DNA from: an uncultured Lachnospiraceae bacterium
GTDB taxonomy: Bacteria > Bacillota > Clostridia > Lachnospirales > Lachnospiraceae
Direction of reading: 5' to 3'
Length of the DNA stretch: 51,917 nucleotides
Assembly: GCA_947626395.1 (NCBI GenBank)
Contig: CANQRU010000025.1
Location: forward strand, 1 to 51,917
The notes below the pieces were generated by a model that worked only from the letters and a program-made list of their open reading frames with translations, made no database searches and was not told the origin of the DNA. Each line of letters opens with the position of its first letter. Position 1 is the first letter of the stretch. Shown in pieces: positions 1 to 51,917 of the stretch. The position numbers were made by a program, and so were the translations under genes.

Positions 1-17
1 ACGGTTCTGTGAGGGGC

Positions 18-76
18 AGTAGACAAGCCTTTCACAAGATAAATTTAGAAAGGAGTGTCGAGACTGTCTACTCGAC
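18..76 (+). promoter_or_regulatory. dapL leader with hairpin between Shine-Dalgarno and start codon
   Basis: A good ribosome-binding site (AGGAG, 51-55) lies 31 bases before the only family-consistent ATG (87), too far to act directly. The gap contains an inverted repeat, GTCGAG at 57-62 and CTCGAC at 71-76. If this folds, the effective spacing drops to about 11 bases. An upstream AGTAGAC (18-24) is complementary to GTCTACT (66-72) and would compete with the hairpin, so a switch between two folds is possible. The 5' part of the leader lies outside the window. Function is inferred only from the layout. Confidence 0.35.
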
Positions 77-86
77 ATATTGTATT

Positions 87-1301
87 ATGGTTAAGCTGAA
101 TGAAAATTACCTGAAACTGCCGGGGAGTTATCTTTTTTCCACGATCGGGAAGAAGGTGGCGGCGTATTCGGCGGAGCATCCGGATGTGAAGGTGATCCGG
201 CTGGGGATCGGCGATGTGACGCAGCCGCTGGTGCCGGCGATCATTCAGGCGCTTCATGAGGCGGTGGAAGAAATGGGTCATGCGGAGACATTTCACGGGT
301 ATGCGCCGGATCTTGGATACGCGTTCCTGCGGGAGACGATCGCAGAGAAGGATTATCAGGCGCGGGGCTGTGAGATCGGCGCGGATGAGATCTTTATCTC
401 GGATGGCGCGAAGAGCGACTGCGGCAACATCCAGGAGATCTTCTCGGCGGACGCGAAGATCGCGGTGTGCGACCCGGTGTATCCGGTGTACGTGGATTCC
501 AACGTCATGGCCGGCCGGACCGGTGAGTACGATGAGAAGACCGGGACATGGAGCAATGTGATCTACATGCCGTGTACGGCGGAAAATGGATTCGTTCCGC
601 AGCTGCCGGAGGAGACGCCGGATCTGATCTATCTATGTGTGCCGAATAACCCGACGGGAACGGCGCTTACAAGAGAGCAGCTCGCAGTCTGGGTGGACTA
701 CGCCAATTCGGTGGGCGCGGTGATCCTTTACGATGCGGCCTATGAGGCGTATATCGCGCAGAACGACGTGCCGCACAGCATCTACGAGATCCCGGGATCC
801 AGGACCTGCGCGATCGAGTTCCGGTCATTTTCCAAGAACGCGGGCTTTACGGGCGTGAGGCTTGGCTTTACGGTGGTGCCGAAGGATCTGAAATGCGGCG
901 GCGTGATGGCCCACGGCCTGTGGGCGAGACGTCACGGGACGAAGTTCAACGGCGCGCCGTATATTGTGCAGAAGGCGGCCATGGCCGTGTATTCGGAAGA
1001 AGGAAAAGCCCAGTTAAAGGATCAGGTAGCTTACTATATGCGCAACGCGAAGGTGATCTTCGACGGGCTCAAGGAAGCCGGGTATGAAGTCTACGGCGGC
1101 ATCAACGCGCCCTATATCTGGCTCAAGGTGCCGGAAGGCATGACAAGCTGGGATTTCTTCGATTATCTGCTGGAGAAGGCCCATGTGGTTGGAACTCCCG
1201 GCAGCGGCTTCGGACCCAGTGGGGAAGGGTATTTCCGGCTGACGGCGTTCGGTAATTACGAGAATACGGTGGAGGCCATTGAACAGATTAAGAATCTGTG
1301 A
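87..1301 (+). CDS. dapL: LL-diaminopimelate aminotransferase
   Basis: A PLP-dependent fold-type I aminotransferase that converts tetrahydrodipicolinate plus glutamate directly to LL-2,6-diaminopimelate in lysine and peptidoglycan synthesis. The reading frame is open upstream to position 9, but the family N-terminus ([17 protein letters not shown]) begins at ATG 87, giving 404 residues, the usual family length. Visible motifs are [11 protein letters not shown] near residue 38, PNNPTG near 187 and [10 protein letters not shown], with the PLP-binding lysine at about residue 250. The gene is probably the last of its transcript. Its 3' end overlaps the convergent deacetylase gene by 14 bases. The start is placed by homology because the ribosome-binding site is displaced by a hairpin. 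Confidence 0.93.
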
Positions 1302-2328
1302 AATGACCTGCGCCTTGTGCTGACGCCGCGAGTTCGTCAAGCGATGCGAACCGGTAGCCCATTTCCTCCCATTTTGTTAGGAGGCTGTCGAGAATCTCGG
1401 CGTTCGTCTTAGAAGTGCTGTGCAGCAGCACGACGGCGCCGGGATGGATGCGGCCGAGAAGCTTCTTATAGGCTTCCTCGTGGGACGGCTGATTGTCCTG
1501 GTACCAGTCCACGTAGGCCAGGCTCCAGAAGAAGGTCTTGTAGCCGAGAGACTGGGCCATTTTCAGGTTAGACTCGCTGTATTTGCCCTGGGGCGGGCGG
1601 TAGTATTTCTTCATGGGCTGGCCGGTGGTCTGCTCGAAAAGCGTTTCCAGGTCGGTAAGTTCCCGGGAGAAGGATTCCTCCGTGGAAATGGACGACATAT
1701 CCGGATGGTGATAGGTGTGGTTGCCGACGATATGGCCTTCGGATACCATACGTTTTACGAGTTCGGGCGCGGTCTCTATGTAGTTGCCGACGACGAAGAA
1801 CGCGGCGGGGGCCTTGTGTTTCTTAAGTGCGTCCAGGATCGCTTCCGTATTGCCGTTTTCGTAACCGGCGTCGAAGGTCAGATAGAGAACCTTTTCGTCG
1901 GTCTGGCGGGCGTAGAAGGCGTCGAATTGGGCAAGATAATCGGCGGAGGCGTTGGCGACGGGAGGTTTGCCTTCCTCCTGGAAACTCAGTCCCCAGTTGC
2001 CGTCGGCAGAGGCCGGGACGGCGGAAGAGTCGCCGGAAACGGAAGAGTCACCGGAACCGGAGACGGCTGCGGAAATCCGTGTATCGGAGGCAGATGTATC
2101 CGTGATCTGCGTGTAAGGAATCGGCGTATCGGAAATCCGTGTGCCGTAAACTGACGCTTCAGGGATCCGCATATCGGAGGCCGACGGTATGGACGGCTGG
2201 TCTGCCGGCAGTGTGTCTGCCGGCCAGCGTTCCGCCAGCCGTGCGGCGGCATCCCCCATGCAGAAGCAGAGTACTGCCAGAAAGAAATATTCAGCGCCTT
2301 TGCAGATGACGCGGGAGGGTGTGTTCAT
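1288..2328 (-). CDS. PdaA-like polysaccharide deacetylase (NodB domain)
   Basis: A membrane-anchored carbohydrate esterase family 4 protein of 346 residues. An N-terminal hydrophobic segment (residues 13-27) is followed by a Ser/Thr/Asp-rich linker (about 45-110) with imperfect repeats of the form SDTRI/TDT. The NodB domain shows TFDAGYENG (151-159), HTYHH (204-208) and RPPQG (244-248). In the first motif the usual second Asp is replaced, as in the PdaA/PdaB branch that deacetylates muramic acid during spore-cortex muramic-lactam formation. The PdaA-like YENGNT sequence supports that branch. Catalytic histidines are kept. Transcribed alone on the minus strand, divergent from the Lys/Ala-rich gene. 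The role in sporulation is inferred from family. Confidence 0.85.
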
Positions 2329-2464
2329 GATTACCTCTGTGTAATCTTACGGTATTGAAGAATGTATATGTATGATTATGCAGGAAAATACCATGCATAT
2401 TGGCGAAAATTCGCGGAAAAAGCGTGTGAAGATGAGGAAATGCAACGATTTTTCATGCACTCCG

Positions 2465-2493
2465 TTGACAAATCAGAAAAATAGATTTATACT
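2465..2493 (+). promoter_or_regulatory. sigma-A promoter for the Lys/Ala-rich protein gene
   Basis: TTGACA (2465-2470) is separated by exactly 17 bases from TATACT (2488-2493) in an AT-rich stretch. The start codon at 2572 gives a leader of roughly 70 bases. This is close to consensus and implies strong vegetative expression. Confidence 0.75.
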
Positions 2494-2571
2494 ACAGACA
2501 ATTTATTTTGCAAAAATATTTTTACCGGATGATGAGGAATTGTGTCAGTAATTTTCAGGAGGAAAATGATT

Positions 2572-3033
2572 ATGTCAGACGTTGAGAAAGTATTAGAGAC
2601 ACCCGTTGTTGAGGAGCCGGTTAAGAAGACCAGAAAGCCGAGAGCAAAGAAAGCAGAGACGGAGGCGGCACCGAAGAAGGCTGCTGAGAAGAAGACAGAG
2701 GCAGCTCCCAAGAAGACGGCCGCGAAGAAGACTGAGGCGGAAGCGGCGCCGAAGAAGACGGCTGCGAAGAAAGCGGCTGCTCCGAAGGCTGAGAAGGCTC
2801 CGGCCGCGAGAAAGACCGCGGCGAAGAAGGCGGCGGACGCAACCGTATATATTCAGTTCGCGGGCAATCAGGTAGCCGCTAAGGATATCCTTGAAGCCGC
2901 GAAGAAGGCATTTGCCGAGGCGAATGAGGGCGTTGAGATCAAGACGATCGAGCTCTATGTAAAGCCGGAAGAGGGCGCTGCTTATTATGTAGTGAACGGC
3001 GTCGGCGGCGATGATATGAAGATCGAGCTGTAA
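2572..3033 (+). CDS. Lys/Ala/Pro-rich histone-H1-like protein with DUF6465-type C-terminal domain
   Basis: A 153-residue two-part protein. Residues about 18-95 are a basic low-complexity tail built from repeats of the type APKKTAAKK, resembling histone H1 tails and bacterial HU/Hc1 extensions. Residues about 96-153 form a compact acidic domain (VYIQFAGNQV to DDMKIEL) that matches what I recall of DUF6465 in Clostridia. ATG 2572 was chosen over earlier in-frame starts because AGGAGG (2557-2562) lies 9 bases upstream. A near-consensus promoter and a strong terminator make it monocistronic. DNA or RNA binding is likely for the tail; the function of the folded domain is unknown. Confidence 0.8.
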   Translation: MSDVEKVLETPVVEEPVKKTRKPRAKKAETEAAPKKAAEKKTEAAPKKTAAKKTEAEAAPKKTAAKKAAAPKAEKAPAARKTAAKKAADATVYIQFAGNQVAAKDILEAAKKAFAEANEGVEIKTIELYVKPEEGAAYYVVNGVGGDDMKIEL

Positions 3034-3089
3034 GGCTGAGATCGTACCACATACCTGGGCCGCAGGGCTTATTGGGACAAAAGAGACTG

Positions 3090-3123
3090 ACCGCGGGAGG
3101 AGAATTCTTCCCGCGGTTTTTTT
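3090..3123 (+). terminator. Rho-independent terminator after the Lys/Ala-rich gene
   Basis: A 9-bp GC-rich stem (ACCGCGGGA, 3090-3098, with TCCCGCGGT, 3109-3117) is followed directly by an uninterrupted T tract. Confidence 0.9.
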
Positions 3124-3127
3124 GTAC

Positions 3128-3155
3128 TTGATACTTTGTGCGTTTCTGGTATACT
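3128..3155 (+). promoter_or_regulatory. Putative sigma-A promoter for the DUF853 ATPase gene
   Basis: TTGATA (3128-3133), a 16-base spacer, then TATACT (3150-3155). It sits right after the upstream terminator and about 47 bases before the start codon at 3202. Confidence 0.6.
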
Positions 3156-3201
3156 TAATGACAGATGAAGCTGTGATTTATTGTATTTGGAGGGTATGGA
3201 T

Positions 3202-4866
3202 ATGTTTTACGACGGAAAGATATGGATCGGTCAGAGCGATAATGGAAATGAATGTATCTTGCCGAAGATGGCCAACCGCCACGGCCTGATCGCGGGGGCG
3301 ACCGGCACCGGCAAGACGATCACGCTGAAGGTGCTGGCGGAATCGTTCAGCGACGCGGGGGTGCCGGTATTTTTGGCGGACGTAAAGGGCGACCTGGCCG
3401 GAACCTGCCGTCCCGGCGCGGACAGCGAGGACATGCAGAAGCGAATCGCGAAATTCGGGCTGGCGGAAGCCGGATTTTCCTATCGCGCCTATCCGGTCTG
3501 CTTCTGGGATATTTTCGGGGAGAAAGGGCTTCCGCTTCGGACTACGGTCAGCGAGATGGGGCCGACGCTCCTGGCGCGGCTTATGGACCTGACGGACGCG
3601 CAGACGGATATTATGTCCATCGTGTTCCGGATCGCGGACGACGAAGGGCTGCTTCTGCTGGATATCAAGGATCTGCGGGCCATGTTAAATTATGTGGCGG
3701 AGAACAATAAAGAGTACAGCGCCCGGTACGGCAATATGCCGAAGCAGAGCATCAACAGCATCCTGCGAGGGCTGGTGGCTCTGGAGGAGCAGGGCGGGGA
3801 TCAGTTCTTCGGCGAGCCGGCTCTGGATATCCACGACTGGTTCCGGACGGATTTCTCCGGAAAGGGCATGATCAATATTCTTCACAGCGAGAGCCTGATC
3901 AATAATCCGATGATGTATTCCACATTTATGCTGTGGATGCTTTCGGAACTGTTCGAGGTCATGCCGGAGGCCGGCGACTGCGAGCGGCCGAAGATGGTGT
4001 TCTTCTTTGACGAGGCCCATCTGCTGTTTGACGGCGCGCCGAAGGCGCTTCTGCAGAAGATCGAGCAGGTGGTGAAGCTGATCCGTTCCAAGGGCGTGGG
4101 GATCTATTTCATTACCCAGAGTCCGAAGGATATCCCGGACGGCGTCCTGGGGCAGCTTGGCAATAAGATCCAGCACGCGCTGCACGCCTATACGCCGGCG
4201 GATCAGAAAGCGGTGAAGGCGGCCGCGGATTCGTTCCGGGTGAATCCGGAGTTTGATACGAAGGATGTGCTGACCCAGCTGGGGATCGGCGAAGCGCTGG
4301 TGTCCTTCCTGCAGGAGGACGGCTCGCCGTCCGTTGTACAGCGGGCGAAGATCCTGCCGCCGCAGAGTCAGATGGGGCCGATCATGGACGGCGACCGGCA
4401 GGCGGAGATCCGGAACTGTACGCTGTATTCCAAATACGGCACGCTGGTGGACCGTGATTCGGCGTATGAATTCTTCCAGAGGAAACTGAAGCAGGACGCC
4501 CAGGCCGCCGAAGAGCAGGCAGCACAGGCGGCAAAACAGAAGGAAGAAGCGCAGGCGGCGAAGGAAGCCGAGAAGGAAGCGGAACGCCAGGCCAAAGCCG
4601 CGGCGAAAGAGGCGGAACGCCAGGCCCGCGAAGAAGCCAGAGAGGCGGAGCGGAAAGCGAAGGAAGAGGCGAAAGAGAAGGAAGCCGCAGAGAAAGCCCG
4701 CAAGCGTGCGGTGTCCAGCGTGGCGAAGAGCGCCGCGGGCACGATCGGCCGCGAAGTGGGGAACGAGCTGGGCAAGTCGATCGGCGGCAGTTTCGGGAAA
4801 AAGCTGGGCGGCAACCTGGGCGCCAGCATCGGCCGCGGAATCCTGGGAACCCTGTTTGGAAGATGA
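3202..4866 (+). CDS. HerA-like helicase domain protein (DUF853 / YjgR family)
   Basis: A 554-residue P-loop ATPase of the FtsK/HerA superfamily. Walker A is GATGTGKT (residues 32-39) and Walker B is FFFDEAH (about 267-273), followed by an ITQSP sensor-like segment. Residues about 425-515 are an Ala/Glu/Lys/Arg-rich stretch predicted to be a long coiled coil. The C-terminus (about 520-554) is Gly-rich with repeated IG-R and LG-N units. ATG 3202 is chosen because TTGGAGGG lies 7 bases upstream; earlier in-frame ATG and TTG codons are too close to it. HerA relatives pump or translocate DNA with NurA, but no nurA is nearby, so the cellular role is open. Confidence 0.88.
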   Translation: MFYDGKIWIGQSDNGNECILPKMANRHGLIAGATGTGKTITLKVLAESFSDAGVPVFLADVKGDLAGTCRPGADSEDMQKRIAKFGLAEAGFSYRAYPVCFWDIFGEKGLPLRTTVSEMGPTLLARLMDLTDAQTDIMSIVFRIADDEGLLLLDIKDLRAMLNYVAENNKEYSARYGNMPKQSINSILRGLVALEEQGGDQFFGEPALDIHDWFRTDFSGKGMINILHSESLINNPMMYSTFMLWMLSELFEVMPEAGDCERPKMVFFFDEAHLLFDGAPKALLQKIEQVVKLIRSKGVGIYFITQSPKDIPDGVLGQLGNKIQHALHAYTPADQKAVKAAADSFRVNPEFDTKDVLTQLGIGEALVSFLQEDGSPSVVQRAKILPPQSQMGPIMDGDRQAEIRNCTLYSKYGTLVDRDSAYEFFQRKLKQDAQAAEEQAAQAAKQKEEAQAAKEAEKEAERQAKAAAKEAERQAREEAREAERKAKEEAKEKEAAEKARKRAVSSVAKSAAGTIGREVGNELGKSIGGSFGKKLGGNLGASIGRGILGTLFGR

Positions 4867-5058
4867 CAGCGTGGAAGACGATGTACATGTTCGAAGAAAC
4901 AGACGGACAATTTCGATGCGGAAGCCGGACGGTGTGAATGGACGGCGGATGAATTTACAAGGCAGTAGTTGGGACAGAACGGGAGTCTGTTTATCGTGAA
5001 GAAAAAAGGAATAAGAGCAGATAAAGAGATTCGGAGCGATGAATCGCGGGAAGTGCCG

Positions 5059-6750
5059 ATGGCGGCGCTTCCCGCCGCTTTCCTTGCTCGGATGCGGGAG
5101 CTTCTTGGGGATGAATACAAAGCGTTTGTGAGAAGCTACGAGCAGCCCAGGACGCAGGGGCTGAGGCTGAATCCGCTGAAGGTGGATCTGTCAGGCTCAG
5201 TATCAGCTGGTGGTGAGTACTGTGTAAGTGGCATAGAAAAAGCGGCTGTGAATACAGAGATTGCCGACGGCTCAGATGGGACGGAAAAGCAGCTGCACAC
5301 TGCAGAGAAGTTGTGTAATTCAGAAAAGCTATACGATGCAGAGAAAATAGATACCGCGGAGAAACCATGTGCCGCAGATAAGACAGACATTACGCAGCGC
5401 CTGACCGAACCGTTCGGCTTAAGAAAGATCCCCTGGGCGCGGGACGGCTATTATTATGACGCGGAAACGCGGCCGGGCCGCCATCCTTACCATGAGGCCG
5501 GTCTTTACTATATCCAGGAACCCAGCGCCATGGCGGTTGCGGAGCTTCTGGATCCGCAGCCGGACGAGCGGATACTGGACCTGTGCGCGGCTCCCGGCGG
5601 CAAGACGACGCAGATCGCGGGGCGGATGATGCGCCGCGGACTTCTCGTCAGCAACGAGATCCATCCGGCCCGAGCGAAGATCCTTTCGCAGAACGTGGAG
5701 CGGATCGGCGCGGGCAACGTGGTAGTGACGAATGAGGAACCGTCGCGGCTGGCGGAATATTTCCCGGAGTATTTCGACCGGATTCTGGTGGATGCGCCCT
5801 GTTCCGGCGAGGGAATGTTCCGCAAGGATGAGACGGCCAGGCGCGAGTGGAGTCCGGATAACGTCAGGTTATGCGCCCGGCGTCAGGCGGAGATCCTTGA
5901 ACAGGCGGCGCGGATGCTGAAGGCGGGCGGCAGGCTGGTCTATTCCACCTGCACATTTGCTCCGGAGGAGGATGAGGGAGCTATTCAAGGCTTCCTTGAC
6001 CGGCATGATGAGTATATGGTTGAGAAAGTGACAGCGTATGCAGGTTTTTCGCCAGGCCGTCCGGAATGGGTCGACGGCGGGCAGGAAGAACTGAGGAATA
6101 CATTTCGTATCTGGCCCCATAAGGTGGACGGAGAGGGGCATTATGCGGCGGTTCTGAGGAAGAAGGCAGATTCTTTCCGGACGGAAGAAACGGATGCCGG
6201 GAAGAAAGACCATGCTGTGGCTATGAGCCGTTCAGGCGGTTTTGGAGGAAGAAAAAGGACTGCGGGTCCCGGACAGTCTGCCGATATTGGGAAAGAGATA
6301 TGGGACGCCTGGCATCAATTTCGGGAAGAGACTTATCTTGATTTTCCGACAGAGTTATCGGATGAAGAGATGCGCAGGCGGATGATCCTTTATGGAGAGC
6401 AGTTGTACCTGCTTCCGGAAGAGACAGGAAGGCTGGACGGTTTACGGGTCCTGCGGCCCGGGCTGCATCTGGGCACGGTCAGAAAGAGCCGGTTCGAACC
6501 GTCCCATGCGCTGGCGCTTTGTTCGTCCGCGCGGAATGTGATCAGGCATTACGATATGTCCGCTGCCGGCAGGGAAGTACTGGCGTATCTGCGGGGAGAG
6601 CCGATCTCAGTGTCATCGCCGCAGACCGGCTGGACGCTGATGACGGTTGACGGATTTTCCATCGGATGGGGAAAATGCGTGGGCACCACGATCAAAAACC
6701 ACTATCCGAAGGGTCTCCGGCATGACCTGCAGCAAACAGAAAACGATTGA
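5059..6750 (+). CDS. RsmF/RsmB-type (NOL1/NOP2/Sun) rRNA m5C methyltransferase, first copy
   Basis: An S-adenosylmethionine-dependent RNA cytosine-C5 methyltransferase. The family N-terminus (LPAAFLARMRELLG) starts near ATG 5059, giving 563 residues; a GTG at 4996 could add 21 residues. The motifs are complete: CAAPGGKTTQ for cofactor binding, DAPCSGEGMF with the general Cys, and STCTF with the catalytic Cys. The C-terminal RNA-binding region resembles that of RsmF. An unusual insertion of about 70 residues (nt 5191-5400) sits between the N-terminal segment and the catalytic core and carries repeated AEK-type units. The paralogue at 39163 lacks it. The 190-base gap upstream holds no other gene. 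Confidence 0.85.
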   Translation: MAALPAAFLARMRELLGDEYKAFVRSYEQPRTQGLRLNPLKVDLSGSVSAGGEYCVSGIEKAAVNTEIADGSDGTEKQLHTAEKLCNSEKLYDAEKIDTAEKPCAADKTDITQRLTEPFGLRKIPWARDGYYYDAETRPGRHPYHEAGLYYIQEPSAMAVAELLDPQPDERILDLCAAPGGKTTQIAGRMMRRGLLVSNEIHPARAKILSQNVERIGAGNVVVTNEEPSRLAEYFPEYFDRILVDAPCSGEGMFRKDETARREWSPDNVRLCARRQAEILEQAARMLKAGGRLVYSTCTFAPEEDEGAIQGFLDRHDEYMVEKVTAYAGFSPGRPEWVDGGQEELRNTFRIWPHKVDGEGHYAAVLRKKADSFRTEETDAGKKDHAVAMSRSGGFGGRKRTAGPGQSADIGKEIWDAWHQFREETYLDFPTELSDEEMRRRMILYGEQLYLLPEETGRLDGLRVLRPGLHLGTVRKSRFEPSHALALCSSARNVIRHYDMSAAGREVLAYLRGEPISVSSPQTGWTLMTVDGFSIGWGKCVGTTIKNHYPKGLRHDLQQTEND

Positions 6751-6768
6751 AAAGGTGCGGTAAAAGCC

Positions 6769-7425
6769 ATGTTAAAATGTGTTCTGTTCGATTTCGACGG
6801 CGTGATCGCCGACACGGAAGTAAGCAATTTCGAATATTACCGGAAGGCATTCCACTATTTCGGGGTCGAGCTTACGGATGGGGATATCCAAAGACTGATC
6901 GGAACGGTGGTTCCCCAATACGAGAAGGTACTCCTGGACAGGGCGCCGCGGCCGGTGACCCATGAAGAGCTGGCGAAAAAGAAGGCCGAGATCGGCAATA
7001 CCTATGAAAACGGAGAGTTATACCCGGCAGCGGGCGTAAAGGAACTGATCGCTGAATTGCGAAAACGGGGCATAAGGACAGCCCTTGTTTCTTCCACCTT
7101 TACGAAACTGATTGTGACGGCCTTAAACCGCATGGGCATGACCGATCTGTTCGACGTTATTCTCTGCGGAGATATGTATTCTGCGGCGAAGCCGGATCCG
7201 GAAGGGTATCTCATGGCCATGCGGTATCTGAACGTCAGGCCGGAGGAGTGTATCGTGGTGGAGGATTCCCCCAACGGGATCCTGTCCGGTAAGCGTTCCG
7301 GGGCTTATGTGATGGCTTATACCGGAAGTGGGGTGAAGCTGGATGTGAGTCAGGCGGACTGTGAGATCGCGTCGTTTGAGCCGGCGGGACAGCTGGCGGA
7401 TGCGATGATGAAGATCCGCGGGTGA
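6769..7425 (+). CDS. HAD-superfamily phosphatase, beta-phosphoglucomutase-like subfamily
   Basis: A 218-residue HAD hydrolase. Motif I is DFDGVIADTE (nucleophile Asp and general acid Asp), motif II falls in LVSST, motif III is the Lys in AAKPDPEGY, and motif IV is VVEDSPNG. The helical cap is inserted after motif I, as in beta-phosphoglucomutase and sugar-phosphate phosphatases (subfamily IA). It follows the methyltransferase by 18 bases and is probably co-transcribed with it and recG. Substrate cannot be read from sequence. Confidence 0.85.
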   Translation: MLKCVLFDFDGVIADTEVSNFEYYRKAFHYFGVELTDGDIQRLIGTVVPQYEKVLLDRAPRPVTHEELAKKKAEIGNTYENGELYPAAGVKELIAELRKRGIRTALVSSTFTKLIVTALNRMGMTDLFDVILCGDMYSAAKPDPEGYLMAMRYLNVRPEECIVVEDSPNGILSGKRSGAYVMAYTGSGVKLDVSQADCEIASFEPAGQLADAMMKIRG

Positions 7426-7469
7426 CGTGGCCGTGACTCAAAAAGATACCAGGAAAGGACAGGCACACG

Positions 7470-9524
7470 ATGAAAAACCAGGATTCTGTCCGCACGCTGA
7501 AGGGCGTTGGGGATAAATCAGGCAAGTTATTCGAAAAGCTGGGCGTCAGTACCATCGACGACCTGCTGCATTACTATCCGCGTGCCTATCACGCCTATGA
7601 GCCGCCGGTTCCGATCGGAAATCTGGTGCCGGAGCAGGTATTCGCGGTGGCCGGGATCCTGGCAAAGGACGCTTCCGTGCGCCGTTTCGCCCATATGCAG
7701 ATCGTGACGGTGTCGCTTAGGGACGGCACCGGGAGCCTGCAGCTTACCTGGTATAATATGCCGTATCTGCGCACAACGCTCCAGGCCGGAACCTTTCATA
7801 TCTTCTACGGTAAGGTCGTGAAGAAGAATAACCGCCTGACCATGGAGCAGCCGGAGATCTACAGCCGGGACGCCTACGAGCAGGTCATGGCGACGATGCA
7901 GCCGGTCTACAGCCAGACGAAGGGCCTTGGAAATAAAGCCATTTCCAGGGCTGTGGCCCAGGCGCTGGACAGCCGGCAGCTGGAGCGGGAATATATGCCT
8001 GCGGCGCTCCGCCGGAAATACGAACTGGCCGAGTATAATTTCGCGATCGAGCATATTCATTTCCCGAAGGACCGGCAGGATCTGATCTTCGCAAGGAAAC
8101 GTCTGGTGTTCGATGAATTTCTGCTCTTTATTCTGGCCGTGCGCGGCCTTAAGGAGAAACGGGCCGACAGGCAGAGCGGATGGGTCATGAAGCTGGCGCC
8201 GGAGGTCCGTAAGCTGCAGGAGAGGCTGCCTTACCGGCTGACACGCGCTCAGCAGAAGGTCATGGACGAGATTGAGAGCGACTTAACCAGTGGTAAGATC
8301 ATGAACCGCCTGATCCAGGGTGACGTGGGCTCCGGCAAGACGATCATCGCCGTTCTGGCGCTTCTGCATGTGGCGTACAACGGCTGCCAGGGCGCGCTGA
8401 TGGCGCCCACTGAGGTGCTGGCGAAGCAGCATTACGAAAGCATTTCCAAATTGTTCCACGAATACGGTATTGAGAAAGCGCCGGTTCTGATCACCGGCTC
8501 CATGACCGCCAAGGAGAAGCGGATCGCCCAGGAAAAGGTGAAGAACCATGAGGCCGACATCATCATCGGAACCCACGCCCTGATCCAGGACAAGGTGGTT
8601 TACGATAATCTGGCCCTGGTCATCACCGACGAACAGCACCGCTTCGGCGTCGGACAGCGGGAAATGCTGGGCGGCAAAGGCCGCGAGCCTCACGTCCTCG
8701 TCATGAGCGCCACGCCGATCCCCCGGACCCTGGCGATCATCCTTTACGGCGACCTGGACATTTCCGTCATCGACGAACTGCCCGCGAACCGCCTGCCGAT
8801 CAAGAACTGCGTCGTCGGCACCGAGTACCGTCCGAAAGCCTACGCCTTTATCGCAAAGCAGATCGCCGCCGGCCGTCAGGCCTATGTGATCTGTCCGATG
8901 GTGGAAGCAAGCGAGATGATCGACGCCGAGAATGTCCTCGACTATACGAAGAAACTGCGCGAGGCCCTGCCGGATATTTCCATCGAATATCTTCACGGCA
9001 AGATGAAGGGCAAAGAGAAAAATCAGATCATGGAGCGTTTCCTGGCCGGAGAGATCCAGGTCCTGGTCTCCACCACGGTCATTGAAGTCGGTGTCAACGT
9101 ACCCAACGCCACCGTCATGATGATCGAGAACGCCGAGCGCTTCGGCCTGGCCCAGCTTCACCAGCTCCGCGGCCGCGTCGGCCGCGGCAGATACCAGTCC
9201 TACTGCATCATGGTTAACTGCGGTGACCAGGAAGGAACCCAGAAGCGGCTGGATATCTTAAACTGCTCCAACGACGGCTTCTATATCGCCTCCGAGGACC
9301 TGAAGCTCCGCGGCCCCGGCGATATCTTCGGCCTGCGCCAGAGCGGCGATATGGAATTCCGCCTTGCCGACATCTTCACCGACGCCGACATCTTAAAAAC
9401 CGTCTCCGAAGAAGCCGATGCGCTGCTCGACGCCGATCCGGAACTCTGTTCCGAAGAGAACCGCGAACTGAAACGCCGTCTCGATGAATACCTTGCAAAG
9501 AGCTACGACAAGCTGGCGCTGTAA
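7470..9524 (+). CDS. recG: ATP-dependent DNA helicase RecG
   Basis: A 684-residue superfamily 2 helicase that regresses stalled replication forks and processes branched recombination intermediates. The N-terminal wedge region (about 1-190) contains the OB-fold (VAGILAKDASVRRF onward). Walker A is GDVGSGKT (about residue 285), the DExH box is DEQH, and helicase motif VI (QLRGRVGRG) is intact. Length is normal for RecG. The gene lies 44 bases after the HAD gene, with a weak AAAGGA ribosome-binding site. Codon choice drifts from G-ending in the 5' half to C-ending in the 3' half, without any break in the protein family. Confidence 0.96.
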   Translation: MKNQDSVRTLKGVGDKSGKLFEKLGVSTIDDLLHYYPRAYHAYEPPVPIGNLVPEQVFAVAGILAKDASVRRFAHMQIVTVSLRDGTGSLQLTWYNMPYLRTTLQAGTFHIFYGKVVKKNNRLTMEQPEIYSRDAYEQVMATMQPVYSQTKGLGNKAISRAVAQALDSRQLEREYMPAALRRKYELAEYNFAIEHIHFPKDRQDLIFARKRLVFDEFLLFILAVRGLKEKRADRQSGWVMKLAPEVRKLQERLPYRLTRAQQKVMDEIESDLTSGKIMNRLIQGDVGSGKTIIAVLALLHVAYNGCQGALMAPTEVLAKQHYESISKLFHEYGIEKAPVLITGSMTAKEKRIAQEKVKNHEADIIIGTHALIQDKVVYDNLALVITDEQHRFGVGQREMLGGKGREPHVLVMSATPIPRTLAIILYGDLDISVIDELPANRLPIKNCVVGTEYRPKAYAFIAKQIAAGRQAYVICPMVEASEMIDAENVLDYTKKLREALPDISIEYLHGKMKGKEKNQIMERFLAGEIQVLVSTTVIEVGVNVPNATVMMIENAERFGLAQLHQLRGRVGRGRYQSYCIMVNCGDQEGTQKRLDILNCSNDGFYIASEDLKLRGPGDIFGLRQSGDMEFRLADIFTDADILKTVSEEADALLDADPELCSEENRELKRRLDEYLAKSYDKLAL

Positions 9525-9526
9525 CA

Positions 9527-9608
9527 CAAAGAAACCGTTGCTCCCTCGATCATTCGATCAACAGAGTAACGGCTCCTTCGCGCCTGTTACAGCTTATTTT
9601 TCATTTTA
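9527..9608. terminator. Convergent terminators between recG and the spore-protein gene
   Basis: CCGTTGCTC (9535-9543) pairs with GAGTAACGG (9564-9572), and the minus-strand side is followed by a T-rich run, so it can terminate the spore-protein transcript. A second, overlapping stem (TAACGGC at 9567 with GCC and GTTA near 9579-9586) precedes a T-rich stretch on the plus strand and can terminate recG. Confidence 0.6.
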
Positions 9609-9620
9609 TTTCCGGTCGAT

Positions 9621-9827
9621 TTACTTACCGGCCATCTGCTTCTCCTGGGCCTCGATCATCTTCTTGACCATATAGCCGCCCACAGAACCATTCTGTGCAG
9701 AAGTCAGGTTACCGTTGTAACCGTTAGTTAACGGCACGCCGATCTCGCTGGCTACTTCCATTTTGAACTTGTCCATAGCCTCCTTGGCCTCAGGAACATT
9801 AGTCGTGTTAGAAGAATTGCTTGACAT
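9621..9827 (-). CDS. Alpha/beta-type small acid-soluble spore protein
   Basis: A 68-residue SASP that coats spore DNA and protects it from UV and heat. The family sequence is clear: EAKEAMDKFKMEVASEIG contains the GPR protease recognition region, and NGSVGGYMVKKMIE is the conserved C-terminal DNA-binding helix. ATG at 9827 is chosen because AAGGAGG (complement of 9837-9843) lies 9 bases upstream. Monocistronic, with a possible sigma-G promoter. It is one of the clearest signs that the host forms endospores. Confidence 0.95.
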   Translation of the reverse strand: MSSNSSNTTNVPEAKEAMDKFKMEVASEIGVPLTNGYNGNLTSAQNGSVGGYMVKKMIEAQEKQMAGK

Positions 9828-9876
9828 GATGAAACGCCTCCTTCTCATCTAACGATGTGTTTTTGTGTTACAATCC

Positions 9877-9905
9877 TATTATGTGTTCACTCAAAAATAA
9901 TACAC
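9877..9905 (-). promoter_or_regulatory. Possible sigma-G promoter of the SASP gene
   Basis: Reading the minus strand, GTGTA (complement of 9901-9905), 17 bases, then CATAATA (complement of 9877-9883). The -10 fits the sigma-G CATxxTA pattern; the -35 is a weaker fit. SASP genes are normally transcribed by sigma-G in the forespore. Confidence 0.4.
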
Positions 9906-10093
9906 TAGAAAATTTTGTATTTTTTGCTTGCAGGCAAAATCAAACAATATATAGTATAAAATAAGAATTTATGATACAATATACTGTGATCAACGGCACA
10001 ATATAATGATGTATTACACTACTCATACACCAAATGATACATTATGTTAAGATCTGAGATTTAGCGATTACGTTAACTTATGTTTACATTTCA

Positions 10094-10122
10094 TTGAAAA
10101 TAAAGATGGCATATGGTATTAT
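10094..10122 (+). promoter_or_regulatory. Sigma-A promoter of the mntA-hepT operon
   Basis: TTGAAA (10094-10099), 17 bases, TATTAT (10117-10122). It gives a leader of about 120 bases before the start at 10252. The rest of the 9906-10251 gap is AT-rich with no gene seen. Confidence 0.6.
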
Positions 10123-10251
10123 GATTAATAGAAAGTGGATATTGCGTGGCTTCTGCCAGGATTGGCGGTTGCTTGCCGGATGCAATAGAGAAGATACATT
10201 CAGTGATGCTTGAGTTAATGTGATCAATTCGGTTGGAACTGGGAGGTTTTT

Positions 10252-10575
10252 ATGGACAGGATATACACATATCAGGAAATACGAGATCTGATATCGCCTG
10301 TTATGCGCAAATATGGGGTTTCCAGAGCGTATTTGTTTGGTTCTTATTCCAGAGGAGAAGCGACGCCTGAAAGTGATATTGATTTGCGGGTTGATTGTGA
10401 TCAGTTAAAAGGGCTGTTTGGCTTAGGCGGTTTATATGCTGATTTGGAAAAGGCCTGCGGAAAAAAGGTTGATCTGGTGACTTCAGGTGCTATGAACCAT
10501 CCGGCAAATATAGATAAAGTAAGAAGATTTCGCGAAAATATAAAAGAAGATGAGAGATTGATCTATGAAGAATGA
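10252..10575 (+). CDS. mntA: MntA-type minimal nucleotidyltransferase (antitoxin)
   Basis: A 107-residue nucleotidyltransferase of the MNT class. The defining motif GSYSRGEATPESDID (GS-x10-DxD) is intact, with a third acidic position in KKVDLVTS. In characterized MntA/HepT systems this protein AMPylates or oligo-AMPylates the HepT toxin and so neutralizes it. Start is supported by GGGAGG just upstream. It overlaps hepT by 11 bases, the usual translational coupling of this module. The pair is AT-richer than its neighbours, which fits horizontal acquisition. Confidence 0.88.
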   Translation: MDRIYTYQEIRDLISPVMRKYGVSRAYLFGSYSRGEATPESDIDLRVDCDQLKGLFGLGGLYADLEKACGKKVDLVTSGAMNHPANIDKVRRFRENIKEDERLIYEE

Positions 10576-10915
10576 TATTGATATCCTGAAGAATATAAAA
10601 ACATATTGCGAGTCTATTTGGAAGACCATTGCCAGATTTGGGGATGATAAAGAAATATTCGACTCAGATCAGGATTATCAGAATTCCGTATGTATGAATC
10701 TGCTTCAAATTGGTGAATTAGTGGGCCGATTGTCGGATGACTTTAAGAACGCAACGTCTGATTATATATATTGGCCGGCTATTAAAGGAATGAGAAATGT
10801 ATTAGTGCACAATTACGGAGCAGTTGATTATGACAGTGTATGGCTTACGGCTAAACATGATCTCTCTGTTTTATATGCTGTTTGTACTGAATTGGTCGAT
10901 TTGTATGAAGAATAG
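10565..10915 (+). CDS. hepT: HepT-like ribonuclease toxin (DUF86)
   Basis: A 116-residue all-helical HEPN protein. The catalytic RX4HXY signature is present as RNVLVHNY near residues 79-86, so the RNase site and the Tyr that MntA modifies both look intact. The ATG lies inside the 3' end of mntA. Together they form a complete type VII MntA/HepT toxin-antitoxin module, implicated in stress response or phage defence in studied examples. Confidence 0.88.
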   Translation: MKNDIDILKNIKTYCESIWKTIARFGDDKEIFDSDQDYQNSVCMNLLQIGELVGRLSDDFKNATSDYIYWPAIKGMRNVLVHNYGAVDYDSVWLTAKHDLSVLYAVCTELVDLYEE

Positions 10916-11017
10916 CTGCGGATTCTCTTCTCGGGTTTCTCAAAAGGGAACGATATGGCCGTTTACATGATTAGTGTGCGGCCATGAGATCAATGGCTGA
11001 TTTTTGATGTGACTACT

Positions 11018-11066
11018 TTTTTAAAAGCCCTGCGCTGCGGAAGAAACGGCAGCAGGGCTTTTACAG
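11018..11066. terminator. Bidirectional terminator between hepT and the AraC remnant
   Basis: AAAAGCCCTGC (11023-11033) pairs with GCAGGGCTTTT (11052-11062), with a T run upstream (A-rich on the other strand) and TTTT ending the 3' arm. The rest of the 10916-11117 gap has only a small GGCC-stem hairpin. Confidence 0.75.
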
Positions 11067-11117
11067 AGTTTGTGGCTGCAGATACGAGATGACGTCTGTG
11101 TGACAGAAAGGAGTGTG

Positions 11118-11525
11118 ATGGGGTTGGATTTCATCAGTGCCGCGCAGATTATTATTCCGGAACTGAGCCGGCTTGCCGTGACGGTCTGTGAAGCAGGCGA
11201 TTGGGAAACGCTAGGAGAGTTTGAAAAACATTTTTGTTTTATGCCCGGAAGGCAGCCTCTTTATACCGCATCCGGGCTTCAGGAGCTTTTTTCCAAAAAG
11301 AGTTCGGATAAGATATATTTGTCGATTGACGCGCTGGGTACCCATTGTGTGTTTATAGAGGTTGAATCGAGATGGATCATTCTCGGACCGTTTGCAGTAT
11401 CGGCCTGGAGGGATGGAGAAGCGAGAAAGCGTCTGTCTGCGGCCGGAGCCAGCACGCTCCGCACTCTGGTCCGTCATGCCTGCATTTCATTTCCCTTTGT
11501 CCTGTTAATGTTCCTTCTATGCTAA
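11118..11525 (+). pseudogene. Internally deleted remnant of an AraC-family regulator
   Basis: The first ~107 codons are clearly related to the N-terminus of the next gene: shared order DFI-SA-I, FEK, LF-KK, DAL, then a W-I-LGPF segment. The reading frame then jumps to STLRTLVRHA, which matches CTLRALVRHA about 130 residues further along in the neighbour. The match is also visible at nucleotide level around 11448-11478. After this junction the frame runs into unrelated hydrophobic codons and stops. The central linker and the DNA-binding domain are gone. ATG 11118 has AAAGGAG upstream, so a short sensor-like protein could still be made. Most likely a decayed tandem duplicate. Confidence 0.65.
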
Positions 11526-11543
11526 CGACATGAATGGTTATTT

Positions 11544-11552
11544 TGATATAAT
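11544..11552 (+). promoter_or_regulatory. Possible extended -10 promoter of the AraC-family gene
   Basis: TGATATAAT at 11544-11552 is a perfect extended -10 element (TGn then TATAAT). No good -35 hexamer is seen at the expected position. It lies about 48 bases before the start at 11600. Confidence 0.4.
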
Positions 11553-11599
11553 TGCTATAAATAGACGGTCGTTTATTCTCAAACAAAGGAGTGTGCCAC

Positions 11600-12804
11600 A
11601 TGGATTTTATCGAGAGCGCAAAGATTCTGGTCCCCGCTCTATGCGGCTTGAATTTATCCGTATTTTGTGATGACGACAAAACACAGCCGCTCCGCCTTTT
11701 TGAGAAACAGTATGCTTTTTCTGCAAAGCTGCAGCCTTCTTTTACAGAAAAAGGTTTATTGAGCTTGTTTGAGAAAAAAGGAGCAGAGAATATACTGGTT
11801 ATAAGGGATGCGCTTGATATCTTCGCGGTTATGATTAAAATCAACAAACGGTGGATTCTCCTGGGCCCGTTTTGCACAGCGAACTGGAATGAAAGTAATG
11901 CCATTTCTCTCCTTGCCAAAAACGGATTGGGTAATGCTGAGCTGCTGCCTTATAAGTCTTACCGCTGCGGACTACCCGTTATGAGCGAGGAATACATTAT
12001 CAAAATTGCTGCTTTGCTTATAACAAATACAGTCGGCAACCCTCCGAGAGAATTGGAAATTATAAATATGGCAGCCCTAAAACTCGATGACCTTCCTCCT
12101 CAAATTTCAGAGGCATACAACGATTTTTCGCAAGTCAACCGCCGTTATGCATGGGAAAACGATTTAATGGACGCGGTACGTCAGGGGCAGACTGCAAGGG
12201 CTTTAAATCTGTTGGAAGGTAATAAGGGATTATGGACCGGCATCCGCTTTTTGACCGACAGCATCACCGATCAGATCGCCGGTAGCTGCACGCTGCGAGC
12301 GCTGGTTCGCCATGCTGCCCAGCAGGCGGGCCTGACGCCGGTTTTTATTGACGCTCTAAGCCAGGAATACGCCCAGAAGATGCACCGCCATACCACCGAT
12401 GCGCAGCAGCTAAACGATTTGCTCCATCAGTATATTGCTGCATTTTGCCGTGCCGTGCGCGATAACAAAAAAAAGACTATTCAATCCATGTCAAGCGCTC
12501 GGTTCAGTATATTGAGCTTCACCTTAGTCAGCCTATCTCTATGGATACATTATGCGAACTTAATGGCATCACACGCCAACGGCTTGGAGCATTATTCAAA
12601 AAGGAAATCGGTAAGACCGTTAAGCAATATATCATGCAGCGCCGGTGTGAATGCGCCGCAGGATTATTACAGGACAGCCGCCTCCAGGTACAAGAGATCG
12701 GTCGCTATGTTGGATATGAGGACGGCGTATACTTTGCCCGCGTATTTAAGTCTGTGATGGGTCAATCCCCGCAAGAATTCAGAAATCAGAAAAAATATTT
12801 TTAA
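11600..12804 (+). pseudogene. AraC-family transcriptional regulator, frameshifted at an A8 run
   Basis: An N-terminal ligand-sensing region (codons 1-290, to about 12475) is followed by a typical AraC DNA-binding domain in the -1 frame. In that frame the sequence continues KKDYSIHVKRSVQYIELHLS, LCELNGITRQRLGALFKKE and VGYEDGVYFARVFKS to the stop at 12802-12804. Without a shift, the original frame runs on to 12757 with non-family residues and no HTH. The shift falls at 12467-12474, eight A's in phase as A-AAA-AAG. A single missing A or a programmed -1 frameshift both restore the family protein (about 400 residues). Start ATG 11600 has AAAGGAG 8 bases upstream. Likely regulator of the adjacent GH88 operon. 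Confidence 0.8.
12469..12475 (+). other. A-AAA-AAG slippery heptamer at the AraC frame change
   Basis: The heptamer is in the correct zero-frame phase for -1 ribosomal slippage (codons AAA AAG), the same sequence as in E. coli dnaX. Slippage here would join the sensor half to the HTH half exactly. No convincing upstream internal Shine-Dalgarno stimulator is seen, and the only downstream stem is weak (GCTC near 12499 with GAGC near 12515). A simple one-base deletion is the competing explanation. Confidence 0.4.
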
Positions 12805-12821
12805 AAAAGTTTCCCTTTGTG

Positions 12822-12864
12822 CCGCTGCCATTCTGTTGATCCTAACGGAATGGCGGCGTTTTTT
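12822..12864 (+). terminator. Terminator after the AraC-family gene
   Basis: CCGCTGCCATTC (12822-12833) pairs, with one G-U, with GAATGGCGGCG (12848-12858), followed by six T's. An extended -10 sequence, TGTTATAAT (12864-12872), starts in the T tract and may drive the GH88 operon. Confidence 0.8.
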
Positions 12865-12903
12865 GTTATAATAACTAAAGAATTCAGCGAAAGGAGGAAA
12901 ATT

Positions 12904-14138
12904 ATGGCTGATAATAACATTTGGGGTGACCCCAACCTGACCCGCCAGAAAACGCCGGAGGAAAGCAAGCCCTTCCCGCTGCCCGCCGCCGACAAGGCCT
13001 GGCTGGATGACGTGTACCAAAAGCTCGTTGTCAAGATGAAGGCCGAAGCCGAGCGCGTAGGCTCGCGGCCATCCCCTATACGACGAAGGACGGCAAATAC
13101 TTTGACTATGCCGCCGTCAAGGAGATGGGCGGCCTCGGATTTTGGACCAACGGCTTCTGGCCCGGCATGCTGTGGCAGATGTTCCACGCAACCAGCGATG
13201 AAATCTACCGCACGACGGCCCAGGCCGTTGGCGACCGGCTGGCCGTACTGCTCGACCAGTTCGAGGGGCTTGACCACGACATCGGATTTTTGTTCCTGCC
13301 CTCGGCTGTGGCTGACTACCGCACCACCGGCAGCGCAGAGGCCCGCCGCCGCGGCCTGCATGCCGCCAACCTGCTGGCTGGGCGCTACAACCCCGTAGGG
13401 CGCTACATCCGCGCCTGGAACAATAATATGTTCTTCGGTGATGACGTCAGCGGCCGCATGATCATCGACTGCATGATGAACATCCCGCTGCTGTACTGGG
13501 CCAGCAAGGAAGCGAACGACCCGCGCTTTGCCCATATCGCCAAGGCCCACGCCCGCACGGCGCAGCAATACATCGTGCGGCCGGACGGCAGCTGCAACCA
13601 CATGATCGATTTCGATTCCGCCACCGGCGAGTTTATCAACAACCCCGGCGGCCAGGGCTTCGGGCAGGGTTCCTGCTGGAGCCGCGGGCAATCCTGGGCC
13701 GTGTACGGCTTTGCGCTCAGCTACCGTCACACCGGAGAGGAAGAGTTTTTGAACACCGCCAAGCGCTGCGCGCACTACTGCATTTCCAGCCTTGCCACCA
13801 ACGGCTGGCTGCCGCTCGTCGATTACCGCGCCCCGGCCGAGCCAGTCAAGTACGATTCCACAGCCGGCATGATCACGGCCGCCGGTCTTTTGGAGATCGC
13901 CAGCCATGTGGGCGAATACGAGAAGCCGCTCTACACTAAGGCCGCGCTCAACATTTTGAAAGCCTGTGACAAAAAGTTCTGCAACTGGGACCCCGAGCAG
14001 GATTCCATCGTCGACGGCGGCACCTTCTTCTACCATGACCCGACCGGTGATAACACGGAAGTGCCGATCATCTACGGCGACTACTATTTCATCGAGGCCG
14101 TGCTGCGCCTGCTGGGAAAAGACCTGTTTATCTGGTAA
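12904..14138 (+). pseudogene. Unsaturated glucuronyl hydrolase, GH88, with one-base frameshift
   Basis: GH88 enzymes hydrate the 4,5-unsaturated uronic acid at the end of oligosaccharides produced by polysaccharide lyases, releasing the sugar. Codons from 12904 give the family N-terminus up to AEAERVGSR (about 13066). The remainder, from AIPYTTKDGKYFDY onward (about 13068-14138), is in the -1 frame. Core motifs are intact: TNGFWPGMLWQM, HDIGFLF with the catalytic-type Asp, and WSRGQSWAVYGFAL. One base appears to be missing between about 13055 and 13068. No slippery sequence is present, so this is a mutation or an assembly error. AAGGAGG precedes the start. First gene of the left operon; no signal peptide, so cytosolic. 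Confidence 0.85.
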
Positions 14139-14224
14139 CGGCCATCTTTTTGGGAGGCTCCGGCCATAGGTAAAATGTCCGGATCGATCATACATTCCAC
14201 ATTTGCAAGGAGGAATCAAAAGTT

Positions 14225-15712
14225 ATGGGTAAGTATTCACACGGCAACTATGACGGGCCAAACGGTATCCACGGCGTACCGCTGTGGCGGCTCATCGGCT
14301 TTGTGTGCAACAACACAAGCTCCAACTGCTACCTGATGATGATGGGCTACATCGCCTACTACCTGACCGGCCCTGTCGGCGCCGGCGTGGTGCTGGCCGG
14401 CTCCTTCGCCATGATCATGCGCATCTTTGACGGCGTCACCGACCCGTTCGTGGCCATGATCGTGGACAAGACCAACGGCAAGTTCGGCAAGAACCGCCCC
14501 TTCATGCTCATCGGCAATGTGACGATGTTCCTTTCCACGCTGCTCATGTTCCGGCTGACGCCGGTGCTGCCGCAGGGCATTCGCCTTGTGTGGTTCTTCG
14601 CCATCAACGTTGTGTACTACATGGGCTACACCTGCCAGTGCATCGCCACCAAGTCCGGCCAGACCTGCCTGACCAACGATCCCAACCAGCGCCCGCTGTT
14701 CGCGCTGTTCGACGGTGCCTTCAATGCCGTGCTGTTTACCGGGCTGGGCATCTGGATCTCCGGCCCGCTGGTGAGCAAGTACGGCAGCCTTGGCAACCCC
14801 GGCGTCTTCTATGACATGCAGCTCTATCTGGGCATTGCTTCCTTCGCGCTGGTCTGCTTTGCCATCTTTTCGCTGGCTCCCAAGGACAATTCCAAATATT
14901 TCGGTACCGGCCAGGCCCAGAAGGTCACCCTCAAGGACTACGCCGATGTGCTGATGCACAACCGCGCCATCCAGATGCTCGTGCTCTCGGCTTCCACCGA
15001 CAAGCTCGGCATGCAGGCCCGCACCAGTACCGCCACCCTGATCCTCTACGGTCTGGTGGCCGGCAACTTTGCGCTGTCCGGCATCGTCTCCGGCTATACC
15101 ACCGTCCCCAGCTTTTTGTTCCTGGCCTTCGGCGTCGGCATCATCGCCACCAAGCTGGGCCAGCGCCGCGCCATGATCATCGGCTCGCTGGGCGGATGCT
15201 TCGGCAATATCCTGCTCATGCTGCTGTGGTGGTTCGGCGATGCAACTACACTCAGCCTGCCCGGCGACGGTGTGTTCCACGGCCTGACCTTCTTCACCGT
15301 CGCCTTCCTGGCGCTGTATCTGATTACCCAAGGCCTACAGGGCATCTCCAGCAACATCGTCATCCCGATGACCGCCGACTGCGCCGACTACGAGACCTAT
15401 CGCTCCGGCAAGTACCTGCCCGGCCTGATGGGCTCGCTGTTCAGCCTTGTTGACAAGCTGGTTTCCAGCTTTGCCCCGCTCGTCGCCAGTCTGATGCTGG
15501 CCGCTATCGGCTACACCGACGTGATGCCGGATATCGGCACCCCGCTCACCCCGCAGCTCAAGTTCGTCGGCATCTTCCTGTCCTTCGGCCTCGTCGCCAT
15601 CGGCTCCGGCATCAACCTGATCGCCATGAAGTATTACCCGCTGACCAAGGAAAAGATGGAAGAGATTCAGGACGAGATCGCCGCCATCAAGGCCAAGGCC
15701 ATGTCGGCCTGA
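14225..15712 (+). CDS. GPH-family (MelB-like) sugar:cation symporter, first copy
   Basis: A 495-residue, 12-helix glycoside-pentoside-hexuronide symporter of the major facilitator superfamily. The family signature region is clear: RIFDGVTDPF followed by DKTNGKFGKNRPF (loop 2-3, cation and sugar binding) and ADCADYETYRSGKY in the middle loop. It probably imports unsaturated or intact uronide oligosaccharides for GH88. AAGGAGG lies upstream of ATG 14225. The paralogue at 20665 has the same C-terminal tail (EIQDEIAAIKAKAMS). Codons are strongly C-ending, unlike the housekeeping genes in the window. Confidence 0.92.
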   Translation: MGKYSHGNYDGPNGIHGVPLWRLIGFVCNNTSSNCYLMMMGYIAYYLTGPVGAGVVLAGSFAMIMRIFDGVTDPFVAMIVDKTNGKFGKNRPFMLIGNVTMFLSTLLMFRLTPVLPQGIRLVWFFAINVVYYMGYTCQCIATKSGQTCLTNDPNQRPLFALFDGAFNAVLFTGLGIWISGPLVSKYGSLGNPGVFYDMQLYLGIASFALVCFAIFSLAPKDNSKYFGTGQAQKVTLKDYADVLMHNRAIQMLVLSASTDKLGMQARTSTATLILYGLVAGNFALSGIVSGYTTVPSFLFLAFGVGIIATKLGQRRAMIIGSLGGCFGNILLMLLWWFGDATTLSLPGDGVFHGLTFFTVAFLALYLITQGLQGISSNIVIPMTADCADYETYRSGKYLPGLMGSLFSLVDKLVSSFAPLVASLMLAAIGYTDVMPDIGTPLTPQLKFVGIFLSFGLVAIGSGINLIAMKYYPLTKEKMEEIQDEIAAIKAKAMSA

Positions 15713-15744
15713 TCGCCACGGACCGGCTAACATTCATCTGCGGC

Positions 15745-15781
15745 CCCCGGCGGCATCACGCCTCCATGTACGCCGCCGGGG
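15745..15781 (+). other. Strong intercistronic hairpin without U tract
   Basis: CCCCGGCGGC (15745-15754) pairs perfectly with GCCGCCGGGG (15772-15781). No T run follows, so it is more likely an mRNA-stabilizing or processing hairpin than a terminator. The second GPH gene is also followed by such a hairpin. Confidence 0.55.
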
Positions 15782-15818
15782 CAGCACCATACACTAAACA
15801 AGAAGGAGAGAATAAACT

Positions 15819-16619
15819 ATGGTCAGTTTTGATTTGACCGGCAAGGTGGCGCTCGTAACGGGCGCTTCCTACGGTATCGGTTTTGCGATCGCCAAGGCGC
15901 TGTCTGCCGTCGGCGCCACCATCGTCTTCAACGACATCAGGCAGGACCTCGTCGACAAGGGCATTGCCTCCTATAAAGAGGAAGGCATCGAGGCCCACGG
16001 CTACGTCTGTGACGTCACCGACGAGGCCGCCGTGGCTGAGTTCGTGGCCAGGGTCAAGGAAGAGGTCGGCCCCATCAACATCCTTGTCAACAACGCCGGC
16101 ATCATCATGCGCATCCCAATGCTGGAGATGAGCGCCGCCCAGTTCCGCAAGGTCATCGACATCGACCTCAACGGCCCGTTCATCATGTCCAAAGCTGTCA
16201 TCCCCGGCATGATCGAGCAGGGCGGCGGCAAGATCATCAACATCTGCTCGATGATGAGCGAGCTGGGCCGCGAGACGGTCAGCGCCTATGCGGCGGCTAA
16301 GGGCGGCTTAAAGATGCTGACAAAGAACATTGCCAGTGAATACGGCCAGTACAACATCCAGTGCAACGGCATCGGCCCCGGTTACATCGCCACCCCGCAG
16401 ACGGCGCCGCTGCGTGAGCCGCAGCCGGACGGCAGCCGCCACCCGTTTGACAGCTTTATTCGCGCCAAGACCCCTGCCAACCGCTGGGGTGAGGCCGAGG
16501 ACCTGGGCGGCCCGGCCGTGTTCCTGGCCAGCGCGGCTTCCGATTTCGTCAACGGGCATATCCTCTATGTTGACGGCGGCATCCTTGCCTACATCGGCAG
16601 GCAGCCAGAGGGGGAATAA
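15819..16619 (+). CDS. SDR-family 2-keto-3-deoxy-D-gluconate (or gluconate 5-) dehydrogenase, DhuD/KduD-like
   Basis: A 266-residue short-chain dehydrogenase with the NAD(P) motif TGASYGIG (residues 15-22), NNAG, an active-site Ser in INICSM and the YxxxK pair in YAAAKGG. It belongs to the group annotated as gluconate 5-dehydrogenase. Next to GH88 and an RpiB-type isomerase, the best reading is DhuD: reduction of 3-deoxy-D-glycero-2,5-hexodiulosonate to 2-keto-3-deoxygluconate, as described for streptococcal glycosaminoglycan catabolism. The role comes from context; the fold assignment is direct. Confidence 0.85.
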   Translation: MVSFDLTGKVALVTGASYGIGFAIAKALSAVGATIVFNDIRQDLVDKGIASYKEEGIEAHGYVCDVTDEAAVAEFVARVKEEVGPINILVNNAGIIMRIPMLEMSAAQFRKVIDIDLNGPFIMSKAVIPGMIEQGGGKIINICSMMSELGRETVSAYAAAKGGLKMLTKNIASEYGQYNIQCNGIGPGYIATPQTAPLREPQPDGSRHPFDSFIRAKTPANRWGEAEDLGGPAVFLASAASDFVNGHILYVDGGILAYIGRQPEGE

Positions 16620-16621
16620 CG

Positions 16622-17542
16622 ATGGAACACTTTCAGGCCGAGCAGCGCCGCCAACGCCTCGAGCAGGCGGCCCACGGCGGCATATCGGAGGAACATCTTG
16701 CTCTGAAAATATACGGGCAGAGCGGTATCAAACTCACGGTCTGTGCGCCGGATCGGGTCAGCGCCGTCTATCGTGCAGAATATAAACCGGGGGATCTTCT
16801 GTCGCTGGAAGTACCGCAGCCCGGCACGTACTGCGTGGTGCAGTTTGAGGATACCATGCCGGAGGCGCTTGTCTACATCGCCCAGTACCGCATTGTCTTC
16901 CCGGTGCTGCTGCCGCTCACAGAACAGCCTGCTCCGATTCCGTACAGCCCCAAGAGCTTCACAGGCAGCTGCCACATTCTGCGCGCGCGTTTTGCAACGC
17001 CGGAGGAGATCACCCGACGCCGTAATCTGGCTTTCAACCCCTATGACCATACTTTTTACGGTCAGGGCCCGATGGGCAACGGCAAGGATACCGGCTTTTA
17101 TCCGCACGCCACCTCCAACATTGAGCCGACCAGCCCCGGATTTGCGCCGCGAACAGCCATCGACGGCGTGTTTGAAAACGGCGCACACTTGATTTGGCCG
17201 TATCAGGCGTGGAGCAACGACCGCAAGCCGGAGGCGGAATTGACCATCGATTTCGGGCGGCCGGTCTGCCTGGACGAGCTGCGCCTGACCTTACGCGCCG
17301 ATTTCCCGCACGATGGCTGGTGGACGGAAGCAGACGTGCGCTTTTCCGACGGCAGCCACGAGCACTTAAAGCTGGAAAAATCCGCCGCGCCGCAGATCTT
17401 TGCCATTAGGCCGCGCACCGTGACCAGCCTGACGCTGTACAATTTACAAAAACACGAGGACCCGGCCCTTTACACCGCGCTTACGCAGTTGGAAGCCTGG
17501 GGCACTGAGGCCGGCCCGGACAGCCTAAAGAAAAAGGAGTGA
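16622..17542 (+). CDS. Cytosolic protein with a discoidin (F5/8 type C)-like domain, unknown function
   Basis: A 306-residue protein with no signal peptide or membrane segment. The N-terminal half (about 1-135) is beta-rich and unrecognized. Residues about 155-290 look like a discoidin-type carbohydrate-binding fold: ATSNIE, a TAIDGVFENG loop, LTIDFGRPVCLDEL, VRFSDGS and a final SLTLYNLQ strand. It starts two bases after the dehydrogenase stop and ends four bases before dhuI, so it is deeply embedded in the operon. Such domains are usually extracellular, so a cytosolic copy between two uronate enzymes is notable. It could be a lectin-like enzyme partner or a mutarotase-like activity. Function not known. 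Confidence 0.6.
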   Translation: MEHFQAEQRRQRLEQAAHGGISEEHLALKIYGQSGIKLTVCAPDRVSAVYRAEYKPGDLLSLEVPQPGTYCVVQFEDTMPEALVYIAQYRIVFPVLLPLTEQPAPIPYSPKSFTGSCHILRARFATPEEITRRRNLAFNPYDHTFYGQGPMGNGKDTGFYPHATSNIEPTSPGFAPRTAIDGVFENGAHLIWPYQAWSNDRKPEAELTIDFGRPVCLDELRLTLRADFPHDGWWTEADVRFSDGSHEHLKLEKSAAPQIFAIRPRTVTSLTLYNLQKHEDPALYTALTQLEAWGTEAGPDSLKKKE

Positions 17543-17546
17543 TCCC

Positions 17547-18185
17547 ATGCACATTGCCCTGATTAATGAGAACAGCCAGGCCGCCAAAAACGGCCCGATC
17601 CTGAACGCTCTGCTGAAAGTTGTGAAGCCGATGGGCCACACGGTGGACAACTACGGCATGTATGACGCCGCTGACGCCGCCCAGCTCACCTATGTGCAGT
17701 GTGGCATCCTTGCCGCGATCCTGCTGAACAGCGGCGCGGCCGATTATGTCATCACCGGCTGCGGCACCGGCGAAGGCGCTATGCTGGCGCTGAACTCTTT
17801 CCCCGGCGTGATCTGCGGTCACGTCGAGGACCCGGTGGATGCTTATACCTTTGCCCACGTCAACGACGGCAATGCTGTGGCCATGCCCTTTGCCAAGGGT
17901 TTCGGCTGGGGCGGCGAGCTGAACCTTGAATACTGCTTTGAGAAGCTGTTCGGCTTCGGCCACGGGCAGGGCTACCCGCCCGAGCGCCGCGAGCCGGAAA
18001 TGCGCAACAAGGCCATCCTCGACGAAGTGCGCGCAAAGACGCTGCGCCCGCTGCTGGAGGTGCTGCCGCAGCTCGACCCGGCTCTGGTCAAAGGCGCCGT
18101 GGCCGGCGAGCACTTTGCCGAGCTGTTCTTTGCCAACTGCAAAGATACCAATATTGCCAATTATGTTAAGAAATTGTTGCAGTGA
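17547..18185 (+). CDS. RpiB/LacAB-family isomerase, DhuI-like (unsaturated uronate ketol-isomerase)
   Basis: A 212-residue sugar isomerase of the RpiB/LacA/LacB fold. TGCGTGEGAMLALNSFPGV corresponds to the conserved substrate loop. It is longer than ordinary RpiB (about 150) and has a C-terminal extension, as in DhuI, which converts 4-deoxy-L-threo-5-hexosulose-uronate to the 2,5-diketo acid used by DhuD. Position after GH88 and the DhuD-like gene fits that pathway. The stop codon overlaps the next gene's GTG (GTGA). A 3' fragment of a second relative lies at 18622. Confidence 0.85.
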   Translation: MHIALINENSQAAKNGPILNALLKVVKPMGHTVDNYGMYDAADAAQLTYVQCGILAAILLNSGAADYVITGCGTGEGAMLALNSFPGVICGHVEDPVDAYTFAHVNDGNAVAMPFAKGFGWGGELNLEYCFEKLFGFGHGQGYPPERREPEMRNKAILDEVRAKTLRPLLEVLPQLDPALVKGAVAGEHFAELFFANCKDTNIANYVKKLLQ

Positions 18186-18607
18186 CAACAGTATTGCCTA
18201 TTATGAGTAAGAAGAAAAAGAACTCTCTAAAACAAGAAGAAAAAATCAATGCGGCCGATGTCATTGCAACCTATGATGAATTAGACCGCCTGCGGGAAGA
18301 ACACCCGGACATAGCTGCCGAGGTCAACCCACGATACGGTAAGAAAAACATCGTGGAACGGCTGACTGGTTTTTATCTTTCCATGCGGGAACGCTTTCAT
18401 ATTGAAACACGAGTGAAGCGAAAAACCTATTTGTGGCTGCATTTGCTGGGTGGATTTGGTATACATCATTTCTATTCTCGCCATTGGATCAAAGGTATTA
18501 TCTATTTGGCAATATGTTGGACTGGTATCAGTTATGGTATGACATTCATTGACTGGCTGGCAGCCTTTCCAAAACAAGCTGACGAAAACGGGTACATTGT
18601 GGTATAG
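18182..18607 (+). CDS. TM2-domain-like small membrane protein, first copy
   Basis: A 141-residue protein with a charged cytosolic N-terminus (about 1-80, containing EEKINAADVIATYDELDRLREE, shown here only in part by its helical EK-rich character) and two hydrophobic segments near residues 88-100 and 108-128 around GIHHFYSRHWIKGIIY, the TM2-type GxHxFY turn. It starts at GTG 18182, overlapping the dhuI stop, with a second possible start at ATG 18203; no separate Shine-Dalgarno is seen, so translational coupling is likely. A related gene follows the second GPH symporter (22333). The role is unknown; repeated linkage to GPH symporters suggests transport or membrane localization of the pathway. 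Confidence 0.7.
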   Translation: MTTVLPIMSKKKKNSLKQEEKINAADVIATYDELDRLREEHPDIAAEVNPRYGKKNIVERLTGFYLSMRERFHIETRVKRKTYLWLHLLGGFGIHHFYSRHWIKGIIYLAICWTGISYGMTFIDWLAAFPKQADENGYIVV

Positions 18608-18621
18608 GCCATATTCTTTTG

Positions 18622-18727
18622 CTCGACCCGATGTTCGTCAGAAGCAGTCCCCGGCGAGTACATCGCAGAGCTGCTTTTTGCCAATTGCAGCGATTCTCAA
18701 CTTGCTGTTTATGAAAAAGACTTCTAA
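18622..18727 (+). pseudogene. 3'-terminal fragment of a second dhuI-like gene
   Basis: Translation gives LDPMFVRSS, a frame change, then PGEYIAELLFANCSDSQLAVY and a stop at 18725. This mirrors the C-terminus of the intact DhuI-like protein (LDPALVKGAVAGEHFAELFFANC). About 35 codons remain, directly before a terminator and with different codon choice from the intact gene. It is best read as what is left of a resident dhuI after the upstream block was swapped in. Confidence 0.7.
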
Positions 18728-18731
18728 AAAG

Positions 18732-18764
18732 CCCCCTGATGTCTACCGCATCAGGGGGTTTTCA
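18732..18764 (+). terminator. Terminator of the GH88-dhuI operon
   Basis: CCCCCTGATG (18732-18741) pairs perfectly with CATCAGGGGG (18749-18758), followed by TTTT. From here to 19017 there is no gene, only AT-rich promoter DNA. Confidence 0.9.
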
Positions 18765-18908
18765 AAACGATATTAATTGCATCCAACTGGAAGTTCACAT
18801 GATCAGTTTTGATATGAGGACAGAATGATCGTTCTTTAAGCTTTCATAGAGAAATTCGATTGGTTCGACAATTTGTCATATAATACACCCATTTACCACA
18901 AATTTGTA

Positions 18909-18960
18909 CGAAAAGAGATAAAGTGAATACTCACGCCAAAGAGAATGGTTATTGTATACT
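18909..18960 (+). promoter_or_regulatory. Regulon operator (copy 1) and -10 box upstream of GH79
   Basis: CGAAAAGAG (18909-18917) and TACT (18928-18931) form the shared motif, and the -10 box TATACT (18955-18960) starts 46 bases after the motif start. The same elements with the same spacing precede uxuB and the GH2 gene. A likely activator site for the AraC-family protein encoded at 31027-32322. Confidence 0.65.
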
Positions 18961-19016
18961 TAATACTACGGTGGGAAAGGCAGAGTATGCAATTAATTAT
19001 GGAAGGAGGAAGTTTT

Positions 19017-20555
19017 ATGGGTGAGTTTGTGAAACTGTCGCAGGGTGCCCTAAAGGCCCTGCATGAGCAGAATCCGGCTATGATGTCCTACAACATCGAG
19101 TTTGCCGAGGTCACCGGAGGCACGTTCTGGAAGGCTTATACTCCGGGGCAGATCGCCGGCACCGAGGATTTCGATGTGGACATGAGCGGCGGTCTGACGG
19201 CAGCCTACAAGGATCTGATGCAGGTTTATCCGCCTATCAACCTGTACGACGAGAAGCTGCGGAAGCTGGCGAAGGAGTTCGGTCCCCTTTGGGTGCGGGT
19301 ATCTGGTACATGGGCGACGAAGACCTACTATGACCTGGACGACAAGATGGAAGGCAAAGTGCCGGAAGGGTATCTGAACACCCTGACCCGCAGTCAGTGG
19401 ATTGGCGTTCTGGATTTCGTAAAGGCCGTGGGAGCGAAGCTGATGGTATCCGTGTCCGCCTGCCCCGGCGTGTACGGAGTGGATGAAGCTCCGGTACCCG
19501 AGTGGACCCCGGTGGAGGCGGAGAAGCTGTTTAAGTTCAGCGCGGACTACGGCGTGCCGATCTCAGGCTCTGAGTTCGTCAATGAGCCCAATATGATGTC
19601 GGAGACCGGGTTCCCCAAGGGCTATACAGCGGCGGATCATGCCCGCGACCAGAAGATATTCGAGAAATGGCTGAAGGAGAACTATCCGGACTGCCTCTAC
19701 ATCGGACCCTGTTCCGTAGGCTCAGAGGGCAGTATGGGACGGCCGGCAGAGAAAGGCAGCGGCGGAGGCGTCGAGGCCCTGGTAGGCGAAAGCTGTGATA
19801 CGAAGGCGCTGATGGGCGAAGATCCCTGCCATCTGGACGTGTTCAGCTACCATTATTATAACGGCGTGTCCGAGAGGCTGGGCGGCGTCATGCCGCAGAT
19901 GCACTGGCTGGCGAAAGAAGCCCATACGGAGGATTATCTGGCGGTGGCGATCACCAATGCCAAAGCCTACGCGCCTCTTCGCGACAAATACTGTCCCGGC
20001 GGCGAGATGTGGGTAACGGAATCCGGTGACGCGGGCGGCGGCGGAGATACCTGGGCTTCCACCTATCTGGATGTGATCCGTACTCTGAACGAGGCGGGCG
20101 GATTCAGCCGGGAGACCAGAGGCATCATTTTCCACAATACCCTGGCCGCTTCGGATTACGCTTATCTGGATCGGGTGACCCATGATCCCAGACCCAATTA
20201 CTTCGCGGTGCTTCTGTGGACCAGACTGATGGGCACTACCGTCTACGATACCGGCGAGCCGGTGCGCATGGGCGCCCATGTCTATGCCCAGAGCCGTAAG
20301 GACGGCAAAGAAGGCGTGGTTTATCTGGTCATCAATAACAGCGAGACCGAGACGACTTCCGTGGAGCTGCCGAAGGATGGCGAGGTCTATGTGCTGGCCG
20401 GAAAAGGCGGCAATAAGCGGGCTTCCGTCATGACGCTGAACGGACGGCCTCTGAAGCTTCAGGCGGACGGCGGCCTTCCTGACTTAAGCGGCGAGAAAGC
20501 GGCTGCCGGCAGGATGGAACTGGCGCCTTTTAGCTGCGCGTTTATCGTGCTGTAG
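19017..20555 (+). CDS. GH79-like (heparanase / beta-glucuronidase) glycoside hydrolase
   Basis: A 512-residue clan A (beta/alpha)8 hydrolase. The acid/base glutamate is in SEFVNEPN (E190), the nucleophile in MWVTESGDAGGGG (E335), and FSYHYYNG lies at 276-283. This arrangement resembles heparanase and bacterial GH79 beta-glucuronidases; GH39/GH30 relatives are possible. A C-terminal beta-sandwich runs from about 430. There is no signal peptide, so it acts on imported oligosaccharides, probably releasing glucuronate for UxuB/UxuA. ATG 19017 is chosen because AAGGAGG lies 7 bases upstream. It is the first gene of the right-hand sugar operon under the shared operator. Confidence 0.78.
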   Translation: MGEFVKLSQGALKALHEQNPAMMSYNIEFAEVTGGTFWKAYTPGQIAGTEDFDVDMSGGLTAAYKDLMQVYPPINLYDEKLRKLAKEFGPLWVRVSGTWATKTYYDLDDKMEGKVPEGYLNTLTRSQWIGVLDFVKAVGAKLMVSVSACPGVYGVDEAPVPEWTPVEAEKLFKFSADYGVPISGSEFVNEPNMMSETGFPKGYTAADHARDQKIFEKWLKENYPDCLYIGPCSVGSEGSMGRPAEKGSGGGVEALVGESCDTKALMGEDPCHLDVFSYHYYNGVSERLGGVMPQMHWLAKEAHTEDYLAVAITNAKAYAPLRDKYCPGGEMWVTESGDAGGGGDTWASTYLDVIRTLNEAGGFSRETRGIIFHNTLAASDYAYLDRVTHDPRPNYFAVLLWTRLMGTTVYDTGEPVRMGAHVYAQSRKDGKEGVVYLVINNSETETTSVELPKDGEVYVLAGKGGNKRASVMTLNGRPLKLQADGGLPDLSGEKAAAGRMELAPFSCAFIVL

Positions 20556-20664
20556 GGATCAAAGATGTCGGGCCTCAAAGTCATGCTTTTTCGCGAGGGT
20601 ACGAACTGCATGCCTTTTGGATCCGGATCACCAAATTTATAAATTTTAAAAAGGAGAAATTGAT

Positions 20665-22194
20665 ATGAGTCAGACAAGAAGCTTACCGGATAAGTTTTAC
20701 GGACCCAATGGTATTCACCGCGTTCCCCTCTGGCGTGTAGCCGGATTCGCGCTGAATAATACCGCCACCAATATGTATCTGTTCCTGATGAACTATGTCG
20801 CCTATTACCTGACCGGTTTCGTAGGCGTCGCCGTGGTAACGGCATCCAGCTTCTCCATGTTCATGAGGATCTGGGACGGCGTGACCGACCCCTTTATCGG
20901 ATTCACCGTTGACAAGACCAACGGAAAGTTCGGCAAGAACCGTCCGTTCATGATCATTGGCCAGATCATCCTCTGTGTGGCCAGCTTTATCCTGTTCCAT
21001 ATTACGCCGTCTATCCCGCAGGCTGCGCGGTTCCCGTTCTTTATCGTGGTGTCTGCCATTTATTATGTGGGCTATACCTTCCAGTGCGTGGTCACCAAGT
21101 CCGCCCAGACCTGTCTGACCAACGACCCGAAGCAGCGTCCTCTGTTCACCATGTTCGACGGCGCTTACAATACGATTCTGTTTGCTGTAGTAGCCGTTGT
21201 GTTTTCCCGTGTTTCCACGGCTCACGGCGGATTTTATGAGCAGTCTACATGGAATATCCTGTGGCTGATCACGGCGATTACCTCCGCGATCTTCACCACC
21301 ATCGCCGTAATCTCCATCGCCCCCAAGGACCGCTCCGAGTTCTTCGGAACTGGCAAGGCCGTCAAGGTGGGTCTGAAGGATTACTGGGATACGATCAAGG
21401 GCAACCGGGCCATTCAGATGCTGATCGTGTCCGCTTCCTCCGATAAGCTGGCGTCTTCCATGAGAACGTCCACCGTCTATATCGTACTGTTCGGCCTGAT
21501 CGCCGGCAACTATAACCTGTACGGCACTATGTCCGGTATGACCACGATTCCTTCCGCCATTATCTGTATGGTATTTGTGGCTGGCCTCGCGACGACTCTG
21601 GGACAGAGAAAGGCCATGCTGGTAGGGTCCTGGGGGGGCATTGTGTTAAATGTTTTGATGATCCTTTTGTGGGTATTCGGAAACCCCGCTTCCATGAGCA
21701 ACCCGGACGGCAGTCTCCATTGGGGATTCTTCGCCATTTCCTATATCCTGTTGACGGTGGCGATCTCCGGTTTCCAGGGGATCTCTGGCAACATCGTTAT
21801 CCCCATGACTGCCGACTGCGCGGACTACGAGGTTTACCGTACCGGCAAGTATGTGCCCGGACTTATGGGAACGCTGTTCTCCCTGGTTGATAAGCTGGTT
21901 TCCTCCTTCGCTCCCCTTCTGGCAGGCGTTGCTCTGGCAGCCATCGGCTTTAAGACCGTGCTTCCGGACGCCACCACCAAGATGGCGGATCTGAACGCGC
22001 CCGGCAGCGTATATCAGAATATCAACGTAGGGGCGATTCCCTTCGTGGCTCTGTCTCTGGCCTTCGGCGTAGTCATCATTGGTTTGCTCTGCAATGTTGT
22101 CGCCCTGAAGTTCTATCCGCTGACCAAGGAATATATGGCTGAGATCCAGGATGAGATCGCGGCCATCAAGGCAAAGGCCATGTCGGAAGGCTGA
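20665..22194 (+). CDS. GPH-family sugar:cation symporter, second copy
   Basis: A 509-residue, 12-helix MelB-like symporter, a clear paralogue of the protein at 14225: same RIWDGVTDPF, DKTNGKFGKNRPF and ADCADYEVYRTGKY regions and the same EIQDEIAAIKAKAMS tail. It likely supplies uronide oligosaccharides to GH79 and the GH3 enzymes. AAGGAG precedes ATG 20665. The gap before it (20556-20664) shows no gene. The paralogue pair with parallel neighbours suggests two related but differently tuned uptake modules. Confidence 0.92.
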   Translation: MSQTRSLPDKFYGPNGIHRVPLWRVAGFALNNTATNMYLFLMNYVAYYLTGFVGVAVVTASSFSMFMRIWDGVTDPFIGFTVDKTNGKFGKNRPFMIIGQIILCVASFILFHITPSIPQAARFPFFIVVSAIYYVGYTFQCVVTKSAQTCLTNDPKQRPLFTMFDGAYNTILFAVVAVVFSRVSTAHGGFYEQSTWNILWLITAITSAIFTTIAVISIAPKDRSEFFGTGKAVKVGLKDYWDTIKGNRAIQMLIVSASSDKLASSMRTSTVYIVLFGLIAGNYNLYGTMSGMTTIPSAIICMVFVAGLATTLGQRKAMLVGSWGGIVLNVLMILLWVFGNPASMSNPDGSLHWGFFAISYILLTVAISGFQGISGNIVIPMTADCADYEVYRTGKYVPGLMGTLFSLVDKLVSSFAPLLAGVALAAIGFKTVLPDATTKMADLNAPGSVYQNINVGAIPFVALSLAFGVVIIGLLCNVVALKFYPLTKEYMAEIQDEIAAIKAKAMSEG

Positions 22195-22230
22195 GATACA
22201 TAGCAGCCGAATCATTAATTGAGAAGTGTG

Positions 22231-22262
22231 CGGAAGGCATCGGCGGTTTTCGATGCCTTCCG
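22231..22262 (+). other. Intercistronic hairpin after the second GPH gene
   Basis: CGGAAGGCATCG (22231-22242) pairs perfectly over 12 bases with CGATGCCTTCCG (22251-22262), with no T tract after it. Probably protects or separates the upstream transporter message. Confidence 0.55.
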
Positions 22263-22332
22263 TATCGTCACAGTATCCGGAAAGGGCGCCAATGGCTCCC
22301 TTTTCGGCCATTATGCGCGGGAGGGACAGATT

Positions 22333-22719
22333 ATGCCTCATGTCAAAAAGGGATCGGGGCCACATTCAAAACAGCAGGAAGTTTCCATGAAGGAATATCT
22401 GGACGCTTCGATGGAACTGGAGAAGCTGAGAAAAGAACATGGGATCGAGGTGGAAGAGAAGGGAATTTCCCGCCTGATCAGCCGGTTCTTTGAGCGGCGG
22501 GAGAATAAGAAGAAGGTTCTGGTCAACCGGAAAAAGTATTTGACCGTGATGCTGCTTTTAGGCTGGTGCGGCGGACACCGCTTCATGGCGAAGCAGTATG
22601 TGCTGGGCGTAATCTATCTGCTGCTGTTCTGGAGCGGATTTCCCCTTGCCATGACAATTATCGATCTATTGATCGCGATTCCCATACAGCCGGATGAAGA
22701 CGGGAATATTCTGGTATAA
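22333..22719 (+). CDS. TM2-domain-like small membrane protein, second copy
   Basis: A 128-residue protein. The N-terminal part (1-75) is charged, with a helical run (EYLDASMELEKLRKEH) that parallels the first copy. Hydrophobic segments near 78-92 and 96-118 surround GGHRFMAKQYVLGVIY, the TM2-type turn, and the end (PDEDGNILV) matches ADENGYIVV of the first copy. ATG 22333 is chosen because GGGAGGG lies 7 bases upstream. It sits between the GPH symporter and GH3 genes, as the first copy sits in the GH88 operon. Function unknown. Confidence 0.72.
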   Translation: MPHVKKGSGPHSKQQEVSMKEYLDASMELEKLRKEHGIEVEEKGISRLISRFFERRENKKKVLVNRKKYLTVMLLLGWCGGHRFMAKQYVLGVIYLLLFWSGFPLAMTIIDLLIAIPIQPDEDGNILV

Positions 22720-22756
22720 AAGCAGGAGAATAATGATAAGAAGGAGGAGACAAGAT

Positions 22757-24502
22757 ATGGTTGATTTGAAAGCGAAACCGTTTTATCTGAACGACGAGCA
22801 GATCGCCTGGGTGGAGGATACCATCGCGGGCATGACCCTGGAGGAGAAGCTGGGACAGCTGTTCGTCCTCTTAAAAGCCGGTCCGGGCGTTGATGAGGGG
22901 CAGATCAAGTCCACGCTTGATTCTTACCATCAGGGCGGACTGCGCTGGCAGGGAGGCGATAAAGAGACAGTCTGGCTTCAGAATACGACCTACCAGAAGA
23001 ACAGCAAAATCCCGCTGCTCATCGCCGCCAACTGCGACGACGGCGGCGTCGGCTGCGTGCCGGACGGGACCTTCGTGGCGACCGCGGCCCAGTGCGGGGC
23101 CGGAGAGGGGACGGAGAACGCCTACCATCTGGGCTATGTGGCCGGACGCGAGGCGTCTGCCATCGGCGTCAACTGGATGTTCAATCCGGTTTCCGATATT
23201 TTCATGAACTGGCGCAACACCATAGTCAATACCCGTTCCTTCAGTGAGGATACGGACACGGTCATCGCCAATACACGCGCCTACATAAAGGGCATCAAGG
23301 ATGCCAATCCCAATATGGCCTGCACGGCCAAGCATTTCCCCGGCGACGGGGTGGAGGAGCTGGACCAGCATCTGGCCCTGGGCGTCAATACGTTAAGCGT
23401 GGACGAGTGGAACGCAAGCTTCCGCAGGGTGTATCAGACCCTGATCGACGAGGGGCTGGAGAGCATTATGGTGGGTCACATCGCCCTGCCGGAGATGAGC
23501 CGCCATCTGCGCCCGGGCATCGCGGACGCTGACATTATGCCTGCCACCCTGGCTCCGGAGCTTCTGACGGACCTGCTGAGAGGGGAGATGGGCTTTAACG
23601 GCGTCATCATCACCGATGCTTCCCATATGATAGGAATGTCGGCCACCTCCCGCCGCTGCGACGCGGTTCCGGGAGCCATTGCCGCCGGCTGCGATATGTA
23701 TCTGTTCGCCAATGATGTGGAAGAAGATCTGGGCTTTATGAAGGCCGGATATGAAAAGGGAATCATCACTGAGGAGCGCCTGTCCGACGCCCTGCACCGG
23801 ATCCTGGGCATGAAGGCCCATCTCCATCTCTATGAGGAGAGCGTCCGCATTCCGGACAAGTCCGGTCTGTCCGTGATCGGCTGTGAGGAGCATCAGGAGT
23901 ATGCGCGGCAGGCTGCCGATACCTGCGTGACCCTGGTTAAGGATACCCGCGGCCTGATACCGGTGGATCCGGAGCAGAAGAAGAGGGCCTATCTGGTCTA
24001 CGTCCAGTCTACGCCTACCACCAAGGGCTATAAGGGAGACCCGGTGAAGGCCGTGGTCATCGAGGAACTGGAGCGGGCCGGATTTACCGTAGACGTCTGT
24101 CCTAATTTCCATGATCTGGAGGTGGAGAACGGCGTGTCTCCCATGAACATGGTCCATATGATGAGCCATGACAGCCGCAAGGACTTCCTGGACAGCCACG
24201 ATATCGTGTTCCTGGTGATCAATGTGAAGGGCTACGCCCAGGAGAACGACGTCCGCCTGCGCTGGAGTTGCAACCACAGCCGGGAGCTGCCCTGGTACAA
24301 TGAGGAGCTGCCTACCATCGGCATCAGCTTAAATTACACGAATCATCTGATCGACGTGCCTCAGCTGCACACGTTTATTAACGCTTACGGTCCCACGCGG
24401 ACCCATATCCGGGCCGCGATCGAGAAGGTCTGCGGAAAGAGTGAATTCATGGGCAAGGCCGGCGAGACGGTCTTCTGCGGCCGCTGGGATACCAGACGTT
24501 AA
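22757..24502 (+). CDS. GH3 glycosidase, NagZ-like beta-N-acetylhexosaminidase branch (A)
   Basis: A 581-residue family 3 hydrolase. The NagZ-type signature KHFPGDG (192-198) is followed by D-Q-H (203-205), the Asp/His acid-base dyad unique to GH3 hexosaminidases, and the nucleophile is in ITDASHM (D287). A second alpha/beta domain follows from about 390. No signal peptide, so it is cytosolic. A hexosamine-releasing enzyme fits glycosaminoglycan disaccharides next to glucuronidase. Start ATG 22757 has AAGGAGG upstream. A paralogue with matching N-terminus lies at 26917. Exact substrate is not readable. Confidence 0.85.
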   Translation: MVDLKAKPFYLNDEQIAWVEDTIAGMTLEEKLGQLFVLLKAGPGVDEGQIKSTLDSYHQGGLRWQGGDKETVWLQNTTYQKNSKIPLLIAANCDDGGVGCVPDGTFVATAAQCGAGEGTENAYHLGYVAGREASAIGVNWMFNPVSDIFMNWRNTIVNTRSFSEDTDTVIANTRAYIKGIKDANPNMACTAKHFPGDGVEELDQHLALGVNTLSVDEWNASFRRVYQTLIDEGLESIMVGHIALPEMSRHLRPGIADADIMPATLAPELLTDLLRGEMGFNGVIITDASHMIGMSATSRRCDAVPGAIAAGCDMYLFANDVEEDLGFMKAGYEKGIITEERLSDALHRILGMKAHLHLYEESVRIPDKSGLSVIGCEEHQEYARQAADTCVTLVKDTRGLIPVDPEQKKRAYLVYVQSTPTTKGYKGDPVKAVVIEELERAGFTVDVCPNFHDLEVENGVSPMNMVHMMSHDSRKDFLDSHDIVFLVINVKGYAQENDVRLRWSCNHSRELPWYNEELPTIGISLNYTNHLIDVPQLHTFINAYGPTRTHIRAAIEKVCGKSEFMGKAGETVFCGRWDTRR

Positions 24503-24541
24503 TGTCTTCCGAATGAACAAAAAAGAAAAGAGGTACTTCTT

Positions 24542-25915
24542 ATGACGACTCAAAGCGCTCAGCGCGACATGGGCAGCGGCAGCGTCGGCAGACTGCTGCT
24601 GCAGCTCGCCATTCCTTCGGTAGTGGCCCAGGTGATAAACCTGCTGTACAACATCGTTGATCGTATCTACATCGGACACATACCCGGCACCGGGGCCGCG
24701 GCCCTGACAGGAGTCGGCCTGTTTATGCCTATCCTCATGCTGATCAACGCTTTCTCCATGATGGCGGGTTCTGGCGGCGCGCCCCGGGCGGCGATCGCCA
24801 TGGGCCAGGGCAATAAAGAGGAGGCGGAAAAGATCGTCGCCAACTGCTTTACGGTCCTGCTGTGCTTTGCTGTAGTGCTGACGGCGGTATTTTACGTCTC
24901 CGCGCCGACGCTTCTGCGCCTTTTCGGCGCCAGCGACGTGACGCTGCCTTATGCCGCCGCCTACAGCCGCATCTATATTCTGGGCAGCGTGACCGTCCTG
25001 CTGGTCATGGGCATGAATCCGTTTATCACGACCCAGGGCTTTGCCAAGATCAGCATGATGACCACTGCCATCGGAGCCGTCATCAATATTATTCTCGATC
25101 CCATTTTCATCTTTGTCCTGGGGATGGGAGTGGAGGGCGCGGCCCTGGCTACGGTGCTGAGCCAGGGAGTGGGGGCTCTGTGGATCCTCCGCTTCCTTAC
25201 GGGGCCGAAGACGCTTCTGCGTCTGCGCCTTTCCAATATGCGGCTGGAGGCCGGGATCATCCTGCCCTGTCTGGCCCTTGGGGTTTCCACCTTTGTCATG
25301 CTTTCCACCGAGAGCCTGCTTTCCATCAGCTTTAATTCCAGCCTGGCCCGCTACGGCGGCGATATCGCCGTCGGCGCTATGACCGTTATCACCAGCGCGA
25401 GCCAGCTGGCGATGATGCCGATCCAGGGCGTCTGCCAGGGCGGCCAGCCTATTATCAGCTTTAATTTTGGAGCCGGCAAGCCGGAACGGGTCAAGAAGGC
25501 GTTCTGGCTCCAGTTCAGGGTCTGCGTCTGCTACGCGGCTGTGTTCTGGATCCTGATGATGGCCCTGCCGCAACTGGTAGCCGGTATCTTTACTTCGGAT
25601 ACGGCGCTGGTGCAGTACACCGGGTGGGCGATGCGCATCTATATGGCCGGCATTTTCGCCCTGGGTTTCCAGCTCAGCTGCCAGCAGAGCTTCATGGCGT
25701 TAGGGCAGGCTAAGATCAGCCTTTTGCTGGCTTGTCTGCGGAAACTCCTTCTGCTGATACCGCTGATCTTCATTCTGCCGCTGTTTCTGTCTGACAAGGT
25801 GTTCGCGGTCTTTCTGGCGGAGCCGGTCAGCGATATCATCGCGGCTGCCGTCACTACCGCCATGTTTCTTTCCCGGTTTGACAGGATCCTCAGCCGCGGC
25901 GCGGCGAAGGTATAA
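24542..25915 (+). CDS. MATE-family multidrug/oligosaccharide exporter
   Basis: A 457-residue polytopic protein with about 12 membrane helices in two similar halves. The first, LLLQLAIPSVVAQVINLLYN, and the GGxPxxSFNFGAG-like stretch (GGQPIISFNFGAGKPE) around residue 300 are typical of the MATE DinF/NorM class. It is transcribed between two GH3 genes, so it could export a toxic sugar intermediate or act independently. Sequence does not define substrate. Confidence 0.88.
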   Translation: MTTQSAQRDMGSGSVGRLLLQLAIPSVVAQVINLLYNIVDRIYIGHIPGTGAAALTGVGLFMPILMLINAFSMMAGSGGAPRAAIAMGQGNKEEAEKIVANCFTVLLCFAVVLTAVFYVSAPTLLRLFGASDVTLPYAAAYSRIYILGSVTVLLVMGMNPFITTQGFAKISMMTTAIGAVINIILDPIFIFVLGMGVEGAALATVLSQGVGALWILRFLTGPKTLLRLRLSNMRLEAGIILPCLALGVSTFVMLSTESLLSISFNSSLARYGGDIAVGAMTVITSASQLAMMPIQGVCQGGQPIISFNFGAGKPERVKKAFWLQFRVCVCYAAVFWILMMALPQLVAGIFTSDTALVQYTGWAMRIYMAGIFALGFQLSCQQSFMALGQAKISLLLACLRKLLLLIPLIFILPLFLSDKVFAVFLAEPVSDIIAAAVTTAMFLSRFDRILSRGAAKV

Positions 25916-26038
25916 GAGGAAATGCCCGCCTTCGGCGGCTGGAGCGTGTCAGTCGTATCGGAGGCGGGCGTATGCTTTATGTAATTCTGATAGATTTTGA
26001 TATTTACATGCGGCATTTCCCGCAGGAAGGAGAAGGAT

Positions 26039-26881
26039 ATGGGTACATTCAAGGATTTCAAAAAGAAAAAGGATTTCCTGGTGTGCGTGGATTCGGATGG
26101 CTGCGCCATGGACACGATGGACTGCAAGCACATCCACTGCTTCGGGCCGAAGCTGATCGACGAGTGGGGACTCGAGATGTGGCGGGAGGAGATACTGAAC
26201 CGCTGGAATGAGATCAATCTCTACTCCATGACCAGGGGCATCAACCGGTTTAAGGGCCTCAACGCGATGCTTACGGAGGTCAATGAAAAGTACACGCCGA
26301 TCGCGGGTCTGGCTGACCTGACCGCCTGGGTGGAGTCCGGCGCGGCCCCCAGCAACGACGCCCTACAGAAGGCGATCGACGAGACAGGCAGCGATATGCT
26401 TAAGAAGGCGCTGAGCTGGTCGAAGGCGGTAAACAGCGCCATCAACGACCTGCCTGACAGTCTGAAGCTGCCATATCCCGGCGTGAAGGAGGCGCTGGCC
26501 TTCGCTCATGAGAAGGCGGATATCGCCATCGTATCCAGCGCCAATCCCGGCGCGGTGTTGGAGGAGTGGGAGAAATACGGCCTGCTGCCTCATACCGACG
26601 TGGTCTGCGCCCAGGACGTCGGCAGCAAGGCGTACTGCATCGCGGAACTTTTGAAGAAGGGATATGCGCCTGACCACGTTCTCATGTGCGGCGACGCGCC
26701 CGGCGACATGGACGCGGCGAAGACTAACGGCGTTTTCTATTATCCCATCCGGGTCCGCCAGGAGAAGGAGAGCTGGGAGGAGTTTGTGTCCGAAGGCTTC
26801 GGCCATCTGCTGGACGGTACATACGCCGGCGCATATGAGCAGGCGAAGGTCGACGCTTTTTTGAAAAACCTGGGGGGTTAA
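26039..26881 (+). CDS. HAD-superfamily hydrolase in the GH3 operon
   Basis: A 280-residue HAD protein. Motif I is DSDGCAMD, with Cys where most relatives have Thr, motif II is IVSSAN, and motif IV is MCGDAPGDMDAA. A large insert (about 30-150, helical) acts as cap. Start ATG 26039 is supported by AAGGAG just upstream. It is flanked by MATE and GH3 genes and followed by the second GH3 after 35 bases, so it is probably co-expressed. A sugar-phosphate or uronate-phosphate phosphatase role is inferred from context only. Confidence 0.75.
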   Translation: MGTFKDFKKKKDFLVCVDSDGCAMDTMDCKHIHCFGPKLIDEWGLEMWREEILNRWNEINLYSMTRGINRFKGLNAMLTEVNEKYTPIAGLADLTAWVESGAAPSNDALQKAIDETGSDMLKKALSWSKAVNSAINDLPDSLKLPYPGVKEALAFAHEKADIAIVSSANPGAVLEEWEKYGLLPHTDVVCAQDVGSKAYCIAELLKKGYAPDHVLMCGDAPGDMDAAKTNGVFYYPIRVRQEKESWEEFVSEGFGHLLDGTYAGAYEQAKVDAFLKNLGG

Positions 26882-26916
26882 ACGTCCCGCATGATCATAG
26901 AAAGGAGGAAATCGCT

Positions 26917-28692
26917 ATGGTAGACATGAAGGCAAAGCCCTTTTTCCTGTCGGAGGAAGACTGCAGATGGGTGGAGAATACCATCGCGGGCATGACCGAC
27001 GAGGAGAAGGTAGGACAGCTCTTTTTCCAGCTCACTGCCAGCCAGGAGGAGGGCTACCTCAAAGAGCTTATGGAGAAATACCATGTAGGAGGCTGCCGGT
27101 ATAACGGCATGCCCGGGATCAAGGTGCTGGAGCAGAACTGCATCCTGCAGAAATATGCAAAGATCCCTCTGATCATCGCCTGCAACACCGAAGGCGGCGG
27201 CGACGGGGCCTGCTCCGACGGCGTGAACATCGGCACCGGCATCAAGATCGGAGCCACCGGAAATGTGGAGTACGCCCACGATCTGGGCCGCATGGCCAAC
27301 GAGCAGGCCGCGGCCATAGGCTGCAACATGGCCTTCGCGCCGGTGTGCGACATTCACTACAACTGGCAGAATGAAGAGATTATCTCCAGGGGGTTCGGCA
27401 ATGATCCGGAGCGGGTTGCCGCCATGAGCCGCGCCTATCTGGACGGGGCCCACACGATTCCCGGCTTTGCCTGCGCTGCCAAGCACTTCCCCGGCAACGG
27501 CCAGGATTACCGGGACGCCCATATGGCCAATAACATCAACGAGTTCGACCACGATCAGTGGATGGACACCTACGGCATGGTCTACAAGACCCTCATCGAC
27601 GACGGCCTGGATGCCATCATGGGCGGACACATCATGCTGCCTAAGTATATGCGTCAGGTCAGGCCCGGCATCACCGACGAGGAGATGCTGCCGGCCACTT
27701 TGTGCCCGGAGATCATGACCGGCCTTCTGAGGGATGAACTGGGCTTCAACGGCATGGTGGTCACGGACGCCAGCCACATGGTCGGCATGACGGACAGGAT
27801 GAAGCGGAAGGATATGCTGCCTGCCGCTATCAACGCCGGATGCGATATGTTCCTGTTCTTCAACGATCCGGACGAGGACTTCGGCACTATGCTCTCGGCC
27901 TATAAGAGCGGCGTCATCAGCGAGGAGCGCATGAACGAGGCGCTGACCCGCATCCTGGCCCTGAAGGCCCACATGGGGCTCAATAAGAAGGCAGGGGAGG
28001 AACTGGTTCCTGCCCCCGAAGCACTGCCGGCTGTCCTGGGCGATCCCAGCTACAGAAAGACCGCAGAGGCCATCAGCCGGGAGGCGCTGACTCTGGTGAA
28101 GTACAAGGATCAGGGCGTGCTGCCTCTGGATCCCGCCAGGACGAAACGGATCATGATCGTGTATGTGAAGGGCGCGGACGGGCCGATGGCGGCGCTGGCG
28201 GCTATGGCCATGGGCGGCGGTGGCAAGAGGAAGAATCCCGCTGAGGATCTTCGTGACCGGCTCATAGAAAAAGGCTTCGACGCATTCATTTACGAGAGTC
28301 CGCTGGAGAAGATCAAGAAGCAGATCGCTGCGGGAGAAGCTCCCAGCCTGAATCTTTACTTTGCAGGAAAAAACGCCATTGCCGACTTCGTCTCCCAGAT
28401 GGATCTGGTGATCACCCTCTGCGACGTGGCCAACGGCCATCCCGTTTTTGGAATGAGCAAGGGCGGCGGCGAGATCCCCTGGTATGTGTTCGAGGTACCC
28501 GTGGTGGCGATCAGCGTCAATCTGCCCACTATGCTGGCGGATATCCCCGCCGTGCGGACCTACATCAACGCCTACGATTCCAGAAGCTACACCATGGACG
28601 CGCTGGTGGACGCCCTGCTTACCGGCCCGGAGGCCTTCCACGGCAAGGATCCCATCGACAGTTTCTGCGGCCTGTGGGACACCAGGATCTGA
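26917..28692 (+). CDS. GH3 glycosidase, NagZ-like branch (B)
   Basis: A 591-residue paralogue of the enzyme at 22757, starting with nearly the same residues (MVDMKAKPFFLSEED). KHFPGNG (189-195), the D-A-H dyad (200-202) and the nucleophile in VTDASHM (D284) are intact. The substrate loops differ: this copy has NTEGGGDGACSDG where copy A has NCDDGGVGCVPDG. The pair may act on different aglycones, for example N-acetyl versus sulfated hexosamine. AAAGGAGG precedes the start. It is the last gene before a strong terminator. Confidence 0.85.
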   Translation: MVDMKAKPFFLSEEDCRWVENTIAGMTDEEKVGQLFFQLTASQEEGYLKELMEKYHVGGCRYNGMPGIKVLEQNCILQKYAKIPLIIACNTEGGGDGACSDGVNIGTGIKIGATGNVEYAHDLGRMANEQAAAIGCNMAFAPVCDIHYNWQNEEIISRGFGNDPERVAAMSRAYLDGAHTIPGFACAAKHFPGNGQDYRDAHMANNINEFDHDQWMDTYGMVYKTLIDDGLDAIMGGHIMLPKYMRQVRPGITDEEMLPATLCPEIMTGLLRDELGFNGMVVTDASHMVGMTDRMKRKDMLPAAINAGCDMFLFFNDPDEDFGTMLSAYKSGVISEERMNEALTRILALKAHMGLNKKAGEELVPAPEALPAVLGDPSYRKTAEAISREALTLVKYKDQGVLPLDPARTKRIMIVYVKGADGPMAALAAMAMGGGGKRKNPAEDLRDRLIEKGFDAFIYESPLEKIKKQIAAGEAPSLNLYFAGKNAIADFVSQMDLVITLCDVANGHPVFGMSKGGGEIPWYVFEVPVVAISVNLPTMLADIPAVRTYINAYDSRSYTMDALVDALLTGPEAFHGKDPIDSFCGLWDTRI

Positions 28693-28721
28693 TAATTTGG
28701 TATTGGGGAGGCAGTTCTGTG

Positions 28722-28753
28722 AAAAAGCTCCGGCGTAGAACCCGGAGCTTTTT
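28722..28753. terminator. Terminator of the GH79-GH3 operon
   Basis: AAAAAGCTCCGG (28722-28733) pairs perfectly with CCGGAGCTTTTT (28742-28753). The stem includes A and T runs, so it can work in both directions. Confidence 0.88.
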
Positions 28754-28795
28754 GCCCAAATATGGGAATCTTCTGTAAGATTTTTCAAATTTATG

Positions 28796-28846
28796 CGAAA
28801 AGAGTTAAATTATATACTAACAAAACAGGAACAGATATTGTATAAT
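28796..28846 (+). promoter_or_regulatory. Regulon operator (copy 2) and -10 box upstream of uxuB
   Basis: CGAAAAGAG (28796-28804), TACT (28815-28818), then TATAAT (28841-28846). The offset between motif and TACT is 19 bases, identical to the other two copies, and the -10 lies 45 bases after the motif start. No good -35 hexamer exists, as expected for an activator-dependent promoter. Confidence 0.65.
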
Positions 28847-28890
28847 ACTGACATAATCGCAAGAAGTGTAAGAAAAGGAGGGCAAATATC

Positions 28891-29739
28891 ATGAGTTTAT
28901 CATTTGGAACGGATCTGACCGGCAAGGTGGCGGTCGTGACGGGGGCAGGCGGCGTCCTGTGCGGGATGTTCGCGGCGACGCTGGCGGAGGCCGGCGCAAA
29001 GGTAGCGGTGCTGGATCTGAATGAAGAGGCGGCGAAGAAGGTAGCCGACGGCATCGTGGCGGCAGGCCATGTGGCGAAGGCCTATAAGACCAACGTGCTG
29101 GAGAAGCCGAGCCTGGAGGAGACCCACGAGAAGGTGCTTGCGGATCTTGGACCCTGCGACATCCTGGTCAACGGCGCCGGCGGCAACAACCCCAGAGCGC
29201 AGACTCAGAAGGAGTATTTCGAGCTTGGCGACATCGAAGCGGACACCGTGTCCTTCTTCGATCTGGACCAGAGCGGCGTCCAGTTCGTGTTCAACCTGAA
29301 TTTCATCGGCACCCTGCTTCCGACCCAGGTCTTTGCCAAAGACATGATCGGGCGCGAGGGCTGCAATATCCTGAATGTGTCGTCCATGAACGCGTTCACG
29401 CCTCTGACCAAGATCCCGGCCTACAGCGGCGCCAAGGCGGCGGTCAGCAACTTCACTCAGTGGCTGGCGGTGCATTTCTCCAAGGTCGGCATCCGTGTAA
29501 ATGCCATGGCCCCCGGCTTCTTCGTGACGAACCAGAACCGTGCGCTGCTGTTCAATGAGGACGGCACGCCGACGGCAAGAACGCAGAAGATCCTGGCGGC
29601 CACGCCGATGGGACGTTTCGGCGAGGCGGAGGAGCTGAACGGTACGCTTCTGTATCTGCTGAACAATGAGGCGGCCGGCTTCGTCAACGGAGTCGTGATC
29701 CCGGTGGACGGCGGATTCTCCGCGTATTCGGGAGTATAA
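28891..29739 (+). CDS. uxuB: D-mannonate oxidoreductase (fructuronate reductase), SDR type
   Basis: A 282-residue short-chain dehydrogenase. The NAD motif is TGAGGVLCG (residues 18-26), with NGAGGNN and the YxxxK pair in YSGAKAA. The long insertion (QKEYFELGDIE and onward) before the NFIGTLLPTQ helix is typical of SDR-type fructuronate reductases. It reduces D-fructuronate to D-mannonate with NADH in the Ashwell glucuronate pathway. The next gene is UxuA, 48 bases downstream, which supports the assignment. Controlled by the shared operator upstream. Confidence 0.9.
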   Translation: MSLSFGTDLTGKVAVVTGAGGVLCGMFAATLAEAGAKVAVLDLNEEAAKKVADGIVAAGHVAKAYKTNVLEKPSLEETHEKVLADLGPCDILVNGAGGNNPRAQTQKEYFELGDIEADTVSFFDLDQSGVQFVFNLNFIGTLLPTQVFAKDMIGREGCNILNVSSMNAFTPLTKIPAYSGAKAAVSNFTQWLAVHFSKVGIRVNAMAPGFFVTNQNRALLFNEDGTPTARTQKILAATPMGRFGEAEELNGTLLYLLNNEAAGFVNGVVIPVDGGFSAYSGV

Positions 29740-29787
29740 GAGAAAACAGCGGAATGTGATAGAAAAAATAAGAAGGAGGTACACATT

Positions 29788-30885
29788 ATGCCAATGCAGA
29801 TGGGCTGGCGCTGGTACGGCGAGGGCAACGACAAGATCACCCTGGCCGACATTAAGCAGATTCCCGGCGTATCCACGATCGTCTGGGCGCTTCACAGCAA
29901 GCTTCCCGGCGAGGTCTGGGAGCCGGAGGAGATCGCGCAGGTGCAGAAGCAGATCGAGGCCTACGGCTTCAACATGGATGTGGTCGAGTCCGTGAATGTC
30001 CACGACGACATTAAGATCGGCCTTCCAACTCGTGATCAGTATATCGAGAATTACAAGCAGACGATCCGCAACCTGGCTCCGTTCGGGGTCAAGGTGATCT
30101 GCTACAATTTCATGCCGATCTTCGACTGGACCAGGTCCGACCTGTTCCATCCGGTAGGGGACGGCTCCACGGCGCTGTTCTACCAGAAGGATATGATCCA
30201 GGATGATTACAACGCCATGGCGGAGTACATCATGTCCTTTACCGAGAAGTACAACATGACATTCCCCGGCTGGGAGCCGGAGCGCATGGCGAAGCTGGAC
30301 GAGCTGTTCAAGGCCTACGCGCCCGTGACCAAGGAGAAGCTGTGGGAGAATTTCAAATATTTCCTGGAAGCCATCATGCCGACCTGTCATGAGTGCGACA
30401 TCAAGATGGCGGTCCACATGGACGATCCGCCCTGGGATATCTTCGGCCTGCCCCGCCTTCTGGTGGACGCGGAGTCTATCGACCGGTTCCTGGCCATGGT
30501 GGACGATCCCTACAACTGCCTGACGCTGTGCAGCGGTTCCTTGAACGCGAACCCGGATAACAATGTGGCCGAGATCGTGCGCAAGCACTGCGACCGGATC
30601 GCTTTCGCCCACATCCGCAACGTAAAGCATTTCCCGAACGGCGACTTCAGCGAGGCCAGCCACAGGGACTGCGACGGCGACACCGGCATTCTGGATATCC
30701 TGAAGGCTTACCACGACTGCGGCTACGAGGGCTATATCCGCCCGGATCACGGCCGTCATCTGTGGGATGAGAAGCCGGGCAGTGTCCGGCCGGGCTACGG
30801 TCTCTACGACCGGGCGCTGGGCATCATGTATATGCTGGGCGTGTGGGATATGCTGGACAAGCTGGACGGCAAGAGCGCGAAGTAA
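29788..30885 (+). CDS. uxuA: Mannonate dehydratase
   Basis: A 365-residue TIM-barrel enzyme that dehydrates D-mannonate to 2-keto-3-deoxy-D-gluconate, using a divalent metal. The N-terminal QMGWRWYG, the metal-site regions AVHMDDPPW and FAHIRNVKH, and GYIRPDHGRH near the end are characteristic. Normal UxuA length. AAGGAGG precedes the start. Together with UxuB it links glucuronate to KDG; UxaC, KdgK and the aldolase must lie elsewhere. Confidence 0.96.
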   Translation: MPMQMGWRWYGEGNDKITLADIKQIPGVSTIVWALHSKLPGEVWEPEEIAQVQKQIEAYGFNMDVVESVNVHDDIKIGLPTRDQYIENYKQTIRNLAPFGVKVICYNFMPIFDWTRSDLFHPVGDGSTALFYQKDMIQDDYNAMAEYIMSFTEKYNMTFPGWEPERMAKLDELFKAYAPVTKEKLWENFKYFLEAIMPTCHECDIKMAVHMDDPPWDIFGLPRLLVDAESIDRFLAMVDDPYNCLTLCSGSLNANPDNNVAEIVRKHCDRIAFAHIRNVKHFPNGDFSEASHRDCDGDTGILDILKAYHDCGYEGYIRPDHGRHLWDEKPGSVRPGYGLYDRALGIMYMLGVWDMLDKLDGKSAK

Positions 30886-30921
30886 TAGCAGAAAAGGAAT
30901 CAGATAGATCCGAACAGAAAT

Positions 30922-30968
30922 ACTGCCGCGGGAGGGTAATGTATCCCTGCCGCGGCAGTTTCTTTCTG
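30922..30968 (+). terminator. Terminator of the uxuBA operon
   Basis: ACTGCCGCGG (30922-30931) pairs perfectly with CCGCGGCAGT (30950-30959), followed by TTTCTTTCT. Confidence 0.85.
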
Positions 30969-31007
30969 TATTTCCATGCGGGCAGGGTGCCTGACGCTCT
31001 GTTCGCA
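30968..31007 (+). repeat. Copy A of a GTATTTCCATGC hairpin repeat (degenerate)
   Basis: The 12-mer GTATTTCCATGC (30968-30979) is identical to two copies near 35 kb. The following stem (GCGGGCAGGG, then GCTCTGTTCGC) is imperfect, so this copy looks decayed. It lies directly after the uxuA terminator. Confidence 0.55.
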
Positions 31008-31026
31008 TTGCGCATCGCGCCGTGCC

Positions 31027-32322
31027 TCACGCCGCGCCGCCGTCCGCCTTTCCATCCGCCTCTGTCATAGTATCCTCTGCGTTCTCTGTCCCTCTTGCGG
31101 TGATCCGGCTGCGGTATTCGCTGGGCGTGAAGCCCTTGTATTTCTTGAATGTCTTGGTGAAATAGTTCAGATCGGGGATCCCGCAGTGCTGCGCGATGGT
31201 CTGGATCTGCAGGTTGGTGGAATTTAAGAGGAAGATGCCGTATTCCACCCGCTTCCGGTTCACGAATTCGGTCAGCGAGGAGCCGGTTTCTTTCTTAAAC
31301 ACGGTGGACAGATAACTGGCGCTGACGTGGAGAAGAGAGGCCTGGGTCTTCAGGCTCAAATCGGCGGTCAGGTCGGAGCCGATCCGGACCAGCACGTCCC
31401 GGACCAGCGGCGAGTAGCCCTGCAGGGAATAATTCTTCACCAGCAGGCAGTATTTGCGGGCCATCTCGCGCATCAGCCGGTAGATTTCTTCCCTGGATAC
31501 GGCTTTCTCAATGGAGCGGGCGAATCGGGAAGACAGGCTGTCGATATGGAGAGGATGAACGTGGCCGTATTCCGCCGCCTTGCGCAGCAGTGTGTTGGCG
31601 ATAATGGCGTAATTCTTGCAGTCGCGGAGGGTGCTTATCGAGCGGCGTTCCACATGGGCGTGGGGAAACGCGCCCAGCAGCATCTCCGCCGTATGGGTCT
31701 CTCCGCGGGCGACGGCCTGCAGAAGGGCGTTTTCGGAGGCGTACTGTTTCTCCAGCGCTTTCATGGACAGAAATGCGTCCGCCGCTTCCTTGTCCTCCGG
31801 GCGCAGAGCCACCGGTTCCTTCCCCAGAAGGCTGTCGTCGTACACGTCCTGGAGCGAGAATTTCTTCAGATCGCCCCAGAGCAGCTTCCCAAGCGAATTT
31901 ATGAGCACCAGCAGACCGGTGCTGTCTTCCAGAATGGGAATGACCCGGAACAGCTTCTCAAATTTGCCTATGAGAAAATGAGGCAGATTATACCTTTCCG
32001 CGATCTTCAGAATGTCCTGGGTCGTGACCTCCGCTTCCGTGTAGGGTCCCACAAGGACGAAGGAATTCTCGTCATTCGAGATCCGGATCAGGTAGTAGCA
32101 GCACAGGAACGGATCCCGGGTCCGGTAGAACACGCCCGGCCGGCACTGGCTGCTGCAGCGCAGGAATTCTTCCCGGTAATCCAGATCCGGGACGACAAGA
32201 CGGCGCAGGCCGAAGTCATATGCGTCGATGGGCGAATCATCGGATATGTCGAAAACATGGCAGGGAATATGCGAATTCTTAAGGATCTCCATGAAAAAAG
32301 ACAACTCGGCTTCATGCTGCAT
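31027..32322 (-). CDS. AraC-family transcriptional regulator of the uronate locus
   Basis: A 431-residue regulator with a long N-terminal sensor (about 1-310) and a C-terminal AraC double helix-turn-helix (about 320-415), including ASYLSTVFKKETGSSLTEF and GIPDLNYFTKTFKKYKGF. ATG 32322 is chosen because GGAGGT lies 8 bases upstream; the frame stays open to 32406. It diverges from the GH2 gene and is convergent with uxuA. Its location among three promoters that share the CGAAAAGAG motif makes it the best candidate for their activator. The C-terminal tail after the HTH (about 20 residues) is acidic and low-complexity. The ligand is probably a uronate intermediate (inferred). Confidence 0.88.
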   Translation of the reverse strand: MQHEAELSFFMEILKNSHIPCHVFDISDDSPIDAYDFGLRRLVVPDLDYREEFLRCSSQCRPGVFYRTRDPFLCCYYLIRISNDENSFVLVGPYTEAEVTTQDILKIAERYNLPHFLIGKFEKLFRVIPILEDSTGLLVLINSLGKLLWGDLKKFSLQDVYDDSLLGKEPVALRPEDKEAADAFLSMKALEKQYASENALLQAVARGETHTAEMLLGAFPHAHVERRSISTLRDCKNYAIIANTLLRKAAEYGHVHPLHIDSLSSRFARSIEKAVSREEIYRLMREMARKYCLLVKNYSLQGYSPLVRDVLVRIGSDLTADLSLKTQASLLHVSASYLSTVFKKETGSSLTEFVNRKRVEYGIFLLNSTNLQIQTIAQHCGIPDLNYFTKTFKKYKGFTPSEYRSRITARGTENAEDTMTEADGKADGGAA

Positions 32323-32436
32323 CTTATGTGACCTCCCCCATACGCCCAACGTGAAACACAGAAAGCACGTTTCCTGCGGACATTTAATAATTCTATTATC
32401 ACTCATTTCACCGAAAAAAGCAATCCAAAAAGTGTA

Positions 32437-32488
32437 CGAAAAGAGAATAATAATTTACTAACGGGGAATTGTGCTTATATGTTATTAT
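32437..32488 (+). promoter_or_regulatory. Regulon operator (copy 3) and -10 box upstream of GH2
   Basis: CGAAAAGAG (32437-32445), TACT (32456-32459) and an extended -10 TGTTATTAT whose TATTAT starts at 32483. Motif-to--10 distance is 46, identical to copy 1. It sits in the divergent region between the AraC gene and GH2, so it may also control araC itself. Confidence 0.65.
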
Positions 32489-32655
32489 TTCTAAGAGAAT
32501 TGCACAAATGTGTATAAGTATGGACGAGAGTTTTCAGAAAGAAGGGGGCTGAGGGGCCGGATGTGAACGCAGACAAAAAGCTGCGATAAAGAAGATCAGA
32601 GATAAAGACGTATGAGTATGGATCTGGAACATTTAACAGAAGGAGGATGATATAT

Positions 32656-34920
32656 ATGCGCAACGTGATCAACATTAACAAGGACTGGCGTTTCATTCAG
32701 GAGAATGTGGGCCTGCTGGCAGATTTCCCGGCGGACTGGCCGAAGGTAGACCTGCCCCATACCTGGAACGCCATCGACGGTCATGACGGCAACGGCGGTT
32801 ATGCCCGGGGCACCTACTGGTACGCGAAGCAGTTTGAGACGCCCGTGCAGCCTCTGGCCGGCGGCCGCGTCTACGTGGAGTTTCCTGCGGCGGGGCAGCA
32901 GGCCACGGTTTATGTCAACGGTACTAAGGTTATTTATCATGAAGGCGGCTATTCCGCGTTCCGCGCAGACATTACGGATCTGTGCAAGGCGGAGGGGGAG
33001 AACCTGCTGGTCGTAGCCTGCAGCAATGAGTACAAGGACAGCGTTTATCCCCAGTCGGCGGACTTTACGTTCTACGGCGGTCTGTACCGGGGCGTGAACC
33101 TGATCAGCGTGCCGAACACCCATTTCGATCTGGATTATTACGGCGGACCGGGCCTTCAGGTGACGCCGAAGCCCTGCGGGGACGGAGCGACCTTCGAGAT
33201 CAAGTCCTGGGTGACGAACCCGGACGAGAACTTTACGGTCCTGTATTCCATTTATGACGAGGACGGCAATGAGGTGGCGGCGGCGGCGCGTCCGGCGGAC
33301 GACGCGGCGGTCACGATCTGCGTGCCGGAGGTGACTCTGTGGGGCATCGACAATCCGTACCTCTACGAGGTGATGGCGACGCTGCAGCGGCGCAATGAGG
33401 CCTACGACGAAGTGTCCGCCCTGGTGGGCGTGCGCAGCTTCTCCTGCGATCCCCAGAAGGGATTCATCTTAAACGGCGTGGAGACCCCGCTGCGGGGCGT
33501 GAGCCGCCATCAGGATATGCTGTATAAGGGCAACGCCCTGACCGCGGAGGACCATTACAACGACGCCTGTATCATCAAGGAACTGGGCGCCAACACGATC
33601 CGTCTGGCGCATTACCAGCATTCCCAGGATTTCTACGACGCCTGCGACGAGCTGGGCTTTATCGTATGGGCTGAGATCCCGTTTATCAGTGTATTCAATA
33701 AGGATCCGGCGGCGCATCAGAACTGCATCAGCCAGATGAAAGAGCTGATCATCCAGAACTACAACCATCCGTCCATCTGCTTCTGGGGCGTGTCCAATGA
33801 GATCCTGATCGGCGGCATTTCCGAGAAGCTTGTGGAGAACCACAAGGAGCTGAACGCGCTGTGCAAGGAACTGGATCCCACGAGGCTGACCACCATCGCC
33901 CATGTGTCCATGACGCCGCTTGACAGCCCGCTTCACCATATTACCGACGTGGAGAGCTACAACCACTACTTCGGCTGGTACGGCGGCAAGATGGAAGACA
34001 ACGGCCCGTGGCTGGATCATTTCCATGAGGTCCATCCGGATATCTGCCTGGGAATGTCCGAGTACGGCTGCGAGGGTATTATCACCTATCACGGCCCGAA
34101 TCCGGCCTGCAAGGATTACAGCGAGGAATACCAGGCGCTGTATCATGAGCATATGGCTAAGGTATTTGCCGACCGGCCCTGGATCTGGTCGAGCCATGTG
34201 TGGAACATGTTTGATTTCGGCTGCGCGGCCCGCGACGAAGGCGGCGTGAAGGGCCGGAACAACAAGGGCCTTGTGACAATGGACCGGAAGACGAAGAAGG
34301 ACAGCTACTATGTCTATCAGGCTTACTGGACCAAGGAGCCCATGGTGCATCTGTGCGGCCGCCGCTACGCGCAGCGGGCCGGCGAGACCACTGAAGTTCG
34401 CGTCTATTCCAACCAGCCGTCCGTCACGCTGTATATGAACGGCGAGAAAGTGGGCGAGCGGCAGGCGGAGAAGGTCTTTGTCTTCACGGTAGCCTTAAAG
34501 GACGGCTTCAATACGCTGGTGGCGGAAGCGGGATCGGCAAAGGACAGCATCACTCTGGAGAAGGTGGAGAAGGAGCCGTCGATCTATGTGCTTCCGGAGG
34601 TCACGGAGCGTGCGGAGGGCGTCGCCAACTGGTTCAAGCTGGCGGGCGACCTGGATCTGAAGGCGCCGATGGAGTTCCCGGAGGGCAAGTATAACGTGAA
34701 GGTTCCCATGGGCGAGATCGCCAAATCCGAGGAAGCCATGAGGGTAGTCTCCGAGGCGGTCAAGCTGGCGACCAACATGAAGGTGGCGCCGGGCGAAGGC
34801 ATGTGGGATATGATGAAGGGCATGGCGCCGCAGGCCATGGTGGAGATGGCCGGCTCCATGATGCCGGAAGGGTTCCTGGAGAGCCTGAACGCGAAGCTGA
34901 TCAAGATCGACCGGGTATAA
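32656..34920 (+). CDS. GH2 glycoside hydrolase (beta-glucuronidase / beta-galactosidase type)
   Basis: A 754-residue family 2 enzyme. N-terminal sugar-binding domain (about 1-155), Ig-like domain, then TIM barrel. Acid/base N381-E382 is in FWGVSNEILIGG and the nucleophile is E469 in GMSEYGCEG. The NNKG stretch near the barrel end contains an N-x-K pattern, seen in glucuronidases but also in many other GH2 enzymes, so specificity is open. A C-terminal Met-rich extension of about 85 residues follows (EGMWDMMKGMAPQAM region). No signal peptide. AGGAGG lies 9 bases before ATG 32656. Likely removes terminal glucuronate or galactose inside the cell. Confidence 0.88.
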   Translation: MRNVININKDWRFIQENVGLLADFPADWPKVDLPHTWNAIDGHDGNGGYARGTYWYAKQFETPVQPLAGGRVYVEFPAAGQQATVYVNGTKVIYHEGGYSAFRADITDLCKAEGENLLVVACSNEYKDSVYPQSADFTFYGGLYRGVNLISVPNTHFDLDYYGGPGLQVTPKPCGDGATFEIKSWVTNPDENFTVLYSIYDEDGNEVAAAARPADDAAVTICVPEVTLWGIDNPYLYEVMATLQRRNEAYDEVSALVGVRSFSCDPQKGFILNGVETPLRGVSRHQDMLYKGNALTAEDHYNDACIIKELGANTIRLAHYQHSQDFYDACDELGFIVWAEIPFISVFNKDPAAHQNCISQMKELIIQNYNHPSICFWGVSNEILIGGISEKLVENHKELNALCKELDPTRLTTIAHVSMTPLDSPLHHITDVESYNHYFGWYGGKMEDNGPWLDHFHEVHPDICLGMSEYGCEGIITYHGPNPACKDYSEEYQALYHEHMAKVFADRPWIWSSHVWNMFDFGCAARDEGGVKGRNNKGLVTMDRKTKKDSYYVYQAYWTKEPMVHLCGRRYAQRAGETTEVRVYSNQPSVTLYMNGEKVGERQAEKVFVFTVALKDGFNTLVAEAGSAKDSITLEKVEKEPSIYVLPEVTERAEGVANWFKLAGDLDLKAPMEFPEGKYNVKVPMGEIAKSEEAMRVVSEAVKLATNMKVAPGEGMWDMMKGMAPQAMVEMAGSMMPEGFLESLNAKLIKIDRV

Positions 34921-34970
34921 CATTCCGAAGGAAACGGATTATCTATGTATAAATAAAAACTGAAATTCCC

Positions 34971-35004
34971 AGAGGGCAGGGCCGTTTTTCCGGTTCGGCC
35001 CTCT
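34971..35004 (+). terminator. Terminator-like hairpin after GH2
   Basis: AGAGGGC (34971-34977) pairs with GCCCTCT (34998-35004), with an inner GGCCG/CGGCC alternative. The T-rich part is in the loop and only a weak TTGTATTT follows. Probably ends the GH2 transcript together with the next hairpins. Confidence 0.5.
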
Positions 35005-35008
35005 GCTT

Positions 35009-35087
35009 GTATTTCCATGCGAGCAGGACGCCAGTGACGTCCTGCTCGTATTTCCATGCAAGCAAGGCGCCAGTGACGCCTTGCTTG
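35009..35087 (+). repeat. Two tandem 39-bp GTATTTCCATGC hairpin repeats
   Basis: Copies B (35009-35048) and C (35048-35087) each consist of GTATTTCCATGC, an 11-bp stem and the loop CCAGTGA. Stem B is CGAGCAGGACG/CGTCCTGCTCG (35020-35048) and stem C is CAAGCAAGGCG/CGCCTTGCTTG (35059-35087). Three base pairs differ and all are compensated, while loop and leader are constant. This is strong evidence that the hairpin is maintained. Could be a REP-like element or tandem processing/termination structures. Confidence 0.75.
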
Positions 35088-35135
35088 TATTTGCTGCCTT
35101 CCTGATGTATACATGACGTGTTTCTTATAAAATAC

Positions 35136-35164
35136 TTGTCTGGATCGTTATTTCATATTATACT
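35136..35164 (+). promoter_or_regulatory. Sigma-A promoter for rsmD-coaD
   Basis: TTGTCT (35136-35141), 17 bases, TATACT (35159-35164). It leaves a leader of about 120 bases before rsmD. Confidence 0.6.
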
Positions 35165-35276
35165 TAGAACGGTTCGATCATCGGATGGGCATGCGCGGAT
35201 GTGTCCCGCGGCATGTTTTTAAAGTTTTAAGACGGATCGTTCAAGCAGTAAGAGTCGAAGGAGGAGAACCCGTCGT

Positions 35277-35303
35277 ATGGGTGACAGCCGCAGATGCGAG
35301 TGA
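35277..35303 (+). other. Possible 8-codon leader ORF overlapping the rsmD start
   Basis: ATG 35277 follows AAGGAGG (35258-35264) by 12 bases and encodes MGDSRRCE before TGA at 35301. The rsmD ATG (35294) lies inside it in another frame and has no Shine-Dalgarno of its own. Re-initiation or coupling would explain how rsmD is translated. Could equally be chance. Confidence 0.25.
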
Positions 35304-35863
35304 TAGCCGGAACAGCCAGAAGGCTGCAGTTAAAAACTCCCGACGGTCTGGACACGCGGCCTACCACGGACCGGATCAAGGAGACTTTATTCAATATGAT
35401 CTGGCCGGACGTGGTCCAGGCGCGTTTCCTGGACTGTTTTGCCGGCAGCGGAGCCATCGGCATCGAGGCGCTGAGCCGCGGAGCCGCGGAAGCGGTATTT
35501 ATCGAGAAGAATCCGAAAGCCGCGGCCTGTATCCGGGAGAATCTGAGAACCACTCATCTGGAAGAGAGGGGACGGATTCTGACCTGCGATATTATAAGCG
35601 GCCTGCGCCGGATCGAAGGACAGAACGGGGCGTTCGGCGTTATTTTCATGGATCCGCCGTATGATCATCAGTGGGAGAGGATGGTGCTGGAGTATCTTAA
35701 GGATTCGCGGCTGGCGGACGAGGATACGCTGATCATTGTCGAGGCGTCCCTGGATACCGGTTTTTCTTATGCGGCCTCGCTGGGATTTGAGGTCGTCAGA
35801 GAGAAGATCTATAAGACCAACAAGCATATTTTCTTGAAAAAACAGACAGAACAGGAGCAGTAA
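35294..35863 (+). CDS. rsmD: 16S rRNA (guanine-966-N2)-methyltransferase RsmD
   Basis: A 189-residue Rossmann-fold methyltransferase that methylates N2 of G966 in 16S rRNA. The N-terminus [16 protein letters not shown] and [13 protein letters not shown] are diagnostic. The cofactor site is [19 protein letters not shown], and the catalytic DPPY (MDPPYDH) is at about 119-124. The start is fixed by family N-terminus, though no close ribosome-binding site exists. It is followed after two bases by coaD, the classical Firmicute pair. Confidence 0.95.
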
Positions 35864-35865
35864 CC

Positions 35866-36348
35866 ATGGCAGTTGCCGTTTATCCGGGCAGTTTTGATCC
35901 GGTCACATATGGACATTTCGATATTATTGAGCGCAGTTCAGCGATTATGGACCGTCTGATCGTGGCAGTTTTGAATAATTCTTCAAAATCGCCGTTGTTT
36001 TCTGTGGAAGAACGTGTTAATATGTTAATAGATGTTACAAAACATCTGCCCAATGTGGAGGTAAGGTCCTTTAACGGGCTTTTGGTGGATTTTGTACAGG
36101 CCAATCATGCAGACGTTATCATCAGAGGACTGCGCGCCGTAACGGATTTTGAATATGAATTACAGCTTTCCCAGACAAACCGCGTGATCGCGCCGCGGGT
36201 CGATACGGTATTTTTGACGACGAATTTGAAATATTCATATTTGAGTTCCAGCATCGTGAAAGAGATCGCCATGTACGGCGGCGATATCAGCGCGTTTGTC
36301 CATCCATCCATAGCTGAGAAAATACGGGCCAAATTCGCGGGGGACTAA
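35866..36348 (+). CDS. coaD: Phosphopantetheine adenylyltransferase
   Basis: A 160-residue nucleotidyltransferase catalysing the penultimate step of coenzyme A synthesis (4'-phosphopantetheine plus ATP to dephospho-CoA). The TxGH motif is TYGH (14-17), followed by the substrate segment [14 protein letters not shown] and the SSSIVKE C-terminal motif. Two bases after rsmD; no gap for a separate promoter. Confidence 0.97.
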
Positions 36349-36373
36349 CGAATAGAAGGGAGAGTACATAATA

Positions 36374-36991
36374 ATGAGCAGGATCGAACAGCTGATCGAG
36401 GAGATTGAGGAGTATATTGACGGGTGCAAGCCGGCCCCGCTTTCGAATAATAAGATTCTTGTGAACAGGGAGGAACTGGAGGAGCTTCTGGTGGAGCTCC
36501 GTCTCCGCGTGCCGGATGAGATCAAGCAGTATCAGAGGGTCATCAGCAACCAGGAAGCCATCATGAATGACGCCCGCACCCAGGCGGACGCCATGCTTCA
36601 GGAGGCGAAGAGCCAGACCAACGAGATGGTGAACGAGCACGAGATCACCCAGGCGGCTTATCAGGCGGCCAATCAGATCATCGATGACGCCAATGTGCAG
36701 GCGCAGGCGATCCTGGACGCCGCGGTCAACGACGCCAACAGCATCCGCCAGGGCGCCATGCAGTATACGGATGACGCTCTGCATAATCTTCAGAATATCA
36801 TCGCCCATTCCGTGGATACGGCACAGAACCGTTTCGAGGCGTATATGAATTCCATGAAGAGCGCGTTTGACGTGGTGACCAATAACCGCAACGAGCTTCA
36901 TATGCCCGCTCAGCCGCAGGACGCGTCCGCTCCTACAGGCGGAGAAGGCCAGGAAGGCTTTGGAGGAGACTATACAGAAGACATGCTGTAA
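36374..36991 (+). CDS. Coiled-coil protein resembling ATP-synthase b/E-type stalk or DivIVA-like proteins
   Basis: A 205-residue, largely helical protein with no membrane segment. A short N-terminal helix (SRIEQLIEEIEEYIDG) is followed by a continuous Gln/Ala/Asp-rich coiled coil (about 45-170) and a Gly/Pro-rich tail. Such proteins follow coaD in many Clostridia and are often annotated as ATPase-like; no catalytic motif is seen. AAGGGAGAG precedes the start. The last 59 bases overlap the convergent ylbJ gene. A scaffolding role in division or envelope is only a guess. Confidence 0.7.
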   Translation: MSRIEQLIEEIEEYIDGCKPAPLSNNKILVNREELEELLVELRLRVPDEIKQYQRVISNQEAIMNDARTQADAMLQEAKSQTNEMVNEHEITQAAYQAANQIIDDANVQAQAILDAAVNDANSIRQGAMQYTDDALHNLQNIIAHSVDTAQNRFEAYMNSMKSAFDVVTNNRNELHMPAQPQDASAPTGGEGQEGFGGDYTEDML

Positions 36992-38177
36992 TCGTATGCA
37001 GCAGTTTCCAAAGAACATAATGCCGGATGGACAATCCGGCATTTTTCGCGGGCAACGAGCCGGGCGGAGATGCTTGCATCTCCATCCGGCGACTGCCGCG
37101 AAAGCGATCGAGCCCTGCGGAGCAGGGGTCGATCGGATATGCGGGCAACGAGCCGAGCGGAGACGCTTGCGTCTCCATTCGGCGACTGCCGCGAAAGCGA
37201 TCGAGCCCGGCGGAGCAGGGGTCGATCGGATGTGCGGGCAACGAGCCGGGCAACGAGCCAGGCGGAGACAAGACGCTGCGGGTCTGGAAGATCCCGGAGA
37301 GCCCGCCGAATGCCGTGACCGCCGTCAGCCAGAAGCCCTGCCGGGGGCCGCTGAAAACCTCTGAAATGGCTCGAATCCCGGTCGTGATCTCTGCGGCTCC
37401 GAGAAAGAGCGCCTTCAGGGCGGCGGGAAGAGCCGGGATCTGCCGGATGAAAGCGGCAAGAATGGAAAACAGCATGATATAGCCGCCGATCCGGACCATT
37501 ACCTCGATCGAACGCATCATAGTTGTGTCGAAATTATCATCAGCCGTCCGCGCGGCAGACGGCTGTCTGCCTTCGCCTGAAGCAGGCCCTGACCTGGATA
37601 AGCCGCCCTTGCGGCCGGACAGATCATTTTCACTGCTATATCTATAAATCTTCCGTGCCAGCATGGACAGCGGCAGAACAGGCAGGTAGAGGCATGCGAT
37701 CACCATCCCGATGGGAACGCCGGGACTGAGATTGGCGGCCAGATATCCCAGCACGAACATGGGGCTGGGATGGTTGCTGATCGCCAGGAGATATCTGGCT
37801 TCCTCACAGGAGATCCTTTCCTGCGCCAGAAATTCCGCGCAGGTTTTGGCCCCCATGGGATAGCCGCAGAGCAGGCCGGAGACCAGCACATAGCCGCCGT
37901 CGTCGGAGAGCGAAAACAGCTTTCGCAGGATCGGACGCAGCGGCGCCATGAGCAGGGGAAGTCCGCCGGCGGACACGATCACATTGGAGCAGATCATAAA
38001 TGGAAGAAGCGTGGGCAGCACGGTATCGGCCCACAGTAAGAGACCGCGTTTGGCGCCTTCCAGCGCCAGCGGGGAATGCGTCAGCAGCAGTAACAGAATG
38101 AGAACGGACGCGGCGCCGGCTGCGGAAGGATGCGGCGCGGCGCTTTTTTTGCGGCAAAATACAGCGGAATGTTCCAT
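36933..38177 (-). CDS. ylbJ: YlbJ-like sporulation integral membrane protein, with in-frame repeat insertion
   Basis: A nucleoside-recognition (Gate) domain membrane protein needed for spore formation. Typical features are LPTLLPFMICSNVIVS, GYPMGAKTCAEFL and FGGLSGIFQT. The normal family sequence continues from GIFQTRSVL to KNAGLSIRHYVLWKLLH, but here about 75 extra residues intervene, formed by the translated repeats at 37048-37270 (for example PIDPCSAGLDRFRGSRRM twice). The frame is kept, as 93 is divisible by 3. ATG 38177 or TTG 38183 could be the start; neither has a clear Shine-Dalgarno. The 3' end overlaps the neighbouring coiled-coil gene by 59 bases. Whether the protein still works is unclear. 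Confidence 0.85.
   Translation of the reverse strand: MEHSAVFCRKKSAAPHPSAAGAASVLILLLLLTHSPLALEGAKRGLLLWADTVLPTLLPFMICSNVIVSAGGLPLLMAPLRPILRKLFSLSDDGGYVLVSGLLCGYPMGAKTCAEFLAQERISCEEARYLLAISNHPSPMFVLGYLAANLSPGVPIGMVIACLYLPVLPLSMLARKIYRYSSENDLSGRKGGLSRSGPASGEGRQPSAARTADDNFDTTMMRSIEVMVRIGGYIMLFSILAAFIRQIPALPAALKALFLGAAEITTGIRAISEVFSGPRQGFWLTAVTAFGGLSGIFQTRSVLSPPGSLPGSLPAHPIDPCSAGLDRFRGSRRMETQASPLGSLPAYPIDPCSAGLDRFRGSRRMEMQASPPGSLPAKNAGLSIRHYVLWKLLHTITACLLYSLLQSLPGLLRL
37048..37270. repeat. Tandem 93-bp structured repeats inside ylbJ
   Basis: Two full copies (37048-37140 and 37141-37233) plus a partial third (37234 to about 37270). The full copies differ at six of 93 positions. The first hairpin in each has arms CCGGGCGGAGATG and CATCTCCATCCGG in copy 1. 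Copy 2 changes both sides of two pairs (G-C to A-T and T-A to C-G), so four of six differences are compensatory. A second hairpin pairs CGATCGAGCCC with GGGGTCGATCG. Translated on the minus strand without stops. Confidence 0.85.
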
Positions 38178-38231
38178 TTTCAACCGAATACAATATCTTT
38201 ATAGCAATGTATGAGACAGAGAGGAACAGAT

Positions 38232-39044
38232 ATGCGGATTCTTCTGCTGATCCTGCTGGCGCTTGTTAATGTGTGTCTGAGAGGGTATCTGACCGAAAAT
38301 CCCGATTTCTATCAGTTAGACGCTTATACCTGGGAAAACGAAGAATTCCGGGCCATGCGTCTCGGCGAGGCCGCGGCGGAAGCGGAGAATCTGGACGCGG
38401 ACGGGATCGCGGCGGCCATGCTCCGTATGGAATATGATCTGAAGGAAGCGTCGGAAGAAGATTTGGAGCCGCCTGTTGTGAACCTGGCGCTCAAACGGCG
38501 TCCGGAAGAATACCGGAAGCTGAGAAACGCCTATGAAACAGTCTTCGCGGATCTTGAATATTTTCCGGTACCGGACAGCACCCGGGCGGAGACTCCGGAA
38601 GTGACATATGAAAATGACTGGATGAACCGGCGCACCTATGGCGGAGAAAGAGGGCATGAGGGCTGCGATATCATGGGAAATGCGCTTCCCCGCGGTTCCT
38701 ATCCGGTGGTCAGTATCACCGACGGCGTCGTGGAGAAGGTGGGCTGGCTGGAGAAGGGCGGGTGGCGGATCGGGATCCGGGCGCCGTCGGGGCTCTATCT
38801 CTATTACGCCCATCTCTATGATTACGCCGCCGAATGGCAGGAAGGGGACACGGTGCGGGCCGGACAGCTGCTTGGTTTCATGGGGGATTCCGGTTACTCC
38901 AGGGTGCCGGGAACCGTCGGCAATTTTGACGTGCACCTCCATGTCGGCATGTATCTGCGGACGGATCATTACGAGGAGCTCAGCATCAATCCTTACTGGC
39001 TTCTTCGCTATCTGGAAAAATATCGTTTAAAGTACAACTATTGA
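38232..39044 (+). CDS. M23-family metallopeptidase (LytM domain), membrane-anchored
   Basis: A 270-residue protein with an N-terminal hydrophobic segment (residues 2-16), a helical region (about 30-110) and a C-terminal LytM/M23 domain. The zinc ligands look complete: H142 and D146 in GHEGCD and the HxH pair in FDVHLHVG (about 236-238). It is either a peptidoglycan endopeptidase or, like SpoIIQ-type proteins, a structural relative. Divergent from ylbJ. ATG 38232 is chosen for the signal anchor; AGAGGAAC lies close upstream. Confidence 0.8.
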   Translation: MRILLLILLALVNVCLRGYLTENPDFYQLDAYTWENEEFRAMRLGEAAAEAENLDADGIAAAMLRMEYDLKEASEEDLEPPVVNLALKRRPEEYRKLRNAYETVFADLEYFPVPDSTRAETPEVTYENDWMNRRTYGGERGHEGCDIMGNALPRGSYPVVSITDGVVEKVGWLEKGGWRIGIRAPSGLYLYYAHLYDYAAEWQEGDTVRAGQLLGFMGDSGYSRVPGTVGNFDVHLHVGMYLRTDHYEELSINPYWLLRYLEKYRLKYNY

Positions 39045-39119
39045 TTTTCATTGCCGGATAAATGTGATATACTTATTTCTGTGGGCAGTGCGGAAACCGC
39101 GTTTAGGTGCCGCACTGCC
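39045..39119 (+). promoter_or_regulatory. Promoter and leader hairpin of the second RsmF gene
   Basis: TTTTCA (39045-39050), 17 bases, then an extended -10 TGATATACT (39065-39073). The leader contains a perfect 10-bp hairpin, GGCAGTGCGG (39084-39093) with CCGCACTGCC (39110-39119), with no T tract. Hairpin role unknown. Confidence 0.45.
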
Positions 39120-39162
39120 GATTCCTATCCGACGAGCGCAGTATATTTGATCAGGAGATCTC

Positions 39163-40599
39163 ATGAGACAGGATTTACCGGAACCGTTCCGAATTCAGAT
39201 GCAGGAGCTGCTGGGCGTGGAATATGACGCTTATCTGGAAAGCTTCGACGCTCCGCCGGCCGCCGGACTGCGTGTAAATACGGCCAAATGGACCCCGGCT
39301 GAGGCCGCGGGGAAGCTTGGAGTCCCGCTCAGGCCGGTTCCCTGGACGGATAACGGTTTCTACTATAATAGCGGGCGTCTTTCGAAGGACCCGTATTATT
39401 ACGCCGGACTTTACTATCTTCAGGAGCCGAGCGCCATGGCGCCTGCACGTTTTCTTCCGGTAAAGCCGGGGGACCGCGTGCTCGATCTGTGCGCGGCGCC
39501 GGGAGGCAAGAGTACCGAGCTGGGCGCCAGGCTGAAGGGGCGGGGGCTTCTGTGGGCCAATGATATCAGCAATTCCAGGGCGAAGGCTCTGCTTAAGAAT
39601 CTGGAACTGTTCGGGATCGCCAATATCTGCGTGAGCAGCGAAGGACCGGACAGGCTGGCGCAGTTTTATCCGGAGTATTTCGACAGCGTTCTTGTGGACG
39701 CGCCCTGTTCCGGGGAGGGAATGTTCCGGCGGGAGCCGGATATGGTGAAGGACTGGACGGAGCGCGGTCCGGAGTATTACGCGCTGCTTCAGGCGGAGAT
39801 CCTTAAGCAGGCGGTGAAGCTTCTCCGTCCGGGCGGGTATCTGATGTATTCCACCTGTACATTTTCCGGGATCGAAGATGAGGGGAATGTGCTCCGGCTT
39901 CTGGAGGAACATCCGGAGATGGAGCTGGTGCCGCTTAAACGCTTTGCGGGAGCCTGCGGAGGGATCGGGCTGGAAGGCTGTCTGCGGCTGTTCCCCCATA
40001 AGGTGGAGGGAGAGGGACATTTCCTGGCGCTGATGCGGAAGAAGATGACGGAAACTGCGCGGGCGGACGCGTTGAAAGCTGCGCAGGCGGAGACAAGGCA
40101 AAACCCGCAGGCGGAGACGGAGAATGCAGTGCGTGTGGAGATAAGCGGTCATGCGCCCGCAGAGACGCGCGGACATTCGAAAATGCTGCCGGAACTTACT
40201 GCTTTTCTTTCAAAATACAGATCAGGCTGGGACGAGCGGCGTTTCCTTATCAATGGCGAATCGGTGTATTATCTGCCGGAGAATTTCATTCCCGCGAAGG
40301 GCATCCGCTATCTGCGTACAGGGCTTTTGGCGGGAAACTTAAAGAACGGCAGGTTTGAGCCGTCCCAGGCGCTGGCCATGACATTAAATGCGGATACATT
40401 TGCAGACAGCATCTCGTTTGAACATGAAGATGAGCGGGTGGTTCGTTATCTGAAAGGCGAGACGGTCTTCCTGCGGGAGGACGAGCCCGAACGGCAGGGA
40501 TGGCAGCTGATCTGCGTGGACGGCTACGGGCTGGGCTTTGCGAAGGCGGCCGGACGTACGCTGAAGAATAAGTATTACCCAGGCTGGCGGTGGATGTAG
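39163..40599 (+). CDS. RsmF/RsmB-type rRNA m5C methyltransferase, second copy
   Basis: A 478-residue paralogue of the enzyme at 5059, with the same N-terminus (LPEPFRIQMQELLGVEYDAYL), CAAPGGKSTELG, DAPCSGEGMF and STCTF. It lacks the AEK-rich insert but has its own low-complexity linker (nt about 40060-40180) between the catalytic domain and the C-terminal RNA-binding region. AGGAG is just upstream of ATG 39163. Two such copies imply two target cytosines or two RNA substrates. Confidence 0.88.
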   Translation: MRQDLPEPFRIQMQELLGVEYDAYLESFDAPPAAGLRVNTAKWTPAEAAGKLGVPLRPVPWTDNGFYYNSGRLSKDPYYYAGLYYLQEPSAMAPARFLPVKPGDRVLDLCAAPGGKSTELGARLKGRGLLWANDISNSRAKALLKNLELFGIANICVSSEGPDRLAQFYPEYFDSVLVDAPCSGEGMFRREPDMVKDWTERGPEYYALLQAEILKQAVKLLRPGGYLMYSTCTFSGIEDEGNVLRLLEEHPEMELVPLKRFAGACGGIGLEGCLRLFPHKVEGEGHFLALMRKKMTETARADALKAAQAETRQNPQAETENAVRVEISGHAPAETRGHSKMLPELTAFLSKYRSGWDERRFLINGESVYYLPENFIPAKGIRYLRTGLLAGNLKNGRFEPSQALAMTLNADTFADSISFEHEDERVVRYLKGETVFLREDEPERQGWQLICVDGYGLGFAKAAGRTLKNKYYPGWRWM

Positions 40600-40680
40600 A
40601 AAGCCGGTTCCGGCAGGAAATATGACAGAATGTGGTGCAGCTGATAACGGTGGGTAACGCAGCAGAAAGGAGCGGCCCGG

Positions 40681-41430
40681 ATGGCGGACAAAAACGGCGG
40701 AACGATGCGGCTTGACCGTTTCCTCGCGGAGATGGGCGAAGGAACACGCAGTCAGATCAGAGACGCGGCGAAGAACGGCAGGATCGCGGTAAACGGTATT
40801 CTTGAGAAACGTTCGGACCGGAAGATCGACCCCGAAGCGGACCAGGTGACGGTCGACGGCCGGCCGGTCCAATATGCGGCGTACGAATATTATATGTTAA
40901 ATAAGCCTCAGGGCGTGGTGTCCGCTACAGAGGATAAGCGGTACACGACCGTCGTGGAACTGATCGCAGAGCGGAAACGCACGGACCTGTTCCCGGTGGG
41001 ACGGCTGGATATCGACACGGAAGGGCTTCTTCTGATCACCAATGACGGCGATCTGGCCCATCGTCTCCTGTCGCCGAAGAAGCATGTGGACAAGCGGTAC
41101 CTGGCGGTGGCAGAGGGAACGCTTCCGGCGGACGCGGCGCAGAGGTTTAAGGAAGGCATCACGCTGGAGGACGGTACGGTGACGCTTCCGGCTGAACTGG
41201 AGGAGGGCGGCGTGGCCGCCGCCGAACCACATCGGAGCGCGTATATTCTTACGATCCGCGAGGGAAAGTTCCATCAGGTGAAGCGGATGTTCGAGGCGCT
41301 GGGCTGCCGGGTGATATATCTGAAACGTCTGTCCATGGGGAGCCTGATGTTGGATGAGGATCTGGAGCCGGGACAGTACCGGCCGCTTACGGAAGAGGAA
41401 CTTAAGAAGCTGAAGGAAGGATGCACATGA
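40681..41430 (+). CDS. RsuA/RluB/RluF-family rRNA pseudouridine synthase
   Basis: A 249-residue enzyme with an N-terminal S4 RNA-binding domain (RLDRFLAEMGEGTRSQIRD) and a RsuA-type catalytic domain. The catalytic Asp is in GRLDIDTEGLL (about 107-117). It isomerizes a specific uridine in rRNA. AAAGGAG lies 9 bases before ATG 40681. The stop overlaps the next start (ATGA). Target uridine is not readable. Confidence 0.92.
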   Translation: MADKNGGTMRLDRFLAEMGEGTRSQIRDAAKNGRIAVNGILEKRSDRKIDPEADQVTVDGRPVQYAAYEYYMLNKPQGVVSATEDKRYTTVVELIAERKRTDLFPVGRLDIDTEGLLLITNDGDLAHRLLSPKKHVDKRYLAVAEGTLPADAAQRFKEGITLEDGTVTLPAELEEGGVAAAEPHRSAYILTIREGKFHQVKRMFEALGCRVIYLKRLSMGSLMLDEDLEPGQYRPLTEEELKKLKEGCT

Positions 41431-42104
41431 CATTAGAGAAGATCAGGGCGATCATTTTCGATCTGGACGGTACATTGGTGGATTCCATGTGGATGTGGAA
41501 AGCCATCGATATCGAGTTTTTGGGACGGTACGGTTACGAATGTCCGGACGATCTGCAGAGAGCCATTGAGGGAATGAGTTTTACGGAGACGGCGGCGTAT
41601 TTTATCAGGCGTTTTCATCTCCCGCTGACCGAGAATGAGATCAAGGGAATCTGGACGGAGATGTCCATTGACAAATACCGCCGCGAGGTGCCGGTAAAGC
41701 CGGGCGTCATGCGGCTTTTGGAATACGCGAAGGCCCATGGCATCCGCTGCGGCATCGCTACCAGCAACGGTTCGGACATGGTGGATGCGGTGCTGAATTC
41801 GCAGGGACTGAAGCCGTATTTCCAGGTGGTCACGACAGCCTGCGAGGTGAAGGAGGGTAAGCCCAGCCCGGATATTTATCTGAAGGTGGCCGAGACGCTG
41901 GGAGTCCGGCCGGAAGAGTGCCTGGTCTTCGAGGATGTTCCGGCGGGAGCGACGGCCGGAAAGCGTGCGGGCATGACGGTCTGCGGCGTGGCTGACGCGG
42001 ATGCCGACGCCAGAAATCTGCGGGGAGAGATGCGGGAGCTGACCGATTATTTTATTGAAGATTTCCGGCAGCTGTTTGATGAGAACGGAGAGGTATGTCT
42101 ATGA
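41427..42104 (+). CDS. HAD-superfamily phosphatase (subfamily IA)
   Basis: A 225-residue HAD hydrolase: motif I DLDGTLVDS, motif II IATSNGS, motif III Lys in EGKPSPDIY, motif IV FEDVPAGA. A helical cap follows motif I, as in phosphoglycolate or beta-phosphoglucomutase-like enzymes. ATG 41427 overlaps the upstream stop; AAGGAAGG is 6 bases upstream. It forms a tightly coupled operon with the pseudouridine synthase and SDR genes. Confidence 0.87.
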   Translation: MTLEKIRAIIFDLDGTLVDSMWMWKAIDIEFLGRYGYECPDDLQRAIEGMSFTETAAYFIRRFHLPLTENEIKGIWTEMSIDKYRREVPVKPGVMRLLEYAKAHGIRCGIATSNGSDMVDAVLNSQGLKPYFQVVTTACEVKEGKPSPDIYLKVAETLGVRPEECLVFEDVPAGATAGKRAGMTVCGVADADADARNLRGEMRELTDYFIEDFRQLFDENGEVCL

Positions 42105-42910
42105 AGATTGCGATCGTAACCGGCGCGTCGTCGGGGATGGGCCGCGAGGCGGTATTTCAGATCGGCGACCGTTTCCCCGGAATCGACGAGGTATGGGTGA
42201 TTGCCCGAAGAGAAGAGCGGCTTCTGGAACTGGCCGGAAAGGCCGTGCCGGAAGGAAGCGGAGGCAAAAAGTGGCCGGCATCCAGTATCCCCGCGAGGGT
42301 CCGCTGCTTTGCAGCGGATGTGACGGATCCGTCGGGGAGAGAAATGATCGGCGCAGCCCTGCGGGAAGAAAAACCGGAGGTAAAGATCCTGGTGAACGCG
42401 GCCGGAACCGGTGTGATCGGCCGCGTCGGTTCGCAGCCGGAGGAGACGGAGTGCGGCATGGTGCGGCTTAACTGCGAGGCGCTCTGCGCGATGACAGCCA
42501 TGGTTCTGCCTTACATGGGACGGAACAGCCGGATCATCCAGTTTGCGTCCGCGGCGGCATTTTTACCACAGCCGGATTTTGCAATCTACGCGGCTTCGAA
42601 GGCATTTGTGCTGAGCTACAGCCGGGCGCTGGGAATGGAGCTTAAGGACCGGGGGATCTGCGTAACGGCGGTATGTCCGGGGCCGGTGAAGACGGAATTC
42701 CTTGAGATCGCACAGAAGGAACACGAGATCCCGTTTTATAAAAAGCTGGTGATGGCAGATCCGAAAAAGGTAGTCAATAAAGCGATTAAGGACAGTATGG
42801 CCGGCAGGCCGGTCTCGGTATACGGGATCGTGATGAAGCTGTTCCGGCTTGTCTCGAAGATCCTGCCGCACGGTCTGATCCTGGAAATGATGGGAAGGTT
42901 TGGCGGCTGA
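42101..42910 (+). CDS. Short-chain dehydrogenase/reductase
   Basis: A 269-residue SDR of the classical type. TGASSGMG (nucleotide-binding), NAAGTG, active Ser in IIQFASA and YAASK (Tyr and Lys) are present. The C-terminal hydrophobic segment (FRLVSKILPHGLILEMMG) recalls DltE/YqjQ-like SDRs. Start at 42101 or 42095, both with GGAGAGG nearby; it overlaps the HAD gene. Substrate unknown. Confidence 0.85.
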   Translation: MKIAIVTGASSGMGREAVFQIGDRFPGIDEVWVIARREERLLELAGKAVPEGSGGKKWPASSIPARVRCFAADVTDPSGREMIGAALREEKPEVKILVNAAGTGVIGRVGSQPEETECGMVRLNCEALCAMTAMVLPYMGRNSRIIQFASAAAFLPQPDFAIYAASKAFVLSYSRALGMELKDRGICVTAVCPGPVKTEFLEIAQKEHEIPFYKKLVMADPKKVVNKAIKDSMAGRPVSVYGIVMKLFRLVSKILPHGLILEMMGRFGG

Positions 42911-43030
42911 GACAGCTCGCAGAGCGCGGCCGGCATTCGTATAAAATACAAGCTGCGGTTGTTGTGACGGCGTGCAGGATCAGGGACTTGCGTTTAATAA
43001 GCCGGAAGCAAAATGGAGGAAACGAATGCG

Positions 43031-43597
43031 ATGAGAAAACAGAAAGGCGAATACGGCTACCGGAACTACCGGAAGGCGGTCCAGTTCGGGGAAGTTCTCT
43101 TCGGGGCCGTCGCCATTATCATCCAGCTGCTTGCCAGAAATTTCACGGACAGCCAGGCTGCCAGGAATGTGCTGACGCTGATGGCGATCCTGTCTGTGCT
43201 GCCCACGGCCAATGTGGCGTCGCCGTTTCTGGCTTCGCTGCGCTACCGGACGCCGGGCGAGGATTTCCACCGGAAGGCGGCCGAATATGAGCCGAAAGGA
43301 ATCCTTTTGTACGATCTGGTGGTGACGACGAAGGAGCAGATCCTGCCGTTTGACGCGGTGATGGTGCATCCCATGGGGGTGTTTGCCTACTGCATCGCGG
43401 AGAAGGCGGATGTGAAAAAAGCGGAGAAGACCCTGAATGATTCTTTCAAGAGTCAGAAGCTGGATCCGAATATCAGGATCATCACGGATGAGCGGCAGTT
43501 TTTTAACCGTTTAAAGGGACTGAAGCCCGCGGCGGAGTATGAGGACGACGGAAGCGTCGATTACGCGGCCGGAGTGCTCAAGAGCATGTCGATGTAA
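43031..43597 (+). CDS. Conserved hypothetical membrane protein
   Basis: A 188-residue protein not assigned to a known family by me. Two hydrophobic segments near the N-terminus (about 17-35 and 47-66) are followed by a soluble alpha/beta domain (about 75-188) with a conserved-looking core, ILLYDLVVTTKEQILPFDAVMVHPMG in part. ATG 43031 is chosen because GGAGGA lies 10 bases upstream. It precedes the RluA-type gene by 10 bases, so both are likely co-transcribed. No catalytic motif is evident. Confidence 0.65.
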   Translation: MRKQKGEYGYRNYRKAVQFGEVLFGAVAIIIQLLARNFTDSQAARNVLTLMAILSVLPTANVASPFLASLRYRTPGEDFHRKAAEYEPKGILLYDLVVTTKEQILPFDAVMVHPMGVFAYCIAEKADVKKAEKTLNDSFKSQKLDPNIRIITDERQFFNRLKGLKPAAEYEDDGSVDYAAGVLKSMSM

Positions 43598-43607
43598 GGA
43601 AAGGCAC

Positions 43608-44651
43608 ATGAAAAGTCTGATCATTTCGGAAAATGAAGCCGGGCAGCGTCTGGATAAGCTGCTGGCGAAATACATGAATCTCGCGCCGAAGGGCTTTCTG
43701 TATAAAATGATGCGCAAGAAAAATATCACGCTTAACGGAAAGCGCTGCGACGGTTCCGAACGTCTGGCGGTCGGGGACGAGGTGAAGCTGTTCCTGGCGG
43801 AAGAGACGATTGAAAAATTTTCCAGGCCTGTTTATGCGAATGGGCGGACCGGCATGGCTGAAAGCGCCGGTCGAAATGCGCAGAGCGATTCGAAGAAACG
43901 TGACCGGGACAGTCTGGATATCATTTATGAAGACGATCACATCATGCTGGTCAACAAGCCTGCCGGTATGCTGTCCCAGAAGGCGAAAGACAGCGATATT
44001 TCTCTTGTGGAGTATGTGACAGATTATCTCCTTGGCAGCGGCGCACTGATGGAAGATTCCCTGCGGACTTTCCGTCCGGCTGTCTGCAACCGTCTGGACC
44101 GCAATACCAGCGGTCTCGTCGTGGCCGGAAAATCCCTGGCGGGGCTTCAGATCATGTCTCAGGTATTCCGCGACAGAAGTATTCACAAATATTATCTGTG
44201 TGTGGTGAAAGGGACGGTTGCGGACGCGCAGACGATCACTGGTTATCTGATAAAAGATGAGAAGACGAATAAGGTGACGGTGAACGGCGATCCGCTTCCC
44301 GGCAGTGCGCCGATCAGGACGGAATATGAACCGGTTCGGTACGGAAGGAACGCGGCTGCGGGAGCGTATACGCTTCTGCGGGTAACCCTGATCACCGGCC
44401 GGACGCATCAGATCCGGGCGCATCTGGCGTCGGTCGGTCATCCGCTGGCCGGAGATCTCAAGTACGGAGATCCGAAATGGAACGAACGTCTGCGGAAGGA
44501 GTATGGAATCCGTCATCAGATGCTGCATTCCTATCAGATCGTTTTTCCGCAGCTTCCGGAACCATTGGCGTATCTGAGCGGGAGAAGTTATACGGCGCCT
44601 GTGCCGGAAGAATTTGCCAGACTGCCGTGGGAGACGGCCATTGCCCTATAA
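43608..44651 (+). CDS. RluA-family (RluC/D-like) rRNA pseudouridine synthase
   Basis: A 347-residue enzyme with an N-terminal S4 domain (GQRLDKLLAKYMN) and a catalytic domain with Asp in NRLDRNTSGLVVAGKS (about residue 163) in place of the usual H-R-L-D. RTHQIRAHLASVGHPLAGD is the conserved C-terminal RluA motif. It modifies 23S rRNA. Start ATG 43608 has AAGGAAAGG upstream. Followed 27 bases later by recU. Confidence 0.92.
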   Translation: MKSLIISENEAGQRLDKLLAKYMNLAPKGFLYKMMRKKNITLNGKRCDGSERLAVGDEVKLFLAEETIEKFSRPVYANGRTGMAESAGRNAQSDSKKRDRDSLDIIYEDDHIMLVNKPAGMLSQKAKDSDISLVEYVTDYLLGSGALMEDSLRTFRPAVCNRLDRNTSGLVVAGKSLAGLQIMSQVFRDRSIHKYYLCVVKGTVADAQTITGYLIKDEKTNKVTVNGDPLPGSAPIRTEYEPVRYGRNAAAGAYTLLRVTLITGRTHQIRAHLASVGHPLAGDLKYGDPKWNERLRKEYGIRHQMLHSYQIVFPQLPEPLAYLSGRSYTAPVPEEFARLPWETAIAL

Positions 44652-44678
44652 AAGCCGGAACCGCAGAGGAGGGTGTAC

Positions 44679-45212
44679 ATGGGAACCTGGAATTCCAGAG
44701 GCCTTCGGGGCTCGACCCTGGAGGATATGATCAACCATACCAACGAGGTGTATCGGGAGAAGAAGCTGGCGCTGATCCAGAAGGTGCCGACGCCGATCAC
44801 GCCTATGACCATCGATAAGGAGACCCGCCATATCACGCTGGCGTATTTTGACCAGAAGAGTACGGTGGATTATATCGGCGCGGTTCAGGGGATCCCGGTG
44901 TGCTTCGACGCCAAGGAGTGCGCAGTGGCTACATTTCCGCTGCAGAACGTCCACGAACACCAGGTGCGGTTCATGAAAGAATTTGAAGAGCAGGGCGGCG
45001 TGGCGTTTATCATTCTCCACTGGACGGCGATCGATGAGATCTATTACATTCCGTTCGACGAGCTTTACGGATTCTGGCAGCGGATGCAGGAGGGCGGCCG
45101 GAAAAGCTTCACTTATGAAGAGATCGACCATTCCTGGAGAATCGGTCAGCACAGGGATGTATTCGTGCACTATCTTGAAATGATCCAGAAAGATCTGGAT
45201 CGGAGGCATTAA
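44679..45212 (+). CDS. recU: Holliday junction resolvase RecU
   Basis: A 177-residue Firmicute resolvase that cleaves four-way junctions during recombination and chromosome segregation. Family motifs in order: SRGLRGSTLEDMIN (the NRG-TLE region), STVDYIG (Asp of the metal site), CFDAKE (catalytic core) and FPLQNVHEHQ. Length is slightly shorter than B. subtilis RecU because the basic N-terminal tail is absent. ATG 44679 has GAGGAGGG 5-6 bases upstream. In many Firmicutes recU sits next to pbp genes, which is not the case here. Confidence 0.92.
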   Translation: MGTWNSRGLRGSTLEDMINHTNEVYREKKLALIQKVPTPITPMTIDKETRHITLAYFDQKSTVDYIGAVQGIPVCFDAKECAVATFPLQNVHEHQVRFMKEFEEQGGVAFIILHWTAIDEIYYIPFDELYGFWQRMQEGGRKSFTYEEIDHSWRIGQHRDVFVHYLEMIQKDLDRRH

Positions 45213-45453
45213 TATATGCAGTCGGTCGGTGCCGGACTTTGCATAAATCTTTGCATTACAAGAAAAAAACTGTAATTTCATGCGGCCTTTTTGTAAATTT
45301 CGTTAGAAAAATCAAAAGTTCATGATTAAATATAGAAATTTTTACGTATTCTAAGATTCGTACCGGGAGAAAACCGGATCGGAAATTATCATGATTTTTC
45401 ACTGTTACAATTAAAAAGCTGTGATTATCACATATATGAGATTGTTTTATGCC

Positions 45454-45482
45454 TTGACAAATTCATTTTTTTCTCTTATAAT
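45454..45482 (+). promoter_or_regulatory. Consensus sigma-A promoter of the 5-oxoprolinase operon
   Basis: A perfect TTGACA (45454-45459), 17 bases, perfect TATAAT (45477-45482). The gap 45213-45453 before it is AT-rich with no gene seen. Confidence 0.92.
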
Positions 45483-45514
45483 GCGATACATCACAGTGAT
45501 GAAGTCATTTCCCG

Positions 45515-45558
45515 CCGGATACAGGAACATGAATATTTATAACTTTTCCTGTATACGG
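45515..45558 (+). promoter_or_regulatory. Leader hairpin upstream of the NRAMP-like gene
   Basis: ATACAGGAA (45519-45527) pairs with TTCCTGTAT (45546-45554), extended by CCG/CGG outside one mismatch. It lies in the 130-base leader. No T tract follows. Could be an attenuator or protein-binding site; no known riboswitch class recognized. Confidence 0.4.
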
Positions 45559-45617
45559 ACAGATTCAGGGGGATTGGGGAGACCGGGAGATGGACTGTCA
45601 AGAAGGAGGATATCATT

Positions 45618-46847
45618 ATGGCAGACAACAACACAAAGAAGAAAAGCGGCGGCGGAGCATTGCTGGGAGCGGCATTTATCATGGCGACATCGGCCATCGG
45701 CCCCGGCTTCCTGACGCAGACGGCAAGCTTTACCGGCACCCATCAGGCCAGCTTCGGTTTCGTAATTCTGGCGTCCATCGTCCTGGCGGCTATCGCCCAG
45801 ATCAATATCTGGAGAGTGCTGTGCGTGTCGGGACTGCGCGGACAGGATGTGGCGAATAAGATCCTTCCGGGTCTCGGCTATGTCGTATCGCTTCTGGTCG
45901 CGTTCGGCGGACTGGTATTCAACATCGGCAATGTCGGCGGCGGCGGCCTGGGCTTCAATACGCTCTTAGGACTTCCGACCAAGGTGGGCTGCGCGCTGGC
46001 GAGCGCCATCGCGATCGCGGTATTCCTGATCAAGGATGCCAAGGCGGCTATGGATAACCTGGCGAAGGTTCTGGGCGGCATCATGATCGTAGTTATTTTC
46101 ATTATCATTCTCGTTGTGAAGCCTCCGGTCGGCGACGCACTGGTCAACACCGTGGTTCCTTCCACTGGGTACGGCGCGCTGGTTCCGGCCATCATCACAC
46201 TGCTGGGCGGCACAGTCGGCGGCTACATCACATTCTCCGGCGCGCACCGTCTGATCGACGCGGGCATCACCGGCGAGAAGAATCTGAAGGAGATCAATAA
46301 GAGTTCCGTTATGGGTATCGGGATCGCAACCATTGTCCGGATCTTCCTGTTCCTGGCGATCCTGGGCGTTGTTGTGAAACTGACCGGCGGCGAGACGCTG
46401 GATGCTTCGAATCCGGCGGCGGACGCGTTCCGGCGCGGAGCCGGCGAGATCGGTTACCGCTTCGCGGGCCTGGTGATCCTGTGCGCGGCTGTTACGTCTA
46501 TCATCGGCGCGGCCTATACGTCGGTTTCGTTCCTGAAGACGTTCCATCCGGCGATCGCAAAATATGAGAACTGGGTCGTGATCGGATTCATCGTTGTTTC
46601 CGCGATCATCATGCTGGCGATCGGAACCACGCCGGCGACGATGCTGATCCTGGCGGGCGCGGTGAACGGCCTGATCCTGCCGATCACCCTGGGCATCTGC
46701 CTGATCGCGTCGAAGAGCAAGAAGATCATGGGCGACGACTACAAGCACCCGACGGTTCTGCTGGTTCTGGGCGTGATCGTGGTCATTATCTCCGCTTACC
46801 TGGGGATCACGACGTTCATGTCCAACATGGGGAACCTGCTGGGATAA
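45618..46847 (+). CDS. NRAMP-superfamily membrane transporter lacking metal-site motifs (YcsG-like)
   Basis: A 409-residue protein with about 11 membrane helices of the NRAMP/LeuT fold. In true metal-transporting NRAMPs helix 1 has DPGN and helix 6 a Met-Pro-His-type motif. Here helix 1 reads IGPGFLTQTAS and helix 6 reads ITFSGAHRLID, so the Asp, Asn and Met metal ligands are missing. Heads an operon with 5-oxoprolinase genes, like ycsG with ycsF-kipI-kipA in B. subtilis. Import of 5-oxoproline or a related amide is therefore more likely than metal transport. AAGGAGG (45603-45609) precedes ATG 45618. Confidence 0.85.
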   Translation: MADNNTKKKSGGGALLGAAFIMATSAIGPGFLTQTASFTGTHQASFGFVILASIVLAAIAQINIWRVLCVSGLRGQDVANKILPGLGYVVSLLVAFGGLVFNIGNVGGGGLGFNTLLGLPTKVGCALASAIAIAVFLIKDAKAAMDNLAKVLGGIMIVVIFIIILVVKPPVGDALVNTVVPSTGYGALVPAIITLLGGTVGGYITFSGAHRLIDAGITGEKNLKEINKSSVMGIGIATIVRIFLFLAILGVVVKLTGGETLDASNPAADAFRRGAGEIGYRFAGLVILCAAVTSIIGAAYTSVSFLKTFHPAIAKYENWVVIGFIVVSAIIMLAIGTTPATMLILAGAVNGLILPITLGICLIASKSKKIMGDDYKHPTVLLVLGVIVVIISAYLGITTFMSNMGNLLG

Positions 46848-46871
46848 TACAGAAAAACATTTCACATCACC

Positions 46872-46915
46872 AAAGAAGGTGCAATCTATGTTCGATCCGG
46901 TTGCACCTTTCTTCC
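46872..46915 (+). terminator. Attenuating hairpin between the NRAMP-like gene and pxpB
   Basis: AAGAAGGTGCAA (46873-46884) pairs, with one bulged base, with TTGCACCTTTCTT (46901-46913). Only a weak pyrimidine run follows, so some read-through to pxpB is likely. The rest of the 46848-47030 gap has no gene. Confidence 0.55.
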
Positions 46916-47030
46916 TATCTATGGTACGGAATCAGTACAATGGCTTGAACATAAGGAAATTATAGGCAGGAACGCCGCGGTATCCGCGCAGGCGGCTATC
47001 GGCGGCGGGAGAGGAGCAAAGCGACATTTT

Positions 47031-47759
47031 ATGCAGAACATTAAGATCCTGACAGCAGGAGACAGTTCCCTGCTGGTCGAATTCGGTTCGGAGATCAGCC
47101 CGCAGATCAACCAGAAGATCGCGGCCACCGTGAAGCTCATGCACGAGCAGAACATCGAGGGCGTGGTGGACGTGATCCCGGCATTCTGCTCCCTGCTGAT
47201 CAATTACGATCCCCGCGTCATCCGCTACGAGCAGATGAAGAAGCGGATCGAGGGCATTCTGAAGGTGGATGTCCGTACCGGTGCGCAGACGAAGAAGATC
47301 TTCGAGATCCCGGTCCTTTACGGCGGGGAATACGGCCCGGATCTGCCCTATATCGCGGAGCATGCGGGCCTTACGCAGGAGGAGGTCATAAAGATCCATT
47401 CATCCAGCGATTATCTGATCTATATGCTGGGATTTCTGCCCGGCTTCTGTTACTTAGGCGGCCTGGACGAGCGCATCCACACGCCGCGCCTTGCTAATCC
47501 GCGGCTTAAGATCCCGGCGGGAAGCGTCGGCATCGGCGGATCCCAGACCGGCATCTATCCCCTGGATTCTCCGGGTGGATGGCAGTTAATGGGAATGACT
47601 CCGGTGAAGACCTACGATCCGGCGCGGGAGATGCCGATCCTGGTGCAGGCCGGCGAATATATCCGCTTTGTTCCCATTGACGAGACGGAATATAAGCGGA
47701 TCGCAGAACTGGTGGACCGGGGCGAGTATGAGTGCCCGGTCCGCAGAGAGGAGGCGTAG
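47031..47759 (+). CDS. pxpB: 5-oxoprolinase subunit PxpB (KipI family)
   Basis: A 242-residue protein with the allophanate-hydrolase subunit 1 (AHS1) fold, related to KipI. SLLVEFG, the GGEYGPDL loop and GFLPGFCYLGGLD with the PRLANPRLKIPAGSVGIGG stretch are characteristic. With PxpA and PxpC it forms the ATP-dependent enzyme that opens 5-oxoproline to glutamate. A GGAGAGGAG sequence lies about 14 bases before the ATG. It is separated from pxpC by one base. Confidence 0.93.
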   Translation: MQNIKILTAGDSSLLVEFGSEISPQINQKIAATVKLMHEQNIEGVVDVIPAFCSLLINYDPRVIRYEQMKKRIEGILKVDVRTGAQTKKIFEIPVLYGGEYGPDLPYIAEHAGLTQEEVIKIHSSSDYLIYMLGFLPGFCYLGGLDERIHTPRLANPRLKIPAGSVGIGGSQTGIYPLDSPGGWQLMGMTPVKTYDPAREMPILVQAGEYIRFVPIDETEYKRIAELVDRGEYECPVRREEA

Positions 47760-47760
47760 C

Positions 47761-48774
47761 ATGGGCATCCGTATCATCAAGGCAGGCATGATGACCACCG
47801 TCCAGGATCTGGGCCGCACCGGTTACCAGAGCCAGGGCTTTCCGGTGGCAGGCGTTATGGATGTGCGGTCCTTTAAGATCGCGAACCTCCTTCTGGACAA
47901 TCCGGAAAATGAGGCCGTGCTGGAATTTACGCTGATCGGTCCCACACTGGAATTTACGTCGGACACGCTGATCGCGATCACCGGCGGCGATTTCCAGCCG
48001 ACGATCAACGGGGAACCGGCGCCGATGTACACGGCTATTTATGTCAATAAGGGCGACGTGCTGAAATTCTCCAGCGCCCGCACAGGAAGTCGCGGCTATG
48101 TGGCATTTTCCAGTTACTTAAAGATCCCGGTTGTCATGGGCAGCCGCTGCACGAACATGAAGAGTTCCATCGGGGGCTTTAAGGGACGCAAGCTTCAGGA
48201 CGGCGACTATATCGAATTCCGCATCAAGAGACGTTATCTGCCGTTCTTCCTGTCCAGGACGCTGGATCTGGACGAGTTTGACCAGGAAGACGCGACGCTT
48301 CGGGTGGTCATGGGACCGCAGGACTATCTGTTCAGCAAACAGGGCATCGATACGTTCCTAAGCAGCGAATACAAGGTGACCAGCGATTTCGACCGGATGG
48401 GCTGCCGGCTGGAGGGACCGTTCATTTCCCGCAAGGAAAACAAGGACATGATCTCCGACGGCATCGCTTTCGGCTCCATCCAGGTGCCGGCCCACGGCAA
48501 GCCGATCATCCTTCTGGCCGACCGGCAGACCACCGGCGGCTATCCGAAGATCGCCACGGTGGCGTCGGTGGATATTCCGAAGCTGGTGCAGAGAAAGACC
48601 GACCATTCGATCCGGTTCAAGGCCATTTCCGTAGAGGAGGCCCAGAAGCTTTATCTGGCGGAACTGGAAGAGCTGAACGAGATGCGCAAGAAGATCCACA
48701 GGCCGTGCAAAGAGGTTCTGGAGTGCCGGCAGACGGCGAAGCGGCTGAGGAGGCTTTTTGAGGCGCAGATGTAA
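47761..48774 (+). CDS. pxpC: 5-oxoprolinase subunit PxpC (KipA family, biotin-dependent carboxyltransferase-like)
   Basis: A 337-residue protein with the AHS2/CT_A_B fold, homologous to KipA and to the carboxyltransferase half of urea carboxylase. GMMTTVQDLGRTGYQSQGFP, GGDFQPTING and ADRQTTGGYPKIATV are typical. It starts at ATG 47761 after GGAGG. PxpB-PxpC form the core that phosphorylates or activates 5-oxoproline. Sits immediately before BCCP and biotin carboxylase. Confidence 0.93.
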   Translation: MGIRIIKAGMMTTVQDLGRTGYQSQGFPVAGVMDVRSFKIANLLLDNPENEAVLEFTLIGPTLEFTSDTLIAITGGDFQPTINGEPAPMYTAIYVNKGDVLKFSSARTGSRGYVAFSSYLKIPVVMGSRCTNMKSSIGGFKGRKLQDGDYIEFRIKRRYLPFFLSRTLDLDEFDQEDATLRVVMGPQDYLFSKQGIDTFLSSEYKVTSDFDRMGCRLEGPFISRKENKDMISDGIAFGSIQVPAHGKPIILLADRQTTGGYPKIATVASVDIPKLVQRKTDHSIRFKAISVEEAQKLYLAELEELNEMRKKIHRPCKEVLECRQTAKRLRRLFEAQM

Positions 48775-48808
48775 ACAGATAACAGGAAAATGAAAGGGGA
48801 ACAAGACA

Positions 48809-49261
48809 ATGGATCTTGAGAAGATTGCAGGATTAGTGAAAATGATCGAAGAATCCGGACTGACGGAGTTTACGTATAAAGAGGGCGACGTGAAGATCAC
48901 GATGAGCAAGCTGGAGCACCCGCCGGTGGTGGCGGCCGGAATGCCGGCCGTGCCGGTAGGCGGCCCGGCTCCGGCCGGCGCGGCGCCTGCCCCCGCGGCA
49001 GTACCCGCGGAGGAGGACGAGGTTCTCTTTATCACAGCGCCGATCGTGGGAACCTTCTACTCGGCGGCGGGACCGGATATCCCGGCCTATGTGCGCGTGG
49101 GCGACCGGATCAAGGAAGGCCAGACGGTCTGCATCCTGGAGGCCATGAAGCTGATGAATGAGATCCAGTGCGAATTCGACTGCGAGATCGAGGCGGTCCT
49201 GGTCAGCAATGAACAGAAGGTGGAGTACGGTCAGCCCCTGTTCCGCGTCAAGAAGATCTGA
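48809..49261 (+). CDS. accB: Biotin carboxyl carrier protein
   Basis: A 150-residue carrier: short N-terminal helix, Ala/Pro-rich flexible linker (about 48-70) and a C-terminal biotinyl domain. The biotin lysine is in EAMKLMNE (about K114). It resembles AccB of acetyl-CoA carboxylase, but it lies between PxpC and a biotin carboxylase, with no carboxyltransferase AccA/AccD nearby. Together with PxpB-PxpC it would complete a split urea-carboxylase-like enzyme. Confidence 0.92.
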   Translation: MDLEKIAGLVKMIEESGLTEFTYKEGDVKITMSKLEHPPVVAAGMPAVPVGGPAPAGAAPAPAAVPAEEDEVLFITAPIVGTFYSAAGPDIPAYVRVGDRIKEGQTVCILEAMKLMNEIQCEFDCEIEAVLVSNEQKVEYGQPLFRVKKI

Positions 49262-49278
49262 CACACGGAGGTAGGCAT

Positions 49279-50631
49279 ATGATTAACAAAGTTCTGATCG
49301 CCAACCGCGGCGAGATTGCCGTCCGCATCATCCGCGCTTGCCGCTGCATGGGTATCCAGAGCGTGGCGATCTATTCGAAGGAGGACGCGGACAGTCTCCA
49401 TGTGCAGCTAGCGGATCAGCGCGTCTGCATCGGCGAAGGCCCGGCGAAGGACAGTTATCTGAACATGGACCATATCATCGCCGCTGCCGAGAATGTGCAG
49501 GCGGACGCGATCCATCCCGGCTTCGGGTTCCTCTCGGAGAACAGTACCTTTGCCCGCAAATGTCAGGAGAACGGCATCATTTTCATTGGTCCGGATCCGG
49601 ACGTGATCGACCGGATGGGCAATAAATCCGAGGCCCGCAAGACCATGATGGACGCTGGCGTGCCTGTGGTGCCCGGTTCCCGGGAAGCGGTCTACGATGT
49701 GGAAGACGCGAAGAAAGAGGCGGAGCGCATCGGCTATCCGATCATGATCAAGGCATCTTCCGGCGGAGGCGGCAAGGGTATGCGCGTGGCGAACTCTCCC
49801 GAGGATTTTGAGGTGCAGTTTAACATGGCCCAGCGGGAGTCGGCCAACGCCTTCGGCGACGACGCCATGTACCTGGAGCGCTGCATCGTGAATCCCCGCC
49901 ATGTGGAGATCCAGATCATGGCGGATTCCCACGGAAACGTGGTGGCGCTGGGGGAGCGCGACTGTTCCGTGCAGCGCAACCACCAGAAGCTGATCGAGGA
50001 GTCGCCGTCGCCGGCCATCGACGATGCGGCGCGCCGGAAAATGAACGAGTATGCGGTTCTGGCCGCGAAGACCGTGGGCTATACCAACGCGGGAACCATC
50101 GAATATATCGTAAGTCCCGCGGGCGAATTCTATTTTATGGAAATGAACACTCGTATCCAGGTGGAACACGGCGTCACGGAGATGGTAACCGGCACGGATC
50201 TGATCATCGAGCAGATCCGGGTGGCCATGGGCGAACCGTTAAGTTTCACCCAGGGCGACATCCATCCGAAGGGCCACGCCATCGAATGCCGCATCAACGC
50301 GGAGATCCCGGAGAAGAATTTCATGCCCAGCCCCGGTCTGGTGCAGTTCGTGCATCTGCCGGCCGGCAACGGCGTGCGGGTGGACACCGGGCTTTACAGC
50401 GGGTACCGGATCCCGTCGCTGTATGATTCCATGATCGCCAAGATCATCGTTCACGCGCCCACGCGGGAGGCGGCGCTTCTGAAGATGCGCGCGGCGCTGG
50501 ATGAGATGGTGGTCATCGGCGTGGAGACGAACCTGGACTTCCAGTACCAGATCATCCGGCACCCGACGTTTATCGAAGGGAAGGCGGATACCGGGTTCAT
50601 TGAGAGTTTCATGAAGATGAAGGGGCAGTAA
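49279..50631 (+). CDS. accC: Biotin carboxylase
   Basis: A 450-residue ATP-grasp enzyme that carboxylates biotin on BCCP. KVLIANRGEIAVRIIRA, the glycine loop KASSGGGGKGMR, HVEIQIMAD and MEMNTRIQVEH are intact. Length is normal for AccC. It starts 17 bases after BCCP. Whether it serves fatty acid synthesis or the 5-oxoproline pathway cannot be decided here. Confidence 0.95.
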   Translation: MINKVLIANRGEIAVRIIRACRCMGIQSVAIYSKEDADSLHVQLADQRVCIGEGPAKDSYLNMDHIIAAAENVQADAIHPGFGFLSENSTFARKCQENGIIFIGPDPDVIDRMGNKSEARKTMMDAGVPVVPGSREAVYDVEDAKKEAERIGYPIMIKASSGGGGKGMRVANSPEDFEVQFNMAQRESANAFGDDAMYLERCIVNPRHVEIQIMADSHGNVVALGERDCSVQRNHQKLIEESPSPAIDDAARRKMNEYAVLAAKTVGYTNAGTIEYIVSPAGEFYFMEMNTRIQVEHGVTEMVTGTDLIIEQIRVAMGEPLSFTQGDIHPKGHAIECRINAEIPEKNFMPSPGLVQFVHLPAGNGVRVDTGLYSGYRIPSLYDSMIAKIIVHAPTREAALLKMRAALDEMVVIGVETNLDFQYQIIRHPTFIEGKADTGFIESFMKMKGQ

Positions 50632-50682
50632 AGAGCGCAGACTTTGGAATGTGTGTCCGGCTGGCCTGTTATATTCTGACTG

Positions 50683-50725
50683 CGGCAGCGTTTCACGGAC
50701 GGAGAAAGCAGGCAAAACGCTGCCG
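50683..50725 (+). other. Intercistronic hairpin between biotin carboxylase and pxpA
   Basis: CGGCAGCGTTT (50683-50693) pairs perfectly over 11 bases with AAACGCTGCCG (50715-50725). There is no T tract. Possibly an mRNA processing or stabilizing element within the operon. Confidence 0.5.
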
Positions 50726-50778
50726 TGAGGATGTCCGGAAGTTTTTCAGTCGGACAGAATGAAAAGGAGTGGAGAGAT

Positions 50779-51546
50779 ATGTATCGTGTAGACTTAAACA
50801 GCGACTTGGGCGAGAGCTTCGGCCGCTATACACTGGGAAATGACGATAAGATCATCCCGTTAGTAACATCCGCCAATGTGGCCTGCGGCTTTCACGCTTC
50901 GGACCCGGTGGTGATGGATAAGACGATCGCCATGGCTGCGGCCGCCGGTATCCGCGTAGGCGCGCATCCCGGTTTTCCGGATTTGATGGGTTTTGGCCGC
51001 AGGAACATGGTCGTATCGCCGGACGAGGCGAAGGCGTATACGCTGTATCAGCTGGGAGCCCTGAATGCGTTTCTGCGGGCGCACGGCATGAAGATGCAGC
51101 ATGTGAAGCCCCACGGCGCGTTCTACAATATGGCGGCTAAGGACTATACGCTGTCGAAGGCGATCTGCGAGGCGGTGAAGACATACGACGCGGGTCTGAT
51201 CGTGCTGGCCTTATCCGGCGGCGAGCTGGCCCGCGCGGCCATGGATCTGGGGCTCCGCACCGCGCAGGAGGTCTTCGCAGACCGGGCCTACGAGGAGGAC
51301 GGGACGCTGGTGAACCGCCGCAAGGAGGGAGCCATGATCACCGATGAGGACGAGGCGATCGCCCGCGTGATCCGTATGGTGAAGGAACAGAAGGTGACGG
51401 CGATCACCGGCAAAGACATTCCGATCCGGGCGGATTCCGTCTGCGTCCACGGGGACGGCGCGAAGGCGCTGGCGTTCGTGGAGAAGATCCGCGCGGCGCT
51501 TACGGCGGAAGGCGTGGAGATCTGCGCGCTTGAAGAGATCGTGTGA
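50779..51546 (+). CDS. pxpA: 5-oxoprolinase subunit PxpA (LamB/YcsF family)
   Basis: A 255-residue protein of the LamB/YcsF family. [11 protein letters not shown] at the N-terminus, [25 protein letters not shown] and VKPHGAFYN are diagnostic. It carries out the hydrolytic part of the 5-oxoprolinase reaction with PxpBC. AAAAGGAG lies just upstream of ATG 50779. It ends the operon; order here is NRAMP-like, B, C, BCCP, BC, A. Confidence 0.95.
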
Positions 51547-51594
51547 GGTAAGACATAGTCCCTGATTTAACATAATCGAGAAGAGAATTTTATG

Positions 51595-51623
51595 TTGTCG
51601 TATCGCCCCAAATCTGCTATAAT
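51595..51623 (+). promoter_or_regulatory. Sigma-A promoter of the small hydrophobic toxin gene
   Basis: TTGTCG (51595-51600), 17 bases, TATAAT (51618-51623) with TGC before it as an extended -10. Confidence 0.7.
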
Positions 51624-51661
51624 CTAAAGCATGGGAAACCAGAGCACATAAAGGCGGCCTA

Positions 51662-51726
51662 CCCTCCATTTTCGGAGGGGCCAACCCTCCGGATATCATA
51701 CCCTATGGGTGTGAAAGAAAGGAGGG
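51662..51726 (+). promoter_or_regulatory. Leader that can sequester the toxin ribosome-binding site
   Basis: The order is CCCTCC (51662-51667), GGAGGG (51674-51679), CCCTCC (51685-51690), GGAGGG (51721-51726, the Shine-Dalgarno). The first two form a tight hairpin, leaving the third free to pair with the ribosome-binding site. Such leaders hold toxin mRNA translationally silent in type I systems. Pairing is seen; function is inferred. Confidence 0.6.
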
Positions 51727-51733
51727 CGTGTCA

Positions 51734-51823
51734 ATGATTACATATTCTGATTTGTTTCAGTTTAGTATATTCATTGTAGCCCTGATAGGTCTTTGTTATC
51801 AGATCTTCAGGGGAAAGAAATAG
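51734..51823 (+). CDS. Putative holin-like type I toxin peptide
   Basis: A 29-residue peptide: short N-terminus (MITYSDLFQF), one hydrophobic helix (SIFIVALIGLCY) and a basic tail (RGKK). This matches the pattern of small Firmicute peptides annotated as holin-like toxins (TxpA/BsrG-like class). It has its own promoter, a leader that can hide the ribosome-binding site, and a terminator. No antitoxin RNA promoter could be identified with confidence on the opposite strand. Confidence 0.65.
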   Translation: MITYSDLFQFSIFIVALIGLCYQIFRGKK

Positions 51824-51883
51824 CCGCCACTACTACCAATGGATCTTACGCAAAGTAAGTGATTATGTGACGGCAGTGAGAAG

Positions 51884-51911
51884 AGAACATCGTGATGGAT
51901 GTTCTTTTTTC
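51884..51911 (+). terminator. Terminator of the toxin gene
   Basis: AGAACATC (51884-51891) pairs with GATGTTCT (51898-51905), followed by T's. The 51824-51883 stretch between stop and stem shows no gene. Confidence 0.8.
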
Positions 51912-51917
51912 ATACCT

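Follow-up and report, generated by a model that had tools for sequence, protein, structure and literature searches.

The repeat array inside ylbJ described here is probably a member of a dispersed, non-autonomous family of palindromic mobile elements (REP/MITE-like), each element being built of two hairpins. It lies in a stretch of 51,917 nucleotides from an uncultured Lachnospiraceae bacterium (genome G000), analysed at its full length and referred to as the window. The evidence consists of the dispersal of the family, the covariation of its structure, sites that are empty in some genomes and filled in others, insertion in frame, and one junction with no visible target-site duplication; from these observations we infer that the family is mobile.

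A tandem array in frame within ylbJ

The first-pass annotation, made from the letters of the window, had described two full 93-bp tandem copies and part of a third inside a sporulation gene, with a unit length that is a multiple of three and an open minus frame. Both points were confirmed, as the array occupies 37048-37268 within a minus-strand ORF (36933-38183) that runs uninterrupted through it. The best NCBIfam match of this ORF was spore_ylbJ (148.9 bits, E 1.9e-43, under the model cut-off of 304.65). The features of the region, including matches to the R1 covariance model, are as follows.

36933..38183, minus strand: ylbJ ORF, with a likely ATG start at 38177
37022..37046, plus strand: inverted repeat and T-run, terminator-like, within the 3' end of ylbJ
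37048..37140, plus strand: unit 1 (93 bp; hairpin 1 and hairpin 2), R1 match of 73.6 bits
37048..37102, plus strand: hairpin 1 of unit 1, with a basal stem, a conserved internal loop (ACGA/GAC), a GCC/GGC stem and a covarying apical stem
37105..37135, plus strand: hairpin 2 of unit 1
37141..37233, plus strand: unit 2 (93 bp), R1 match of 75.2 bits
37198..37228, plus strand: hairpin 2 of unit 2, its position transferred from unit 1, in which the substitution at unit position 69 breaks a pair
37234..37268, plus strand: partial third copy, which represents the unit's 5' end and contains an internal duplication of 12 bp

The stretch at 37022..37046 would be terminator-like judging by its inverted repeat and T-run; the T-run ends and the array starts one base later. 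Units 1 and 2 are arranged head-to-tail and are 94% identical. A search of the host genome and its relatives, which had been proposed as a check, found no further convincing copy of the unit in the genome from which the window comes (87 contigs with a completeness of 98.5%), and matches at E<=0.01 in 8 of 61 genomes (own plus 60 relatives), with 13 matches in a genome of another genus (G032). The sequence variant of unit 1 was absent from the 60 relatives searched, and unit 2 was identical over 93/93 bp to the lone unit of the sister genome G004.

Two other repeats were observed in the window. A second tandem hairpin, unrelated to the first, lies at 34995-35105 (tandem part 35003-35092); its period is 39 bp, its loops read GCCAGTGAC, and its stems are long and perfect, with compensatory differences and a fold z of -7.03. 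This repeat is abundant in its own genome, where the 32 candidates scored gave at least 38 match rows, and seven other genus members gave 36-63 rows each; it constitutes a resident palindromic repeat of the genus. Positions 2657-2780 hold tandem repeats of 15-42 bases, AAG- and GCG-rich, which probably encode a lysine- and alanine-rich protein tail.

States of the ylbJ site in sister species

In YlbJ the array is located between the conserved motifs FGGLSG..QT.SV and GLS.RHY. The earlier claim that it separates residues contiguous in the family needed correction, since loop length varies within the genus and the flanking residues are therefore not strictly contiguous in relatives. The search for empty sites in sister strains, in turn, revealed empty, stump, single and double states of the site: two units plus a stump in the window's genome, one unit plus a stump in G004, the 5' stump alone in G009 and G002 (shorter in the latter), short stretches that may be degenerate remains in G012 and G021, and no element in G008 and others. 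One alignment was disregarded for G008, as the stretch of this genome was misplaced in it. Among 15 ylbJ loci, full R1 matches were obtained in G000 and G004 only, each stump giving one weak match. The G004 unit is identical to unit 2, with flanks that differ by 2.2% and 6.0% from those in G000. Sister species thus display the stages from an empty site through a stump and a single unit to a pair of units, which makes the growth and decay of the element within a gene directly traceable.

The order of T-run, private unit 1, shared unit 2 and more widely shared stump suits repeated insertion at the T-run, the alternative being loss from a longer array. That both units arose purely from tandem duplication of one inserted element, with no repeated insertion, is nearly an even chance in our judgement: the exact 93-bp register and the head-to-tail order favour it, and tandem hairpin copies are present in other lineages (L093, L357/L362; spacing of 74 and 93 bases), but unit 2 is the same in G000 and G004 whereas unit 1 is off at 6/93 positions, a pattern unsuited to a recent duplication but compatible with an old one that G004 has lost, or with a fresh insertion, on the T-run side, from a diverged source. 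Slippage may be the cause of the number of units in ylbJ.

In the predicted YlbJ structure, residues 329-376 have pLDDT values <50 and the next segment, the C-terminal helix, has values of 88-96. According to this model, the insert probably encodes part of a low-confidence, hence disordered loop; it seems to be an added floppy loop that leaves the protein unbroken, and the insert-bearing loop would, by inference, be tolerated. An unrelated, repeat-like in-frame expansion was observed at the identical loop in G013 (L044), which makes this site a hotspot for tolerated insertions.

Spread and copy number of the family

Hairpin 1 is a dispersed, multi-copy and structurally conserved family. The search pattern CAACGAGCCN{18,36}GGCGACTGCC yielded at least 120 stretches in named genomes and at least 123 matches in all; given the size of the collection, about 35 of them were estimated to be possible by chance, which makes the pattern by itself weak proof, but the matches listed also have flanking sequence in common. 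Among 80 matches listed, names were clostridial or of Bacillota, except for one Muribaculaceae MAG and a few without taxon name. The R1 covariance model, at E<=0.001, detected copies in 86 of the 250 genomes sampled within the host's family (own genome counted), with 1 to at least 22 hairpin-1 copies per genome, all of these copy numbers being lower bounds; across the class, 9 of 341 genomes matched, four of them outside the host's family.

Higher numbers were reached with BLAST. Using one copy of G087 as query, this genome gave at least 31 near-full-length matches (~135 bp, 90-99% identity) and at least 9 shorter ones, and three of its congeners gave 21, 9 and 5 match rows. G153 holds at least 40 copies, 38 of which are on one contig, with ~79-111 matched bases. 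In these two genomes the element reaches lengths of ~103 or ~135 bp. In the cases measured, the element spans 78-135 bp. An all-against-all BLAST of the fetched loci returned the ylbJ site as the sole empty site, and in a comparison with three congeners made for a G087 copy the flanks were unmatched and only the element gave matches.

Folding and covariation

Unit 1, the only unit folded in this manner, forms two hairpins, and none of 200 dinucleotide shuffles folded equally well (z of -4.44 as DNA of the plus strand and -5.84 as RNA of the minus strand). The units differ at six unit positions (16, 24, 31, 39, 69 and 92), of which four had been described as compensatory changes in one stem. 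These four do make two compensatory pairs in hairpin 1 (16/39 and 24/31), which are distributed over two adjoining helices and not strictly one stem; of the remaining changes, position 69 breaks a pair in hairpin 2 and position 92 is unpaired. Two or more compensatory pairs resulted from six random substitutions in 0.0265% of 200,000 simulations.

Hairpin 1 was further studied in an alignment of 100 sequences, composed of the two window units and 98 pattern-match rows (the 123 matches listed gave 99 that were distinct and complete, and L098 was omitted by hand). The two 9-10-base anchors of this alignment were set by the search pattern, and their invariance is therefore no evidence, which resides instead in the stems between and outside the anchors; looser matches, e.g., the L235 and G107 copies, show changes in the anchors too, as judged by eye. 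Overall, 90.7% of cells pair, against 28.5-42.0% in slid controls, and cells changed on both sides numbered 241 versus 82.6 in shuffles, none of the 500 shuffles reaching 241. A second hairpin usually follows 3' of hairpin 1, as 63% of 111 downstream regions had z<-2 versus 13% and 19% in two controls, and its sequence varies between lineages across the wider family.

These data bear directly on the proposal that the array is ordinary low-complexity or repeat protein in a hypervariable YlbJ loop, expanded by slippage with no DNA element involved. The variability of the loop within the genus, the other expansion in G013 and the 12-bp duplication in the third copy, indicative of local slippage, would all suit that proposal; against it, a hairpin with the same loop motifs and covarying stems is found at unrelated loci in 86/250 genomes, with dozens of intergenic copies within single genomes. 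An ordinary protein repeat as the full account is thus refuted by the dispersed copies, and we regard the proposal as extremely improbable. Likewise, the outcome that had been named in advance as fatal to an inserted element, namely all orthologues carrying the segment as plain protein with no DNA conservation elsewhere, is contradicted by the empty ylbJ sites and by the dispersed copies.

Gene context of hairpin 1

By crude ORF calling, 82 of the 123 matches listed lie outside ORFs of at least 80 aa and 41 inside, many of the latter in short or start-extended ORFs; a clean insert in a conserved gene was recognized by eye only in L171 among the matches listed. The copies therefore look mostly intergenic and not directed to coding sequence. 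Orientation relative to genes was co-directional in 25 and anti-directional in 16 of the 123 matches listed, and no common neighbour emerged among the flanking ORFs, of which 110 of 183 were scanned, the top Pfam family occurring 5 times. At the gathering threshold, Rfam gave no match in the window, and two matches in eight loci, neither of them over hairpin 1; RF02920 in L112 starts beside hairpin 1 and overlaps the hairpin-2 stretch. A known RNA family was dropped on the basis of these Rfam results in the window and the eight loci.

Hairpin 1 could instead be a signal in RNA or DNA kept by the host (riboswitch-like, a terminator or a protein-binding site), with the ylbJ copy as one of its sites. 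The strong conservation of the internal loop and the covariation fit RNA as well as single-stranded DNA, and in a few cases (L221, L224) a single copy immediately precedes an ICE gene. Such a signal is nevertheless unlikely when set against the lack of a common family among the 110 flanking ORFs, the mixed gene orientation (25 vs 16 among the matches listed), the patchy presence and variable copy number, and the absence of an Rfam match over hairpin 1 in the loci searched.

The ORF that follows the L221 and L224 copies resembles, we presume, Tn916 xis. Further single copies were observed near ORFs of apparent conjugative elements (L235, L237), which we take to be MobC-like. An origin of the hairpin in conjugative elements, as an oriT-like or replication-origin-like sequence whose chromosomal copies are relics, would explain these two kinds of neighbours, yet most loci seen have ordinary metabolic neighbours, and the L112 element returned no plasmid record and one phage record, covering 57% of the element; we hold this origin to be very unlikely. 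The L224 query matched one plasmid over 31% of its length, mainly in the upstream part.

A second in-frame insertion

Another in-frame case was found in L171, where the gene concerned encodes AAA-ATPase_like and PDDEXK_9 domains (PD-(D/E)XK nuclease-type); here the element corresponds to residues 217-242 and adds 78 bp, i.e., 26 extra codons. The L171 protein has 38 matches in its own genome, itself among them, and eight of its paralogues there have matches to residues 1-216 and 243 onward that meet exactly. Three of the 12 fetched paralogue loci matched the motif and were hence read at junction level, and one insertion junction, that of L171, was resolved. The empty site, GGTATT|TGCCC in the paralogue L375, compares with GGTATT|element|GCCC in L171; no flank is repeated at this junction and no target duplication is visible there, and the T-rich left side was present before the insertion. 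Together with the dispersed family and the variable ylbJ site, this case bears out the initial impression that the array resembles palindromic elements spread into coding regions, in a family that is mainly intergenic.

Element ends, strand bias and open frames

On the 5' side, conservation starts abruptly 15 or 14 bases before the CAACG core, in a T-rich stretch (TTTAT-like), in 96 of 120 flanks, the other 24 having been set aside because their 3' side did not start with GCG or GCA. In most copies the 5' foot of the hairpin is T-rich and then reads CCCGCGAG; in the window it reads CGCGGG.

Of 38 copies in G153, 27 run in the same direction as the replichore (p 0.014 by the binomial test and 0.011 by the Fisher test), a bias seen in one genome and confounded by gene direction, which is biased equally. 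For this count the position of the terminus was judged by eye on sampled GC skew values; a permutation test that left the breakpoints free gave p 0.022. The sense of this strand would be as expected if the element strand were the lagging-strand template, by analogy with IS608, whose active strand is the lagging-strand template according to PMC6006769.

All six frames are open in the 93-bp unit and in the L171 element, as they are in 2.9% and 2.8% of shuffles, respectively; in the L255 copy of G087, three of six are open. Per frame, 71 to 100 of the 100 hairpin-1 rows are open, versus 54-62% in simple shuffles. Since the rows are related, their openness constitutes one observation and not one hundred, and part of it is explained by survivor selection, as in-gene copies must be open in the frame used.

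Search for a moving enzyme and a proposed mechanism

The association with a REP-associated tyrosine transposase suggested for the array was sought, and none was found. Among 21 genomes with at least eight copies, 15 have a PF01797 (Y1_Tnp) match and six have none, the base rate being 144 of 250 genomes. R1 was run on 78 Y1 loci (flanks up to 1.5 kb) and gave one clear match, in L350, as well as a weak one in L193 (E 0.3). The L350 match (2151-2206) is a degenerate copy in the copy-rich G153, where it precedes a RAYT-like ORF by ~280 bases; its position could be due to chance, and the L348 locus of G087, with a homologous ORF, contained no copy. With 22 Y1 proteins as tblastn queries, two of 224 element loci matched, L138 being a fragmentary match ~70 bases from the hairpin. 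Thus, neither a RAYT or IS200 parent of the element nor an autonomous relative with identical ends and tnpA was seen in either the 78 Y1 or the 224 element loci, which cover part of the RAYT-like genes.

Our preferred account, that of a mobile two-hairpin family, would proceed as follows. In an ancestor of part of the genus, one copy would have landed next to the T-run of the hairpin that resembles a terminator, in the 3' portion of ylbJ, so that the insert came to lie in a probably disordered YlbJ loop that separates the C-terminal helix from the last of the conserved core helices, and in which stop-free units divisible by three would be tolerated. Later, a further copy may have been added on the T-run side, or a tandem duplication may have occurred, with decay in some sisters. 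The element may move as folded single-stranded DNA by means of an IS200/IS605- or TnpA-REP-like HUH enzyme acting in trans, a step that, taken alone, we put forward tentatively. A bolder possibility, to which we also give somewhat less than an even chance, is that of an undescribed superfamily of two-hairpin mobile DNA in Lachnospiraceae-like and Acetobacterium-like clostridia, in which the internal loop of hairpin 1 would be kept because an enzyme with no tie as yet to a REP or IS reads the folded single strand, and in which a nearly stop-free sequence would permit life within genes.

Comparison with known systems

The literature searched, with most subscription papers outside its scope, held no description of the hairpin-1 family, also when queried with AACGAGCCAA and GGCGACTGCC, and nothing on it was noted in the available parts of PMC3733652, PMC10969869, PMC12306157, PMC8266576 and PMC6006769. 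In REP sequences, GTAG (or CGTC) stands at the foot of the hairpin and the RAYT tyrosine transposase is flanked by the repeats, as stated in PMC8266576 and PMC3733652. The element is a multi-copy imperfect palindrome with conserved unpaired bases, which is what characterizes a REP, and it shares with REP/REPIN/BIME systems and their RAYT (TnpA-REP) the short hairpins, the mainly intergenic location, the tandem arrays and the occasional insertion in genes. It differs in that GTAG or CGTC is absent from the hairpin foot (the 3' foot judged by eye), in its larger unit of 78-135 bp with two unlike hairpins, and in that no RAYT gene flanked by the element was found.

Rickettsia palindromic elements (RPE) are likewise palindromic DNA in frame within protein genes, tolerated as an extra peptide. 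They are reported chiefly within genes (PMC10969869), whereas copies of our element look mostly intergenic and lack that preference for genes. Non-autonomous elements of the IS200/IS605 type resemble it in having a hairpin on each side, no inverted ends and a T-rich 5' side, and may further resemble it in the lack of a visible target duplication (one junction, L171) and in a replichore-biased strand (one genome, with gene direction as a confounder); they differ in that no transposase gene with the ends of our element was found and that its two hairpins are unlike each other. Similarly to classical MITEs (DDE type), the element is small, non-coding, dispersed and apparently moved in trans, but it showed neither a terminal inverted repeat (G087 copy) nor a target duplication (L171). 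The best descriptions of palindromic mobile elements come from proteobacteria and Rickettsia; if the account given here is true, a large group of clostridia, from the gut and from the environment, has a palindromic family of its own that differs in its recognition motif and lacks a known enzyme, and the hairpin-1 family provides a handle toward the enzyme that moves it.
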